Part shown: piece after piece, positions 1 through 64,000 of the stretch
How the letters are laid out: each line of letters starts with the position of its first letter
Numbering within the stretch: the first letter of the stretch is position 1
Assembly (NCBI GenBank): GCA_943329845.2
Contig: CALQFM020000004.1
Span: 1 to 64,000, forward strand
Direction of reading: 5' to 3'
DNA from: Candidatus Kuenenia stuttgartensis
Lineage (GTDB): Bacteria > Pseudomonadota > Alphaproteobacteria > SMXS01
DNA length: 64,000 bases
Notes under the pieces: model-generated
The model's input: only the letters and a program-made list of their open reading frames with translations
The model's database searches: none
Told to the model about the DNA's origin: nothing
Translations under genes and position numbers: made by a program

Positions 1-474
1 CCCGAGCCGTGGAACGGAAAGGTGCCTGAGATCCGGCGCGCGGTCAGCAAGTTCAAGCGCGAGAACCAGGACAAGCTGGGGATGGATTATTCCGACCTCA
101 ACGACGATCAGGTGGTCGATGACTACCACTATTACATCTTCCCCAACATTACCCTGAACATCTTCGCGGAATGGACCCTGTTCTTCCGCCAGCGGCCGCA
201 TGAAAGCGACCCCAACAAGATGTATTACGACGTGCAGTTCTATAACTACGTGCCGAAGGGCAAGCCGCGTCCGCCGCTGCCCGACCACGACCAGTTCAAG
301 CACGGCGAGAAGTCGCTGGGCCTGGTGCTCGACCAGGATTCGGTGAACCTGCCGCACGTCCAGAAGGGGACCAATTCGTCGGCGTTCGAGGGGCTGTGGA
401 TGAGCCACCAGGAACGCCGTATCCGCCACATGCACAAGACACTGATGGACTATATCGGGGAGAACGGGAAATGA
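1..474 (+). CDS. Ring-hydroxylating oxygenase alpha subunit, C-terminal part (5' truncated by window)
   Basis: The reading frame is open from base 1, so only the last 157 codons are present and the Rieske domain lies outside. What remains matches the C-terminal catalytic domain of aromatic ring-hydroxylating oxygenase alpha subunits: a run of beta-strand-like segments, then a DQDSVNLPHVQKG stretch that in this family carries the aspartate ligand of the mononuclear iron, and a terminal helix with the usual E-R-R-I-R-H pattern. Such enzymes use electrons from a reductase to hydroxylate aromatic or other hydrophobic substrates. The stop overlaps the start of the VOC gene by 4 bp (ATGA), so the two are probably co-translated. 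The substrate cannot be told from this fragment. Confidence 0.82.
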   Translation, partial: PEPWNGKVPEIRRAVSKFKRENQDKLGMDYSDLNDDQVVDDYHYYIFPNITLNIFAEWTLFFRQRPHESDPNKMYYDVQFYNYVPKGKPRPPLPDHDQFKHGEKSLGLVLDQDSVNLPHVQKGTNSSAFEGLWMSHQERRIRHMHKTLMDYIGENGK

Positions 475-956
475 GCGACGTCATCGGAATTCACCACGTG
501 GCCATCGCGGTGCCGGATATCGAACTGGCCCACCGCTTCTATGTGGACATCCTCGGCTTCGAGGACGCCAAGATCGGCGGGTGGGAGGCCGGCAACGAGT
601 GGATCGACAACATCGTCGGCCTCAAGAACTCGGCCGGCAGGTCATTCATGTGCCGGGCGCCGAACTGCTACATCGAAGTGTTCCAGTACACCAGCCCGCC
701 GCCGGCGCCGCAGGATCCCAAGCGGCCGGTCAACGAGTACGGCTATACCCATTTCGGCATGCAGGTGAAGGACATCGCCAAGGTCTACGAGCGGTTGCTC
801 GAGGCCGGCCTGACATTCCACGTGGCGCCGGACCGCATGGTGACCAACGAGAAGGGCGAGCGGGTCGGCTTCTCGGCCACCTATGGCCGCGACTTCTTCG
901 GCAACGTCTTCGAGATTATGGAGATCCGCGAAGGCGCCGACATCAGGCCACTTTAG
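471..956 (+). CDS. VOC family (glyoxalase/bleomycin resistance/dioxygenase fold) protein
   Basis: 161 residues. It opens with IHHVAIAVPDIELAHRFYVD, the typical first beta-strand and helix of a vicinal oxygen chelate module, and a second module begins near GYTHFGMQVKDI and ends with FFGNVFEIMEI. Candidate metal ligands are the His of HHVA, the His of THFG and the Glu of FEIME, as in metal-binding family members. The ATG at 471 is chosen because it forms the ATGA overlap with the preceding oxygenase and because the longer upstream frame is not conserved-looking. The coupling to a ring-hydroxylating oxygenase suggests a ring-cleavage or isomerase step on the same substrate, but this is inference; the family is too diverse to name a reaction. 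Confidence 0.85.
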   Translation: MSDVIGIHHVAIAVPDIELAHRFYVDILGFEDAKIGGWEAGNEWIDNIVGLKNSAGRSFMCRAPNCYIEVFQYTSPPPAPQDPKRPVNEYGYTHFGMQVKDIAKVYERLLEAGLTFHVAPDRMVTNEKGERVGFSATYGRDFFGNVFEIMEIREGADIRPL

Positions 957-1021
957 GCCTTTCAGGAACCGCTTGCTCCATCGGGTCGTTGGGGATTCAT
1001 CAACGATCAATGGAGGACGCG

Positions 1022-1093
1022 ATGAAGTGGGGACTTTTGTGGCTGCTGGGCGTGCCGATCCCGATTCTGATCCTGCTGTATTTCATTTTCTAG
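1022..1093 (+). CDS. Very small hydrophobic membrane protein (23 residues)
   Basis: A 23-codon frame, MKWGLLWLLGVPIPILILLY followed by FIF, is preceded by GGAGG at 1012-1016 with a 5-base gap to the ATG, an unusually good ribosome binding site. The whole product is one transmembrane helix with a V-P-I-P kink. It sits alone between the VOC gene and an NTF2-like gene. The function is unknown; the case for coding rests on the ribosome binding site and the clean hydrophobic composition. Confidence 0.6.
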   Translation: MKWGLLWLLGVPIPILILLYFIF

Positions 1094-1179
1094 GCCAATC
1101 CAAAGGGGACTGGCGGTCGCCGCCGGTCCCCGGCTACATTACCTGCACCCATGATGAATCTGAAAAGGGGAGACGGGTA

Positions 1180-1728
1180 ATGAGTGACGACCTTGTCGCT
1201 GAACTGAAGGCGCTGCGCGCCGAAGTCGAGCGCCTGAAATCCAGGGACGAGATCCTGCAGCAGATCACCCGCTATGGGCGCGGCCAGGAATGGCTCGATC
1301 CGTCGCTGATGGACGAGGTGTTCTACGACGACGCACACGTGGATTTCGGCTTCTTCGTCGGCGTCTGGAAGGACTACAAGCCGGTGCTGATGGACATCGA
1401 GGCCCACGGCGAGACCACCTTCCACCTGTGCGCCGCGCCGGCCATCGAGTTCGACGGGCCGAACAAGGCCTATGCCGAGGTCTACGGCATCGCCGGCGGC
1501 CGAGGCTATGACGGCAAGACCAATGTGTTCGGCGGCCGCTATTTCGACGTCTGGGAGCGCCGCGACCGGCACTGGAAGATCGCCAGCCGCATCTTCAAGC
1601 TGGACTGGCACATCGATCACCAGTTCCCGCAGGGCGAGGCGGTCATGCACCCCGAGCTGGAGCCCGCCAAGCCCCGTTCGCCGGAGAACAAGCTGTTCCG
1701 CCGCATGGGCCAGGATGTGACCGGCTGA
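1180..1728 (+). CDS. SnoaL-like/NTF2-fold protein
   Basis: 182 residues. A short coiled N-terminal helix (LVAELKALRAEVERLKSRDE) is followed by an alpha+beta NTF2-like domain with the usual Y-G-R-G-x-x-W...FYDDAHVDFG opening helix-strand and a terminal strand pair ending in WKIASRIFKLDWH. In catabolic clusters such proteins are dehydratases, isomerases or polyketide-type cyclases, often annotated as nuclear transport factor 2 family. The ATG at 1180 is chosen because an AAGGGGAG ribosome binding site lies just upstream; the open frame extends further 5' but without a start supported in this way. Conserved acids in the pocket (D of FYDDAHVDFG) fit a general base, but no activity can be assigned. 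Confidence 0.82.
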   Translation: MSDDLVAELKALRAEVERLKSRDEILQQITRYGRGQEWLDPSLMDEVFYDDAHVDFGFFVGVWKDYKPVLMDIEAHGETTFHLCAAPAIEFDGPNKAYAEVYGIAGGRGYDGKTNVFGGRYFDVWERRDRHWKIASRIFKLDWHIDHQFPQGEAVMHPELEPAKPRSPENKLFRRMGQDVTG

Positions 1729-1742
1729 GAGCACTACTGAAC

Positions 1743-1764
1743 CCCTCTCCCGTCTGGGAGAGGG
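1743..1764. repeat. Perfect 9-bp inverted repeat, intergenic
   Basis: CCCTCTCCC, a 4-base loop GTCT and GGGAGAGGG form a perfect hairpin 14 bp after the NTF2-like gene. No T-run follows on either strand, so it is not a standard intrinsic terminator. It shares the core CTCCCGT...GGGAGAGG with the hairpin at 41712-41731, so it is probably a copy of a short dispersed palindromic repeat. Confidence 0.6.
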
Positions 1765-1865
1765 AATGCTGCATCCGCTGTGGTGCCATGAAACCAAACG
1801 ATGGAGCCGGGCGTTACCGAGCGTAACCAATTCAACCAGGCCTACCGTGGCCAATGGAGTGAAAC

Positions 1866-2021
1866 ATGCTCGGTACCATCCTGCTTATCATACTGGTTCT
1901 GCTGCTCATCGGCGCCCTGCCGGCGTGGCCGCACAGCCGCAATTGGGGCTATGCGCCGATGGGTGGCATCGGCCTCGTGCTGGTGATCATCGTCGTCCTG
2001 CTGCTGCTGGGCCGGATCTAG
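1866..2021 (+). CDS. DUF3309 family small membrane protein
   Basis: 51 residues: two hydrophobic helices (MLGTILLIILVLLLIGALPA and the region around GLVLVIIVVLLLLGRI) joined by a W-P-H-S-R-N-W-G-Y loop. This is the signature of the DUF3309 family, tiny inner-membrane proteins common in Proteobacteria with no known role. It starts at ATG 1866, downstream of a GGAG motif (1855-1858), and ends 5 bp before the GTG of the MipA-like gene, so the two may be read together. Confidence 0.85.
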   Translation: MLGTILLIILVLLLIGALPAWPHSRNWGYAPMGGIGLVLVIIVVLLLLGRI

Positions 2022-2026
2022 GGCCA

Positions 2027-2878
2027 GTGACAACACCGCTTCGCGTAGCCGGCGCCGGCATTGCCGCGCTTCTGGCGACTCTGTGGACCGCGCCGGCCGC
2101 GCAGGCGGACAGTTCCTTCTTCGGACTGGATTTCGGGCAATCGGACCTGCTCGACGATGTGGGCGACTTCTGGACCGAGGTCAGTGACGATTTCCGCTTC
2201 AAGCTCGGCGTCGGCACCTCCGTCGCGCCCCGCTTCGAGGGCTCGGACGACTACAGGGTCCGGGTGATGCCCAAGTTCTCCCTGCGCTACAAGAACATCG
2301 CCTCGATCAACAACACCCGAATGCGGGTATTCATCGTCCACAACGAGAAGTTCGTTACCGGCATGCAGGCCCGCTATCGCTTCGGCCGCGACGAGGATGC
2401 CTCGCCCGACCTGCTCGGCCTCGGCAATGTCGGCGATTCCTTCGAGCTGGGCGGCTTTGCCGAGTGGCGTCCCGGCTGGGCCATCCTCGGCGTCGAGGTC
2501 GGCCGTGACGTGGCTGGCGGCCATGACGGCCTGCTCGCCGCGGCCTATGCCGGCTCGCAGCTGCCGCTCGGCGGCGGCTTCTATCTCGAGGGCGGCGCCC
2601 AGGTCACCTGGGCTAGCGGCAACTTCATGGAGCGGAACTTCGGTATCACCGAAGCCCAGAGCATCGCCAGCGGCCTGCCCGAATTCGACGCCGGTTCGGG
2701 CATCAAGGACGTCGCCGCGCGGATTGGCGTGCGCTTCACCAGGTGGAAGCACTGGGACTTCGCGACCTATGTCGCCTATTCCCGCCTGATGAGCGACGCC
2801 TCGGACAGCCCGCTGGTCGAACTGCGTGGCAGCCCAAACCAGTTGATGTGGTCCATTTCGGGGCAATACAGGTTCTAA
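2027..2878 (+). CDS. MipA/OmpV family outer-membrane protein
   Basis: 283 residues. The GTG at 2027 gives an N-terminus VTTPLRVAGAGIAALLATLW ending in A-P-A-A-Q-A before DSSF, a clean Sec signal peptide; the longer upstream frame would bury this and is rejected. The mature part is beta-rich with alternating aromatic residues (FKLGVGTSVAPRFEGSDDYR, ...LPKFSLRYKN) and ends in FSGQYRF-like Phe, the C-terminal signature of outer-membrane beta-barrels. Members of this family scaffold murein-synthesis enzymes in E. coli (MipA) or act as porin-like proteins elsewhere; which applies here is not visible. Its TAA stop overlaps the stop of the convergent DUF445 gene. Confidence 0.85.
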   Translation: MTTPLRVAGAGIAALLATLWTAPAAQADSSFFGLDFGQSDLLDDVGDFWTEVSDDFRFKLGVGTSVAPRFEGSDDYRVRVMPKFSLRYKNIASINNTRMRVFIVHNEKFVTGMQARYRFGRDEDASPDLLGLGNVGDSFELGGFAEWRPGWAILGVEVGRDVAGGHDGLLAAAYAGSQLPLGGGFYLEGGAQVTWASGNFMERNFGITEAQSIASGLPEFDAGSGIKDVAARIGVRFTRWKHWDFATYVAYSRLMSDASDSPLVELRGSPNQLMWSISGQYRF

Positions 2879-4143
2879 CGCGCAGCAAGCTCGGCGATCA
2901 GGTAAAGCGCGCATCCCACCAGCCCGCCGACGATCGTGCCGTTCACCCTGATGAACTGCAGGTCGCGGCCGATCGCCAGTTCCGCGCGGTCGGTCAGGGT
3001 CTTCGCGTCCCAGCTGCGCACCACCTCGGTGATGAACGCGCCGATCTCGCGGCGCCACGGCACGATGCCGGTGCGCACCGCCTCGTCGAGCCAGGCGTTC
3101 AGCCGCTCGCGCATGTCGGGCGCCTCGTCCAGCGTCCGGCCGACGGACCGGATGCCTTCGGCGATCGTCGCGCGCAGCGATTCCGAGGGAGCGCCGGACC
3201 CGTCCTCGAGCTGGCCGCGCAGGTGCTGCCACAGGTTCGCCAGATAATCCTGGGTCGCTGCGCTGTTGAGGATACGCTGGGCGAAGTCGCGGACCTGTTG
3301 CTGGGTCGCGGGCCGGGTGCGCAGGTTGCCGATCAGGTCATCGACCGCCGCATCGAACTGCGCGCGCACGGCGTGATCCGGGTTCGACATGTCGCCCAGG
3401 AAGTCGGTGATGCCGCCGACGATGGCGGTTGCCACCTTGCGGTCGACGCTACGCGGGATCCACCACTTGCTCTGGGCATCGACCTGGTCGTAGATCAGGT
3501 CCGAATGTTGCTCGAGATAGCGCCGGGCGACGAGCAGCGACTGGTCCAGCAGGGCGTGGTGCTGGTCGCTGTCGCGCAGCAAGGCTAACACGTTCCCCAG
3601 CACCACCGGCAGGTTGACGCTTTCGAGTTGCCGGCTCAGCGCACGGTGGAAGAACGCCCGCACGTCGGCGTCGCTCACCGTGGCCATCATCCGCGGCACG
3701 GCCGCCACCGCCCGGTCGGCGATGGTGCGGGCAACGCCCGGATCGCTCATCCACCGGCCGACGCGGCCCGCCACGTCGATGGTCCGGAGCTTGGCGGCGA
3801 CGGTGTCGGGCTCGAGGAAATGCCGGGCTACGAAATTGCCCAGGTTCTCACCGATCTTGTCCTTGTTGTTGGGCAGGATGGCGGTGTGCGGGATCGGAAT
3901 GCCCAGCGGATGCCGGAACAGGGCGGTGACCGCGAACCAGTCGGCCAGACCGCCCACCACTGCCGCCTCGGCGCCGTTGTGGGCGAGGCCAATCCAGAAT
4001 CCGTCGATCGGCCAGAACAGCGTCGCGCCGTAAATCGCCGCCATGGCGAGCAGCAGCAGGCCCGCGCCCAGACGGTAGCGTCCCAGCGCGTGGCGCTGTG
4101 CCTCTTCCCATCCGAGGGTTGATTCGCTATTTAGGGCGGTCAC
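2875..4143 (-). CDS. DUF445 family membrane protein (YjiN-like)
   Basis: 422 residues starting at GTG (4143), with CAGGAG upstream. An N-terminal hydrophobic helix (LGAGLLLLAMAAIYGATLFW) is followed by the family hallmark NGAEAAVVGGLADWFAVTALFRHPLGIPIPHTAI-type segment, quoted here only in part, and by a long alpha-helical region to a second C-terminal membrane helix (GTIVGGLVGCALYLIAEL). DUF445 proteins are inner-membrane anchored with an elongated helical domain; the function is unknown. The stop codon (TAG on this strand) overlaps the TAA of the convergent mipA-like gene within 4 bp. Confidence 0.9.
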   Translation of the reverse strand: MTALNSESTLGWEEAQRHALGRYRLGAGLLLLAMAAIYGATLFWPIDGFWIGLAHNGAEAAVVGGLADWFAVTALFRHPLGIPIPHTAILPNNKDKIGENLGNFVARHFLEPDTVAAKLRTIDVAGRVGRWMSDPGVARTIADRAVAAVPRMMATVSDADVRAFFHRALSRQLESVNLPVVLGNVLALLRDSDQHHALLDQSLLVARRYLEQHSDLIYDQVDAQSKWWIPRSVDRKVATAIVGGITDFLGDMSNPDHAVRAQFDAAVDDLIGNLRTRPATQQQVRDFAQRILNSAATQDYLANLWQHLRGQLEDGSGAPSESLRATIAEGIRSVGRTLDEAPDMRERLNAWLDEAVRTGIVPWRREIGAFITEVVRSWDAKTLTDRAELAIGRDLQFIRVNGTIVGGLVGCALYLIAELAAR

Positions 4144-4283
4144 TGGCCGGCTCCTGAAGTTTTCAGCATTGCTACACTAGCGTAACGCCGCATCACCGCA
4201 TCAGGTCCATCCCACCTTGGGGAGCGAAACGGGATTTCGGTGTGGTGGCATGATAACGTCAGACCATCCTGGAGGAGTTGCCT

Positions 4284-4493
4284 GTGCAAGAAGTCGTCGT
4301 TCCGTGCCCTTCCTGCGGGAAGACCGCCTATCAGGCGCCGGAACGCCCTGCGACGCTCGGCGAGATGGTCGGCAGCCTGTGCCCGCATTGCGGCCACGCG
4401 CTGACCAAGCCCGAGCTGCAGAAGCACTTCCAGGAGCAGATCCTGAAGGAAGCGGCCGCGCTCCTGTCGCGCATGCCGCAGCGGAAGTTCTGA
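4284..4493 (+). CDS. Small zinc-ribbon protein
   Basis: 69 residues from GTG 4284. Two CPxCG knuckles, CPSCGK near residue 9 and CPHCGH near residue 38, would bind one zinc ion; the rest is a short charged helix ending MPQRKF. GGAGGAG at 4271-4277 is 6-8 bases from GTG 4284 but abuts the TTG at 4278, so the GTG is the better start. No function is recognised. The gene lies between divergent DUF445 and a halohydrin-dehalogenase-like gene, and shows no obvious operon partner. Confidence 0.75.
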   Translation: MQEVVVPCPSCGKTAYQAPERPATLGEMVGSLCPHCGHALTKPELQKHFQEQILKEAAALLSRMPQRKF

Positions 4494-4575
4494 CCCGACA
4501 ATTACGCCTGCATGTTTGGCTGGACGCCGGGGGCGCACCGGTGTGAGATCGCGCCCGGAGAACAGGGGAAACCAC

Positions 4576-5310
4576 ATGCTGCTCAAGGGCCGGAATATCC
4601 TCGTTACCTTCGCGACCCATTGGGCCGGCCCGGAAATCTGCGCCGGCCTGATCGAGGAGGGTGCGTCGGTCGCGTGCCAGGATCCCGTCTTCGCCGACAG
4701 GACGCGGGCCGAGGCGTTCGTCGCCGGCCGTGCCAACCTCACCGCCATCGCCGATGAGACGCCGGCCGGGATCATCGCCGCCGCGCTGACGGTGCTGGGG
4801 CATGTCGACGTGCTGGTCAACAACGACGCCTTCCCGGCGATCCGCGCGCCGGTTGAGACCGCCGACCCGCAGGACTTCCGCGACGGCATCGAGGCGCTGA
4901 TGGTGTTTCCGTTCATGATGGCGGGCGCGGTGGTGCCGCACATGAAGGCGCGCAAGGCCGGCAAGATCCTGTTCCTCACCTCGGCGTCGGCGCTCAACGG
5001 GCTGGCCAACTATTCCATGTACGCGGCGGCGCGGGCGGGCGCCAACGGCCTCGCCAAGTCGCTCGCGAGGGAGCTGGGCAAGGACAACATCCAGGTCAAC
5101 GCCATCGCCTCCAACTACATCGAGAACCCGGATTACTTCCCGCCCGAGCTGCTGGCCAACAAGGAGGCCTACGCCAAGATGGTGAAGAATATCCCGCTCG
5201 GCCGTCTCGGCAAGCCGCAGGAGGCGGCGCATCTGGTGGCGTTCTACGCCTCGGACCGCAGCGACTTCATCACCGGCAACATCATGCCGTTCTCGGGCGG
5301 CTGGGCTTAG
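4576..5310 (+). CDS. Halohydrin dehalogenase-like SDR protein (Ser-Tyr-Arg triad)
   Basis: 244 residues with an SDR fold, but two diagnostic sites are altered. The catalytic motif is Y149-A-A-A-R153, arginine replacing the SDR lysine (TAC at 5020, CGG at 5032), and S136 lies exactly 13 residues before Tyr, giving S-x12-Y-x3-R. The N-terminal TGxxxGxG cofactor loop is replaced by T11-FATH-W16-A-G18, close to the T-x4-[FY]-x-G halide-pocket motif. These are the two sequence signatures described for halohydrin dehalogenases, which convert vicinal halohydrins to epoxides without NAD(P). Other stretches (VACQDPVF, EAL..FPF, Y-AAARAGANGLAKSL) also follow HheC-type enzymes. Length is typical for that family (225-255). 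Trp rather than Phe/Tyr in the pocket is unusual. The stop overlaps that of the convergent sulfotransferase. Confidence 0.8.
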   Translation: MLLKGRNILVTFATHWAGPEICAGLIEEGASVACQDPVFADRTRAEAFVAGRANLTAIADETPAGIIAAALTVLGHVDVLVNNDAFPAIRAPVETADPQDFRDGIEALMVFPFMMAGAVVPHMKARKAGKILFLTSASALNGLANYSMYAAARAGANGLAKSLARELGKDNIQVNAIASNYIENPDYFPPELLANKEAYAKMVKNIPLGRLGKPQEAAHLVAFYASDRSDFITGNIMPFSGGWA

Positions 5311-6227
5311 GCCGGCTGCTCGCCCGTCGCCAGCCAGCGGGCGCACGCCTCGCCAAGCTGGTCGCGGGCCACGGCCTCATATCGGGCGCAGTCCTCCGGC
5401 GTCAGCGTATCCTTCCAGCGGCCGTTGGTGCCCTTGTTGATGAAGGTCGCCGCGCCGCCGTCCCAGAACACGCCGCCCAGCGGCGCCGACCTGGCGGCAT
5501 GGGCCTTCATGTAGTCGAATCCGCAATGCGCGACGATGTCGGGAAACCGGCTCTCGTCGACCGGGATGTCGAGGAAGCTGGCGATGCGCCGGATTTCGCC
5601 CGGCATATCACGCTTGAGCGCGTCGAAATGGATCAGCAGCACGTTCGGCAGGTGGCGGATTTCCCACCACGACCGGATATTCTCCCAGAACGGCCAGAAC
5701 GGGTGGCCGTCGCGATCCATCCAGTCGAGGAAATATTGCCGGATCGACTCGGGCGGCTTCCCGATCGGCGGTCCGACGCGGCCTGGCGTGTCGTTCAGCA
5801 TGTCGTACCAGGTCTGGTTGGCATTGGCGTGGTGGTTGTACATGCTCCACACCACGTCACGCCCGTCGCGGCCGATATAGACGTAGCGGGCCCGCGGCGA
5901 GAACACGAGCGCGTCGACCGGCAGGTGGGTTTTCAGGAAGCGCCGGTGGGTCTGCGCCTCGATGGCCGGCAGCTTGACCTCCTTGGGCGGCACCCGCAGG
6001 TCGACCCAGGGCGACATCTCGCCCACGTCCACATCCGCGTCGCCGTTGAACACCAGCTGGCCGACGATCTGCTGCGTCCAGGTGGTGCCCGACTTGGCGT
6101 AGGTGGCGACGATGATGTCGCCGTCGCGGAAACGGAAATCGTTCCACACGCTGGAATCGAAATGATGGTTTTGGAACTCGCGCGTCTTGCGCGGCCAGTT
6201 CTGGCCGTCTCTTTCCGGGGTTTCCAT
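5307..6227 (-). CDS. Sulfotransferase family protein (PAPS-dependent, cytosolic type)
   Basis: 306 residues. The 5'-phosphosulfate loop is TYAKSGTTWTQ near residue 42, the 3'-phosphate motif is YIGRDGRDVVWSMYNH in the middle, and a C-terminal KGTNGRWKDTLTPED matches the RKGxxGxWK motif that closes over PAPS. A His in FLKTHLPVD is placed as the catalytic base. Enzymes of this Sulfotransfer_1 family move sulfate from PAPS to hydroxyl or amino groups of small molecules, in animals steroids and phenols. It lies 15 bp after a VOC-like gene on the same strand, probably in one transcript. The acceptor is unknown. Confidence 0.88.
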   Translation of the reverse strand: METPERDGQNWPRKTREFQNHHFDSSVWNDFRFRDGDIIVATYAKSGTTWTQQIVGQLVFNGDADVDVGEMSPWVDLRVPPKEVKLPAIEAQTHRRFLKTHLPVDALVFSPRARYVYIGRDGRDVVWSMYNHHANANQTWYDMLNDTPGRVGPPIGKPPESIRQYFLDWMDRDGHPFWPFWENIRSWWEIRHLPNVLLIHFDALKRDMPGEIRRIASFLDIPVDESRFPDIVAHCGFDYMKAHAARSAPLGGVFWDGGAATFINKGTNGRWKDTLTPEDCARYEAVARDQLGEACARWLATGEQPA

Positions 6228-6242
6228 GGGCGGCGGACCCGG

Positions 6243-6707
6243 TCAGGCGGCGTCGGCGGCGGGCCGGAAGAATTTCTCGAAGTTCTCGATGGTCGCGAAC
6301 CCGAGATATTCGGCCTGGAATTCCGGCGTCAGGATTTCGAGCATGTAGAGGTTGTCGATCCAAAGCTCGATGACGTGGAACGGCCCTCGGTCATGGGTTT
6401 CGGTGCGCCAGCCCTCGCGATTGCCGATGGCGATCACTTCGGCCTCGGACATGTCGACGCCGATGGCCAGATGGGATTCGGACGGCGCAGCGGCATGCCG
6501 GATTTCGACCTGGGCGCCCTGTTCGCCCGGCACCAGCACCTGGCCGGCCGGATAGAACTCGATGGCGGTTCCCTTGTCGTCGCCCTTGATGGCGATGTGC
6601 GAGTTCGGAAAGATCGGGAAGGGCAGCGCGCGCCCGTTCCACAGTTCGGCCATCACGCGGGCGGCATGTTCCGGGTCGCGCGACGGAAACGACGCATGGT
6701 GCAGCAT
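6243..6707 (-). CDS. VOC-like protein, metal ligands partly uncertain
   Basis: 154 residues opening MLHHASFPSRDPEHAARVM, a vicinal-oxygen-chelate type first module, and closing HVIELWIDNLYMLEILTPEF. GGGGGA precedes the ATG. It is the first gene of a two-gene unit with the sulfotransferase. The fold assignment is fairly safe, the function is not: the middle has no clear metal ligand set, and the protein may be a binding protein rather than an enzyme. Confidence 0.68.
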   Translation of the reverse strand: MLHHASFPSRDPEHAARVMAELWNGRALPFPIFPNSHIAIKGDDKGTAIEFYPAGQVLVPGEQGAQVEIRHAAAPSESHLAIGVDMSEAEVIAIGNREGWRTETHDRGPFHVIELWIDNLYMLEILTPEFQAEYLGFATIENFEKFFRPAADAA

Positions 6708-6857
6708 TGGTCAGTCCCCCTGAGCAAGTGTGACAGCCAGCACGAGCGAAGCTTCAGTTTAGCCTAACCGGCCGGCGCCGACGAGACGTAGGAACGGAGC
6801 GCCTCTTGCGCCAGTGTGCGCCGGATCAAAGCACCGGTGCGAAACCGCACGCCGGCG

Positions 6858-7487
6858 CTAGACCTGCGCGCTCGGCCTGCCGCTGACGGCGGCGTACCAG
6901 CGCTGCAGGTTGGGCTGGTCCTCGCCGATCTTCGCCCGGATCGTGCGGGCGAAGTCGATGGTCACCATGGCGGTGATGTCGGCGATGCTGTAGCGCTCCC
7001 CGGCCACATGCTCGGACTCGCCGAGCCGCTGCTCCATCAGCGCGAGGAAGTTGGCGAACCGCGCCTTGCCGCGCTCGGCCAGCTCGGGGATCTGGGCGAA
7101 GTCGGCGGCGCCGGTCACCGACCGGTCCTTGAAGAACGGGCTGGAGTTGCGGAAGCCCTCGGCCACGGCGGCGAAGCCGTGCTGCTCCACGCGGCGGTCC
7201 CACATCATCACCTGGGCGCGCTCGAGCGGGTTGCGGCCGCACAGCGGCGGGTCCGGATAGACCTCCTCCAGATAGCGGCAGATCGCCGTGCTTTCGGTGA
7301 TGATGGTGCCGTCGTCCAGCACCAGCGCCGGCACCTCCGCCATCGGATTGATCCTGCGGTAGTCTTCGTTCAGCTGTGCCCTGCTGCCCAGGTCCACCTC
7401 GACGCTGGGGATGGCCAGGCCCTTTTCGGCCACGAACACCCGGACACGGCGCGCGTTGGGCGCCATCTTGAAGTCATAGAGCTGCAT
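6858..7487 (-). CDS. Glutathione S-transferase family protein
   Basis: 209 residues. Residues 1-80 form a thioredoxin-like domain (MQLYDFKMAPNARRVRVFVA, then the cis-proline in AEVPAL and the E-S-T-A-I glutathione-contacting turn); the rest is the all-helical C-terminal domain with the N-capping box SIADITAM. AGGGAGGAAACG sits before the ATG at 7487, so the longer frame beginning 54 bp upstream is rejected. The catalytic residue of the N-terminal helix is not an obvious Ser/Tyr/Cys (A-P-N-A-R follows the first strand), so activity class is open. Likely conjugates electrophiles, in keeping with the neighbourhood. Confidence 0.88.
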   Translation of the reverse strand: MQLYDFKMAPNARRVRVFVAEKGLAIPSVEVDLGSRAQLNEDYRRINPMAEVPALVLDDGTIITESTAICRYLEEVYPDPPLCGRNPLERAQVMMWDRRVEQHGFAAVAEGFRNSSPFFKDRSVTGAADFAQIPELAERGKARFANFLALMEQRLGESEHVAGERYSIADITAMVTIDFARTIRAKIGEDQPNLQRWYAAVSGRPSAQV

Positions 7488-7615
7488 CGTTTCCTCCCTG
7501 GTTCCGCGAAATGTATGCCGGGGTGCGCCGATCATGCGCAAGCGCGAACTTTCACCTTCCGTGGGCGGAACCCTATGGTAACAATGGCGCCCGACTCACA
7601 ACGGGAGATTACATC

Positions 7616-8527
7616 ATGGCCATCAGGTTCGACGGACGGGTCGCGATCGTCACGGGCGCCGGCGGCGGCGTGGGACGCGCGCACGCGATGGAGCTGGCCC
7701 GCAGGGGCGCGAAGGTCGTGGTCAACGACCTGGGCAGCGCCATCGACGGCAGCGGCGGCTCGAGCGCGGCGGCGGACGCCGTGGTGGCCGAGATCAGGGC
7801 GGCGGGCGGCGAGGCCATGTCCGACGGGTGCAGCGTCACCGACGAGGGCGGCGTCGCCAACATGGTCCAAAAGATCATGGATACCTGGGGGCGGATCGAC
7901 ATCCTGATCAACAATGCCGGCATCCTGCGCGACAAGACCTTCGCCAAGATGGACATCGCGGATTTCCGCGCCGTGCTTGAGGTTCACCTGATGGGCTCGG
8001 TGATCTGCTCGCGCGCCGTCTGGCCGATCATGCGCCAGCAGCAGTACGGCCGCATCGTCGTCACCACCTCGGTGACCGGCCTACATGGCAATTTCGGCCA
8101 GACCAACTACGGCGCCGCCAAGGCCGGCCTCTACGGCTTCATGAACGTGGCCAAGCTGGAAGGCGAGCGCGACAACATCCGCGTCAACACCATCTCGCCC
8201 TTCGCGCTCACCCGCATGACCGAAAGCATGATCACCGGCGAGCGCGCCGCCATGTACGCGCCCGAGCTGGTGTCGCCGGCGGTGATGTACCTGGTCAGCG
8301 AGGACGCGCCCACCGGCATGATCCTCAGCGCCGGCGCGGGCACCGTCTCGCGTGCCGCCATGGTCGAGACCCAGGGCGTGAATTTCGGCATGAACATCAC
8401 TGCCGAGGACGTAGCCGCCCACATCAACGAGATCGGCGATCTGTCGACCGCCAGGCCCATGCGCGACGCCGGAGAGCAGGGCAAGAAGAACGCCGCGACG
8501 CTGGCGACCGCGCCGCTCAAGGGCTGA
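7616..8527 (+). CDS. SDR family oxidoreductase, 3-hydroxyacyl-CoA dehydrogenase (MFE-2) type
   Basis: 303 residues. TGAGGGVG near residue 13 is an intact cofactor loop, NNAG follows, the catalytic Ser lies in TTSVTG and Y-G-A-A-K is the active-site YxxxK. The segment VVNDLGSAIDGSG and the C-terminal extension past residue 250 resemble the dehydrogenase domain of peroxisomal-type multifunctional enzyme 2, which oxidises (3R)-hydroxyacyl-CoA; other members act on steroids. GGGAG precedes ATG 7616 by about 9 bases. A strong terminator follows at 8554-8589, so it is probably the last gene of its unit. The exact substrate is inferred only. Confidence 0.85.
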   Translation: MAIRFDGRVAIVTGAGGGVGRAHAMELARRGAKVVVNDLGSAIDGSGGSSAAADAVVAEIRAAGGEAMSDGCSVTDEGGVANMVQKIMDTWGRIDILINNAGILRDKTFAKMDIADFRAVLEVHLMGSVICSRAVWPIMRQQQYGRIVVTTSVTGLHGNFGQTNYGAAKAGLYGFMNVAKLEGERDNIRVNTISPFALTRMTESMITGERAAMYAPELVSPAVMYLVSEDAPTGMILSAGAGTVSRAAMVETQGVNFGMNITAEDVAAHINEIGDLSTARPMRDAGEQGKKNAATLATAPLKG

Positions 8528-8553
8528 GCACGGATCGAGGGAGCGAGGGCAGG

Positions 8554-8589
8554 CCCGGCACCGCGGGGACACGGTGCCGGGTTTTCTTT
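8554..8589 (+). terminator. Intrinsic terminator after the SDR gene
   Basis: CCCGGCACCG and CGGTGCCGGG form a perfect 10-bp GC stem with an 8-base loop, followed by TTTTCTTT. It lies 26 bp after the SDR stop and just before the end of the convergent ribH. Confidence 0.9.
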
Positions 8590-8596
8590 GCCCGAC

Positions 8597-9097
8597 CTAG
8601 GCGGCTACCCTCACATCTCCCGCTTTCAGCCGCCGCATGTTGGCCAGCGTCTGCGCGCAGGCGGCCGCCACTTCCGTGCCCTTGACCACGAAGTGATCAC
8701 GGAAGAAGCGGTGGTGCTCGTCGTGTTCGTGGAAGTGCCGCGGCGTCAGCACGGCCGACAGTACCGGCACGTCGGTGTCGAGCTGCACCCGCATCAGCCC
8801 GCTGATCACGGCGTCGGAGACATATTCGTGGGCGTAGATGCCGCCATTGACGACCAGGCCGGTAGCGACGATGGCGTCATAGCGTCCCGATGCCGCCAGG
8901 ATCTTGGCGTGCAGCGGGATCTCGAACACGCCGGGAACCTCGAAGAAGTCCACGGCGCTTTCGGCAATGCCGCGTCTGTCCATCTCGCGGACGAACGCGG
9001 TCCGGCACTGGTCGACGATGTCGCGGTGCCAGCAGGCCTGGATGAAGGCGATCCGGCCGGTTTCGGTAGTCGGTTTGTTCTGGTTGCTCTGATTCAT
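8597..9097 (-). CDS. ribH: 6,7-dimethyl-8-ribityllumazine synthase, type II (RibH2-like)
   Basis: 166 residues. Joins 5-amino-6-ribitylaminouracil and dihydroxybutanone phosphate to make the direct precursor of riboflavin. FEVPGVFEIPLHAK is the substrate loop and TPRHFHEHDEHHRFF carries the catalytic His region; this His-rich form and the N-terminal MNQSN..K resemble RibH2 of Brucella (decameric) more than the icosahedral type. The ATG at 9097 follows GGGAG; the longer frame reaching 9145 would run into the riboswitch expression platform and is rejected. The gene stands alone, controlled by the FMN riboswitch 85 bp upstream, rather than in a ribDEAH operon. Confidence 0.93.
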   Translation of the reverse strand: MNQSNQNKPTTETGRIAFIQACWHRDIVDQCRTAFVREMDRRGIAESAVDFFEVPGVFEIPLHAKILAASGRYDAIVATGLVVNGGIYAHEYVSDAVISGLMRVQLDTDVPVLSAVLTPRHFHEHDEHHRFFRDHFVVKGTEVAAACAQTLANMRRLKAGDVRVAA

Positions 9098-9182
9098 GGT
9101 GCTCCCTTTCGCAAAGCAAGAATCAGGGCGCACGGGCCAAAGCACGGCGATCCGCTTGCGCGCATGCCGCTCTGGTTATCCC

Positions 9183-9321
9183 GTTCTCTTCCATCCGGAC
9201 TGTGACCGTCGGCTTCGGAATCGCACCGAATCTGCTGACCCTGGGGATAGTCTCCCAGGCGCTCGCGGGCTTGCGCCGAAGCGCTTACCGCCGGTGGGGA
9301 CTTTCACCCCGCCCCGAGAAC
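9183..9321 (-). promoter_or_regulatory. FMN riboswitch (RFN element)
   Basis: Read on the minus strand the region has the RFN core in order: GGGGCGGGGTGAAAGTCCCC, ACCGGCGGTA, AGCCCGCGAGCG, GGTCAGCAGATTCGGTG and CCGACGGTCACAGTCCGGAT. P1 is closed by GTTCTC (9321-9316) pairing with GAGAAC (9188-9183). It ends 85 bases before ribH. No intrinsic terminator with T-run lies between, so control is more likely of translation initiation, lowering lumazine synthase when FMN is plentiful. Confidence 0.96.
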
Positions 9322-9394
9322 GCGCCGCGCCGGACCATCCGACACGGCAGACTGTTTTTAGCGTGGGAGTTACGGCCGTGCAACGGCCGTTGGA

Positions 9395-9955
9395 TCAGCC
9401 CGCGTCCTCGATGACGACGGCGGCGGCGCGCTTGGCCTGCCTCGCGGCGATCGGCGCGCCGAACTCGTGGGCGACGGCGATGGCGCCTTCGTGCAGCAGC
9501 AGCAGTTGCTGTGCCAGGTTGCGCGGGTCCTTCAGCCGCGCCGACGTGGCGTTCTCCAGCATATAGTCGAACACGGCGCGCTTCTGGGCGGCGGCGGCGG
9601 CGTGCACCGGGTTGGTGACCGGGCCATACTCGCAGGCCGCCTTCATGAACACGCAGCCGTTGAAGCCTTCGCGCTCGAACCATTCCTCCAGCGCGTCGAA
9701 GATTGCGAGCAGCCGCTCGCCCGGCTCTTCGGCGAGGCTGTCGGCGCGCCCGCGCAGCCAGGCGATGTAGCGCGCGCCTTCCACCTCGAGCGCGGCGACG
9801 ATCAGCTCGTCCTTGGACTTGAAGTGGTTGTAGAGCGTCATCTTGGCGACGCCGGCCTCGGCCAGGATGGTGTCGATTCCGGTGGCGTGGAATCCGTCGC
9901 GCTGGAACAGGGCGGCGGCGGTGTCGACGAGATGGTCGCGCTTGGGACTTGGCAT
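9395..9955 (-). CDS. TetR/AcrR family transcriptional regulator
   Basis: 186 residues. The N-terminal HTH (residues about 8-52) contains the typical GIDTILAEAGVAKMTLYNHF recognition region; the C-terminal ligand domain has the ACEYGPVTNPVHAAA..K segment seen in many family members. These act as dimeric repressors released by a small ligand. A palindrome at 9967-9982 lies 12 bp upstream of the start and is probably its own operator. Targets are not certain: the flanking genes on this strand (patatin upstream, ribH downstream) do not share the palindrome in their promoters as far as I can see. Confidence 0.9.
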   Translation of the reverse strand: MPSPKRDHLVDTAAALFQRDGFHATGIDTILAEAGVAKMTLYNHFKSKDELIVAALEVEGARYIAWLRGRADSLAEEPGERLLAIFDALEEWFEREGFNGCVFMKAACEYGPVTNPVHAAAAAQKRAVFDYMLENATSARLKDPRNLAQQLLLLHEGAIAVAHEFGAPIAARQAKRAAAVVIEDAG

Positions 9956-9966
9956 GGCTATCGAGG

Positions 9967-9982
9967 TAAACAGGTCTGTTCA
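9967..9982. promoter_or_regulatory. Likely TetR operator
   Basis: TAAACAGGTCTGTTCA is an imperfect palindrome with AACAG and CTGTT arms about GT. It lies just before the TetR start codon, the usual place for autoregulation, and resembles the AACAG-N2-CTGTT type of TetR-family site. Binding by this protein is inference. Confidence 0.6.
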
Positions 9983-10104
9983 CATATATGTAGTGGTGCC
10001 TCTGACTTCACGCAACAGGATTTGGGCGACTCACGATATCGTGTGGAAATCTTGGTCAAGAGCTTGATTGGCAATCCGCCCAACCGTGCCGCCTGCGCGA
10101 CGCC

Positions 10105-11880
10105 TCACAACAAGCCCCGGTCTGTCAGGTCCTTTTTGATGGCGTCCAGCGCCTTGTCCTTGATCAGAGACTTGAGCTTGCTTTTCGCGATCCATCCGAT
10201 GAGGTCGGCGATCGCGCCGTCGCCCATGCCGAGACTTTTCAGCAGACCCTTGACGGTGCCGCTCGATACCTTGCCCGCACGGTCGGCGATCTTTGCCTTC
10301 AGTTTTGCTTCGACGTCGGTCTTGTAGTCGAGATGGGGCCAGGCCGGCGCCTGGCATTCCACCGCGGCGCTGCCGACGAGCGGGATCAGCTGGACGAAAT
10401 CCCTGTCCGGAACCCAGGGGCCATTGGGCATGGGCCTAGAGAGGGACTGAAAAGGCGTGAGTGTTCCCGCGGCGTCGAAAGCGGAGGTCCATTGGTGGAC
10501 GACGGGGTTGTCCTTGTGGATGGCGAGGTGCGTGCGCAGGAATTGCTGGCAGTTGCGCCGTCCAAGGAAGAAATCGTGGCTGCGCAGCTTCTCGTTCACG
10601 AAGCCTGCGAAGCCGCCCAGGCCGGCCGAGGCGATATGTGTCTGACCCGTTGGCAACTCGCCGCGGGTTGGGGCAATAAGGAAGCGGCTATAGACGTTCT
10701 CGTGTAGCGCCAGCATGATCTCGTCCGGTCGAAAACGTGCCTGACGTTTCATGGTGCCCAGCAGGTTGAGGGCCGTGGAGAACATATCCGGCCGCGCGCC
10801 CGCGAAGCCCATCTCATGCGCGCGGCCTTCGTCGTCCGGAAAGGGATCGATCATCAGAAGCGCCCTGTCGGCCTCGACCGCATCGCGCGGATTGCGTTCG
10901 TCCGGAGCCCCCGAAAGGGCTACGCGGGCGAATTCCAGTGGCTCGTTGTTCACGACTCCGCCGTCGATGGTCCAGAAGTCGTAAGTCGGTTCCAGTTCGG
11001 CGGGCTTCATGTCCGGTGAAACAGTGGGTGGCGTGCCGTCATCCGGCGCGCCTCCGGGCCGCGACCAGATCTTGGCATCATATACCTGACGCGAGTTCTG
11101 GAAGCGCCGCGCGGGCAGGCCAACGGGGAACGCGGATGTGGATAGCGCCGCATCGAGCAATCTTTTCCAGCCGTCCTGTGGGGTTCCCTGGGTGCCCGGA
11201 AAGTTCACCGGACTGGCCGCTGTCGGCATCGCCTCGGGCTTGCCATTGCCTGTACCGCTGACCGCGAAGTGAGCGTAGTCGCCATGGGTCAGCACGCGGT
11301 GCCCGCGCACCGGATCGGCCGCCACCATCTGGATCAGGTACGGGACACCCCGCAGATTGGCGATGCTGAGGTAGAGTTGCAGCGGATTGGCTATCCAGCC
11401 CGGCTTAGGCACATCAGGCCCGCTGATCGCGGTGCGCGTGGCTTTCGCCAGGGTTGCCGCCACATCGTCCAGTGCAGTGCCATCCAGCAGCGAGTAGATG
11501 TTTCCGTCGGCACCGATATCCCTGGTGCCGAGCATGTTGGCGAGATCGATGCCCGACACCCAGCATTTGTAGAAAAGGTTCTTCGCCATGGCCGCCGTGT
11601 CGGTGGGCGAGCGTACCGGCGTGTGACCGGTGAATGGCACCATGGCGACCAGGGCGCTTGCAATGCCGCCGGCCGAGGCGCCGGACGATGCGCGAATGAC
11701 CACCTTGTGGCTCGGGACGGCGGGACCGCCATTGAGGGCCGCCAGCTTCGCTGCCTCCCATTCGCCGAGCGCTTCGAAGAGGAAATCCAGAACGCCCGCC
11801 GTATAAGCGCCAGCGGACACCGCGCCGGCCATAACCAGACCAAGCTCGAAAGTCTCCGGCGCTGGTTTGCGCTTTTGCAT
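10105..11880 (-). CDS. Patatin-like phospholipase family protein
   Basis: 591 residues. The hydrolase elbow is G67-A-S69-A-G71 and the dyad Asp is in D306-G-G, the order and motifs of patatin-like Ser-Asp acyl hydrolases. The first loop is GLVMAGAVSAGAYTAGVLDF rather than the usual GGGxRG, so the oxyanion hole is of a variant type. About 280 residues follow the DGG motif, ending in a basic, Lys-rich helical tail (residues about 540-591) that could bind membranes. ATG 11880 is chosen because GGAAGGTG precedes it; a 66-codon upstream extension is GC-skewed shadow. The gene is transcribed away from ettA. Substrate is probably a phospholipid or other acyl lipid. Confidence 0.8.
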   Translation of the reverse strand: MQKRKPAPETFELGLVMAGAVSAGAYTAGVLDFLFEALGEWEAAKLAALNGGPAVPSHKVVIRASSGASAGGIASALVAMVPFTGHTPVRSPTDTAAMAKNLFYKCWVSGIDLANMLGTRDIGADGNIYSLLDGTALDDVAATLAKATRTAISGPDVPKPGWIANPLQLYLSIANLRGVPYLIQMVAADPVRGHRVLTHGDYAHFAVSGTGNGKPEAMPTAASPVNFPGTQGTPQDGWKRLLDAALSTSAFPVGLPARRFQNSRQVYDAKIWSRPGGAPDDGTPPTVSPDMKPAELEPTYDFWTIDGGVVNNEPLEFARVALSGAPDERNPRDAVEADRALLMIDPFPDDEGRAHEMGFAGARPDMFSTALNLLGTMKRQARFRPDEIMLALHENVYSRFLIAPTRGELPTGQTHIASAGLGGFAGFVNEKLRSHDFFLGRRNCQQFLRTHLAIHKDNPVVHQWTSAFDAAGTLTPFQSLSRPMPNGPWVPDRDFVQLIPLVGSAAVECQAPAWPHLDYKTDVEAKLKAKIADRAGKVSSGTVKGLLKSLGMGDGAIADLIGWIAKSKLKSLIKDKALDAIKKDLTDRGLL

Positions 11881-12095
11881 AATATCACCTTCCAGAAACG
11901 ATCCGCCCACGCGGCGCATAATGCAGCCGCTCCCGCCCCGGTAGAGAGGCTCATACAATAGATTTCGCTCTTCAAGCAATTTTCGCCCGAGGCGGCCGCC
12001 GTCCATGTCGATCTGTGCGATCGTCCGCCGACACACTCGACGAAGCGGCCTTCCTCCCGCTATAAACCGCCCACCCAATCAACAGGAGTCGTCCC

Positions 12096-13778
12096 GTGGC
12101 CTCGTACCAGTACGTCTACGTCATGAAAGGTCTGTCAAAGTCCTATCCGGGCGGCAAGACGGTCATCAAGGACATCACGCTGCAGTTCCTGCCGGGCGCC
12201 AAGATCGGCGTGCTGGGCGTCAATGGCGCGGGCAAGTCGACCCTGCTGAAGATCATGGCCGGCCGCGACACCGACTTCCAGGGCGAGGCGTGGGCCGCCG
12301 AGGGCATCCAGATCGGCTATCTGGAGCAGGAGCCGCATCTCGACGCCACCAAGGACGTGTTCGGCAACGTCATGGACGGCGTGCATGCGACCCAGTCGCT
12401 GATCGACGAGTTCAACGAGGTCACCGGCAAGCTGGGCGACGAGATGTCCGACGACGACATGGCCAAGCTCTACGAGCGCATGGGCGAGCTGCAGGAGCAG
12501 ATCGACGCGGTCGACGGCTGGAACATCGACCGCCAGGTCGAGATCGCCATGGACGCGCTGCGGTGCCCGGCGGGCGACGCCGACGTCACCACCCTGTCGG
12601 GCGGCGAGCGCCGCCGCGTGGCGCTGGCCCGGCTGCTGCTGCAGAAGCCCGACATGCTGCTGCTCGACGAACCGACCAACCATCTGGACGCCGAGAGTGT
12701 CGCCTGGCTCGAGCACTTCCTCGCCGAATATCCCGGCACCGTGCTGATGGTCACCCATGACCGCTACTTCCTCGACAACGTCACCAGCTGGATCCTGGAG
12801 CTGGACCGCGGCCGCGGCATCCCCTACGAGGGCAACTATTCCAACTGGCTGGTGCAGAAGGCCAAGCGGCTGGAGCAGGAGGGCCGCGAGGACGCCTCGC
12901 GCCAGCGCCAGCTCGCCGAGGAGCTCGAGTGGGTGCGCCAGTCGCCCAAGGCGCGCCAGGCCAAGTCGAAGGCCCGCCTCAAGGCCTATGACGAACTGCT
13001 GGACAAGGCCAACGAGCGCCAGACCACCGGCACCGCGAAGATCGTCATTCCGCCCGGCCCGCGCCTGGGCAATGTGGTGATCGAGGCCAAGAACATCTCG
13101 AAGGGCTATGGCGAGAACCTGCTGATCGACGATCTCAGCTTCCTGATGCCGCCGGGCGCCATCGTCGGCGTCATCGGCCCCAACGGCGCCGGCAAGACGA
13201 CGCTGTTTCGCATGATCACCGGGCAGGAGACGCCCGACACCGGCACCTTCAAGGTCGGCGAGACGGTGAAGCTGGGCTATGTGGACCAGTCGCGCGACGC
13301 GCTCGATCCCAACAAGAACGTTTGGGAGGAAATCTCCGGCGGCGTCGACGTGCTGCATCTGGGCAAGATCGACGTGCCGAGCCGCGCCTACACCGGCGCC
13401 TTCAACTTCAAGGGCGTCGACCAGCAGAAGAAGGTCGGCATCCTGTCGGGCGGCGAGCGCAACCGCGTCCACCTGGCCAAGATGCTGAAGGAGGGCAACA
13501 ACCTGCTGCTCCTCGACGAACCGACTAACGATCTGGACGTCGATACGCTCCGGGCGCTGGAGGAGGCGCTGGAGGAGTTCGCCGGCTGCGCGATCATCAT
13601 CAGCCATGATCGCTGGTTCCTCGACCGCATCTGCACCCATATCATCGCCTATGAGGGCGAGAGCCGGGTGGTGTGGTTCGAAGGCAACTACCAGGACTAC
13701 GAGGCCGACCGCAAACGCCGCCTGGGCGCCGAGGCCGACCAGCCCCACCGCATCCGCTTCAAGAAGTTCGCGGCGTAA
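12096..13778 (+). CDS. ettA: Energy-dependent translational throttle protein EttA (ABC-F)
   Basis: 560 residues from a GTG with CAGGAG upstream. Two ABC ATPase domains in one chain without membrane segments: first Walker [10 protein letters not shown] near residue 42, signature [12 protein letters not shown] and Walker [12 protein letters not shown]; second [21 protein letters not shown] and [12 protein letters not shown] linker rich in charged residues ([20 protein letters not shown]) joins them. Near-colinear with E. coli EttA (about 555 residues), which binds the ribosomal E site and gates the first peptide bond according to the ATP/ADP ratio. It starts 215 bp from the divergent patatin gene and ends 18 bp before the convergent mlaA. 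Confidence 0.95.
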
Positions 13779-13796
13779 GTCCGCTATTGGCGAGGA

Positions 13797-14642
13797 TTAC
13801 GGAGCCGGTGTCGGCGCCCCGGGCGCAGGCGCCGCGGGTGCGTCCAGGTCCTCGTATTCCTCGAAGCCCGGCGCGCTGTTCTCGCCTTCGTCGGGCGCGG
13901 CGCCGTTGAGCACTTCCGACCGGCGGTTCTGCCGGTAGGCGCTGCGCAGCGTGGCGTAGGTATCGAGGGATTCGCGGCGCAACTGGTCGACCATGTCCAG
14001 GTTGCGGGCGCGGGCGTCGAGGCCGCCGAGCGCGATACGGCCCATCGAAAGCCCGCTGACATTGGCATGGTCGATGCCGATGGTGACAGGATCGGCGAAG
14101 GTATCGGCGGCGGTGCCGAAGCCGTCGCGCACCGTGGACGGGCCGAGGATCGGCAGGACCAGATACGGACCTTCGCCGACTCCCCAAACGGCGAAAGTCT
14201 GGCCGAAATCTTCGTTGTGGCGGGGCATTTCGAAGTCGCTCGCCACGTCGAAGATGCCGCCGATGCCCAGCGTGCTGTTGGTCAGGAACCGCCCCAGGGT
14301 CATGCCGCCGCGGTTTGCCTCTCCCTGCAGCATGTCGTTCACGAAGGTCAGCGGCTCGCCCAGATTGTGCAGGAACACGGTGACCCGCTCCTCGACGAAA
14401 TTCGGCAGGATGAAGTGGTAGACCTCGGCGAGCGGCCGGATCAGCGCCTTGTCCAGGAACTCGTTGAAGCCGAAGATCGCCCGGTTCGTGGGCTCCAGCG
14501 GATCGTTGAGCCGCTTGTACTCGGCATGTGCCGCCGGATCCGTGGGGACGGTGGCGCAACCTGCGAGCAGCATGCTGGCCACAGCCGCGAATGAGATGTT
14601 CCTGAGGGTGCGGCTGATGGTCTTGGGACGTGGAGTTGGCAC
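13797..14642 (-). CDS. mlaA: MlaA family lipoprotein (VacJ), outer-membrane lipid asymmetry
   Basis: 281 residues. The signal peptide ends in a lipobox L-L-A-G-C29. The body has the MlaA hallmarks NDPLEPTNRAIFGFNEFLDK, PNFVEERVTVFLHNLGEP and GEGPYLVLPILGPSTVRDGFG. MlaA sits in the outer membrane with porins and passes misplaced phospholipids to MlaC. No mlaC or mlaFEDB gene is adjacent here, so it is encoded alone. The C-terminus is an Ala/Pro-rich tail (about 20 residues) not needed in the family. Confidence 0.93.
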   Translation of the reverse strand: MPTPRPKTISRTLRNISFAAVASMLLAGCATVPTDPAAHAEYKRLNDPLEPTNRAIFGFNEFLDKALIRPLAEVYHFILPNFVEERVTVFLHNLGEPLTFVNDMLQGEANRGGMTLGRFLTNSTLGIGGIFDVASDFEMPRHNEDFGQTFAVWGVGEGPYLVLPILGPSTVRDGFGTAADTFADPVTIGIDHANVSGLSMGRIALGGLDARARNLDMVDQLRRESLDTYATLRSAYRQNRRSEVLNGAAPDEGENSAPGFEEYEDLDAPAAPAPGAPTPAP

Positions 14643-14772
14643 GGCGCCCTGTTCTCCGGCGGGAATGGTGATTGGCTACGGCGTATTGGCCTAACGCGAC
14701 CATATCCCAACATGTTCCGGGGATGCTACAGCTTCGCATATTGGCGGGGCGGCCATGCAGATGGCTGTTGAT

Positions 14773-14794
14773 TATATAAGGATATCTTTATATA
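14773..14794. promoter_or_regulatory. Palindromic operator of the methionine operon (SahR-like site)
   Basis: TATATAAGGATATCTTTATA with its flanking bases is a 22-bp palindrome centred on GATATC, with one mismatched pair (14780/14787). It lies 39 bp upstream of the ArsR-methyltransferase start in an AT-rich island of otherwise GC-rich DNA. ArsR-family regulators bind AT-rich palindromes of this kind, and SahR regulators of methionine genes have been described with similar sites. Assignment to this regulator is inference. Confidence 0.75.
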
Positions 14795-14832
14795 TGCATA
14801 CGGAGTTCACTTAGGGAAAGCGGCCGACACCG

Positions 14833-15801
14833 ATGGAAGACCTGCTGGCAGCATTGAAAGCGGCGGCCGAGCCGACCAGGCTGCGGCTGCTGGCGCTGCT
14901 CGAATACAACGAACTGACGGTTTCAGAGTTGACCCAGATCCTGGGGCAGTCACAGCCGCGCGTTTCCCGCCATCTGAAATTGATGGCGGAAGCCGGACTC
15001 GTGGAGCGGTTCTCGGAAGGCACCTGGGCGTTCTACCGGGTCTCCGACAACGAGCTGGGCCGGGCGCTGACCCGGGCGATCGTCGACCTGATCGTCGAGG
15101 AGGATCCGGTGCTGGCGCGCGACCTGGAGCGGCTGGAGCAGGTCAAGGCAGCCCGCGCCGAATCCGCCGCCGCGTACTTCACCGAGAACGCCGCCATCTG
15201 GGATACCATCCGCTCGCTCTACATGCCCGAGGCCGAAGTCGAGAAGGCGGTGCTGGAACTGCTGGGCAGCGAGTCCGTCTCCAAGCTCCTCGACATCGGC
15301 ACCGGCACCGGCCGCATGCTGTCGATCTTCGCCGGGCAGATCGAGCGCGGCCTGGGTGTCGACATGAACCGCGAGATGCTGGCGGTCGCCCGTGCCAACC
15401 TGGCGCAGGCGCAGATCCAGAACTGCCAGGTGCGCCAGGGCGACATGTACAATCTCGGCCTCGCCACCGCCGATTTCGACGTCGCCGTATTCCATCAGGT
15501 GCTGCACTTCGCCGAGGATCCGGCGGCGGCGGTACAGGAGGCCGCGCGCGTGCTGCGGCCCGACGGCAGGTTGCTGATCGTCGACTTCGCGCCCCACAAT
15601 CTGGAATTCCTGCGCACCGAGCACGCCCATCGGCGGCTGGGCTTCAGTGACGACGAAATCGCCGGCATGTGCCGCGCGGCGGGGTTTGGCGACGTCTCGA
15701 TCCGACATCTCGTCGGCGGCGAACTGACCGTCACCGTCTGGCTCGCCGGCAAGCCCGGGCACCGGAGCGTGCCGCTGCATATTGTAAGGAAAAGCTCATG
15801 A
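14833..15801 (+). CDS. ArsR-type regulator fused to a SAM-dependent methyltransferase domain (SahR-like)
   Basis: 322 residues. Residues 1-90 are a winged HTH of the ArsR family (SELTQILGQSQPRVSRHLKL recognition helix) without the metal-binding CxC motif. Residues about 115-300 are a class I methyltransferase fold with motif I LLDIGTGTGR (D154 to R161) and VLRPDGRLLIVD. Regulators of this architecture next to metF/metH were characterised as SahR, which uses the methyltransferase-like domain to sense S-adenosylhomocysteine. The ATG at 14833 is the first in frame after the palindrome. It overlaps metF by 4 bp, so it heads and probably autoregulates a four-gene methionine operon. Catalysis by the second domain is not excluded. 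Confidence 0.9.
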   Translation: MEDLLAALKAAAEPTRLRLLALLEYNELTVSELTQILGQSQPRVSRHLKLMAEAGLVERFSEGTWAFYRVSDNELGRALTRAIVDLIVEEDPVLARDLERLEQVKAARAESAAAYFTENAAIWDTIRSLYMPEAEVEKAVLELLGSESVSKLLDIGTGTGRMLSIFAGQIERGLGVDMNREMLAVARANLAQAQIQNCQVRQGDMYNLGLATADFDVAVFHQVLHFAEDPAAAVQEAARVLRPDGRLLIVDFAPHNLEFLRTEHAHRRLGFSDDEIAGMCRAAGFGDVSIRHLVGGELTVTVWLAGKPGHRSVPLHIVRKSS

Positions 15802-16718
15802 GCTCGCTGGCCGCGACCATCGACCAGGCGACCGCGTTCTCGCTGCTGGACTGGGATCCGGGCCCGCTGAGCGTGTCGTTCGAGTTCTTCCCGCCCAACA
15901 GCGAGAAGATGGAGGAGACGCTGTGGACCGCCATCAAGCGGCTGGAGCCGCTGGCGCCGGACTTCGTTTCGGTCACCTACGGCGCGGGCGGCTCGACGCG
16001 CGAGCGCACCCACAACACGGTGGCGCGCATCCTGAAGGAGACCAGCCTTACTCCGGCGGCGCACCTGACCTGCGTCGGCGCCTCGCGCGGCGAGATCGAC
16101 GACATCGCCCGTCGCTACTGGGACGAGGGCGTGCGCCACATCGTCGCCCTGCGCGGCGATCCGGCCGACGGCGCGTCGCAGTACACGCCGCATGAGGGCG
16201 GCTATGCCTATGCCGCCGACCTGGTTTCGGGGCTGAAGCGGATCGGCGATTTCGACATCTCGGTGGCGGGCTATCCGGATGTGCATCCCGCCGCGCCCAG
16301 CGCCCAGTTCGACCTGGATTACCTGCGCAGGAAGGTCGATGCGGGCGCCAGCCGGGTGATCACGCAGTATTTCTTCGACCCGGCCACGTTCCTGCGTTTT
16401 CGGGACAAGGCGCGGGCGGCCGGGGTTAAGGCGCCGATCGTGCCGGGGATCATGCCGGTCACCAACTTCGCCCAGGTCAAGCGGTTCAGCGCCGGCTGCG
16501 GCGCCGTCGTGCCGGACTGGCTGGGCCGCCATTTCGACGGGCTCGACGACGACCCGGCGACCACGCGCCTGGTGGCGAGCGCCATCGTCGCCGAACAATG
16601 CCGGCAGCTCATCGCCGCCGGCGTCCATGAATTCCACTTTTACACGCTGAACCGCGCGGAGCTGACGGCGGGCATCTGTCACCTGCTCGGCCTGCGCGCC
16701 AAGGAGGCCGGACAATGA
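15798..16718 (+). CDS. metF: Methylenetetrahydrofolate reductase
   Basis: 306 residues. [16 protein letters not shown] at the start, [21 protein letters not shown] and [14 protein letters not shown] are the conserved blocks of the FAD-dependent TIM-barrel reductase; the conserved catalytic Glu is in FEFFPP. It reduces 5,10-methylene-THF to 5-methyl-THF, the methyl donor for MetH. Starts in ATGA overlap with the SahR-like gene and ends in ATGA overlap with metH part 1, so all three are translationally coupled. Confidence 0.96.
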
Positions 16719-17775
16719 ACCGCGAGCAACGCCTGAAAGCGCTGGAACAGGCCGCGCGCGAGCGCATCCTGGTCATCGATGGCGCGTTCGGCACGATGAT
16801 CCAGGGCTATCACCTGGACGAGGCGGCCTATCGCGGCGAGCGGTTCAAGGACTGGCACAAGGACGTGAAGGGCAACAACGACCTGATCAACATCACCCAG
16901 CCGCACATCGTCGAGGCGATCCACAACGCCTATCTGGAAGCGGGCGCCGACATTATCGAGACCAACACGTTCAGCTCGACCACCATCGCCCAGGCCGACT
17001 ACGGCATGGAAGCCATCGCCGCCGAACTGAACCTGGAAGGGGCCCGCGCCGCCCGCCGTGCCGCCGACGCATGGACGGCGAAGACGCCGGAAAAGCCGCG
17101 TTTCGTCGCCGGGGCTATCGGTCCGACGAACAGGACCGCGAGCCTGTCGCCCGATGTCAACCGGCCCGGCTTCCGCAATGTCGACTTCGACGAGCTGCGC
17201 CTGGCCTACAAGGAAGAGGTGAAGGCGCTGATCGATGGGGGCGTCGACATGATCCTGGTCGAGACCATCTTCGACACGCTGAACGCCAAGGCTGCGCTGT
17301 TCGCCGTGGACGAGGTGTTCGAGGAAATGGGTGTCAGGCTGCCGGTGATGATCTCGGGCACCATCACCGACGCCTCGGGCCGGACGCTGTCGGGCCAGAC
17401 CACCGAAGCGTTCTGGTATTCGCTGCGCCACGCCAAGCCGTTCAGCATCGGCCTCAACTGCGCGCTCGGCCCGGCGCAGATGCGGCAGTACATCGCCGAC
17501 CTGTCGCGGGTCGCCGACACGCGGGTCAGCGCCTATCCCAATGCCGGCCTACCCAACGAAATGGGCGAGTACGACGAGACGCCCGAGATGATGCGCGACC
17601 ATCTGCGCGAATGGGCGCAGTCGGGCCTGTTGAACATCGTCGGTGGCTGCTGCGGGACCACGCCGCCGCATATCCGCGCCATCGCGCAGGCGGTGGCGGA
17701 CGTCAAGCCGCGGCCGATCCCGGAGCTGGATCACCGGCTGCGCCTGTCGGGCCTCGAGCCGTTCAGCGCCGCCGT

Positions 17776-17779
<4 letters not shown>
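16715..17779 (+). CDS. metH: Methionine synthase, homocysteine-binding part (split MetH, 5' gene)
   Basis: 354 residues. A homocysteine S-methyltransferase barrel with DGAFGTMIQ near the N-terminus, [12 protein letters not shown], and the zinc ligands in LNCALGP and [10 protein letters not shown] near the C-terminus. It stops before the pterin-binding domain, which is encoded by the next gene: in E. coli MetH these are one chain. The stop is a clean TGA in ATGA overlap with the next gene, and the second gene has its own start, so this is a genuine split and not a frameshift. Split MetH of this kind is known in many alphaproteobacteria. Confidence 0.94.
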
Positions 17780-20412
<2,633 letters not shown>

Positions 20413-20415
20413 TGG

Positions 20416-20865
20416 TCAGGAGGTTCCTATGAGCTGCGCGAGTAGCGGATGAGGCTTGAGCGCAAACGGATTGACTGTGGTAATGCCCGCCGCCGAGAAA
20501 CCATCCTGCATGTCCTCGGACAGCAGGATTCGGCATCCGGCAGACGCGGCCACCGAGAGAATAACGGCATCCCAAATATTCAGGCCATGAACCGCTGTAA
20601 GATCGGCTGCCTGCTTCAGGGTGCCTCCGGTAGTATCAATCACCGGATAGGTGTCCATCCACTTGAAGATTCTTGCCTGCGCTTCCCGCCGGTTGAGGCC
20701 AGCCTTTCGGACGAGGACGTTGAACAGTTCACCCAGCGTCTGGATTGGCAGCACCACTAAGTCCGCAGGCAACTGTTCGATAAGCAGTTGCGCGGCTGTT
20801 GCGCGGGGAAGGCCATTTACGCCCTCCGCATAAACCAGGATGTTGGTGTCGAAAGAGGCCTTCAC
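20416..20865 (-). CDS. PIN-domain RNase toxin (VapC-like)
   Basis: 149 residues. The PIN acidic residues are visible: D6 in FDTNILVY, Glu in TLGELFNVL, Asp in NIWDAVILSVA and the acidic LLSEDMQDG. Such proteins are Mg-dependent RNases that cleave tRNA or rRNA when freed from their antitoxin. The ATG overlaps the stop of the Phd-type antitoxin by 4 bp, the standard antitoxin-first order. Nothing here suggests inactivation. Confidence 0.88.
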   Translation of the reverse strand: MKASFDTNILVYAEGVNGLPRATAAQLLIEQLPADLVVLPIQTLGELFNVLVRKAGLNRREAQARIFKWMDTYPVIDTTGGTLKQAADLTAVHGLNIWDAVILSVAASAGCRILLSEDMQDGFSAAGITTVNPFALKPHPLLAQLIGTS

Positions 20866-21116
20866 TCACCACGCTCGTAGAGCTCGTCGCGGGTCCAGGA
20901 ACCGATATCAATGACCGGTTGCGAACGAAGTTTGTCGAGCAAGGCTGCTTTTGCTGCCTCGCGGCGGAGATGATCCTCGTCGGCGGGAACGATTTTCGCC
21001 ACGGGCTTGCCATGCGACGTGACGACATAACTGTCACCCTCGCGGACGTCACGAAGGACCTGCGAGAAGTTGCGGTTTGCATCGGCGGCCGAGATCGTTT
21101 TTTCCATGGTTCGCAT
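20862..21116 (-). CDS. Phd/YefM-type antitoxin
   Basis: 84 residues. MEKTISAADANRNFSQVLRD and the VVTSHGKPVAKIVP strand are the Phd/YefM N-terminal DNA-binding fold; the C-terminus (LLDKLRSQPVIDIGSWTRDE) is a loose toxin-wrapping tail. ATG 21116 and the internal ATG 21107 are both possible; neither has a strong ribosome binding site, and the second gives the more typical N-terminus. It probably represses its own operon with the toxin through the inverted repeat at 21119-21139. Confidence 0.87.
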   Translation of the reverse strand: MRTMEKTISAADANRNFSQVLRDVREGDSYVVTSHGKPVAKIVPADEDHLRREAAKAALLDKLRSQPVIDIGSWTRDELYERGE

Positions 21117-21118
21117 GT

Positions 21119-21139
21119 ATGTAGTGAAATTGCCTACAT
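21119..21139. promoter_or_regulatory. Inverted repeat at the toxin-antitoxin promoter
   Basis: ATGTAG (21119-21124) and CTACAT (21134-21139) are perfect 6-bp arms around a 9-bp spacer, lying immediately before the antitoxin start. Phd/YefM proteins bind palindromes at this position to shut off their operon. Binding is inferred from place and symmetry. Confidence 0.55.
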
Positions 21140-21463
21140 TTAAGATAGGTCATTGGATATCGGTTGTGAAGTGTCGTTGGATCCATGTGGTATTCGGACA
21201 TGACCGTCATTGCGTCTTGGTCAACCGCACGCTTGCCATCGTCGGTCAGATGCGTGCGGCTCACTGAATAAGTAAACCACTATTCGCGGCCTCTTTACGC
21301 CCACGCACAGCAGTTAAGAACCGCTGTCAGATATTGCTTGTTTTTGCAAGGATTGCCGGTTACCAAATTATGGCGGCAGGAATTTGTCCGAGTAGCAGGC
21401 TACATGCACCCGTGACTGTCTGGATGCCGATCGGAGCTGATGAGAGTTTGCTGAGGACTGTCG
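21140..21463. other. Intergenic region between toxin-antitoxin and cold-shock genes
   Basis: About 324 bp, visibly less GC-rich than its surroundings. It must hold the promoter of the antitoxin operon on one strand and the promoter and leader of the cold-shock gene on the other. I see no supported gene: a 71-codon minus-strand frame overlaps it and the antitoxin in another frame but has no ribosome binding site or family resemblance. Short hairpins such as CAGC...GCTG near 21308-21326 are too weak to call. Confidence 0.5.
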
Positions 21464-21670
21464 ATGGCTACTGGTATCGTGAAGTGGTTCAACAAGACCA
21501 AGGGTTACGGCTTTATCGCGCCGGATTCGGGCGGCAAGGACGTGTTCGTTCATATCACGGCGGTTGAGAAGTCGGGGCTCGGGGACCTGCAGGAAGGCCA
21601 GAAGGTTGGCTTCGAGCTTGTTCCGGGCCGCGATGGCCGCACCGCCGCCGATCAACTGCACGCGGTCTAG
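21464..21670 (+). CDS. Cold-shock domain protein (CspA family)
   Basis: 68 residues, one cold-shock domain: [20 protein letters not shown] holds RNP1 (K-G-Y-G-F-I) and DVFVHITAV holds RNP2. Binds single-stranded RNA/DNA and melts secondary structure. GAGG at 21453 precedes ATG 21464. A leader of up to 300 bases lies upstream, as is usual for temperature-regulated csp genes. Its TAG stop overlaps the stop of the convergent hydantoinase gene within CTAG. Confidence 0.95.
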
Positions 21671-24600
21671 GCGGTAGGTCCGAAGCCGCCGCCACCGGGC
21701 GTCTCGACGACAAGCATGTCGCCGGGTCCGACCTCCGATTCTGCGCAGGCCGGGAGCGTGTCGCACGCGCCCGAGGCGCGCTCCACACGGTTGACGCCGG
21801 GTCTGCCCGCGTCGCCACCTTCCAGTCCGAACGGCGCATGCGACCTGTTGTTCGACAGGATGCCTGCGGTCATCGTCTCGTGGAAGCGCAGCCGGCGGAT
21901 AACGCCGTCACCGCCGCGCCATTGTCCCTGGCCGCCCGATCCGTCGCGGACGGCGAAGGACTCCACCGTCACCGGGAAGCGGAACTCCAACACCTCCGGG
22001 TCGGTCAGGCGGGAATTGGTCATGTGGGTCTGCACCGCGCTGGCGCCATCGAAGCCAGGTCCCGCGCCCATGCCGCCCGCCAGGGTTTCGTAATACTGGT
22101 AACGCTCGTTGCCGAAGGTCAGGTTGTTCATGGTGCCCTGCGCCGCCGCCGCCGCGCCCAGCGCGCCGAACAGCGCGTTGACCACGCATTGCGAGGTTTC
22201 CACGTTGCCCGCCACCACTGCCGCCGGATGGCGCGGATTGAGCAGCGAGCCATCCGGCACGATCAGCGTCAGCGGCTTCAGGCACCCCTCGTTGAGCGGA
22301 ATGTCGTCGGCCACCAGGCAGCGGAAGGCATAGAGCGTCGCCGCGCGGGTGATGGCGAGCGGCGCGTTGAAGTTGTTCGGTTGCTGCGGGCTGGTGCCGG
22401 TGAAGTCGACGATGGCGGATCGCGCCGCCCGATCGACGGTGATCGCCACCGCGATCGTCGCGCCGCAATCCATCTCCACCGTGAACGCGCCGTCCGACAG
22501 CTTGTCGATGGCCCGGCGGATCGATTCCTCGGCATTGTCCTGGACATGACCCATATAGGCCCGCACCACGTCCAGGCCGAACTGCTCCACCATGGCCAGC
22601 AGCTCCCGCGCGCCCTTCTCGTTGGCGGCGATCTGGGCCTTGAGGTCGGCCATGTTCTGGTCTGGATTGCGCGCCGGAAACGATCCCTGCGCCAGCAGGG
22701 CGCGGATCTCCGCTTCCAGGAGCCGGCCACGCGACACCAGGCGCACGTTGTCGAGGAGGACGCCCTCCTGGTCGATGCTGGTCGAGTCTGGCGGCACGGA
22801 GCCGGGCGTGATGCCGCCCACATCCGCGTGATGGCCCCGTGTCGCGACGAAGAACAGCGGCTTGTCGGCGACGAAGACGGGGGTGATCACGGTGATGTCG
22901 GGCAGGTGGGTGCCGCCATTGTAGGGTGCGTTGGTCACGAAGACGTCGCCGGGCCGCATCGCCGGATTGCCGCAGATGATCGTGCGGACGCTGTCGCCCA
23001 TGGAGCCCAGATGCACCGGAATGTGCGGCGCATTGGCGATCAGGCCGCCGCCGCCGTCGAACAGGGCGCAGGAGAAGTCGAGGCGCTCCTTCATGTTCAC
23101 CGAATGAGAGGTGTTCTCGATCACCACGCCCATCTGCTCGGCGATCGACATGAACAGATTGTTGAAGATTTCCAGCTGTACCGGGTCGGCGCGGGGTCCC
23201 GCGGCCGCTCGCCGGCCAGAGGCCTCGACCCTTTCCAGGATCAGGTCGCCGCGCTCGTTGGCCTGCGCGCGCCAGCCGGGCTCGACCACGTTGGTGCCGT
23301 GGGGCTCCGCGATGATGGCGGGACCGTGCACGACGTTGCGGGGCCGCAGCGACGCCCTGTCGACCAGCAGCGCGGTTTGCCAGCTGCCGTCGAAGAACAC
23401 CTCGATCTCCTCGTCGTCTGCAGGCTGTCCTGGCGCGAACACCGACGGCTGTGCCATCTCGGGCTGCGGCATGTGGCCGACCGCTTCCAGCGTCACCGCC
23501 TCGACGATCAGCGCCTTGCCGCCGTCGGTGAAGCCGAACCGGCGGCGGTGTGCGTCCTTGAACGCGGTCTGGACCTCCGCCAGGGCGCCGTAGGGCACTT
23601 CCAGCGCCGTGTCGGTGCCGGCATAGCGCAGATGCACCCGGCGCAGGATCTCGGTGCGCGCCGCCAGCGGCTCGACCAGTGGCAGCGCGAGAGCCGCCAG
23701 CCGACGGAACACCGGCTCCAGCCCCGCCAGCGTCTCGGCCGACAGCGGCCGCTCCACGGTCTCCTGGCGCAGTTCGCGGGCCTCGGCCAGGCCCATGCCC
23801 AGCGCCGACAGCACGCCGGCCAGCGGATGGATCATCACCCTTGTCATGCCGAGCGCGTCGGCGACCAGACAGGCATGCTGGCCGCCCGCGCCGCCGAAGC
23901 AGACCAGTGTGTAGCGGGACACGTCGTGGCCCCGCTCCAGCGAGATGCGCTTGATCGCCCGAGCCATGGTCTCGACGGCGACGCGCACGAAACCCTCGGC
24001 CACCTGCTCCGGTGACCGGTCGCCCACCCGCGCGGCGAGAGCGCGGAACTCGCGGCGGACGACCGCCGTGTCGAGTGGCTGGTCGCCGTCCAGGCCGAAC
24101 ACCTTGGGGAACCGGTCGGGACGGATCTTGCCCAGCAACACGTTGCAGTCGGTCACGGTCAGCGGGCCGCCCCGGCCGTAGCTTGCAGGTCCCGGATTGG
24201 CGCCCGCCGACGCCGGCCCTGTCCGAAACCGCTCGCCGTCGAAATCGAGGATCGAGCCGCCGCCCGCCGCGACCGTATGGATGTGCATCATCGGTGCGCG
24301 GATGCGAGTGCCGGCGACGATGCTGTCGGTCACCCGCTCGTACTCTCCGTCGAAATGGCAGACGTCTGTCGAGGTGCCGCCCATGTCGAAGCCGATGATC
24401 CGGCGAAACCCGGCCAACGCCGCGGTGCGCGCAGCGCCGACGACGCCGCCCGCCGGGCCGGACAGGATGGCGTCCTTGCCCTGGAACCGGCCGGCCTCGG
24501 TCAGGCCGCCGTTCGACTGCATGAACAGCAGATTCTTCTCGCCCAGCTCGCCGGCGACCTTGTTCACGTAGCGGCGCAGAACGGGCGACAGATAGGCGTC

Positions 24601-25233
24601 GGCCACCGTGGTGTCGCCGCGGCCGACGATCTTCATCAACGGGCTGGTCAGGTGGCTGGCGGACACCTGGGAAAACCCCAGCTCATGGCACAGGCTCGCC
24701 ACCGCCTTTTCATGGGCCGGGAACCGCCATGCATGCATCAGACAGATCGCGGCGCTGGCGATGCCCTCGGCGCGTGCGGCGAGCAGCGCCGCGCGGGCGC
24801 CGTCGAGGTCGAGAGGCGTCATCACCGCGCCGTCCGCGCCGACGCGTTCCTCGATCTCGATCACCCGCTCGTAGAGCGGCTCGGGCAACCTGACGTCGAG
24901 GTCGAACAGGCGCGGCCGGTTCTGGTAGCCGATGCGCAGCGCGTCGCGGAACCCGCGCGTGGTGACGAACACCGTCCGCGCCCCGCGCCGCTCCAGCAGC
25001 GCGTTGGTGGCGACCGTTGTGCCCATCTTGATGGCGGCGACAGCGCCGGTGGGAATGGGTTCCTCCGCCGTCAGTCCGAGCAGGTGGCGGATGCCATGGA
25101 CGGCGGCGTCCTCGTAGCGCTCGGGCGCCTCGGACAGCAGCTTGTGCGTGACAAGCACGCCATCGGGCCGCCGCGCGACGATGTCGGTGAAGGTACCGCC
25201 TCGATCGATCCAGAATTGCCAGCCCACAGACAT
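21667..25233 (-). CDS. Fused hydantoinase A/B-type protein (5-oxoprolinase family)
   Basis: 1188 residues. The N-terminal half is a hydantoinase A/oxoprolinase ATPase domain ([19 protein letters not shown] and [20 protein letters not shown]), the C-terminal half a hydantoinase B domain ([40 protein letters not shown]). This single-chain form matches eukaryote-type 5-oxoprolinase, which opens 5-oxoproline to glutamate with ATP in glutathione turnover; bacterial relatives may instead act on hydantoins or acetophenone. ATG 25233 is chosen because the family starts with the short W-x-F-W-I-D-R-G-G segment. Its stop overlaps the cspA stop. Confidence 0.9.
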
Positions 25234-25328
25234 GCTACGGTTATAGCAGTGGGCCTTGGCCAGCGCGAGTTGGGCGCGTAACGCTTTACCGCACGAGCCG
25301 CCCGCACTCATGCTCCGGGTCTAGAACG

Positions 25329-25360
25329 CAAAAACGGGCGGGGACCGGCCCCGCCCGTTC
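25329..25360 (-). terminator. Intrinsic terminator after the DUF1236 gene
   Basis: On the minus strand AACGGGCGGGG, a 5-base loop and CCCCGCCCGTT form a perfect 11-bp stem followed by TTTTTGC. It lies 22 bp after the DUF1236 stop, separating it from the hydantoinase gene. Confidence 0.88.
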
Positions 25361-25381
25361 GAACTTTCTGCAGGTCCGGAA

Positions 25382-25705
25382 TTACCAGACGTGCACGACC
25401 CTGCGCGACGAACGCTCCACCACGACCGGCTGGTCGTTGATGATGGTGTAGCTGTAGCGGTCCGGATCCTGGACCTTCACGGTGTTCGGCAGCGAATAGA
25501 CCTTCACGTTCTGCGGCAGCACGACGCCGACCTCTGCGTTGAAGTCCGGCACGGCGACCGGCTCATACTTCTGGGTGGTCGAGTATTCCTTGATCACGGT
25601 GCCGTCGGCAGCCGTCCAGGTGGTGGTCGTGGTCGTTTCCGCGAACGCCGAAGCGCTGACCAGCAGGGCCGACGCGGTCGCCATCGAAAGCAGAACTTTT
25701 CTCAT
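25382..25705 (-). CDS. Secreted DUF1236 domain protein
   Basis: 107 residues. A signal peptide MRKVLLSMATASALLVSASA ends at F-A, then a Thr-rich stretch (ETTTTTTW) and a DUF1236 domain of the form VGVVLPQNVKVYSLPNTVKV...YSYTIINDQPVVVERSSRRVV. This domain is common in alphaproteobacterial periplasmic proteins and has no known role. CAGGAG before ATG 25705 fixes the start; the 50-codon extension is unsupported. Single gene closed by its own terminator. Confidence 0.85.
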   Translation of the reverse strand: MRKVLLSMATASALLVSASAFAETTTTTTWTAADGTVIKEYSTTQKYEPVAVPDFNAEVGVVLPQNVKVYSLPNTVKVQDPDRYSYTIINDQPVVVERSSRRVVHVW

Positions 25706-25897
25706 TGAAGTCTCCTGTGTTTGCCGAGCCTGTGTGAGATTTCTCCCGTGTCGGCGGAGCGGCAGCACCGATCGGAAGCTGGTTTGACAACGCCATTTGG
25801 GTGCGGGAGTTCCGCCGGATTGTTGCCGCCGCTTGACAGAACGCCTGCCGCGCACACAGCCTGAGCGCTGGGGAGAGCGATTTCAGGAGTGCAGGGC

Positions 25898-26419
25898 TTG
25901 CCTATTTCCGCGGTTTTCCATCATGTCGGAATCACCGTCAGCAACCTCGAACGGTCGGTGAAGTGGTATCGGGAGGTGTTCGGGCTGGAGCCCGCCTTCG
26001 CGCTGGAAGTCGGCGGCGAGGGCGCCGGACGGACCCTGAGATTGCCGCCGCACATCCACCGCACCGTGGTGATGCCGGTGGGTAATTTCGCCATCGAGCT
26101 GCTGGAGTTCGAGCCGACGCGCGGCGGGCCGAATCAGATGCGCCAGGACGACGTGGGCTATGTCTATATCTGCTTCGCCGTCGATGACATCGAGGAGGTT
26201 TATCAGCGGCTTACGGCGCTGGGCCACGACTTCCACACCGAGCCGCTCTATGCCGGCGAGGAAGGCCAGATCGCCGGCTCGAAGTTCTGCGTCATGCGCG
26301 ATCCCGACGGCAAGACCATCGAGTTCGTCCAGTGCGGCCCTGGCATGCAGATCGCGGGTCTGCACGCGGCGGCGGCGCGCAAGGACGTGGACTTGAAGAA
26401 CCCGCAGGTTTTCAGCTAG
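25898..26419 (+). CDS. VOC family protein (methylmalonyl-CoA epimerase-like fold)
   Basis: 173 residues if started at TTG 25898, preceded by CAGGAG at the right distance; the in-frame GTG at 25889 overlaps that ribosome binding site and is less likely. Candidate metal ligands: the His of VFHHVGITV, the Glu of AIELLEFE and the Glu of KTIEFVQ; the pattern FVMRDPDGKTIEFVQ is typical of the lyase I fold. The reaction is not determinable. Its TAG stop overlaps that of the convergent LprI-like gene within 4 bp. Confidence 0.8.
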   Translation: MPISAVFHHVGITVSNLERSVKWYREVFGLEPAFALEVGGEGAGRTLRLPPHIHRTVVMPVGNFAIELLEFEPTRGGPNQMRQDDVGYVYICFAVDDIEEVYQRLTALGHDFHTEPLYAGEEGQIAGSKFCVMRDPDGKTIEFVQCGPGMQIAGLHAAAARKDVDLKNPQVFS

Positions 26420-26868
26420 CGCCGCAGTCCCATGTTGGTGTTGTGCTGCGATCGCAGGACGCGGATGCGCTCGCCGTAGACGCTTCGGATGCAGTCGGCG
26501 TCGTAGCACTTGCTGCGGTCTATCAGGAAGCGGCGCTGCGCCAGTTCCGCCGACTGGGCGGTGAGGCCCTGGTCAGGACCCAGGCTGTCCATATAGTCGT
26601 TGTAGGCGCGGAACATCTGCTGATCGAGCTTGGCCAGTTCGAACGACTTGCAGATCAGCTTCTCCGACTCCTCGAACGCGTCCCGGCATTCGAACGACGC
26701 TGGCCTTGGCTTGGGCTTCGGCTTGGCCGGCGGCGGCGGAGCCGGTTGTTCGGCGGCGGGTGCCGGCCCCGGGCCTGGCGCCGGACCGTCGACGGGGTCG
26801 GCGGGCGCAGTGGCTGAAAGCCCGGCGACAATGCAGAACGCGAGCAGCGAGCCCGGTATGTACCTCAT
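26416..26868 (-). CDS. Secreted LprI-like protein (lysozyme inhibitor LprI family)
   Basis: 150 residues with a signal peptide (MRYIPGSLLAFCIVAGLSAT) and a Pro-rich linker (A-P-G-P-G-P-A...PPPPAKPKPKP), then the Cys-containing domain FECRDAFEESEKLICKS and CYDADCIRSVYGERI. Four cysteines fit two disulphides, as in PF07007 proteins; some members inhibit lysozyme in the periplasm, and others have unknown roles. GGGGGAAG before ATG 26868 fixes the start; the rest of the long upstream frame is antisense to the efflux genes. Confidence 0.82.
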   Translation of the reverse strand: MRYIPGSLLAFCIVAGLSATAPADPVDGPAPGPGPAPAAEQPAPPPPAKPKPKPRPASFECRDAFEESEKLICKSFELAKLDQQMFRAYNDYMDSLGPDQGLTAQSAELAQRRFLIDRSKCYDADCIRSVYGERIRVLRSQHNTNMGLRR

Positions 26869-26942
26869 GTCTTCCCCCGATCCACGCGGCACAGGCCGCC
26901 GTTGGAGGCCAGAATAGCAATCGCGGAAGGGGCTGGTAAGGC

Positions 26943-28394
26943 TTATCGCGGGCTGTCGGTCCCCGGAACGGGGGGCGGCGCGTCGGTCCAGTGGCCGCCG
27001 ATGGCCTGGATCAGCGAGACGGCGGCGGTCTGGCGGTTCAGGGTCGCGGTGATGGCCGCCTGGCGCGCGTTGAACGCGATGGCCTGGGCGGTGATCACGT
27101 CGGTATAGGCGACGATGCCGGCCAGGTACTGGTTCTTGGTGATCTGCTCGGCGCGCCGGGCGGCGGCTTCGGCGGCGGCCCGTTCCGCGCTCACCTCGGC
27201 CAGGATGCGTGCGGCGGCGAGCTGGTCCTCGGTCTGCTGGAACGCGGTCAGCACGGTCTGGCGATAGGTCGCCGTGGCCTGCCGCCACGCGGCGCGCGCC
27301 TGGTCGACGCGGGCCGAGCGGGCGCCCCAGTCGATCAGAGTCTCGGCCACCTGCGCGCCCAGCGACCACACGCTGGCCGACTTGCTGAACAGGTCCGCCA
27401 GCGCGCGGGCGTTGAAACCCACGTCGCCCGACAGGGTGAAGGCGGGGAAGAACGCCGCCCGTTCGATGCCGATGCCCGAATTGGCGGCGGCCACCCGGCG
27501 CTCGGCAGCGGCGACGTCGGGGCGGCGCTCCAGCAGGTCGCCTGGCAGTACGCCGGGCACGTCCGGCACGCTGGGTTTCCACGGGGCTGTCGGCAGGGTG
27601 AACTTCGACGGTGATTCGCCGACCAGCACGGCGATGGCGTGCTCCAGCACCGCGCGCTGGCGGCGCTGGTCTGCGGCGTCGGCGCGGGCATTGCGCACCT
27701 GGGTTTCCGCCTGCACCACGTCGAGCTTGCCGACCACGCCCACATTGTAGCGGTTGGTGGTGATCTCGAGGCCGCGCGCATAGGCGGCGATGGTTTCGTC
27801 GAGCAGGGCGATCTGGGCGCCGATGGCGCGGATCTGCAGATAGTTCAGCGCCAGCTCGCCCTGGGCCGACAGGGTGGCGTTGGCCAGGTCCGCCCGGCTC
27901 GCCGCGGCGTTGGCGCCGGCCTGCGAGATGCCCGAGCGGATGCGGCCCCACACGTCCGGCTCCCAGGTGGCGCCGATCGACGCGGTGTAGCGCTTGCCGA
28001 CGCTGACGCCGCCTTCGCCGGTGCCGGGATCCTCCCGCGTGCCGAACGAGCCGGTGCGGGTGGCGCCTGCCTGCAGGTCGACGGTGGGGAACAGCCCGGC
28101 GCGCTGCTCGCGGACCACGCCGCGGGCCTGCTCGTAGGCGGCGAGCGCCGCGGCCAGGTTCTGGTTGGACACCAGCACCCGCTGCTCCAGGTCGTCGAGC
28201 ACCGGATCGCCGAACAATCGCCACCACGCGCCGCGCGCCACGTCGTCGGCGGGCCGGGCGGGACGCCAGCCGGGCTCCTCCTTGAACGCGGCGGGCACGT
28301 CGGTGGCCGGCCGCTGATAGGTTGGCGTCATGTTGCAGCCGGCCAGCAGTGCGGCAATGACGGCGGCGGCGATGGGACGGCGTGCGTGGTTCAT
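26943..28394 (-). CDS. RND efflux outer-membrane channel lipoprotein (NodT/OprM family)
   Basis: 483 residues. Signal peptide with lipobox L-L-A-G-C20, then two repeated OEP domains: first around DPVLDDLEQRVLVSNQNLAA, second around LLDETIAAYARGLEITTNRY and NVGVVGKLDVVQAETQVRNA, quoted partly. Trimers form the TolC-like duct through the outer membrane and outer leaflet. It overlaps the upstream pump gene by 4 bp (ATGA) and is the last gene of the operon, giving a complete tripartite system. Confidence 0.93.
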   Translation of the reverse strand: MNHARRPIAAAVIAALLAGCNMTPTYQRPATDVPAAFKEEPGWRPARPADDVARGAWWRLFGDPVLDDLEQRVLVSNQNLAAALAAYEQARGVVREQRAGLFPTVDLQAGATRTGSFGTREDPGTGEGGVSVGKRYTASIGATWEPDVWGRIRSGISQAGANAAASRADLANATLSAQGELALNYLQIRAIGAQIALLDETIAAYARGLEITTNRYNVGVVGKLDVVQAETQVRNARADAADQRRQRAVLEHAIAVLVGESPSKFTLPTAPWKPSVPDVPGVLPGDLLERRPDVAAAERRVAAANSGIGIERAAFFPAFTLSGDVGFNARALADLFSKSASVWSLGAQVAETLIDWGARSARVDQARAAWRQATATYRQTVLTAFQQTEDQLAAARILAEVSAERAAAEAAARRAEQITKNQYLAGIVAYTDVITAQAIAFNARQAAITATLNRQTAAVSLIQAIGGHWTDAPPPVPGTDSPR

Positions 28395-31300
28395 GACGTC
28401 GAAACACTCTTTTGCGGGGCGCCGCGCGCCAGCAGCGCCTCGCGGGGCGAACGGCGGCGGAACCGGTCCAGCGCCAGGTAGACGACCGGCGTGGTCAGCA
28501 GGGTGATGAACTGGCTGGCGATCAGGCCGCCGATGATGGCGACGCCCAGCGGACGGCGCAGCTCGGCGCCCTCGCCGAAGCAAATGGCGAGCGGCAACGC
28601 GCCCAGGCCAGCGGCCAGCGTGGTCATCAGGATCGGCCGGAAGCGCAGCAGGCAGGCCTCTCGCACCGCGTCGAACGGCGCCGCGCCGCGGGTGCGCTCG
28701 GCCTCCAGCGCGAAGTCGATGATCATGATGGCGTTCTTCTTGACGATGCCTATCAGCAGGATCAGGCCGATCAGCGCGATCAGGTCGAATTCCATGCCTA
28801 GCACGAGGAGCGCCAGCACCGCGCCCAGGCCCGCCGACGGCAGCGTCGACAGCACGGTCAACGGGTGGATGGTGCTTTCGTAGAGGATGCCCAGCACGAT
28901 GTAGATGGCGACGATGGCGAGCAGGATCAGCACCGGCGTCGAGGCGGTCGACTGCTCGAACACCTGGGCCGTGCCGGCGAAACTCCCATGCACGCCCGGC
29001 GGCAGGTTGAGGCCGGCCTGCACCTCTCGGATCCGCTCCGACGCCTGGCCCAGCGACACATTGTCGGCGGTGTTGAAAGAGATGGTCGAGGCCGGCGAGG
29101 CGTCCTGGTGGTTGACCTGCGACGCGGTGGCGCCAACCGTCCATCTGGCGATGGCCGACAGCGGCGTCATGGTCGTGGCGCTGAGGTTCACCGCCGAACC
29201 GGTCGGCGCGTCGCGGGATGTGCCGGTGGTAGCCGCCGGCGTGGCGGCGGATGCTGTCGCCGCCGATGCCGCGGTCGCGGTCGTGGTGGCCTGCGCTTTC
29301 ACCGGCAGATAGACATGGGACAACGCCTCGGGCGAGCCGGCGAATTCGGGTCCGACGCCCATCACCACGCGATACTGATTGAGGCCGCGGTAGATGGTCG
29401 CCACCTGGCGCTGGCCGAAGCCGTCATAGAGGATGGCGTCGATGGTGCGCTGGTCCAGGCCGAGGCGCGCGGCCTTGTCCTTGTCGACGGTGATGTAGAC
29501 CTCGGCGCCGGTGTCGTTCTGGTCCACGTCCACGTCGGTCAGCATGGGCTCCTGTTTCAGTGCCGCCGCCAGCTTCTCGGCGCCCTCCTTGAGGCGCGCC
29601 AGGTCGTCGCTCTTGAGCGTGTACTGGAAGTTGCTGTTGCCGCCGCGGCCGCCGACGCGCATGTCCTGCACCGGATTGAGGAAAACGCTGACGCCGGTGA
29701 CGCGTGACAGCTTGGGCCGCAGCCTGCCGATCACCTCGCGGGTCGGCTCGCGCTCGCCGCTGGGCTTCAGCATCACCTGCAGGAAACCGCCACCGGCGCG
29801 CCGTCCGCCGCTGAACGCCACGACCGTGTCCACGGCCGGGTCGTCGTTGATGATCTTCACGATACGGGTCAGCTTCTGCTGCATGTCCTGGAACGAGATG
29901 CTCTGGTCGGCGCGGATGCCGCCCATCAGCGCACCGGTGTCCTGCTCGGGGAAGAAGCCCTTGGGCACGGCAACGAACAGGTAGACATTGAGCAACACCG
30001 CGCCCAGCAGCAGCAGCAGGGTCGCGCCACGGTTGGCGAGCGCCCAGTCCAGGCTGTGCTCGTACCAGCCCTGCACCCGGGCGAACGACCGCTCGGCCCA
30101 GTCGGCGAACCGCGAGGGCTTGGGCTTCTCCGGCAGGATCAGCGCGGCGATCATCGGCGTCGTGGTCAGCGAGATCACCAGCGAGATCAGGATCGCCACG
30201 CTCATGGTCACCGCGAACTCGCGGAACAGGCGGCCGATGATGCCGCCCATGAACAGCAGCGGGATGAACACGGCGACCAGCGACACGCTGATCGACAGCA
30301 CGGTGAAGCCCACTTCCGCCGCGCCCTTGAGCGCCGCCTCCATGCGGTTCATGCCATTTTCGACGTGCCGTGTAATGTTCTCCAGCACCACGATGGCGTC
30401 ATCGACCACGAAGCCGGTCGCCACGGTCAGCGCCATCAGCGACAAATTGTTGAGCGAAAAGCCCAGCAGGTACATGACGCCCAGCGTTCCCAGCAGCGAC
30501 ACCACGACCGCGACGGCGGGCACCACGGTCGCGCGCAGCGAGCGCAGGAAGATGCTGACCACGGCGACGACCAGCAGCGTGGCGATCACCAGCGTCAGCT
30601 CGACCTCGTCCAGGGATGCCCGGATGGTGGTGGTTCGGTCCGAGGCGACCGTGAGTTTGATGTCGGCCGGCAGCGCGGCCTGCAGGGTCGGCAGCTCGAC
30701 CTTGATGGAGTCGACGGTCTTGATGATGTTGGCGCCGGGCTGGCGGCTGATCACCACGGTCACCGCCTTCTCGCCGTTGAACAGGCCCATGGTGCGGATA
30801 TCCTCCGGCCCATCATAGACCCGCGCCACGTCGCTGAGCCGGATCCCGGCGCCGTCGCGCCAGGCGATGATCAGGTCGCGGTAGTCGTCGGCGGTCGTCC
30901 CCGGCTTGTTGCCGTAGATCTGGAAGGCGCGGTCGCCGTCCTCGATCACGCCCTTCGGCCGGTTGGCGTTGGTCGAGGTGATGGCCGCGCGCACGTCCTC
31001 CAGGCTGACGCCGAAGCGGCCGAGCGCCAGCGGGTTGAGCTCGATGCGCACGGCCGGCAGCGAGGCGCCGCCCAGCTCAACGTCGCCGACGCCTTCCACC
31101 TGTGACAGGCGCTGCTGCACGATGTTGGAGACGGCGTCATAGATTTCTGCCGGTGGCCTTGTCTTCGAGGTCAGCGCCAGGATCAGCACCGGCGCGTCGG
31201 CCGGGTTCATCTTGCGGTAGGTCGGGTTGCTGCGCAGCGACGGGGGCAGGTCGGCGCGGGCGGCGTTGATGGCGGCCTGCACGTCGCGGGCGGCGCCGTC

Positions 31301-31603
31301 CACGTCGCGCGACAGCTCGAATTGCAGGGTGATGCGCGCCGAGCCGGTGTTGGACGACGACGTCATCTCGGTGACGCCGGCGATGGTGCCGAGCCGGCGC
31401 TCGAGCGGCGCGGCGACGGCCGAGGCCATGGTTTCGGGGCTGGCGCCCGGCAGGTTCGCCGAGACGCTGATGGTCGGGAAGTCCACCTGCGGCAACGGCG
31501 ACACCGGCAGGGCGAAGAACGCGCCGATGCCGCTGAGCGCGACGCCGACCGTCAGCAGGATGGTGGCGATGGGCCGGCGGATGAAGGGTGATGACAGGCT
31601 CAT
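28391..31603 (-). CDS. RND multidrug efflux permease, MdtC-like
   Basis: 1070 residues, HAE1-type. [20 protein letters not shown] is the first membrane helix; a large periplasmic loop, then [20 protein letters not shown] with the [10 protein letters not shown] helix that carries proton-relay aspartates; the second half repeats this ([20 protein letters not shown]). Works by a functionally rotating trimer that exports drugs from the periplasm or inner membrane. It is the second pump of a heteromeric MdtBC-like pair and is coupled to the first by a 4-bp overlap. A 40-residue Ala/Thr-rich insert sits near residues 770-810 in the second periplasmic loop, unlike its paralogue. Confidence 0.93.
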
Positions 31604-34600
31604 GCCGTCTTCTCCCGCCGGCGCGCCTGCCAGCGCGCTGACAGCCGCTCGAAGCCCAGATAGATGACGGGCGTGGTGAACAGGGTCAGCGCCTGGCTGA
31701 CGATCAGGCCGCCAGCGATGGCGAGGCCCAGCGGCTGGCGCAGCTCCGAGCCCATGCCGCTGCCGAATATCAGCGGCAGGGCGGCGAACAGGGCCGCGAA
31801 GGTCGTCATCATGATCGGCCGGAAGCGCAAATGGGCGGCCTGCCGGATGGCCGCGTCCGGATCCATGCCCTGTTTGCGCTGCGCCTCGATGGCGAAATCG
31901 ATCATCATGATCGCGTTCTTCTTGACGATGCCGATCAGCAGCACGATGCCGATGATGCCGATCACGCCCAGGTCGTTGCCGGTCACGATCAGCGCCAGCA
32001 GCGCGCCGACACCGGCCGACGGCAGGGTCGACAGGATGGTCACCGGGTGGACGAAGCTCTCATAGAGCACGCCCAGCACGATGTAGACGGTGATGAGGGC
32101 TGCCAGGATCAGCCAGACCTGGTTGGACAGCGATGCACGGAAGGCGTCGGCGGCGCCCATGAACTCGGTGGTGATCGAACTCGCCATGCCGACCCGTTCC
32201 TCGGCCGCGACGATGGCGTCGACCGCCGCGCCCAGCGAGGTGCCGGGCGCCAGGTCGAAGCCGATGGTGGCCGCGGGGAACTGGGCGACCCGGGAAATCT
32301 GCAGCGGGGCCTCGCCAGTCGAGATCGTGGCGAAGGCGGTCAGCGGCACCGATGCGCCGCCCTGCACCGGCACATACATGCGCTGCAGCGCTTCCGGGCT
32401 GGTCAGCATGCCGGGCTGGCTTTCCAGGATCACCCGGTACTGGCTCGACTGGGTGAAGATGGTCGAGATGATGCGCTGGCCGAAGGCGTCGCAGAGCGCG
32501 TTGTCGACGTCGGCGGCGCTGATGCCGAGGCGCGAGGCCACGTCGCGGTTGATGGCGACGGTGACGGCGTGGCCCTGGTTCTGCACGTCGGAGACGACGT
32601 TTCGCACTTCGTCGACATGCGCCAGCTCGGCGGTCAGCTCCCTGGCCCATCGGTCGGTCAGGTCCTGGTCGGATCCCTGCAGCGAGAAGCGGTACTGGGT
32701 CGGCCCGCCCTCGGCGTCGATGGTCAGGTCCTGCACCGGGCGGATGTAGAGCGTCGCGCCGGCCACGTGGCCGGCCCGCTCGCGCAGCCGCGCGATAGTC
32801 TTTTTCTGGCTGGTGGTGCGGTCGCCCTTGGGCACCAGGTTGATCAGCATGCGGCCCTGGTTGAGGGCGGGGTTCTGCCCATCGACACCGATGTTCGAAC
32901 TCAGGCTCGCCACGTCCGGATCGTCCAGGATGGCGTCGGCCACCTGGGCCTGCAGCGCCGACATGCGCCCGAACGACACGGTCTGCTCGCCGGCGACCAC
33001 GGCCTGGAGCTGGCCGGTGTCCTGTTCGGGGAACAGGCCCTTGGGAATCACCCAGAACAGCAGCGCCGTCAGCAACAGCGTGCCGGCGAACACGATCAGG
33101 GTCAGGGTCTGGCGCGCCAGTACCCAGTCGAGGCCGCCGCGATAGCGGTCGGCGAGCCGGTCGAAGCGGTCGCGGGTCCAGCGCGAGAAGCGCGGCATCC
33201 TCTCCTCGTCGGCGGACTTCAGCCAGCGTGCCGCGAGCATCGGCACCAGCGTCAGCGCCACCACCGCCGAGATCAGGATGGTGACGGCGAGCGACACCGC
33301 GAACTCGCGGAACAGGCGGCCGACCACGTCGCCCATGAACAGCAGCGGGATCAACACCGCGACCAGCGACACGGTCAGCGAGATGATGGTGAAGCCGATC
33401 TCGCGGGCGCCTTTCAGCGCCGCCTGGAACGGCTTCATGCCTTTCTCGACATGCCGGGCGATGTTCTCGATCACCACGATGGCGTCGTCGACGACGAAGC
33501 CGCTGGCGATGGTCAGCGCCATCATGGTCAGGTTGTTCAGGCTGAAGCCCATCAGGTGCATCACGGCCAGGGTGCCGACCAGCGACAGCGGCACCGAAAC
33601 GCTGGCGATCACGGTCGCCTGTGGGCTGCCAAGGAACAGGAAGATGGCCAGCGTCACCAGCGCCACGGCGAATAGCAGCTCGATCTGCACGTCATGCACG
33701 GAGGCGCGGATGCCCAGCGTCCGGTCGGTCAGCAGTGTCACATGGACGTCGGCTGGCAGCGTGTCCTCGAGCTGCGGCAGCGCCGCCTTGATGGCGTCGA
33801 CGGTGGCGATGACGTTCGCGCCTGGCTGGCGCTGGACGTCGACGATGATGGCGGGCGTGTCGTTCATCCAGGCGCCGAGGCGGCTGTTTTCGGAGCCGTC
33901 GACCACGTTGGCCACGTCCTTCAGACGTACGGGCGCACCGGCCACATAGGCGACGACGACGTTGGCGTAGTCCTCGGCCGAGGTGAGCTGGTCGTTGGAG
34001 TTGATCGACCACGACCGGGTCGCGCCATCGAAACTGCCCTTGGCGCCGTTGCTGTTGGCGGCGGCGATGGCCGTGCGCAGCGTCTCCATCGACAGGCCGC
34101 GCGCCGCCAGCGCCTGTACATTGGCCTGGATCCGCACCGCGGGACGCTGACCGCCGGACAGCGAGACAAGGCCGACGCCCGAGACCTGGGCGATTTTGTT
34201 GGCGACCCGCTGGTCGACCAGGTTCTGCACCTCGGCCAGGGTGCGCGTGTCGGACGTCACGCCCAGGCTGATGATCGGCGCGTCGGCCGGATTGACCTTG
34301 GCGTAGATCGGCGGCGCCGGCAGGTCCGACGGCAGCAGCGTACCGGCCGCGTTGATGGCCGCCTGCACCTCCTGCTCGGCGATGTCGAGGGTGAGGTCGA
34401 GGCCGAATTGCAGGGTGACCACGGATGCACCGGCCGACGATACCGACGACATGCGCTTCAGCCCGGCCATCTGGCCGAACTGCCGCTCCAGCGGGCTGGT
34501 GACGGTCACCGCCATGACGTCGGGGCTGGCGCCGGGATAGAGGGTGCGCACCTGGATGGTGGGATAGTCCACCTCAGGCAGCGCCGACAGCGGCAGGAAC

Positions 34601-34734
34601 CGCCACGCGACCAAGCCGGCCAGCAGGATCGCCAGCATGAACAGGCTGGTCGCCACGGGCCGCAGGATGAACGGCCGCGACGGGTTCAGCCCCTTCTCGG
34701 GCGCCTCGGCCGGATCGTCCTGGACGGTGCTCAC
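31600..34734 (-). CDS. RND multidrug efflux permease, MdtB-like
   Basis: 1044 residues starting from GTG 34734, which makes a GTGA overlap with the adaptor gene; the 34-codon longer frame beginning at 34836 lies inside the adaptor gene and is rejected. Same domain order as the next pump gene: [20 protein letters not shown] first helix, porter domain, [28 protein letters not shown] relay helix, and a second half with [20 protein letters not shown]. With the MdtC-like pump it probably forms a mixed trimer, as MdtB2C does in E. coli. Confidence 0.93.
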
Positions 34735-36020
34735 GGAGCCTGCCGGTCGCGGTTGCGGCGGTGTTCGCCGTCGCCGCGTTGCCGGCGCTCGCCGCGTTCG
34801 CCCTTCTCGCCGCTCTTGCCGTCGCGGCCGCCCCACTTGCCGTCGCCGCCCTTGCCACCCTGGCCGCGCTGGCCCGGCAGGTTGACCTTGGCGCCGTCGT
34901 CGATGCGGTCGGCGCCTTCGGTGATCACGGTGTCGCCGGCCTTCACGCCTGACGTCACGACGGTCTTCGTGCCGTCCGACGGGCCAAGCTTCACCAGGTG
35001 CAGCTTCGCCGTCTGCTCCGGACCGAGGATGAACACGAAGTCGCCCCGGGCGCCGTGGCGGATGGCGGTCACCGGTACGGTCACGGCCTGTTTCAGCGTA
35101 TCAACGACGATCGTGACGTTGACGAACTGGTTGGGGAACAGGTTGTTCTCGCCGTTGGCGAAGCGGGCCTTTGCCTTCACCGTGCCGGTCGCCGCGTCGC
35201 TGACGTTGTCGAAGGTCAGGAACATGCCCTGCGCCAGCACCTTGTCGGCGTACTGGTCATTGGCGGTGACCGGAAGCTCGGCGCCTTCGCGCAGCCTGGC
35301 CTGTACCGCCGGAACCTTGTCCTGCGGCAGGGCGAAGGAAACGTCGATGGGCGAGGTCTGGGTAATGACGACGATGCCGTTGGCGTCGCCTGGCGTCAGG
35401 TAGTTGCCGATGTCGGCCTGGCGCAGACCCACCTTGCCGCTGACCGGCGCGGTGATCGCGGTATAGGACAGGTTGAGCCGCGCATTGCCGACCTGGGCCT
35501 GGTCGGCCTCGACGGTGCCTTCGAGCTGCTTGACGGTGGCCGCCTGGGTGTCGACCTGCTGGGCGGCGATCGAATCCTGTTTCAGCAGCGTCTCGTAGCG
35601 CTGCAGGTCGACGCGGGCGGCGTTGAGCTGCGCCCGGTCGCGCGCCAGGTTGCCCTCGGCCTCGGACAGGGCGAGCTGGTAGGGCCGGGGATCGATCTGC
35701 GCCAGCCGCTGACCCTTTGTCACCGTCTGGCCTTCCTGGAACTCGATGCTGAACAGCACGCCGGCAAGCTGGGTCCGCACCGTCGCCTGGACAACGGGCT
35801 GCACCGTGCCGATCTGGCTCAGCGTCACCGGCATGTCCGCCAGCGCCGCCTTGGCTGTGCCGACCGTGGCGGGCGGCCGTCCGCGTCCGCGATCGCCGCC
35901 GGGTTCGGCGTTGCCGGTGAACAGCCAGATCGCCAAGGCCACGAGGACGAGGCCCAGCAGTACCAGCAGCGCATTCCTCCGGGAACGGCTGAGCCATTTC
36001 GATTCTGTTTCCTGCGCCAA
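34731..36020 (-). CDS. RND efflux periplasmic adaptor (MdtA-like)
   Basis: 429 residues. Starts at TTG 36020 (the only in-frame start there, with GAGG upstream). An N-terminal membrane anchor ([20 protein letters not shown]) leads to barrel-sandwich, helical-hairpin ([26 protein letters not shown]) and membrane-proximal domains ([37 protein letters not shown]). It bridges the two pumps and the outer-membrane duct. The C-terminus (residues 381-429) is a Gly/Lys/Arg-rich tail of about 49 residues with a [20 protein letters not shown]-like composition, absent from E. coli MdtA. First gene of the operon; promoter is in the 192-bp divergent gap. Confidence 0.92.
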
Positions 36021-36212
36021 GCCTCAGCCTCTTTTCCCGCGACACCGTTCAGCCCGCGCCCGCGGGAAGTCCAGACTTCAACGAAGCCAACAGGCTTATA
36101 CCTTCGGCGGATTTCAAATATGAGCCCCATGCCCGCCACGCGCCATGGCGCGATCTGGCCAAACGTAGCCGGAACGGGCAATGTTCCATTCTGGCGCGGG
36201 GAGGCGCAACCG

Positions 36213-37250
36213 ATGAAAGCATGGCGGACATATGGCTGGGGCGACATGCGCCTCGACGAGGTGCCAGAGCCGGCGGTTCGGCCCGGCTGGGTCAAGGCGC
36301 GCATCCGCATGGTCCAGCCCAGCATCACCGAGACGCTGCTGTTCGACGGCGCGAGGACCTATGGCTTCGGCAAGATCGAGAAGGCCATGGCGGCTGGCCC
36401 GGCCCAGGTATTCGGCCACGAGTTCTCGGCGGAGATCGTCGAGGTGGGCGACGGGGTGCGGACACTGAAGCCGGGCATGAGGGTGGCCGCGCGAGGCTCC
36501 CATCCGGACGGCATCGTCGGCTTCGACTACCCCGGCGCACTGGCCGAATATGGCGTGTTCCCGGAGAGCCTTCTGGCCGCTCTGCCCGATCACGTCAGCG
36601 ACAGCGAGGGCGCGGCGATCCAGCCGCTGACCGACGCGGTCGCCGCGGTCCACGCAGCCGACATCAGCCTGGGCGACGTGGTGGTGGTAATCGGCCAGGG
36701 CTCCATGGGCCTGGCCTGCTTGCAGGTGGCGGCGACGGCGGGCGCGGGCTTGGTCATCGGCGTCGCGCGGCGCGACAACGTGCTGGAGATTTCCCGGCAG
36801 GTCGGCGCCGATGTGACCATCAACGCGACCCGCGACGACCCGGTCGCCGTGGTGCGCGAACTGACCGGCGGTATCGGCGCCGATGTGGTGTTTGAAACCG
36901 CCGGCGGCCCGCCGGAGCAAGGCCTCGCCGGCAATATGACCTTGATCCAGGCGGCCGAGATGCTGGGCGACAACGGCAAGGTGGTCGGCATCGCCTTCGA
37001 CGGCGAGGCGGCGGTCCTGCCCTACTCGGTGTTCCGCCAGCGCAGCATCCGCTACCTGTTTCCGTCGGTGCTCGACCGGCGCATGTTCGAGGCGACGGTG
37101 AACCTGGTCGCGTCCGGCCGGGTGGACCTCAAGCCCATGATCACGAAAATCCTCGACGGCATCGACAAGGTGCCCGAGGCATTCGACCTGACTGCCAACA
37201 AGGCGCGGCACGGCCTGATCAATCCTGCCCAGGTCATCATTTCCAAGTGA
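36213..37250 (+). CDS. Zinc-type MDR (alcohol dehydrogenase-like) protein lacking the first zinc Cys
   Basis: 345 residues starting at ATG 36213 after GGGGAGG; the 405 preceding open codons are antisense to the adaptor gene. GroES-like domain with the G68-H69-E70 zinc motif, then the Rossmann domain VVVIGQGSMGLACLQVAATAG and the typical C-terminal helices. Where family members have the first zinc ligand (C-G-T-D or similar near residue 38) this protein reads S-I-T-E-T-L-L, and the four structural-zinc Cys are absent too. Catalysis may therefore be metal-free or differ from classical ADH. Its partner gene, a SnoaL-like protein, begins 10 bp after its stop. Confidence 0.85.
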   Translation: MKAWRTYGWGDMRLDEVPEPAVRPGWVKARIRMVQPSITETLLFDGARTYGFGKIEKAMAAGPAQVFGHEFSAEIVEVGDGVRTLKPGMRVAARGSHPDGIVGFDYPGALAEYGVFPESLLAALPDHVSDSEGAAIQPLTDAVAAVHAADISLGDVVVVIGQGSMGLACLQVAATAGAGLVIGVARRDNVLEISRQVGADVTINATRDDPVAVVRELTGGIGADVVFETAGGPPEQGLAGNMTLIQAAEMLGDNGKVVGIAFDGEAAVLPYSVFRQRSIRYLFPSVLDRRMFEATVNLVASGRVDLKPMITKILDGIDKVPEAFDLTANKARHGLINPAQVIISK

Positions 37251-37260
37251 AGGAGATCCC

Positions 37261-37644
37261 ATGTCGATGAAGGAACGGGCCTACGAGCTGCTGCAGTCGA
37301 CCTATTACGACGGCATTGACGCGGGCGACATGGCGAAGGCCGCCTCGGCGCTGCACGAGGACGTGGAATGGTCGCACGCGCAGGTCTGGCCGCATCACGG
37401 CTTCGTCCATGGCGAACCATCGACCAACCATGGCCGCCCCGAGGTGCAGGCGTTCCTCGAGGCGCGGGTGCAGCAACTCGCCGAGGCGCGCATCCGCCAC
37501 AAGGTGCGCGACATGGTGGTCGAAGGGAACAAGGGTGCCATCCTCGGTTTTGTTCGCGGCGAAGACGGCACCGAAAGGCCGTTCATGGTCTGGTTCGAGA
37601 TCCGGGACGACAAGCTCTCGCGCTACCTGCTGCGGCCGTTGTGA
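37261..37644 (+). CDS. SnoaL-like/NTF2-fold protein
   Basis: 127 residues, entirely one NTF2-like domain: ERAYELLQSTYYDGIDAGDM helices, then VEWSHAQVW and a beta-sheet ending FEIRDDKLSRYLLRPL. AAGGAG lies before ATG 37261 and only 10 bp separate it from the MDR stop, so the pair is an operon. The pocket residues His and Glu/Asp are compatible with isomerase or hydrolase use, but no reaction is known. Confidence 0.8.
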   Translation: MSMKERAYELLQSTYYDGIDAGDMAKAASALHEDVEWSHAQVWPHHGFVHGEPSTNHGRPEVQAFLEARVQQLAEARIRHKVRDMVVEGNKGAILGFVRGEDGTERPFMVWFEIRDDKLSRYLLRPL

Positions 37645-37651
37645 GCCGCCT

Positions 37652-38242
37652 CTATTCCTTCACGCCCAGCGGCGCCACGAACTGGCGCAGGACCTTGCGC
37701 TGACGCTCGGCCGGCCAGTCGCCAGGATCGAAGCCAGCCTGGACGGCGAGGCCGTTGACCATGGTCAGCAACTCGCGGGCAATCAGGTCGAAGTCCGTGT
37801 CATAGGCCAGCTTGCCGCTGGCGGCCATGGCCTTCAGTACCTTCTCGATGCGCTTGCGGGTGTCGATCACGCGGCTGCGCTGCTCGGCCGCGAACTGCGG
37901 GTCGCCAATGGCCATGCCCCAGAACGACAGCCATACCTGCCAGTCGCGGTGGCGCGCCTCATCGAGCGGCAGCAGCGCCTCGATGCTGCCGATCAGGTCG
38001 TCGGGCGCCTGCTTCAGCACGGCATCGACGCGCGCCTGCGCGGCCTGGGCGGCCGCCTGGTAGGTGAACAGCAGCAATTGCCGCTTGTCGGCAAAGTAGT
38101 GGCTGACGATGGCCGTGCTGTAGCCCGCCGCCTTGGCCAGCTCGCGCACGGTGACACGCTCGACGCCGACCTGGGCGATCAGGCGGGCGGCGACCTCGGC
38201 GACTTCCCGCCGGCGGGCATCGTGATCAACTTGACGGGGCAT
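37652..38242 (-). CDS. TetR/AcrR family transcriptional regulator (BetI-like C-terminal domain)
   Basis: 196 residues. HTH in VTVRELAKAAGYSTAIVSHY, dimer and ligand domain beyond residue 60 with the WLSFWGMAIGDPQF and R-x-R-x-x-x-LR-x-x-x-AP ending typical of BetI-related repressors. AGGGA precedes ATG 38242. It converges on the SnoaL-like gene (7 bp gap) and lies divergent to the cytochrome gene, 231 bp away, so it may regulate either side; no palindrome was seen that decides this. Confidence 0.88.
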   Translation of the reverse strand: MPRQVDHDARRREVAEVAARLIAQVGVERVTVRELAKAAGYSTAIVSHYFADKRQLLLFTYQAAAQAAQARVDAVLKQAPDDLIGSIEALLPLDEARHRDWQVWLSFWGMAIGDPQFAAEQRSRVIDTRKRIEKVLKAMAASGKLAYDTDFDLIARELLTMVNGLAVQAGFDPGDWPAERQRKVLRQFVAPLGVKE

Positions 38243-38473
38243 TTCCCTACGCGACCCAGGACAGCATGTTCTTGTCATTCCGATACGAATCCCGAAGGCG
38301 CGCATCGCTAGCGGCCGGAGATACCAGCCAGTAACGCGTATAGCACGGGGACTCGGGAACAGGAAGCGATCGCCCGTGTCGGACGGCGCTACCCACGGCG
38401 CATGGCGTCCCCCGGAATTTTCAGCTATATCGCGCCTGAGAAAACCCAGCCGGAACTGCAAGGAAAGCCGACC

Positions 38474-38863
38474 GTGAAGCACTTCATTCTCGCCCTGCCG
38501 CTGGCGCTGGGCATTGTTGCATCAGCGCATGCCGACGAGCCCGCCAGCTTCTTGAAGGACATCGTACCGGTCCTCAAGGCGCGTTGCATGATGTGCCACC
38601 TGACCGGCCAGGAGCCGGGCAATATGAAACTAGCGCCCAAGGCCGCCTACGCCACCTTGGTCGGCGTCAAGGCCACGGAAACCGCGCTCAACCGCATCGA
38701 GCCGGGCAAGCCCGACCAGAGCTACCTGATACACAAGCTGGAAGGTACTCACGTGGCGGCCGGCGGCACCGGCGAACGCATGCCGATGGGCGGCGATCCG
38801 CTGGCGCCGGAACAGATCGCCTTGATCCGTGCCTGGATCGAACAGGGTGCCCAGAACAACTGA
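38474..38863 (+). CDS. Small periplasmic c-type cytochrome
   Basis: 129 residues from GTG 38474 (AAGGAAA upstream). A signal peptide MKHFILALPLALGIVASAHA precedes DEPASFLKDI; the haem motif is C38-M-M-C41-H42. A second pattern GERMPMGG may supply the distal Met. The LKDIVPVLKARCMMCHLTGQ-type context resembles the haem domain seen in planctomycete-type secreted proteins and in the electron acceptors of molybdenum hydroxylases. An IorAB pair begins about 180 bp downstream, so it may accept their electrons; this is inference. Confidence 0.8.
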   Translation: MKHFILALPLALGIVASAHADEPASFLKDIVPVLKARCMMCHLTGQEPGNMKLAPKAAYATLVGVKATETALNRIEPGKPDQSYLIHKLEGTHVAAGGTGERMPMGGDPLAPEQIALIRAWIEQGAQNN

Positions 38864-39046
38864 AGCCGATCAGTCGCCGCGCATCGGCGGCGACCAATTC
38901 CGCACATGGGACGTGCGCCCGTTTTGGTCACCCGTCCGATGGTATTCAATTGCTCTGGCGTCGCGGCGGGATGACACTCCAGCCAACGCAGACCGCGGCC
39001 GCGCCGGAAATGGCGTATGGTCGCCCTTGACCTTTTCGGGGACCTC

Positions 39047-39508
39047 ATGATCGAGCTCAACATCAATGGCACGGCGCGCAGCGTCGATGCTGATCCTTCC
39101 ACGCCCCTGCTCTGGGCGCTGCGCGACACGCTGAAGATGACCGGCACCAAGTTCGGCTGCGGCATCGCGCAGTGCGGCGCCTGCACCGTGCTGGTCGACG
39201 GCATTGCGGTGCGGTCGTGCCAGCAGCCGATCGAGGGGCTGGTCGGCAGCGAGATCACCACCATCGAAGGTGCCAGCGGCAAGGTGGCCGAGGCGCTGCA
39301 CGCGGCCTGGGTGGAGCATCAGGTGCCGCAATGCGGCTATTGCCAGTCCGGGCAGATTATGTCGGCCACGGCGTTGCTGACCGACACGCCCAAGCCCACC
39401 GACGCCGATATCGACGCGGCCATGCAGGGGAACATCTGCCGTTGCGCCACCTATGTGCGCATCCGCGCCGCGATCCACACGGCTTCCGAGAAGCTGGGAG
39501 CCGCCTGA
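39047..39508 (+). CDS. 2Fe-2S subunit of an IorAB-type molybdenum hydroxylase
   Basis: 153 residues. Plant-ferredoxin type 2Fe-2S centre with C38, C43, C46 and C58 and a second helical 2Fe-2S domain with C96, C99, C131 and C133, both clusters complete. Carries electrons from the molybdenum subunit encoded next. GGGGA precedes ATG 39047. The two genes join as TGATG. Resembles the small subunit of isoquinoline 1-oxidoreductase and related aldehyde or N-heterocycle oxidases. Confidence 0.93.
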
Positions 39509-41664
39509 TGAACGCGATCACCACGACAAGGCGGGGGATGCTGGCGCTGTGCGTCGGCGCGGGCACGGGCCTGGTGCTGGGATTCCGCGTCCTGGAGGCG
39601 GCGGCGAAGGACGCCGTGCCGGCCGCCGCGAGCGCCGAGTTCAATCCGTTCGTAAGCATCGACGGCACCGGCAAGGTGACCGTCATCGTCAAGCATCTCG
39701 ACAAGGGCCAGGGCGTGGCGACCGGCCTTGCGACCCTCGTCGCCGAGGAACTGAACGCGAGGCCCGACCAGATCGTGGTGGAGTTCGCGCCATCCGACAG
39801 CCGGTACAAGAACCTGCTGTTCGGCATGCAGGGAACCGGCGGCTCCACGTCGATGGCCAATTCCTTTGACCAGTACCGCGAGGCAGGCGCGGCGGCGCGG
39901 CAGATGCTGACCCAGGCGGCCGCCGCATCGTGGAAGGTGCCGGCCGCCGAGGTAAAGATCGAGGCGGGCGAGCTGCGCCACGCCTCGGGCAAGCGCGCCG
40001 GGCTGGGCGAGTTCGCCGCGGCCGCCGGCAAGCTGCCGGTGCCGTCGCCCGTCGTCGTGAAGAAGCCGGAGGACTGGATCTATATCGGCAAGTCGTTTCC
40101 CCGCGTCGACGTCAGGTCCAAGTCGGAAGGCTCGGTGAACCTGTTCGCCATGGACCTGCACATGGACGACATGCTGGTCGCCGTCACGGCGCGCCCGCCC
40201 AAATGGGGCGCGAAGCTGCGCGGCTTCGATGCCGCCGCGGCCAAGGCCGCGCCCGGCGTGGTCGGCGTGATCGAGGTGCCGCAAGGCGCTGTGGTGCTTG
40301 CCCGGACGACGTGGCAGGCGATCAAGGGTCGCGAGTTGCTCAAGCTGGACTGGGACGAAAGCGGCGCGGAGCTTCGCTCGACCGACGCCATTTTCGCCGA
40401 ATACCGGGCGCTGGCCGACAAGCCGGGCGTGACAGTCCGGAACACCGGCAACGGCGCCAAGGGGATCGAGGGCGCGGCGAAAATCGTCGAGGCGACCTAC
40501 GAGTTCCCCTATCTGGCCCACGCGCCGATGGAGCCGATCAACATCACCATCCTGTATGACGGGAAGTCGGCCCAATTCTGGACCGGCTCCCAGTTCCAGG
40601 GTGTCGACCACGGCGTGGCGTCGCAGGTGCTGGGCCTGCCGCCGGAGAAGATCGCCATCCACACCATGTGGGCCGGCGGCTCGTTCGGCCGACGGGCGAT
40701 TTACAATGCCCACTATTTCGCCGAGGCGTCGGCCATCGCCAAGGCCTGGGGCAAGCCGCAGCCGATCAAGCTGGTGTACACCCGCGAGGACGACATCAAG
40801 GGCGGCTACTACCGCCCGGCCTTTCTGCACAAGGCCCGCGTCGGCCTCGACAAGGACGGCAACATCCTGGGCTGGGAGCACAGGATCGTCGGCCAGTCGA
40901 TCCTCAAGGGCACGCCGTTCGAGGCCATGGCTGTGAAGAACGGCATCGACGATACGTCCATCGAGGGTGTGTCCGACATGAAATACGCCAATGCCGGCAT
41001 GCAGGTCGACCTGCACACCACCGACGTGAAGGTGCCGGTGCTGTGGTGGCGCTCGGTCGGCCACACCCATACAGGCTACGTGATGGAGACCATGATCGAC
41101 GAGCTGGCGACAGCCGCCGGGATCGATCCGGTCGAGTACCGCCTGCGGTTGATGAAGGACGATCCGCGCAAGGTCGCCGTCCTCAAGCTGGCGGCGGAGA
41201 AGGCCGGCTGGTCCAAGCCCGCGCCGGAAGGCCGCTACCGCGGCATCGCCGTTCATCATTCCTTCGGCAGCTATGTGGCCGAGGTCGCCGAGGTCAGCGT
41301 CAAGGCGGGCAAGATCAGGGTGGAAAAGGTGGTCTGCGCCGTCGATTGCGGCATCGCGATCAACCCGGACAACATCGCCGCCCAGATGGAGGGCGGCATC
41401 GGCTACGGCCTTGGCGCCATCCTGCACGACGCCATCACCTTGAAGGACGGCGCCGTGGAGCAGGCGAACTTCGATGGCTACAAGTCGCTGCGCATCACCG
41501 AGATGCCGGTCATCGAGGTTCATGTGGTGCCGTCGACCGAAAAGCCGACCGGCGTGGGCGAGCCCGGCCTGCCCCCCATCGGTCCAGCCGTCGCCAACGC
41601 AGTGTTCAAGGCCACCGGCAAGCGGGTGCGCGAGTTGCCGCTCGCCAGGTCGGGTCTCGTCTGA
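39508..41664 (+). CDS. Molybdopterin-binding subunit of an IorAB-type hydroxylase (Tat-exported)
   Basis: 718 residues. A twin-arginine signal T-T-R-R-G-M-L is followed by a hydrophobic stretch ([20 protein letters not shown]), so the enzyme is probably periplasmic or membrane-attached. The molybdopterin-binding segments [35 protein letters not shown], the FGRRA and [11 protein letters not shown] motifs and a catalytic Glu region near [17 protein letters not shown] are those of the xanthine dehydrogenase superfamily. It hydroxylates a C-H bond next to nitrogen or an aldehyde using water; substrate unknown. Frame fixed by TGATG with the 2Fe-2S gene. Confidence 0.93.
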
Positions 41665-41711
41665 GCATTGCGGTCGATCCGGTCTACCGCGCTGACGCGA
41701 TCATGAAGTAG

Positions 41712-41731
41712 TCTCCCGTTTCCACGGGAGA
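41712..41731. repeat. Short palindromic repeat just before the AKR gene
   Basis: TCTCCCGT, a 4-base TTCC loop and ACGGGAGA form an 8-bp perfect stem. It abuts the ribosome binding site AGGAG (41731-41735) of the aldo/keto reductase, so in mRNA it could hold that site. Shares the CTCCCG/GGGAGAGG core with the 1743-1764 repeat. Confidence 0.6.
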
Positions 41732-41742
41732 GGAGCGACTTC

Positions 41743-42750
41743 ATGAAACTACGTCCGCTCGGCAGGACCGGCGTCCGCGTGCCGCCATTGTGCTTGGGCA
41801 CCATGACCTTCGGCATGCAGTGCGACGAGGAAACCTCGTTCGCCATCATGGACAAGGCGTATGAGTCCGGCATCGACTTCTTCGACACCGCCGACGGCTA
41901 TCCGCTGGGTGGCGGACTGGAGCGTGTCGGCACGACGGAACACATCATCGGCCGGTGGATGAAGGACCGCGGCGTCCGCGACCGCATCTTCCTCGCGACC
42001 AAGTGCCGCGCGCCCATGGGCCCGACGATCAACGACGGCGGGCTGTCGCGGTACAACATCACCCGCGCCGTCGAAGCCAGCCTGCGGCGGCTGCAGACCG
42101 ACGTGATCGACCTCTACCAGGCCCACTCGCTGGACCAGTTCACGCCTGCCGACGAGACCTTGCGCGCGTTCGACGATCTGGTGCGCAGCGGCAAGGTCCG
42201 CTACATCGGCTGCTCGAACTATCCGGCGTGGCGGCTGGCCGAGGCGCTGCACACCAGCGAGCGCCTGGGGCTCGAGGCGTATCGTACCTTGCAGCCGCGC
42301 TACAACATGCTGTTCCGCGAGATCGAGACCGAGGTGCTGCCGCTGTGCCGTGACAAGGGGCTGGGCGTCATCGTCTACAACCCGATCGCCGGCGGCATGC
42401 TGTCGGGCCGCTACCGGCGCGGCCAGAACGTGGACCCGGGCACCCGCTTCAACCTGCCCATCGCCGGCCAGACCTACCAACAGCGCTACTGGCACGACAC
42501 CCATCTGGAGGTGGTCGAGGGCCTGACCGACACCGCCCGCGAGGCGGGGCACGAGATGGCGGCGGTAGCCGTCGCCTGGGTGCTGCGCCAGCCAGGCATC
42601 ACCTCGGCGATCATCGGCGCCAGCGGGCCCGAGCATCTGGACGCGACCCGCAAGGGCGCCGATCTGGAACTGAGCGACGCGCTTGTCGCCGCCTGTGACG
42701 CGGTATGGTGGAAGCTGCCACGAGTCCCCGTAACGGAAGGATACAGATGA
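41743..42750 (+). CDS. Aldo/keto reductase
   Basis: 335 residues. The AKR catalytic tetrad is complete: D48 and Y53 in FFDTADGY, K87 in LATKC, H128 in YQAHS. GCSNYPAWRLAEAL and the C-terminal SAIIGASGPEHL are NADPH-site segments of the family. Reduces aldehydes or ketones with NADPH. AGGAG precedes ATG 41743. Overlaps the next SDR gene by 4 bp, so the two are an operon. Confidence 0.92.
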   Translation: MKLRPLGRTGVRVPPLCLGTMTFGMQCDEETSFAIMDKAYESGIDFFDTADGYPLGGGLERVGTTEHIIGRWMKDRGVRDRIFLATKCRAPMGPTINDGGLSRYNITRAVEASLRRLQTDVIDLYQAHSLDQFTPADETLRAFDDLVRSGKVRYIGCSNYPAWRLAEALHTSERLGLEAYRTLQPRYNMLFREIETEVLPLCRDKGLGVIVYNPIAGGMLSGRYRRGQNVDPGTRFNLPIAGQTYQQRYWHDTHLEVVEGLTDTAREAGHEMAAVAVAWVLRQPGITSAIIGASGPEHLDATRKGADLELSDALVAACDAVWWKLPRVPVTEGYR

Positions 42751-43547
42751 TGGCGATCGACCCGAAAAGCTGGATCGACCTCTCGGGCAAGGTCGCCCAT
42801 GTGACCGGCGGCGCCATGGGCATCGGCCAGGGCATCGCGCGGGCGCTGTCGGCGGCCGGCGCCAAAGTGGCGGTCAGCGACGTAGACGGCCAAGGCGCCA
42901 GGCGCACGGCCGATGAGATCGGCGGCCTTGCCATCACCCTCGACGTCAGCGACCGGGCCGCGTTCGAGGCGGCGCTCGACGAAACGGCCGCGAAGCTGGG
43001 TGGGCTGGATATCCTGGTCAACAACGCCGGCGTCTATACCGGCTTCGGCGGCCCGGTGCGCGGCATCACCGACGAGATGTGGCGCACCCTGTGGTCGATC
43101 AATGTCGATGGCGTGTTCTATGGCTGCCGTGCCGCTGCGCGGATGATGATCGACCAGGGCAGGGGCGGGCGCATCATCAACCTGGCCTCGACCCAGTCCA
43201 TCTCACCCGGCGTCGGCGTCACCTATGACGGCTCGAAAGGCGCGGTGCTGCAGATCACCCGCGCCCTGGCGCTGGAGTTGGCGCCGCACAAGATCAACGT
43301 CAATGCGCTGGCGCCCGGACCGACCTGGACCCGGTCGCCGGACGCACCGCCGATCACCGGCCGCCCGCCGGAGCCGACCGGCGAGCCACTGGCGGACACG
43401 GTGGCGAGCCGCATCGCCCGGCTGCCGCTGGGCCACTGGGCCGATCCGATGGAACTGGGCAAGGCGGCGGTGTTCCTGTCCGGGTCGATGAGCGACTTCG
43501 TCACCGGCATCTACCTGCCGGTCGATGGCGGCTGGCTGGTGCTGTAG
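42747..43547 (+). CDS. Classical SDR family oxidoreductase
   Basis: 266 residues. Cofactor loop TGGAMGIG, NNAG, catalytic S in NLASTQS, and Y-D-G-S-K as the YxxxK motif, all intact; the C-terminus VTGIYLPVDGGWLVL is typical. Uses NAD(P)H to interconvert an alcohol and a ketone. Starts in ATGA overlap with the aldo/keto reductase. In the same part of the window the flavoprotein and the molybdenum hydroxylase point to a multi-step oxidation, but no pathway can be named. Confidence 0.92.
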   Translation: MMAIDPKSWIDLSGKVAHVTGGAMGIGQGIARALSAAGAKVAVSDVDGQGARRTADEIGGLAITLDVSDRAAFEAALDETAAKLGGLDILVNNAGVYTGFGGPVRGITDEMWRTLWSINVDGVFYGCRAAARMMIDQGRGGRIINLASTQSISPGVGVTYDGSKGAVLQITRALALELAPHKINVNALAPGPTWTRSPDAPPITGRPPEPTGEPLADTVASRIARLPLGHWADPMELGKAAVFLSGSMSDFVTGIYLPVDGGWLVL

Positions 43548-43645
43548 TGGGCGGAGGCAGGCATCATCATATGTTGATGTAAAACGCGCGTATTACTATC
43601 CTCCCGCATGCAAACGCTGGCTCATCCGGCGGAAGGGGAGGACGA

Positions 43646-45067
43646 ATGTCGCAGGATAGGGACTACGACGTTATCGTGGTCGGTGGCGGCGGTGCCGGCA
43701 TGTCCGCGGCGATCATGGCGTCGGACGCAGGTGCGTCGGTGCTGCTGATCGAGGCGGACACCAAGCTGGGTGGTTCGACAGCCTTGTCGGGTGGTGTCTA
43801 CTACGCCGCCGGCACCAGCGTGCAGCGCGCCAAGGGCATCGAGGGCGACAATCCCGAGCTGATGTTCGAATATTACATGACCCTGAACCAGTACCGGGTC
43901 GAGGCGTCGCTGGCGCGAACCATCAGCGACAATGCGACGCCGGGCCTGGACTGGCTGATGTCGATGGGCGTCGAGTTTCATCCGGAAGACCTTTATTCCT
44001 CGGGTGTGGAAAGCTTTGAACGCGGCCACCATGCCCACGGCAACGGCGCGGCCATCGCCGCCGCGCTGGACCGCGAAGTCAGCAAGCGCCCCGTCGACGT
44101 GGCGCTCAAGACCCGCGTCCAGAAGCTGCTGATCGACGACTCCACCGGTCGCGTCGTCGGCGTCCACGCCGGCGGACAGGACGTGCGCGCCGGCGCCGTG
44201 GTGCTGACCACGGGCGGCTTCGGCGCCAACCCGCATTTCCTGCACAAATATTATCCGGAGGCCGCCGCGCAGGGCGACTGGGCCTGGTACATCGGCAACA
44301 GGAACTGTGTCGGCGACGGCCTGCTGCTCGGCCAGCAGGCGGGCGCAGACATCGTCGGCCACAACCGGGGACTCCTGCTGACCACCCCCAACTTCCGCAA
44401 GGAGCTGGAAGTTTTCGTTCCGGGGTGGCTGGTCTACGTCAACCGCGAAGGCCGCCGCTTCGTCAAGGAAACCGCCGAATACGCGGTGATGTCCGGTGTG
44501 GTCAAGGCGCAGACCGGCGGCTCGTGTTTCGCCGTGTTCGACGACGTCGCCAAGCGAGAGGCCAAGCCGATCGCCAAATATGCGGATGCCTTCGCCTCGG
44601 GCGCGCTGCCGCTCAACTGGGTGGCCGACGAACTGGAGGCGCAGGTGAAGACCGGCAAGGTCGTCAAGGCCGACACGCTGGATGAACTGGCCATCAAGTG
44701 CGGCATTCGTCCCGGCTCGCTGAATGCCACGGTGGACAAGTACAACGCGGATACGGACGCGGGCTTCGACAGCATGTTCTTCAAGGATCCATCGGACATG
44801 AAGCCGGTCCGCACCGGTCCGTTCTACGCCGTGGAGGTGCGCCCCGCCATCGTCTGCCTGACCTCGACCGGCGTGCGGATCAATGCCGCTGCGCAGGCAC
44901 TCGATGAACTCGACCGGCCGATCCGCGGCCTGTTCGCCGGCGGCGAGACCACCGGCGGCGTGCTGGGCGAACGCTATATCGGCGGCGGCAACTCCATCGC
45001 CAACGCCATCGTCTTCGGCCGCATCGCCGGTCAGAGCGCGGCAGCCGAAGCCAGGCGCAACGACTGA
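43646..45067 (+). CDS. FAD-dependent oxidoreductase (fumarate reductase/3-ketosteroid dehydrogenase family)
   Basis: 473 residues. VIVVGGGGAGMSAAIMASDA near the start is the dinucleotide-binding fold, LGGSTALSGG follows, and the C-terminal GGGNSIANAIVFGRIAGQSA closes over FAD. Members include 3-ketosteroid Delta-1 dehydrogenase, fumarate reductase and urocanate reductase; the substrate pocket is not diagnostic here, so the reaction is undecided. GGGGAGG lies before ATG 43646. It follows an AKR-SDR operon with a 98-bp gap holding its promoter. Confidence 0.88.
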   Translation: MSQDRDYDVIVVGGGGAGMSAAIMASDAGASVLLIEADTKLGGSTALSGGVYYAAGTSVQRAKGIEGDNPELMFEYYMTLNQYRVEASLARTISDNATPGLDWLMSMGVEFHPEDLYSSGVESFERGHHAHGNGAAIAAALDREVSKRPVDVALKTRVQKLLIDDSTGRVVGVHAGGQDVRAGAVVLTTGGFGANPHFLHKYYPEAAAQGDWAWYIGNRNCVGDGLLLGQQAGADIVGHNRGLLLTTPNFRKELEVFVPGWLVYVNREGRRFVKETAEYAVMSGVVKAQTGGSCFAVFDDVAKREAKPIAKYADAFASGALPLNWVADELEAQVKTGKVVKADTLDELAIKCGIRPGSLNATVDKYNADTDAGFDSMFFKDPSDMKPVRTGPFYAVEVRPAIVCLTSTGVRINAAAQALDELDRPIRGLFAGGETTGGVLGERYIGGGNSIANAIVFGRIAGQSAAAEARRND

Positions 45068-45150
45068 ACCGGTCAAACGCCGCCCGCAAAATTCGCACTC
45101 CGTCTCCTGTTCCGTTCAGTGCTACACACGGCGGCCTTGAAGGGAGCGGC

Positions 45151-45882
45151 ATGAGCATCTGGGCAACATTGGTCGGCGGGGCGACGGGTCTCGTGCTGGG
45201 CGGTCCGCTTGGCGCGCTGCTGGGCGCGCTCGGCGGCTATGCGGCCGGCAAGGGCAACGGCGCGGCCGAGGACGCCCGCGACGGCACCCGCAGCATCAGC
45301 TTCACCATCGGGGTGATCGCCCTGGGCGCCAAGATGGCCAAGGCCGACGGCGCGGTGACCATCGACGAGGTGACGGCGTTCCGCGAGGTGTTCCACGTGC
45401 CCGACGAGGAGTTGAAGAACGTCTCGCGGCTGTTCGACCGGGCCAAGCGCGAGTCAACGGGCTACGAGCCCTACGCCCAGCAACTCGCCAAGCTGTTCAA
45501 GGACGACAAGACGGTGCTCGAGGAACTGCTCGACGCGCTGTTCCACATCGCCAAGGCCGATAACGTCATCCATCCGGCCGAGGACGAGTTCCTGTTCCGC
45601 GTGGCGCACATCTTCGGCTTCGACCGCGCCGAATTCGACCGCATCCGCGCCGGTCATGTCGGCGTGGGCGACGCCGATCCCTACCGCGTGCTGGGAATCG
45701 CGCGCACGGCGACCGACGACGCGGTCAAGGCCCGCTACCGGCAACTGGTGCGCGAGCACCATCCCGACGCCCTGGTTGCGCAGGGCCTGCCGCAGGAGTT
45801 CGTCGATCTTGCCAACGAGAAGCTCGCCGCCATCAACGACGCCTGGGACAGGGTCCGCAAGCACCGGGGCCTCTCGCCGTGA
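45151..45882 (+). CDS. TerB-like and J-domain membrane-associated protein (DjlA-like)
   Basis: 243 residues. A Gly-rich N-terminal hydrophobic helix (GGATGLVLGGPLGALLGALG), residues 55-150 an all-helical TerB-like domain (KMAKADGAVTIDEV, VLEELLDALFHIAKADNVIH, each with a metal-type acidic turn), then a C-terminal J domain DPYRVLGIARTATDDAVKAR with the R-E-H-H-P-D loop. J domains stimulate the ATPase of DnaK. DjlA of E. coli has the same order and is membrane anchored. Overlaps the next gene (GTGA). Confidence 0.88.
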   Translation: MSIWATLVGGATGLVLGGPLGALLGALGGYAAGKGNGAAEDARDGTRSISFTIGVIALGAKMAKADGAVTIDEVTAFREVFHVPDEELKNVSRLFDRAKRESTGYEPYAQQLAKLFKDDKTVLEELLDALFHIAKADNVIHPAEDEFLFRVAHIFGFDRAEFDRIRAGHVGVGDADPYRVLGIARTATDDAVKARYRQLVREHHPDALVAQGLPQEFVDLANEKLAAINDAWDRVRKHRGLSP

Positions 45883-46766
45883 CCGTACGGCATTTCGCCC
45901 TGGCGGTGCTGGTAACGGTGCTCTGGGGCTTCAACGTCGTCGTCACCAAGTGGGGCGTCGGCATGATGCCGCCGGTGTTCTTTGCCGGCATGCGGTTCTT
46001 CGTCGTCGCCATCCTTCTGGCGCCGTTCCTCAAGCCGGTGAAGGGCCAGATGTGGCGGGTGGTCGGCATCGGCCTCAGCTCGGGCGCCCTGCATTTCGGG
46101 CTGATCCTGGTCGGCTATTCGCTGACCGCCCACGCGGCGCCGGTGGCCGTGGCGATCCAGTTCAACATCCCGTTCATGGTCCTGCTCGCCGTGATCTTCC
46201 TGGGCGAGAAGGTCGGGCCATGGCCGATCGCCGGTATGGCGATCGCGTTCGGTGGCATCATGCTGCTGGGTTTCGATCCAGTGGCCTTCGACACACCGGT
46301 GGCGCTGATCCTGTGCTGCGTCGGCTCGTGCTTCTTCGCCGTCTCGGTGATCCTGATGCGCGGGCTGAAGGGCGCGCATCCCATGCAGATCCAGGCCTGG
46401 ATCGCCGCCGTCAGCTTTCCCGCCCTGTTCGCCGTCTCGGCGCTGATCGAGACCGCCCAGGTCGATCACATGCTCGCGTCCGGCTGGGAGGGCGCCGCCG
46501 CCATCGCCTATACCGGCATCGGCGCCTCGATCATCGGCCATGGCGGCATGTTCTACCTGCTGCAGCGCTATCCGGTGACTACCATGGTGCCGTTCATGAT
46601 CGCGCCGCCCATGCTCGGCATGTTCTTCAGCATCTGGATCAATGGCGACCCGGTAACGACGAAACTCGCCATCGGTGGCTTGATGACCTTCACCGGTGTC
46701 GCCATTATCCAAATCCGCGAGGCGCTGAAAGCACGCGCCGCGCGCACAACGGGGAGTACCGCATGA
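45879..46766 (+). CDS. EamA/DMT superfamily transporter
   Basis: 295 residues from GTG 45879, in GTGA overlap with the J-domain gene. About ten hydrophobic segments in two EamA repeats, e.g. LAVLVTVLWGFNVVVTKWG and GAASIAYTGIGASIIGHGG-like, with LGEKVGPWPIAGMAIAFGGI between. Such proteins export metabolites or amino acids across the inner membrane; substrate unknown. Overlaps the amidase gene by 4 bp. Confidence 0.9.
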   Translation: MTVRHFALAVLVTVLWGFNVVVTKWGVGMMPPVFFAGMRFFVVAILLAPFLKPVKGQMWRVVGIGLSSGALHFGLILVGYSLTAHAAPVAVAIQFNIPFMVLLAVIFLGEKVGPWPIAGMAIAFGGIMLLGFDPVAFDTPVALILCCVGSCFFAVSVILMRGLKGAHPMQIQAWIAAVSFPALFAVSALIETAQVDHMLASGWEGAAAIAYTGIGASIIGHGGMFYLLQRYPVTTMVPFMIAPPMLGMFFSIWINGDPVTTKLAIGGLMTFTGVAIIQIREALKARAARTTGSTA

Positions 46767-47509
46767 TCACCGACCGGCAGTCGCCGAACTTTTCCGCCCG
46801 TCCGCCGGGTTTCGACATCGATCTGCTCATCCTGCACTATACCGGCATGGGCTCGGCGCAGGCGGCCATCGACCGGCTGTGCGACCCGGAAGCCAAGGTC
46901 AGTTCCCATTACCTGATCGACGAGGACGGCACGGTCCACCAGCTGGTCACCGAGGACAAGACCGCCTGGCACGCCGGCCAGTCCTGCTGGGAAGGCAAGA
47001 TCGGCATGAACCAGCGCTCGGTCGGCATCGAGCTGGTCAATCCGGGTCACGAAAACGGCTACCGCGATTTTCCCGAGGTGCAGATCGGGGCGCTGGAGGA
47101 GCTGTCGCTGCAGATCCTGTCGCGTCATCCCATTCCACGGCGCCAGGTGCTCGGGCACTCCGACATCGCGCCGATGCGCAAGGACGATCCGGGCGAGCTG
47201 TTCCCGTGGGAGCGCTTCGCCAAGAAGGGCATCGGCCTGTGGCCGCAGCATGTCGACATGGAGCCGGTCCCGGCGCAGATCCGCGACGTGCAGAACGCGC
47301 TGCGCTCGATCGGCTACTGTATCCCCGTGGACGGCCAGGATTCGCCGGTCTACCGCGCCATCCTCAAGGCGTTCCAGCGCCACTGGCGCCCCAAGAAGGT
47401 CGACGGTGCCGCCGACAAGATGACGCGCCAGATGATCGCCGCCGTCCAGGTGGCGGTGCAGGCCGACATGGCGGCGAGCCCGCCGAAGGGCGGCGCCTGC
47501 GACCACTGA
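46763..47509 (+). CDS. N-acetylmuramoyl-L-alanine amidase (AmiD/AmpD-like) with peptidoglycan-binding tail
   Basis: 248 residues. An amidase_2 domain: zinc ligands H25 in LLILHYTGMG, His in AWHAGQS region and the H-S-D-I-A-P segment with Asp; substrate Glu in VGIELVNPG. A C-terminal PG-binding-1-like domain follows (IRDVQNALRSIGYCIPVDGQ, LKAFQRHWRP). No signal peptide is visible, so it resembles cytoplasmic AmpD, which recycles anhydro-muropeptides, but the PG-binding tail suits a cell-wall enzyme; both are possible. ATGA overlap with the transporter gene. Confidence 0.9.
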   Translation: MITDRQSPNFSARPPGFDIDLLILHYTGMGSAQAAIDRLCDPEAKVSSHYLIDEDGTVHQLVTEDKTAWHAGQSCWEGKIGMNQRSVGIELVNPGHENGYRDFPEVQIGALEELSLQILSRHPIPRRQVLGHSDIAPMRKDDPGELFPWERFAKKGIGLWPQHVDMEPVPAQIRDVQNALRSIGYCIPVDGQDSPVYRAILKAFQRHWRPKKVDGAADKMTRQMIAAVQVAVQADMAASPPKGGACDH

Positions 47510-47523
47510 TAATATAAGGCGGC

Positions 47524-47955
47524 TTACCTCGTAAGCGTTTCTTCCATGGTGGTCAACGCCGCGTTCAGTGCGGGCAAGTCCTCTCGGATCGTGAGGATTA
47601 CGCGCTCATCGAGTATGTCGTCATACGTGTGGGCCAACGCGTTCCGGAACCCAGCGATCATGCCCGCGGGAATGTGGTGCTCCGCCAGGAGGTCCGCAGA
47701 AATGTTTTTGATCGAGGATGCGATGGCAATGAATGCACGCTCGATCGCATACCGGACGAGCGTATCGGCTTTGAGGGCTTCCAGATCGCGCTGATCGGCC
47801 CACGTTTGGATGAGGCGGATGTTCTCGCGCGCCGATCCGATGGCGAGCGCAACCTTGCCGTCGCTGTCAGAAAACGTTGACGAGCTGGTCTTCCGCCACC
47901 TGTCGAAGGCGCTTGCACGGCCTAAGGGCGTCCTTGCGAACGACGAGGTCGACAC
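47524..47955 (-). CDS. hepT: HepT-like toxin (DUF86), start uncertain
   Basis: 143 residues if started at GTG 47955. An all-helical DUF86 domain with the RX4HXY motif R-N-A-L-A-H-T-Y near the C-terminal third, the catalytic site of HepT RNases. It is paired with an MntA-type antitoxin that overlaps its 5' part. No ATG, GTG or TTG lies in frame in the usual place just after the MntA stop; the nearest start, GTG 47955, is 89 bp inside mntA. Either that start is used with unusual overlap or a non-standard codon is. Confidence 0.78.
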   Translation of the reverse strand: MSTSSFARTPLGRASAFDRWRKTSSSTFSDSDGKVALAIGSARENIRLIQTWADQRDLEALKADTLVRYAIERAFIAIASSIKNISADLLAEHHIPAGMIAGFRNALAHTYDDILDERVILTIREDLPALNAALTTMEETLTR

Positions 47956-48196
47956 GTCGGCCGAGGATGTGCGCGAGTTCATGCTGGATACCGCCGACAT
48001 CGAAGGCGCTGAACAGCGGTTTGCGCCCGTGGGGCCCTTCGTCCAGATCGACCATCAAATCCACATCGCTTTCCTCCCGGGCCGCGTCGCGTGCCGCCGA
48101 ACCAAAGAGATAGGCGTGGGTCACCCCCAGCTCTTCGAGCCGGGCGCGGTTCTGATGCAGGAGCCTTATGATCTCGGAGCGTTCCATAGCGGCCAT
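47867..48196 (-). CDS. mntA: MntA-type nucleotidyltransferase antitoxin
   Basis: 109 residues. A minimal nucleotidyltransferase with G-S-x10-D-V-D (FGSAARDAAREESDVDL), the motif that transfers AMP groups to HepT and silences it. MAAMERSEIIRLLHQNRARL is the leading helix; two in-frame ATGs (48196 and 48187) are possible. Upstream of, and overlapping, the hepT-like gene, the order seen in HepT-MNT modules. Confidence 0.88.
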   Translation of the reverse strand: MAAMERSEIIRLLHQNRARLEELGVTHAYLFGSAARDAAREESDVDLMVDLDEGPHGRKPLFSAFDVGGIQHELAHILGRRVDLVVRKDALRPCKRLRQVAEDQLVNVF

Positions 48197-48243
48197 GATA
48201 CCATGTTCAGGCCACCGGGACGTAGAACGTCGGAACGAAACGT

Positions 48244-48492
48244 CTACTTCCCGGCCTTGAGATCCTCGCCTGAGCGCTTCGCGTTGGCGCTGTCGGGTGG
48301 GATGTCGCCGGTGGGCGTGTGGACAGGGCGATGGTCGTACTTTTTGAGCTCGTCCTTCTTCTTCTGTTCCTTGGTCATGCTCTCACCACCGCCGAAGGGG
48401 TTCAGCTTGTTGAGCGTTTCGCAGCCGCCGAGCATCAGGGATGCCCCGCAAGCCAGAAGAATCGCCGATTTCGCAGGGCTGATTTTGAGCAT
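48244..48492 (-). CDS. Small lipoprotein
   Basis: 82 residues. MLKISPAKSAILLACGASLM followed by L-G-G-C24 is a lipoprotein signal; the mature part is hydrophilic (KEQKKKDELKKYDHRPVHTP) and ends SGEDLKAGK. Similar short lipoproteins with a NPFGGG turn occur in alphaproteobacteria; function unknown. The ribosome binding site is weak. It lies divergent to rnpB, 96 bp away, and downstream of the HepT/MntA pair. Confidence 0.72.
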   Translation of the reverse strand: MLKISPAKSAILLACGASLMLGGCETLNKLNPFGGGESMTKEQKKKDELKKYDHRPVHTPTGDIPPDSANAKRSGEDLKAGK

Positions 48493-48588
48493 TGGTACCG
48501 TGTCCAGGAAAGGGCGGCCATCTTCCGCAAAAGGCCTTGGGCTTGCAAGGGCTTCTTGACCGCGCTGGCGGCGCGGCCCATGTTGCCC

Positions 48589-48957
<369 letters not shown>

Positions 48958-49008
48958 TTCATCCAATCTGCCGTACTATCGGTCGCCGAAACTCTGGGGA
49001 GAGCACGC

Positions 49009-50187
49009 ATGACCGTTCAACCGTTCAAGGTCGCCATACCGGACGCTAGGCTTGACGAGCTGAAGCGCCGGCTGCGCAACGCCAACTGGCCGCATGACAT
49101 GGCCAATGACGACTGGCGCTATGGCGCCAATGGCGACTACATGCGCGAACTGGTCGATTACTGGCTGAACGGCTACGACTGGCGGGCCCAGGAAGCCGCC
49201 ATCAACAGTTTCAGCCACTACCGCACCGAGGTGGACGGCATCCCGCTGCACTTCATCCGCGAGCCTGGCAAGGGACCGAACCCGATCCCGCTGGTGATGA
49301 CCCATGGCTGGCCGTGGACCTTCTGGGACTACCACGAACTGATCCGGCCGCTGGCCGACCCGGCGTCGTTCGGCGGCGACCCGAACGACTCGTTCGAGGT
49401 CATCGTCATGTCGATGCCGGGCTTCGGCTTCTCGTCGCCGCTGATGCAGGCCGGCATGAACGCGTGGCGCGCCGCCGACCCGATCCACAAACTGATGACC
49501 GAGAAGCTCGGCTTCAAGCGCTTCGGCGCCCAGGGCGGCGACTGGGGCGCGACCACCACGGCCCAGCTCGGCCACAAATATCCCAACGATGTCATCGGCA
49601 TCCACCTCACCAGCACGCCGCGCCTGACCCACTGGGGCAACCAGCGGCCGTGGGACGTGACCGGCGGCAAGCTGGTGCCCGACGATCTGCCGCCCGAGAC
49701 CCGGGAGAAACTGATCGGCATCCAGCGGCGCATCGCCAGCCATGTGGCCGTGCACATGCTCGATCCCCAGACGCTGGCCTATGCGCTGCATGATTCGCCC
49801 ATCGGGCTGCTCGCCTGGCTGGTCGAACGGCGCCGCGCCTGGAGCGCCAATAACGGCGACGTGGAGCAGGCGTTCACCCGCGACTTCCTGCTGACGACCA
49901 CGTCGCTCTACTGGTTCACCGACACCTTCGTGACGTCGGCGCGGCTTTATGCCGAGGCGGGCCGATATCCCTGGCAGCCCTCCCATTCCGGAACGCCGCT
50001 GGTCAACGTGCCGACCGGACTGACCTATATGGAGCACGATGTGGGCCGCAGCCTGTCGACGGAAGCCGAGCAGCAGTTCGACGTGCGCTACCGCAAGGAG
50101 CATCCGATGGGCGGACACTTCGCCGCCGCCGAGGAGCCGGAAGCGGTGGTCGAGGACATCAGGGCCACGTTCAGGCCGTTGCGCTGA
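49009..50187 (+). CDS. Epoxide hydrolase (EHN-domain alpha/beta hydrolase)
   Basis: 392 residues. N-terminal EHN lid (MTVQPFKVAIPDARLDELKR) then an alpha/beta hydrolase core: oxyanion motif H99-G-W-P102, nucleophile D178 in AQGGDWGA, and H370 in GGHFAA near the end; the family's lid tyrosines are plausible in the middle. Opens epoxides to vicinal diols by an ester intermediate. Starts 51 bp after rnpB, and it heads a three-gene unit with a crotonase and a CoA-binding protein. No signal peptide, so it is cytoplasmic. Confidence 0.9.
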   Translation: MTVQPFKVAIPDARLDELKRRLRNANWPHDMANDDWRYGANGDYMRELVDYWLNGYDWRAQEAAINSFSHYRTEVDGIPLHFIREPGKGPNPIPLVMTHGWPWTFWDYHELIRPLADPASFGGDPNDSFEVIVMSMPGFGFSSPLMQAGMNAWRAADPIHKLMTEKLGFKRFGAQGGDWGATTTAQLGHKYPNDVIGIHLTSTPRLTHWGNQRPWDVTGGKLVPDDLPPETREKLIGIQRRIASHVAVHMLDPQTLAYALHDSPIGLLAWLVERRRAWSANNGDVEQAFTRDFLLTTTSLYWFTDTFVTSARLYAEAGRYPWQPSHSGTPLVNVPTGLTYMEHDVGRSLSTEAEQQFDVRYRKEHPMGGHFAAAEEPEAVVEDIRATFRPLR

Positions 50188-50197
50188 GGAGAGCACC

Positions 50198-50989
50198 ATG
50201 ACCACCAACGAAGCCGTGCTGCTGCGCGCCGACACGCCCGAGGGCGTCACCACCCTGACGATGAACCGCGGCCCGGCGCGCAACGCGCTGAGCATTGAAC
50301 TGATGGGCGCCATGATGGATGCGCTCGCGGCCATCGCCGAGGACGAAAGCGTGCGCGTTCTTGTCGTCGCGGGTGCGGGACCGGCGTTCTGCGCCGGCCA
50401 CGATCTGCGCGAGTTGCGGGCAAGCATCAACGACCCGGACTTCATCCGCCTGACGTTCGAAAGCTGTGCCCAGCTTATGCAGGAGATCGTGGCACTGCCG
50501 CAGCCTGTGATCGCTCGCGTCCATGGCGTGGCGACGGCGGCCGGCGCCCAGATCGTCGCATCCTGTGATCTCGCCGTGGCCGCCGACGACTCCCGCTTCG
50601 CCACGCCCGGCGTCAATATCGGCCTGTTCTGCTCGACGCCCATGGTGGCGCTGTCGCGCAACGTGGCGCCCAAACATGCCATGGACATGCTGCTGACCGG
50701 CGACCTGATCCCGGCCCAGCGCGCCTATGAAATCGGCCTCGTCAACCGGCTGGTTCCCGCCGCCGAGCTGGAAAGCGCGACCCACGCGCTGGCGGTGCAG
50801 CTTGCGGCCAAGTCGGCCAAGGTGCTGCGTTTCGGCAAGCACGGCTTTTATCGGCAGCTTCCCTTGAACCTTGCCGACGCCTACGCGTTAGCGGCCGAGG
50901 CGATGATCGAGAACATGGGTTTCGACGACGCCGAGGAAGGCATCGGCGCGTTCGTCGAGAAGCGCCACCCGCACTGGAAGGACAGCTGA
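50198..50989 (+). CDS. Enoyl-CoA hydratase/isomerase family protein (ECHDC3-like)
   Basis: 263 residues. Crotonase fold: LTMNRGPARNALSIELMGAM, the oxyanion loop AFCAGHDLREL and second loop GVATAAGAQIVASCDLAVAA. The two catalytic Glu of classical hydratases are not both obvious: G-A-Q-I-V stands where the first is expected and V-N-I-G-L-F where the second is, as in ECHDC3-type members, so simple hydratase activity is doubtful. GAGGAGAG precedes ATG 50198, 10 bp after the epoxide hydrolase. Joined to the next gene by TGATG. Confidence 0.87.
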   Translation: MTTNEAVLLRADTPEGVTTLTMNRGPARNALSIELMGAMMDALAAIAEDESVRVLVVAGAGPAFCAGHDLRELRASINDPDFIRLTFESCAQLMQEIVALPQPVIARVHGVATAAGAQIVASCDLAVAADDSRFATPGVNIGLFCSTPMVALSRNVAPKHAMDMLLTGDLIPAQRAYEIGLVNRLVPAAELESATHALAVQLAAKSAKVLRFGKHGFYRQLPLNLADAYALAAEAMIENMGFDDAEEGIGAFVEKRHPHWKDS

Positions 50990-51411
50990 TGGCATTCAAC
51001 AACCCGACCGACGGCGCCATCGCCAGTATTCTCAGGGATACCAGGACCATCGCGGTGATCGGCGCGGGCACCGACCGGTTCAAGCCGGTCTACGGCGTCA
51101 TGAGCTTCCTGATCGCGCACGGCTACGACGTGTATCCGGTCAACCCGACGCTCGCGGGTGAGGAGGTGCAGGGCAAGACGATCCTGGCGGACATGGGCGA
51201 GATCCCGGTGCCCATCGACATGGTCGACTGCTTCCGCCGCCCGGAATTCATCCCGCCGGTGGTCGACCGTGCCATCGAGGTCGGCGCCAAATCCGTGTGG
51301 ATGCAGCTCGGCGTGATCAACGAGGAAGCCGCCGCCAAGGCCCGCGCCGCCGGCCTGTTGGTGGTGATGGACCGCTGCCCGGTCATCGAATGGAGCCGCC
51401 TCGGCCTGTAG
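50989..51411 (+). CDS. CoA-binding domain protein (YccU-like)
   Basis: 140 residues, a single Rossmann-like CoA-binding domain: TRTIAVIGAGTDRFKPVYGV at the start, VYPVNPTLAGEEVQGK, KSVWMQLGVINEEAAAKARA and MDRCPVIEW near the end. Such proteins bind CoA or acyl-CoA and may regulate it; enzymatic role unknown. It often follows ECHDC3-like crotonases, as here. Starts TGATG with the crotonase. Confidence 0.9.
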   Translation: MAFNNPTDGAIASILRDTRTIAVIGAGTDRFKPVYGVMSFLIAHGYDVYPVNPTLAGEEVQGKTILADMGEIPVPIDMVDCFRRPEFIPPVVDRAIEVGAKSVWMQLGVINEEAAAKARAAGLLVVMDRCPVIEWSRLGL

Positions 51412-51469
51412 ACGCCGCCGCGGCCATCCCCCATCATGGCGCCTTGACGCTTTGCATGGGGAGAGCGCG

Positions 51470-53920
51470 GTGTCCGAGACTTCCGCAACGCTGGACGAGC
51501 GCGTCGATGACCTGCTGCACAGGCTGACGCTCGAGGAGAAGGCCGCGCTGCTGGGCGGGGCCGATGGCTGGACCACGGTTGCGATCCCGAGGGTCGGGTT
51601 GGACTCCATCCGCATGGCCGACGGCCCCAACGGCTACCGTTCGACACAAAGCGAGCCGTCCACCACGTTTCCCGTCGGCGTGGCGATGGGCGCCACCTGG
51701 AATCCGGATTGCATCCGAGAGGCCGCCGCGGCCATGGCGCGGGAAGCGCGCGCGTCGGGCGTCAATATTCTGCTGGGCCCGAACATCAACATCCAGCGCA
51801 CGCCGCTGGGCGGCCGCAATTTCGAGACCTATTCGGAGGATCCGGTGCTGGCCGGCGAACTGGCGCTGGCGTTCGTCGAGGGCGTGCAGGGCGAGGGTGT
51901 CGGCGTCTCGGTGAAGCACTACGCCGCCAACAACCAGGAACACGAGCGGCTGCGCGGCAGCTCCAATGTCAGCGAGCGGGCGCTGCGCGAGATTTACTTC
52001 CCGGCCTTCGAGAAGGCGGTGAAGCAGGGCGGCGCGTGGACGGTGATGGCCGCCTACAACCGGGTCAACGGCATCCATGCCAGCGAGCATCCCTGGCTGC
52101 TGAACCAGGTGCTGAAGCAGGAATGGGGCTTCGACGGCGTGGTGATCTCGGATTGGGGCGCGACCCATTCCAGCACGGCGGTCAGCGCCGGCCTCGACAT
52201 GGAGATGCCCGGCCCGGCATGGCATTTCGGCCATCGGCTGGTCGAGGCGGTCAATGACGGCGCGGTGTCGCCCAAGGCGGTGAACGAGGCGGCGCGGCGC
52301 ATGCTGCGGCTGATCCTGCGGGCGCTCGAGTCCAAGGGCACCGCCGAGATCAACACCGGGCGCCACTGGCGCATCGCCCAGTCGGTGGCGGAAGAAGCCA
52401 TCGTGCTGCTGAAGAACGACGGTATCCTGCCGCTCGACGCCGGGAATGTGAAGACTATCGCGGTGATCGGGCCCAACGCCGACGAGCCCATCATCCAGGG
52501 CAACGGCAGCGCGCATGTGATTCCGTTCCGCGAGGCCACGCCGCTCGACGGCCTGCGGGCCATCGTCGGTGATACTGTCCGGTTGATCCATGCGCCCGGT
52601 GTCGACAACGAGCCGGAAGTGCCGCTGATCGATCGGCGTCTCCTGAGCCCGGACAAGGATCGCAGCCATCACGGCCTGAAGGCCAGGTACTACCGGGCCG
52701 CCGACTTCGAGGGACCGGTCGTCTTCGAACAGGGCGAGCCCTATCTGCACAAGTTCGGCTTCCATGACGCGGTGGCGCCCACCGAGCGGGGTTCGTTCTC
52801 GGTGCGCTGGGAGGGCTTCCTGTGGCCCGAACGGACCGGCGTTTACGATTTCATCGTCGAATGCAGCCACCGCCCCGATACCTGGGCCGAGGTCCGCATC
52901 GACGGCGTGCCGGTGGCCGGCCGTTCCACCGAGCAGGAGAGCTTCGCCCATTTCGAAGTCGTGAAGATGAAGCGCGGCAAGGGCAGCATCAGGCTGGAGG
53001 CCGGCCGTTCCTACCGGATCGAGATCGACTACAGCACCCAGTCCGACCTGATGCGCATCTTCAAGGTCGGCGCGCGCAAGCCCTCTGGCAGCATCAGCGA
53101 GGCGGTCGCCGCGGCGAAGGCCGCCGACGTGGCCGTGGTCTTCGTCGGCGTGTCGCGCTCGACCGACGGCGAGGGCTTCGACCGGCCCGGCATGGCGCTG
53201 TGGGGCGACCAGGACGCGCTGGTGGAAGCGGTCGCCGCGGCCAATCCGAACACGGTCGTGGTGCTGCAGAACGGCGCACCGGTGACGCTGCCGTGGCTCG
53301 ACAAGGTGCGCGGGTTGCTCGCGGCCTGGCTGCCGGGGCAGGAAGGCGGCCACGCCATCGCCCGCGTGCTGCTGGGCGAGGTCAACCCGTCGGGAAAACT
53401 GCCGCACACGGTGCCGAAGCGGCTGGAGGACAATCCCACCTTCATTCATTACCCGGGCAGACGCGACGCCAACTACGGCGAGGGCGTGTTCGTCGGCTAC
53501 CGCTATTACGACAAGGCGAAGGTAGAGCCTCTGTTCCCGTTCGGCTTCGGCCTGTCCTACACGAACTTCGGCTACGCGAACGCGCGCGGTCCGGCAGCCG
53601 TGAGGCAGGGCGAGACATTCACCGTGTCGGTCGAGGTTACCAACCGGGGCGACCGGCCCGGTAAGGAGGTTGTCCAGCTCTATGTGGAGCAGATGGCGCC
53701 GTCCGAGGCGCGGCCGCCGCGCGAACTGAAGGGCTTCCGGAAGATCGACCTGAAACCCGGCGAAACGCGGACCGTGGAGTTCACCCTGACGCCGCGCGAC
53801 CTGTCGTTCTACGACACGCATCTGCCAGGCTGGTCCGCCGAGCCGGGGCGCTTCGTGGCCCATTTCGGCGGATCGTCGAGGGATCTACCAGTTTCGCATG
53901 CTTTCGAGTTGCAGGATTAG
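51470..53920 (+). CDS. Glycoside hydrolase family 3 beta-glucosidase-like, with PA14 domain
   Basis: 816 residues from GTG 51470 (GGGGAG upstream; the TTG start 18 bp earlier is less likely). N-terminal (beta/alpha) barrel with RMADGPNGYRST and nucleophile D228 in VVISDWGATHSS; a PA14 insert at about residues 400-530 (HGLKARYYRAADFEGPVVFE to DLMRIFKVG); then the C-terminal GH3 and fibronectin-III domains (PPRELKGFRKIDLKPGET). Cleaves beta-linked glucosides or related sugars; the PA14 module in related enzymes covers the active site and tunes substrate choice. No signal peptide seen, so cytoplasmic, which for GH3 is common. It is not in an obvious sugar operon. Confidence 0.92.
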   Translation: MSETSATLDERVDDLLHRLTLEEKAALLGGADGWTTVAIPRVGLDSIRMADGPNGYRSTQSEPSTTFPVGVAMGATWNPDCIREAAAAMAREARASGVNILLGPNINIQRTPLGGRNFETYSEDPVLAGELALAFVEGVQGEGVGVSVKHYAANNQEHERLRGSSNVSERALREIYFPAFEKAVKQGGAWTVMAAYNRVNGIHASEHPWLLNQVLKQEWGFDGVVISDWGATHSSTAVSAGLDMEMPGPAWHFGHRLVEAVNDGAVSPKAVNEAARRMLRLILRALESKGTAEINTGRHWRIAQSVAEEAIVLLKNDGILPLDAGNVKTIAVIGPNADEPIIQGNGSAHVIPFREATPLDGLRAIVGDTVRLIHAPGVDNEPEVPLIDRRLLSPDKDRSHHGLKARYYRAADFEGPVVFEQGEPYLHKFGFHDAVAPTERGSFSVRWEGFLWPERTGVYDFIVECSHRPDTWAEVRIDGVPVAGRSTEQESFAHFEVVKMKRGKGSIRLEAGRSYRIEIDYSTQSDLMRIFKVGARKPSGSISEAVAAAKAADVAVVFVGVSRSTDGEGFDRPGMALWGDQDALVEAVAAANPNTVVVLQNGAPVTLPWLDKVRGLLAAWLPGQEGGHAIARVLLGEVNPSGKLPHTVPKRLEDNPTFIHYPGRRDANYGEGVFVGYRYYDKAKVEPLFPFGFGLSYTNFGYANARGPAAVRQGETFTVSVEVTNRGDRPGKEVVQLYVEQMAPSEARPPRELKGFRKIDLKPGETRTVEFTLTPRDLSFYDTHLPGWSAEPGRFVAHFGGSSRDLPVSHAFELQD

Positions 53921-53921
53921 A

Positions 53922-53966
53922 TTTCATTGTCATCCCGGCGGAAGCCGGGACCCAGTGACAATGAAA
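53922..53966. repeat. Intergenic palindromic repeat, possible two-way terminator
   Basis: TTTCATTGTCA and TGACAATGAAA are perfect 11-bp arms, with CCCGGC-GGAA-GCCGGG nested inside, 45 bases in all. It lies between the converging GH3 and unknown genes. The inner part reads like a common proteobacterial repeat whose reverse frame gives W-V-P-A-S-A-G-M-T. On the plus strand AAAAAGAGG follows, and on the other TCTAATCC; neither is a strong T-run. Confidence 0.75.
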
Positions 53967-53982
53967 AAGAGGTTTTAAGCCC

Positions 53983-54660
53983 TCAATCCTCCGGGATTTC
54001 CACCACCATCGCGGGATGGGCGCCAAACCTGTCCATCGGCGCATCTGACGGCGCCCAGCCGAGATTGACCGCTCGCGTCGCGGTGTCCCAGAAGCCGTAG
54101 GCGGTGCCGCGCGGACTGACCAGCGTGTCGAGCAGCCACATGGGCTGGCCCATGGCGCCATTCCTGTCGAAGCCATGCTCGCGCGATTGGAGGGCACGCA
54201 CGCGCTGGATGGCCATGTACTCGAAGGCGGTCAGCGATACCCAGTGGCGCTCGGCGAACACGGCGCGCAGGTTGTCTGGGCTCTGGCCGCGCGTCTCGGC
54301 CGGATAGGCGCCCGACAGCATGAACAGGCAATAGGGACCCTCGGGCCGGTTCAGCGTCTGCGAATTCTTCAGCGTGTCCATGTCCTGGACGACGGACTCG
54401 GCATATTGCAGCGCCTCGTCCATGTCCTCGATGGGTTCGTTGAGCAGCTGGATGATGGCGAGACGGAAGTCGAGCTGCTGGCGCTTCACCGAGGGGAACA
54501 TCATGGACGCGGTGAAGCCCGCGCCCAGCGCCCGGTTGGCCGCCCGGTTCATCTCCTCCGTCGGCTCCAGCGTCATCGGCAGGTAGTCGGCGATGCGTGG
54601 CAGCAGCACGTCGTCGAAGAACGCGCGACTGTTGTCCAGGACTTCCTGGAACGACTCCAT
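53983..54660 (-). CDS. Unrecognised protein, 225 residues
   Basis: No family is recognised. ATG 54660 follows GGGGAGA, and the composition is normal for the genome. The sequence has no signal peptide or membrane segment; it begins MESFQEVLDNSRAFFDDVLL with helical character, contains PYCLFMLSGAYPAETRGQSP in the middle and an A-F-E-Y-M-A-I-Q-R-V helix, and ends WAPSDAPMDRFGAHPAMVVE. It is the last gene before the dcw cluster and is transcribed away from it. The neighbouring GH3 gene converges on it. It may be a soluble enzyme or binding protein; I have no better evidence. Confidence 0.75.
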   Translation of the reverse strand: MESFQEVLDNSRAFFDDVLLPRIADYLPMTLEPTEEMNRAANRALGAGFTASMMFPSVKRQQLDFRLAIIQLLNEPIEDMDEALQYAESVVQDMDTLKNSQTLNRPEGPYCLFMLSGAYPAETRGQSPDNLRAVFAERHWVSLTAFEYMAIQRVRALQSREHGFDRNGAMGQPMWLLDTLVSPRGTAYGFWDTATRAVNLGWAPSDAPMDRFGAHPAMVVEIPED

Positions 54661-55018
54661 GGAACGGCTCTCCCCTCGAAATGCCATCGGCCGCTGAGGC
54701 GGGATCCCTTGGAGGACCAGTCTTCGCAGCGGCCGAAAGCGAACAAAAAATGAACAAATTGAGATGGGGCCAGCCGCCGGATGAGACGCAACGCGCGACT
54801 CGACTGCTCCTTCTTCTTAGCCCTAGAGCAAATTCCTGTCACCCACAGCTTCAATTACTTGTGAATCGGCATTGGCGGGGGCTCGTCCCATTGACCGCCC
54901 ATGTTTTCCCATGGTATCCCATAATGTCCCAAAGAGAGACGCCGCCGGCCAGGGTGAGTCGGCCCGAATCAACGGTGGGGTGAGGGTGTGAAACGCAGGT
55001 AGATCGTGAGGGGCGGCC
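54661..55018. other. Promoter region of the division/cell-wall cluster
   Basis: 358 bp with no supported gene. It holds the divergent promoters of the unknown gene (minus) and of mraZ (plus). On the plus side are the MraZ box (54897-54931) and two GANTC sequences, GAATC at 54863-54867 and 54966-54970, which are substrates of the CcrM methylase in many alphaproteobacteria. An AT-rich stretch, AACAAAAAATGAACAAATTG (54742-54761), lies nearer the minus gene. Confidence 0.65.
54897..54931 (+). promoter_or_regulatory. MraZ box (10-bp-spaced direct repeats)
   Basis: TCCCA at 54907, 54917 and 54927, each followed by a 5-base spacer, is a direct-repeat array (TGGGA on the other strand); GCCCA at 54897 continues the 10-bp register, and another TCCCA lies at 54886. 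MraZ proteins bind such TGGGN-N5 repeats before mraZ and repress the dcw cluster. Position, 88 bp before the start, fits. Confidence 0.85.
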
Positions 55019-55483
55019 GTGCCGCTGTTTCTGTCGTCATATGCCAACAAGGTGGACAAGAAGGGGCGGGTATCCGTCCCCGCGCCGTTCCGTGCCGAGT
55101 TGGAGCATCTGAACGGCTTCGTCGCCTTCCCCCATACCGAACACGCCTGCATCGAGGGCTGGGACCGCAGCCGCATGGACCAGCTTGCCGAAGCGATGGA
55201 CCAATATTCGCCGCTTTCCGAGGAATATGACGCGCTGGGCTACCTGATGGGCAAGTCGCGCGAGCTGCCGTTCGACCCCGAAGGCCGCGTCATCCTGCCG
55301 CCCTATCTGATCGAAACCGCCGGCATCACCGACAGCGTGGTGTTCGTCGGCCGCGGCAAGTCGTTCCAGATCTGGGATCCGGAGCGGCATGCCGAGTTCG
55401 AGACCCGCATCAAGCCGAGTTCGGCGATCGTCGCCAAAGCCATTTCGCTGGGCCGCGCCAGGCGCGGAGACGCGCATGAATGA
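55019..55483 (+). CDS. mraZ: Transcriptional regulator MraZ
   Basis: 154 residues from GTG 55019. Two AbrB-like halves each have the family motif: DKKGRVSVPAPFRAEL near residue 13 and FDPEGRVILPPYLIET near residue 80. It forms a ring and represses the dcw cluster by binding the repeats upstream. Ends 8 bp inside rsmH, so the cluster is translationally coupled from here. Confidence 0.96.
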   Translation: MPLFLSSYANKVDKKGRVSVPAPFRAELEHLNGFVAFPHTEHACIEGWDRSRMDQLAEAMDQYSPLSEEYDALGYLMGKSRELPFDPEGRVILPPYLIETAGITDSVVFVGRGKSFQIWDPERHAEFETRIKPSSAIVAKAISLGRARRGDAHE

Positions 55484-56456
55484 CGCCGGTCGCCATGCTC
55501 CCGTCATGCTGCGCGAGGTGGTCGACGCCATCGCGCCGCAGGCGGGTGAGACGATCATCGACGCCACCTTCGGCTGGGGCGGCTACACGCGCGGCTTCCT
55601 GGAGGCCGCGCCCTGCGTCGTCTACGGCATCGACCGCGATCCCACCGCCGCCGCCCGCGCCGTTGTCGTCGGCGCCGAATTTCCCGGCCGCTTCACCTTC
55701 GTCGACGGCCGGTTCGGCGACATGATCGAGTTGATGGACGGGGCCGGCGTCACCGCCGTACAGGGCGTCGCCTTCGATGTTGGCGTGTCGTCCATGCAGC
55801 TCGACGACCCCGAGCGCGGCTTCTCGTTCCAGAAGGACGGCCCGCTGGACATGCGCATGGCCGGCCGCGAGTCCGACGCGCCCGATGCGGCCGAGCTGGT
55901 CAACAACGAGGACGAGGCGGAGATCGCCCGCATCATCTGGCTCTACGGCGAGGAACGCAACTCACGGCGCATCGCCCGCGCCATCGTCGCCGCCCGCAAG
56001 ACCAAGCCGATCACCCGCACCCTCGAGCTGGCGGAGATCGTCGCCCGCGTCTCTGGCGGCGTGTTGCCGCACAAGATGCACCCGGCGACCCGCACCTTCC
56101 AGGCGCTACGCATCCACGTGAACGACGAGCTTGGCCAGCTGGAGATGGGCCTGCGCGCCGCCGAGCGGCTGCTGGCGCCGCACGGCCGGCTCGCCGTGGT
56201 GTCGTTCCATTCGCTGGAAGACCGGATCGTGAAGAATTTCCTGCGCGAACGGGGCGGCATGGCGCCGTCCACGTCGCGCCACCTGCCGGAGCAGCAAGGC
56301 CGCCTCGCGCCCAGCTTCGCCCTGACGACGCGTAGCGCGATCAAGCCGACGGACGCCGAGACCGACGCGAATCCCCGGGCGCGCTCGGCCCGCCTGCGCG
56401 CCGCCGTCCGCACCGCCAACGATGCCTGGCCCGAAGACGGGAGGCGCGCGGCATGA
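55476..56456 (+). CDS. rsmH: 16S rRNA m4C1402 methyltransferase RsmH
   Basis: 326 residues. SAM motif I DATFGWGGYTRGFLEA near residue 30, FDVGVSSMQLDDPERGFSFQ and VVSFHSLEDRIVKNF are family blocks. It methylates N4 of C1402 in 16S rRNA, fine-tuning the P site. ATG 55476 overlaps the mraZ stop by 8 bp; the upstream extension of the frame lies inside mraZ and is not used. Confidence 0.96.
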   Translation: MNDAGRHAPVMLREVVDAIAPQAGETIIDATFGWGGYTRGFLEAAPCVVYGIDRDPTAAARAVVVGAEFPGRFTFVDGRFGDMIELMDGAGVTAVQGVAFDVGVSSMQLDDPERGFSFQKDGPLDMRMAGRESDAPDAAELVNNEDEAEIARIIWLYGEERNSRRIARAIVAARKTKPITRTLELAEIVARVSGGVLPHKMHPATRTFQALRIHVNDELGQLEMGLRAAERLLAPHGRLAVVSFHSLEDRIVKNFLRERGGMAPSTSRHLPEQQGRLAPSFALTTRSAIKPTDAETDANPRARSARLRAAVRTANDAWPEDGRRAA

Positions 56457-56938
56457 AGCGCTCCATCACCCTGATCACCCTGTTCGTCTTGATCGTCGTG
56501 TCCTACGGCCTCTACAACCTGAAATACGAGGTCGAGGACCTGCAGGATCACGCCAACGGCCTGCGCGCCCAGATGGAAGAGGACCGCCGCGCCATCAAGG
56601 TGCTGGAAGCCGAATGGGCCTATCTCAGCCGCCCCGACCGGCTGCAGAAGCTGTCGCAGAAATTCCTCGTGCTGCAGCCCACCGTCGCACGACAGGTCGG
56701 CGGCGTCGCCGACCTGCGGCTGAAGCCCATGGACGACATCCTGGCCCCGCAGCCGACGATCGACGCCAGCGGCGTCGCCGCACCGGCCGCACTGCCGCAG
56801 TCAGGCCCCGGCACCGCGACTCCGGCTCAGCCCGTCGCTTCTCAACCCGTCGCCGCGCAGCCGGCCGCCGCGCAGTCGCCACTGGTGCCGGTCGCGAATT
56901 CAACCGCCGGACCCGCGCCGATGGAGGATGTGCAGTGA
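56453..56938 (+). CDS. ftsL: Cell division protein FtsL
   Basis: 161 residues. Short cytoplasmic start, one membrane helix (SITLITLFVLIVVSYGLYNL), a coiled coil (VEDLQDHANGLRAQMEEDRR) and an E-W-A-Y-L-x-R-P-D-R-L block typical of alphaproteobacterial FtsL. The last 70 residues form an unusually long Ala/Pro/Gln-rich periplasmic tail. Links FtsB/FtsQ to FtsI/FtsW at the septum. Overlaps rsmH by 4 bp and ftsI by 4 bp (GTGA). Confidence 0.92.
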   Translation: MKRSITLITLFVLIVVSYGLYNLKYEVEDLQDHANGLRAQMEEDRRAIKVLEAEWAYLSRPDRLQKLSQKFLVLQPTVARQVGGVADLRLKPMDDILAPQPTIDASGVAAPAALPQSGPGTATPAQPVASQPVAAQPAAAQSPLVPVANSTAGPAPMEDVQ

Positions 56939-58623
56939 GGCATATCACCACCATCGAGTTCGACGGCGTCGGCAAGCGTGCAGTAGACAATGCGCGCGGC
57001 CGGGTGCGCGTCGCCATGGCGGTGTTCGCGCTGGCTTTCGCCGCCATCTCGCTGCGCCTCATCGATCTGGGCCTGCTTAGCGGCGAAGCGACCGACAAGC
57101 GCGTCATAGCGGCCGCTTTGGATGTGGCACCGCGGGCCGACATCGTCGACCGCAATGGCGTGCTGCTTGCCACCGACCTGACCGCCATTTCGGTCTACGC
57201 CCAGATCCCGCGCGTATTGAACGCTCATGATTCCGCGCTCAAGCTCGCCGGTGTCCTGCCCGGTGTCTCCTCCGAGGTGCTGGAGCGCAAATTCGCCTCC
57301 GGCTCCAAGTTCATCTGGGTCAAGCGCAAGGTAACGCCCGCCGAGTACGACGCGGTCAACCGCCTGGGCCTTCCCGGCGTCGGCTTCCAGCGCGAGGTCG
57401 AGCGGGTCTATCCGCACGGCAACCTTGCCGCCCACATGATCGGCTACACCAATGTCGACGGCCGCGGCCTCGCTGGGGTCGAGCGCTTTTTCGACGAACA
57501 GTTGCGCAAGGAAGGCCCGCGCGGCGAGCCGCTGCACCTGGCCCTCGACGTGCGTGTCCAGCATGCGCTGCGCAACGAGATCGCCTCGGCGGTCGAGGAG
57601 TTCACCGCTATCGGCGGCGCCGGGCTGGTGCTCGACATCCACACCGGCGAGATCATCGCCATGGTCAGCCTGCCCGACTTCAATCCCAACGAGCCGGGCA
57701 CGATCGCGAACAACCCCGAGTTGATCAACCGCATGAGCCACGCGGTGTTCGAATGGGGCTCCACCTTCAAGACCTTCACCATGGCCATGGCGCTGGACGA
57801 GGGCAAGGCTGGCTTCCGCGACAGCTTCGATGCGACCAACCCGATCCGTATCTCGCGCTTCACCATCAACGACGACCATCCCAAGCACCGTTGGCTCACC
57901 GTCCCGGAAATCTTCATGTACTCGTCCAACATCGGCACCGTGAAGATGGCGCTGCAGGTGGGCACCGAGAACCAGAAGGCCTTTCTGGGCAAGCTGGGCT
58001 TCTTCGAGCGGCCGCACGTGGAGCTGAAGGAGCGGGGCGCGCCGCTGGTGCCCGCCGAGTGGAAAGAAATCAACACCATGACCATCGCGTTCGGTCATGG
58101 CCTGTCGATCACCGGCCTGCAGCTCGCGGCCGGCTACGCCGCGGTTGCGGGCGACGGCATGCTGCACCCGGTCACGGTGCTGAAGAAGCCCGTCGGCTAC
58201 AAGCCCGAGGGCGAGCGCATCGTGTCGCAGGAAACCGCCTACAAGATCCAGGGCCTGCTGCGCCTCGTGGTGGAGAAGGGCACTGGCCGCCAGGCGGACG
58301 CGCCGAGCTACCTGGTCGGCGGCAAGACCGGTACCGCCGAGAAGGCGGGCGGCGGCGGCTACCGCAAGAAATCGCTGGTGTCGTCGTTCGTGTCGGTTTT
58401 TCCAGTGATCAATCCCCGCTACGTGACCGTGGTGATGATCGACGAGCCGCATGGCACCAAGAAGACCTATGGCTTCGCCACCGCCGGTTGGACCGCGGCG
58501 CCGACCACCAAAAGGGTTATCGAGCGCATCGCTCCCATGCTCGGCGTGCCGCCGAGCGACGTGCCGACCCATCCGGTCACCCACGACATGATGCAGTTCA
58601 TCCAGCCGGAGGTGCGCTCGTGA
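56935..58623 (+). CDS. ftsI: Peptidoglycan transpeptidase FtsI (PBP3)
   Basis: 562 residues from GTG 56935. One membrane anchor (VAMAVFALAFAAISLRLIDL), a PBP dimerisation domain, and a transpeptidase domain with S276-T-F-K279, Y-S-S-N (SxN) and G-K-T-G-T motifs, all intact. Cross-links septal peptidoglycan with FtsW and is the target of several beta-lactams. Overlaps ftsL and murE by 4 bp each. The longer frame beginning at 56422 is inside rsmH and ftsL. Confidence 0.96.
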   Translation: MRHITTIEFDGVGKRAVDNARGRVRVAMAVFALAFAAISLRLIDLGLLSGEATDKRVIAAALDVAPRADIVDRNGVLLATDLTAISVYAQIPRVLNAHDSALKLAGVLPGVSSEVLERKFASGSKFIWVKRKVTPAEYDAVNRLGLPGVGFQREVERVYPHGNLAAHMIGYTNVDGRGLAGVERFFDEQLRKEGPRGEPLHLALDVRVQHALRNEIASAVEEFTAIGGAGLVLDIHTGEIIAMVSLPDFNPNEPGTIANNPELINRMSHAVFEWGSTFKTFTMAMALDEGKAGFRDSFDATNPIRISRFTINDDHPKHRWLTVPEIFMYSSNIGTVKMALQVGTENQKAFLGKLGFFERPHVELKERGAPLVPAEWKEINTMTIAFGHGLSITGLQLAAGYAAVAGDGMLHPVTVLKKPVGYKPEGERIVSQETAYKIQGLLRLVVEKGTGRQADAPSYLVGGKTGTAEKAGGGGYRKKSLVSSFVSVFPVINPRYVTVVMIDEPHGTKKTYGFATAGWTAAPTTKRVIERIAPMLGVPPSDVPTHPVTHDMMQFIQPEVRS

Positions 58624-60065
58624 GGCTGTCCGACCTCATCGATCGCAACGGCGATGCGGCGCGCATCGACATCCAGGGCTTGTCCTCGGACAGCCGGACG
58701 GTGCGCGACGGCTATCTGTTCGCCGCGCTGGCCGGTACCCGCAGCAAGGGTGCGGACTTCGTCACCCAGGCGATCGCCAAGGGCGCCGTCGCCGTGCTGG
58801 CCGATCCCGAGGCGGACATCGCCGAGGGCGACATCTACGTCGTCACCGATCCCAATCCGCGCCGCCGGCTCGCCTTGATGGCGGCACGCTTCTTCGGCGG
58901 CCAGCCGGAGACGACCGTTGCCGTCACCGGCACCAACGGCAAGAGCTCGGTCGCCGATTTTGTCCGTCAGATATGGGAAGTCCTGGGCCATCGTTCGGCC
59001 TCCATGGGCACGCTCGGCGTGCGCGCCAGCGGCATGGCGACGACGCCGACCCTGACCACGCCCGATCCGATCGAAATCCACGCCCGCCTCGCCGACCTGA
59101 AGAGGGCCGGCATCGAGCACCTGGCCCTGGAAGCCTCCAGCCATGGCCTCGACCAGCACCGGCTGGACGGCGTGACGCTGAAGGCGGCGGCGTTCACCAA
59201 CCTGAGCCGCGACCACCTGGACTACCACGCCACCTATGACGACTATTTCCTCGCCAAGCTGCGTCTTTTCGGCGAGCTGCTGCAGCCGGGCTCGGTCGCG
59301 GTGCTGAATACCGAGACCCACGTCTATGACGAGCTGGTCGATATCTGCTGGGGCCGCGGCCTGGGCATCCTGACGGTCGGCGACGGCGGCGAACTGCGCG
59401 TCGTATCGCGCGAGCGCACCGCCCATGGCCAGGAGCTGGTCGTCGGCTTCGACCACCAGCGCTTCGAGATTTCCCTGCCGCTGATCGGCGACTTCCAGGC
59501 CTCGAACGCGCTGGTCGCGGCCGGCCTGGTCATCGCCACCGGCGGCGACCCGGTGCAAACCATCCGGTCGCTCGAGCGGCTCGAGCCCGTTCCCGGCCGT
59601 CTGCAGCTCGCCGGCCGCACGCCCGACGGTGCCGCCGTCTACGTGGACTACGCGCACACACCTGACGCGCTGCGGACCCTGCTCGAGACGCTGCGCCCCT
59701 ACACGAAAGGCAAGCTGCACCTGGTGTTCGGCTGCGGCGGCGACCGCGACAAGGGCAAGCGGCCGATGATGGGCGAGATCGCCCAGCGGCTGGCCGACAG
59801 CGTCATCGTCACCGACGACAATCCGCGCGGCGAGGACGCGGCGCAGATCCGCCGCGAGATCCTGGCAGGGTGCCCGGGCGCGCGGGAAATCGCCGACCGG
59901 CAGGATGCCATCGACGCGGCAGTCGGCGCCCTGCGCCCTGGCGACGTTCTGGTGCTCGCCGGCAAGGGTCACGAGCAGGGCCAGATCGTCGGCCCGGCCG
60001 TGCTGCCGTTCGACGATGTGGACGCTGCCCGCGCGGCGCTCGCCATGGGAGGCGCCCGTGGCTGA
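58620..60065 (+). CDS. murE: UDP-MurNAc-L-Ala-D-Glu:meso-DAP ligase MurE
   Basis: 481 residues from GTG 58620. VAVTGTNGKSSVADFVRQI is the ATP loop, LEASSHGLDQHRLDG the Mg site, and D-N-P-R-G-E-D near residue 400 is the motif that selects meso-diaminopimelate over lysine, so the wall is of the DAP type. Adds the third stem residue. Overlaps ftsI by 4 bp (GTGA) and murF by 8 bp. Confidence 0.96.
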   Translation: MRLSDLIDRNGDAARIDIQGLSSDSRTVRDGYLFAALAGTRSKGADFVTQAIAKGAVAVLADPEADIAEGDIYVVTDPNPRRRLALMAARFFGGQPETTVAVTGTNGKSSVADFVRQIWEVLGHRSASMGTLGVRASGMATTPTLTTPDPIEIHARLADLKRAGIEHLALEASSHGLDQHRLDGVTLKAAAFTNLSRDHLDYHATYDDYFLAKLRLFGELLQPGSVAVLNTETHVYDELVDICWGRGLGILTVGDGGELRVVSRERTAHGQELVVGFDHQRFEISLPLIGDFQASNALVAAGLVIATGGDPVQTIRSLERLEPVPGRLQLAGRTPDGAAVYVDYAHTPDALRTLLETLRPYTKGKLHLVFGCGGDRDKGKRPMMGEIAQRLADSVIVTDDNPRGEDAAQIRREILAGCPGAREIADRQDAIDAAVGALRPGDVLVLAGKGHEQGQIVGPAVLPFDDVDAARAALAMGGARG

Positions 60066-61479
60066 GCCGTTGTGGACCGCTGCGCAGATCGCCGCCGCGA
60101 CCGGCGGAACCGCCAGCGGCGCGTTCGATGTCCATGGCGTCGCCATCGACAGCCGCGAGGTCAACCAGGGCGACCTGTTCGTCGCGCTGAAGGGCGACAG
60201 CCAGGATGGCCACAGATACATCGCCGCCGCCCTGCAGCGCGGCGCTTCGGGCGCGCTGGTAGAGCGCGGCGTGGAGATCGCGCCCGGCACGCCGCTCGTC
60301 GCCGTCGACGATTGCCTTGCGGGCCTGACCGCGCTGGGCGCAGCGTCCCGTGACCGGATCACCGGCAAGGTCATCGGCGTCACCGGCAGCGTTGGCAAGA
60401 CCGGCACCAAGACCGCCATCGCCACCGCGCTCGCCCGCAGCGGTGCGACCTATGCCAGCGAGCGCAGCTTCAACAACCATATCGGCGTGCCGCTGACCCT
60501 GGCCCGCACACCGGCCACGTCGCGCTACGCAGTGCTCGAAATGGGCATGAACCACGAAGGTGAACTGCGCGCGCTGACTGCCATCGCGCGGCCGCATGTT
60601 GCTGTAGTCACCACCATTGCCGAAGTGCACATGGAGTTCTTCGCGTCGCTCGACGCCATCGCCGACGCCAAGGCCGAGATCTTCGAGGGCGTGCAGCCCG
60701 GCGGCGCGGCGGTACTCAATCGCGACAACGCCCAGTTCGGCAGGCTCGCCGCCCGTGCCAGAGAAGTCGGTGTCGACCGGATCATCTCGTTCGGCACGGC
60801 GCAGGGCTGCGACGTTCGGGCGATCAAGTCGCGGCTGCACGAGGACTGCAGCACAGTGAGCGCCGACGTCATGGGCACGCTGGTAACCTTCAAGATCGGC
60901 ATTCCCGGCGAGCATTGGGTATCGAACAGCCTGGCGGTGCTGGCCACCGTCGCGGCCGTCGACGCCGACCTGGGCCTGGCCGGACTGTCGCTGGCCGAGA
61001 TGCAGCCGCCTCGCGGCCGTGGCCGGCGCCACCGCGTGGATTACCGCGATTCCGAGATCATGGTCGTCGACGAGAGCTACAACGCCAGCCCGGTCGCCAT
61101 GCTGGCCGCCATCAAGGGACTGGGCCAGAGCGTGCCCGGCCGCCGGGGCCGGCGCATCGCCGTGCTCGGCGACATGCGCGAACTGGGCGAGCAGGGTCCG
61201 GCGTTGCATGAAAGCCTTCGCCAGCCATTGCGCGACGCGGGCATCGACATCGTCGTCGCCGTCGGCCCGCTGATGCAGGAGATGGCTTCGTCGCTGGGCG
61301 GCACGATCCACGTGGTCAACAGCGCCACGGCGCAGGACGCGGTGCGCCAGGTTCTCGACGCCGTCATTCCGGGCGACGTCGTCATGGTCAAGGGCTCGAA
61401 TGCGATCGGGCTTTCCAGGGTCGTCGACGCGCTGCTGGCCCTCCAGGACCAGCCGGCGCTGCGCCGGGCCACGGGCTAA
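60058..61479 (+). CDS. murF: UDP-MurNAc-tripeptide:D-Ala-D-Ala ligase MurF
   Basis: 473 residues from GTG 60058 (GGGAGG upstream), 8 bp inside murE. ATP loop [47 protein letters not shown] and [12 protein letters not shown] are the Mur ligase and MurF blocks. Completes the UDP-MurNAc-pentapeptide in the cytoplasm. Followed by mraY after 11 bp. Confidence 0.95.
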
Positions 61480-61490
61480 GGGGGAAAGCC

Positions 61491-62582
61491 ATGCTCTATC
61501 ATCTGCTCTATCCCCTGGCCGGCGAGATCACGGCGTTCAACGTATTCCGCTACATTACCTTTCGCAGCGGCGGCGCGGTGCTGACGGCGTTGTTCATCTG
61601 CCTGATCTTCGGTCCGCGCATCATCAACTGGCTGCGTTCCAAGCAGGGCAAGGGCCAGCCGATCCGTGAGGACGGCCCGCAGAGCCACATCGTCACCAAG
61701 CAGGGCACGCCGACCATGGGCGGGTTCCTGATCCTGATCGGCCTGGCGGTCGGTACGCTGTTGTGGGCCGACCTGTCGAACAAATATGTCTGGATCAGCC
61801 TCTTCGTCACGGTGGGCTTCGGCGGCGTCGGCTTCATCGACGATTATCTGAAGGTCACCCGCCGCTCCAGCAAGGGCATCGCCGGCAAGATGAAACTGCT
61901 GCTGCAGTTCTCCATCGCCGGGCTGGCCGGTGTCGCGGTCAGCCTGCTGTCGACGCCGAACATGGCCAACGAGGTTGCCGTGCCCTTCGCCAAGCATGTG
62001 CTTGTCGACCTCAGCATCTACGGCTTCGTGCCGTTCGCCATGCTGGTGATGGTGGGCGCCTCCAACGCTGTCAACCTGACCGACGGCCTCGACGGCCTCG
62101 CCACCATGCCGGTGATCATCGCCGCCGCCACCTTCGCGCTGCTGGCGTACCTGGTCGGCTTCGTCACCTTCGCCGACTATCTGCAGATCCACTACGTGCC
62201 GGGCGCCAGCGAGCTGGCGGTGTTTCTCGCCGCGCTGATCGGCGCCTGCCTCGGTTTCCTGTGGTTCAACGCGCCGCCCGCCATGGTGTTCATGGGCGAC
62301 ACCGGCAGCCTGGCGCTCGGCGGCGCGCTGGGCTCGGTCGCGGTGATCATCAAGCACGAACTGGTGCTGGTCATCGTCGGCGGCCTGTTCGTGCTGGAGA
62401 CGGTCTCGGTGATCGTCCAGGTGGTCTCGTTCAAGACCAGGGGCAAGCGGGTGTTCCGCATGGCCCCGCTGCATCATCACTACGAGCAGAAGGGCTGGGC
62501 CGAATCCACCATCGTGGTGCGGTTCTGGATCATCTCGCTGGTGCTCGCGCTCATCGGCCTCTCGACCCTGAAGCTGAGGTAG
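61491..62582 (+). CDS. mraY: Phospho-MurNAc-pentapeptide transferase MraY
   Basis: 363 residues. About ten membrane helices, with the conserved loops: [27 protein letters not shown] (catalytic DD), [31 protein letters not shown] and [13 protein letters not shown]. Attaches the pentapeptide to undecaprenyl phosphate to give lipid I. GGGGGAAAG precedes ATG 61491. Confidence 0.97.
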
Positions 62583-62589
62583 AGGCACG

Positions 62590-63975
62590 ATGATCCCCGT
62601 CACCACATATCAGGACCGGGCCGTGGCCGTTTTCGGCCTCGCGCGCAGCGGCATCGCCTCGGCGCGGGCGCTGGCGGCGGGCGGCGCGGCCGTGACGGCG
62701 TGGGACGACAATCCGAAGAGCCGTGATCTGGCCGCCGCGGCGGGCGTGGCGCTGGTGCCGTCGGCCGACCTGGACTGGAGCCGTCAGGCGGCGCTGGTGC
62801 TCAGCCCTGGTGTACCGCTGACCCATCCCGAACCCCATCCGATCGTCGCCTCGGCGCTGGCGGCGGGGCTGCCGATCATCGGCGACATCGACCTGTTCGC
62901 CCAGGCCGAGCCCAGCCTGCCGCGCCACAGCGTCGCGGTGATCACCGGCACCAACGGCAAGTCCACCACCACCGCGCTGCTCGCCCACCTGGTCAAGGCC
63001 TGCGGCGGCGCGTCGGTCGCCTGCGGCAACATCGGCACGCCGATCCTCGATCTCGAGCCGCTGCCGGCGGGCGGCGTCTACGTCATCGAGATGTCGTCCT
63101 ACCAGATCGACCTGACCTTCAACCTCCGGCCCCAGGTCGCAATCCTGCTCAACACCACGCCGGATCATCTGGACCGCCACGGCAGCATGGCCAATTACGT
63201 CGCCGTGAAGCGTCGCATCTTCGACTGGCAGGCCCCGGGCGGCGCCGCGATCATCGGCGTTGACGACGACTACGGCCAGGAAGCTGCCGACCGCCTCAGG
63301 GCCGCGGGCCGCAAGGTCACGCCGGTCACCGTCATGGGCCGTGCCCACGAGGGCGTCTCGGTGGACGACGCTTGGCTCTACGACGCGGACATCTCATCCG
63401 AACCCGTGCTGTCGCTCGCCGGCATCGAAAGCCTGCGCGGCCGCCACAACTGGCAGAACGCCGCCGCCGCCTATGCCGCCGCGCGTGCGCTGGGCTTCGC
63501 GCCTGCCGCCATCGAGGCCGGACTGCGCAGCTTCCCGGGCCTCGCGCACCGGCTGGAATATGTCGGTACCGTGGGCGGCGTGCGCTTCATCAACGATTCC
63601 AAGGCGACCAACGCCGACGCCACGCAACACGCTCTCGCGGCCTTCCCCAAGGTCCACTGGATTGCCGGCGGCAAGGCCAAGGAGGGCGGCATCGACAGCC
63701 TGAAGCCGCTGTTCGGCCGCATCGAGCGCGCCTACCTGATCGGCGAAGCCCAGGAGGCGTTCGCCGAAACCCTCGATGAGGCCGGTGTCGACAACGAGCT
63801 CTGCGGCACCATGGACCGGGCCGTCGCCAGCGCCGCGCGCCATGCCGGTGTCGGCGAGGTGGTGCTGCTGTCGCCGGCCTGCGCCTCGTTCGACCAGTAC
63901 CCGAATTTCGAAGTGCGCGGCGACCATTTCCGCGCGCTCGTCGCCAAACTCGGCTCGGAGGCCTCCGCATCATGA
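62590..63975 (+). CDS. murD: UDP-MurNAc-L-Ala:D-Glu ligase MurD
   Basis: 461 residues. Starts with the AVFGLARSGIASARALAAGG nucleotide loop, ATP site VITGTNGKSTTTALLAHLVK, EMSSYQIDL, and FINDSKATNADATQHAL, the family's ordered blocks. Adds D-Glu to UDP-MurNAc-L-Ala. 7 bp after mraY; its TGA overlaps the ATG of the next gene. Confidence 0.96.
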   Translation: MIPVTTYQDRAVAVFGLARSGIASARALAAGGAAVTAWDDNPKSRDLAAAAGVALVPSADLDWSRQAALVLSPGVPLTHPEPHPIVASALAAGLPIIGDIDLFAQAEPSLPRHSVAVITGTNGKSTTTALLAHLVKACGGASVACGNIGTPILDLEPLPAGGVYVIEMSSYQIDLTFNLRPQVAILLNTTPDHLDRHGSMANYVAVKRRIFDWQAPGGAAIIGVDDDYGQEAADRLRAAGRKVTPVTVMGRAHEGVSVDDAWLYDADISSEPVLSLAGIESLRGRHNWQNAAAAYAAARALGFAPAAIEAGLRSFPGLAHRLEYVGTVGGVRFINDSKATNADATQHALAAFPKVHWIAGGKAKEGGIDSLKPLFGRIERAYLIGEAQEAFAETLDEAGVDNELCGTMDRAVASAARHAGVGEVVLLSPACASFDQYPNFEVRGDHFRALVAKLGSEASAS

Positions 63976-64000
63976 CGTTCGGCCGCACCGACAACAGCAT
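63972..64000 (+). CDS. ftsW: FtsW start (truncated by window end)
   Basis: Only the first nine codons are here: ATG 63972, in ATGA overlap with murD, giving MTFGRTDNS. The place after murD and the F-x-R-T-D-x-S start, common in alphaproteobacterial FtsW, support the septal glycosyltransferase partner of FtsI. Nothing more can be checked within the window. Confidence 0.7.

Follow-up and report, generated by a model that had tools for sequence, protein, structure and literature searches.

A halohydrin dehalogenase-lineage protein with a genus-wide tryptophan in its pocket motif

Results

Gene and sequence features

The window analyzed here is a stretch of 64,000 nucleotides (contig CALQFM020000004.1, positions 1 to 64,000). 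On its forward strand, an open reading frame at 4576-5310 starts with ATG and encodes an SDR-fold protein of 244 amino acids, followed by a stop codon. The purine-rich AGGGGA directly 5' of the ATG is likely the ribosome-binding site, and the start position is shared by most relatives. The third-position GC of the gene (0.93) matches that of the neighboring genes, which is the codon usage of a real gene. A scan for promoters and terminators found nothing. The features are as follows; HHDH stands for halohydrin dehalogenase, and equivalent residues of HheC are given in brackets.

4564..4569, + strand: likely ribosome-binding site AGGGGA (read from the sequence)
4576..5310, + strand: HHDH-lineage gene (open reading frame, phmmer against solved structures, Foldseek, tree)
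4606..4629, + strand: motif 1, T11-x4-W16-x-G18, the halide/nucleophile pocket loop replacing TGxxxGxG (alignment)
4609..4611, + strand: F12 (HheC N8), Phe/Ser specific to the clade (alignment)
4621..4623, + strand: W16 (HheC F12), codon TGG, which is TGG in 6/6 genus members (alignment, codon comparison)
4981..4983, + strand: catalytic S136 (HheC S132) (alignment)
4990..4992, + strand: A139 (HheC P135), Ala throughout the clade (alignment)
5020..5022, + strand: catalytic Y149 (HheC Y145) (alignment)
5032..5034, + strand: catalytic R153 (HheC R149; Lys in SDRs), codon CGG (alignment)
5110..5112, + strand: S179 (HheC P175, which lies close to F12 in that enzyme), Ser/Ala in the clade (alignment, PMC11976700)
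49009..50187, + strand: EHN-type epoxide hydrolase gene, a possible downstream partner 44 kb from the HHDH gene

HHDHs are cofactor-independent enzymes that convert halogenated alcohols to epoxides and back, and they are used for making chiral epoxides and substituted alcohols. The initial annotation had assigned the protein to this family on the basis of a complete signature. The residues that it named were all confirmed (T11, W16, G18, S136, Y149 and R153, the last encoded by CGG at 5032-5034), with the serine 13 residues before the tyrosine, and the nucleotide loop TGxxxGxG is missing, as had been claimed. The catalytic motif S-x12-Y-x3-R is present as S136, Y149 and R153. On the other hand, motif 1, the nucleophile-pocket motif, is published for the recognition of HHDHs as T-x4-[F/Y]-x-G (PMC4989007), and the window protein retains only its Thr and Gly, with Trp as the central residue. 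The signature is not complete, and the annotation contradicted itself on this point because its own text placed a Trp at the Phe/Tyr position. With Trp at this position, a screen based on the published motif would miss the window protein.

The three classical features of NAD(P)-dependent SDRs, TGxxxGxG, NNAG and YxxxK, are all absent from the window protein. TGxxxGxG is likewise absent from all 61 HHDH-side sequences, and 39 of the 47 SDR paralogues encoded in the genome of the window have it. Both HHDH motifs occur together in 54/61 HHDH-side sequences, in none of the 47 paralogues and in none of 16 SDR controls, these last two sets sharing 7 sequences. Shuffling of the window protein produced both motifs in 18 of 20,000 cases.

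Family placement

When the protein was compared with solved structures by phmmer, the best match was 6a41 (described as a 'dehalogenase', E 5e-71), followed by HheC, HheA and HheD2, and NAD(P)-dependent SDRs ranked below them. Pfam and NCBIfam returned generic SDR models alone, with no model at the cut-off among the best 25 NCBIfam models listed, which fits the earlier expectation that a general pipeline would name an ordinary SDR. An AlphaFold2 model built from an alignment of 37 relatives had a pLDDT of 95.8. In a Foldseek search with this model, 6a41 was again first (TM 0.97, rmsd 1.2 Å, 48% identity) and HheC structures were next. A second structural aligner agreed (6a41, Z 37.8); many SDRs still reached Z 32-33, indicating that the fold alone is not decisive and that the tree has to decide.

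In the tree, 61 HHDH-side rows, which include the solved HheB, HheC, HheD2, HheD8 and 6a41, were separated from 16 ordinary SDR rows by a branch supported at 100/99. Placement among the NAD(P)-binding SDRs had been set beforehand as the refuting test, and its outcome was negative. These results bear on the explanation that the protein is a normal NAD(P)-dependent SDR with a chance resemblance to the HHDH motifs. Its overall fold is that of an SDR and the domain databases name SDR families only, but the closest solved relatives are dehalogenases, the three SDR features are missing and the split is strongly supported. We rejected this identity as contradicted by the tree and the motifs, and we give it almost no weight.

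The window protein falls outside the HheB/HheD2/HheD8 clade (100/100). Its own side of the family, containing 6a41, HheC and an HheA-like plasmid gene annotated as haloalcohol dehalogenase, is supported at 90/93. Considering this support and the long branches of HheC and the plasmid gene, we assigned no letter subtype. The window protein belongs to the HHDH lineage, within the same part of the family as 6a41. Accordingly, the earlier family assignment is backed by tree, predicted fold and sequence, but the description of the family as rare did not hold: in the class, members were found in about 45 of 385 sampled genomes, and the family is not rare there. The protein is outside the published motif definition and inside the HHDH lineage by descent, fold, catalytic triad and lack of a nucleotide loop. 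It is best described as an HHDH-lineage variant rather than a proven HHDH.

Distribution and origin of the tryptophan

The gene is present in 8 of the 10 genomes of its small family/order, its own genome included, and the other carriers are 60-92% identical to it. All six carriers in the genus of the window, again with its own genome, have Trp in motif 1 and TGG at codon 16; the other five are 78-92% identical to the window protein. The two carriers from sister genera have Phe. Across the 61 aligned HHDH-side sequences, the aromatic column of motif 1 contains F 41, Y 12, W 6, P 1 and G 1 times, and 22 more relatives from another order all have Phe. Outside the genus of the window, no Trp was found at this position among 83 HHDH-side sequences. 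The earlier guess that the Trp is unusual was right, and the residue is also real and lineage-specific. A pseudogene or a sequencing error behind W16 was ruled out by the TGG codon in six species and by pairwise dN/dS values of 0.10-0.34. The gene is under purifying selection within the genus, which indicates that some function is retained.

The branch leading to the genus has 0.32 changes per site. The Trp most likely had a single origin on this branch, to judge from its distribution, and was then retained. In HheC numbering, N8 to Phe/Ser, P135 to Ala and P175 to Ser/Ala are changes on the same branch. Phe enzymes, 6a41 among them, can also have Ser/Ala at position 179, and the Pro at 139 is likewise lost in Phe enzymes, so that these changes need not be compensation for the Trp. 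The aromatic residues equivalent to HheC 186/187 are retained in the alignment as Y187/F188.

Staar and colleagues described the motif as highly conserved in nature and cited natural variation only at the threonine (PMC11976700). In the open literature, to which our search was confined, no report of a natural Trp in motif 1 was found. As far as this literature and the sampled genomes show, Trp at this position would be new in nature.

Other variants on the HHDH side were also seen. Many members of one genus in another order, that of G018, have Phe at the equivalent of HheC P175 and keep the motif 1 Phe (L178, L179, L183, L184 and others), which reads as another lineage-specific pocket change. 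Three genomes of family f97 contain a tandem HHDH pair (L155, 6783-8249; L156, 1147-2637; L159, 863-2337). One gene of the pair has S-x12-Y-x3-R and a Tyr in motif 1. The second, about 46% identical to the first, has S-x12-Y-x3-Q, with Gln in place of Arg, and has lost the motif 1 aromatic; it may be a partner subunit or an enzyme that catalyzes a different reaction. In three bacterial families (L164, L165, L166), HHDH-side proteins have Pro at the catalytic Tyr (S-x12-P-x3-R) with the motif 1 aromatic intact.

Genomic surroundings

The gene lies in a block with genes for a Rieske oxygenase, VOC, SnoaL-like, MipA, DUF445 and zinc ribbon proteins and, beyond the HHDH gene, a sulfotransferase, a VOC-like protein and GST. 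The block is mostly syntenic in the genus. The genes directly beside the HHDH gene differ in several species of the genus, for example in L129, where the neighbor is nicotinamide phosphoribosyltransferase-like by eye, and we therefore inferred no operon partner. The HHDH gene seems to be isolated. No gene for dehalogenation or epoxide conversion was found in an operon with it, and no partner was constant across distant relatives, where a glyoxalase-like gene and a few others recur in a handful of families. This agrees with a review in which only two known HHDH genes are said to have an epoxide hydrolase gene in their operon (PMC4989007).

Four EHN-type epoxide hydrolases are encoded in the genome, one of them in the window at 49009-50187, where it is followed by an enoyl-CoA hydratase-like gene. 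A plasmid origin of the window gene was considered and rejected; the only similar plasmid gene was a Microbacterium haloalcohol dehalogenase with 34% identity. On the Microbacterium plasmid NZ_CP089591.1 (L128), the haloalcohol dehalogenase gene has an epoxide hydrolase gene and a glycerol kinase gene as neighbors, which is the textbook arrangement, and transposase genes flank it; this looks like a mobile epichlorohydrin-type pathway. In two genomes of family f148 (L140, L148), the HHDH gene is followed within about 120 bases by another SDR gene on the same strand.

Discussion

We have shown that the window protein has HHDH ancestry, an intact Ser-Tyr-Arg triad, a lost nucleotide loop and a derived Trp, fixed in the genus, at a position that contacts the halide. 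The Trp is accompanied by additional changes that are near to it in the sequence or, in the case of P175, in the HheC structure as published. What the Trp means for function has to be weighed against the studied enzymes. In HheC, the aromatic residues that bind the anion are F12 and residues 186 and 187 (PMC5292711). Residue 12 touches the halide, and water or the hydroxyl of a Tyr12 lies close to P175 (PMC11976700). In saturation mutagenesis of HheC F12, the active replacements were Gly, Ala, Cys, Ser, Gln, His and Tyr, Trp not being among them, and HheG Y18 kept significant activity only with Phe; the main text of that paper does not mention F12W (PMC11976700). It appears that Trp was made in the HheC and HheG scans but was not reported as active in those backgrounds. 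The published mutagenesis argues that a bare Phe-to-Trp change is harmful in HheC, and an enzyme with Trp is accordingly not guaranteed to be a dehalogenase.

On the one hand, the protein could be an HHDH of the usual kind, with Trp taking the place of Phe without functional consequence. Trp is, like Phe, an aromatic residue, the triad has been preserved, and the Phe-bearing sister genera are 60-62% identical. However, the Trp is confined to one genus, and mutagenesis showed activity, stability and selectivity to depend on this site (PMC11976700). Considering these points, we regard such neutrality as improbable. On the other hand, the protein could be an HHDH-derived enzyme that has abandoned dehalogenation, with the Trp filling the anion site and the triad performing other acid-base chemistry on another substrate. 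The missing Trp among the active HheC and HheG replacements (PMC11976700), the fairly long genus branch with its several pocket changes, the function kept under purifying selection and the lack of an adjacent halogen or epoxide gene are in favor of this explanation. However, neither the three catalytic residues nor the aromatic cage partners have changed, and the changes from Pro to Ser/Ala could give space for the indole. We consider the loss of dehalogenation possible but rather unlikely.

We therefore prefer, with a probability of roughly two in three, the reading that the protein is a cofactor-independent HHDH-type lyase in which the halide pocket has been rebuilt and which would still act on epoxides or halohydrins with an altered preference. 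By homology with HheC, Y149, aided by S136 and R153, would take or give the proton, and a small anion would leave or attack from the pocket at W16, in the former nicotinamide region. W16 together with Y187/F188 would form the aromatic cage, and the smaller residues at 139 and 179 may make room for the indole. In this case, the interconversion of an epoxide and a halohydrin, or another anion adduct, would be kept, with a preference for anion or substrate shifted from that of the Phe/Tyr enzymes. The epoxide product could be hydrolyzed by one of the four EHN-type epoxide hydrolases of the genome. A bolder statement, that the genus has a natural HHDH with a Trp-rebuilt pocket whose anion or substrate specificity is new to the family, or which performs a new non-dehalogenase reaction on the Ser-Tyr-Arg triad, has about even chances in our view.

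The family itself is known, and the Trp in motif 1 may be described as an unusual natural pocket variant in an otherwise ordinary member, whose function we infer. A Trp kept throughout a genus under purifying selection, beside sister genera with Phe, represents a natural experiment on the rebuilding of the pocket. The window protein also shows that family members are missed by the standard motif screen.

Comparison with known enzymes

The closest solved relative, 6a41 ('dehalogenation enzyme'), is equal in length to the window protein and shares 48% identity, a TM of 0.97, S-x12-Y-x3-R, the NY[VI]ENPDYFPP loop, the GGWA C-terminus and a Ser at the 179 position. It differs in motif 1, T-N-V-E-K-F-A-G compared with T-F-A-T-H-W-A-G, and it keeps the Pro at the equivalent of 139. 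HheC from Agrobacterium radiobacter AD1 has the triad, no nucleotide loop and aromatic residues around the anion, with a TM of 0.92-0.93 and 38% identity, but it has F12, P135 and P175 where the window protein has Trp, Ala and Ser. Unlike the window gene, the HheC gene shares its operon with an epoxide hydrolase gene (PMC11976700). HheD2, HheD8 and HheB share the triad and the motif 1 scheme, with SASAL at the catalytic Ser in HheD2, but they form a separate branch (100/100), are about 20 residues shorter and have Phe or Tyr in motif 1. Finally, the sister-genus proteins (L094, L095), from the same bacterial family and 60-62% identical, have THFAG and THFVG, with Phe rather than Trp, and a Pro at the equivalent of 179.
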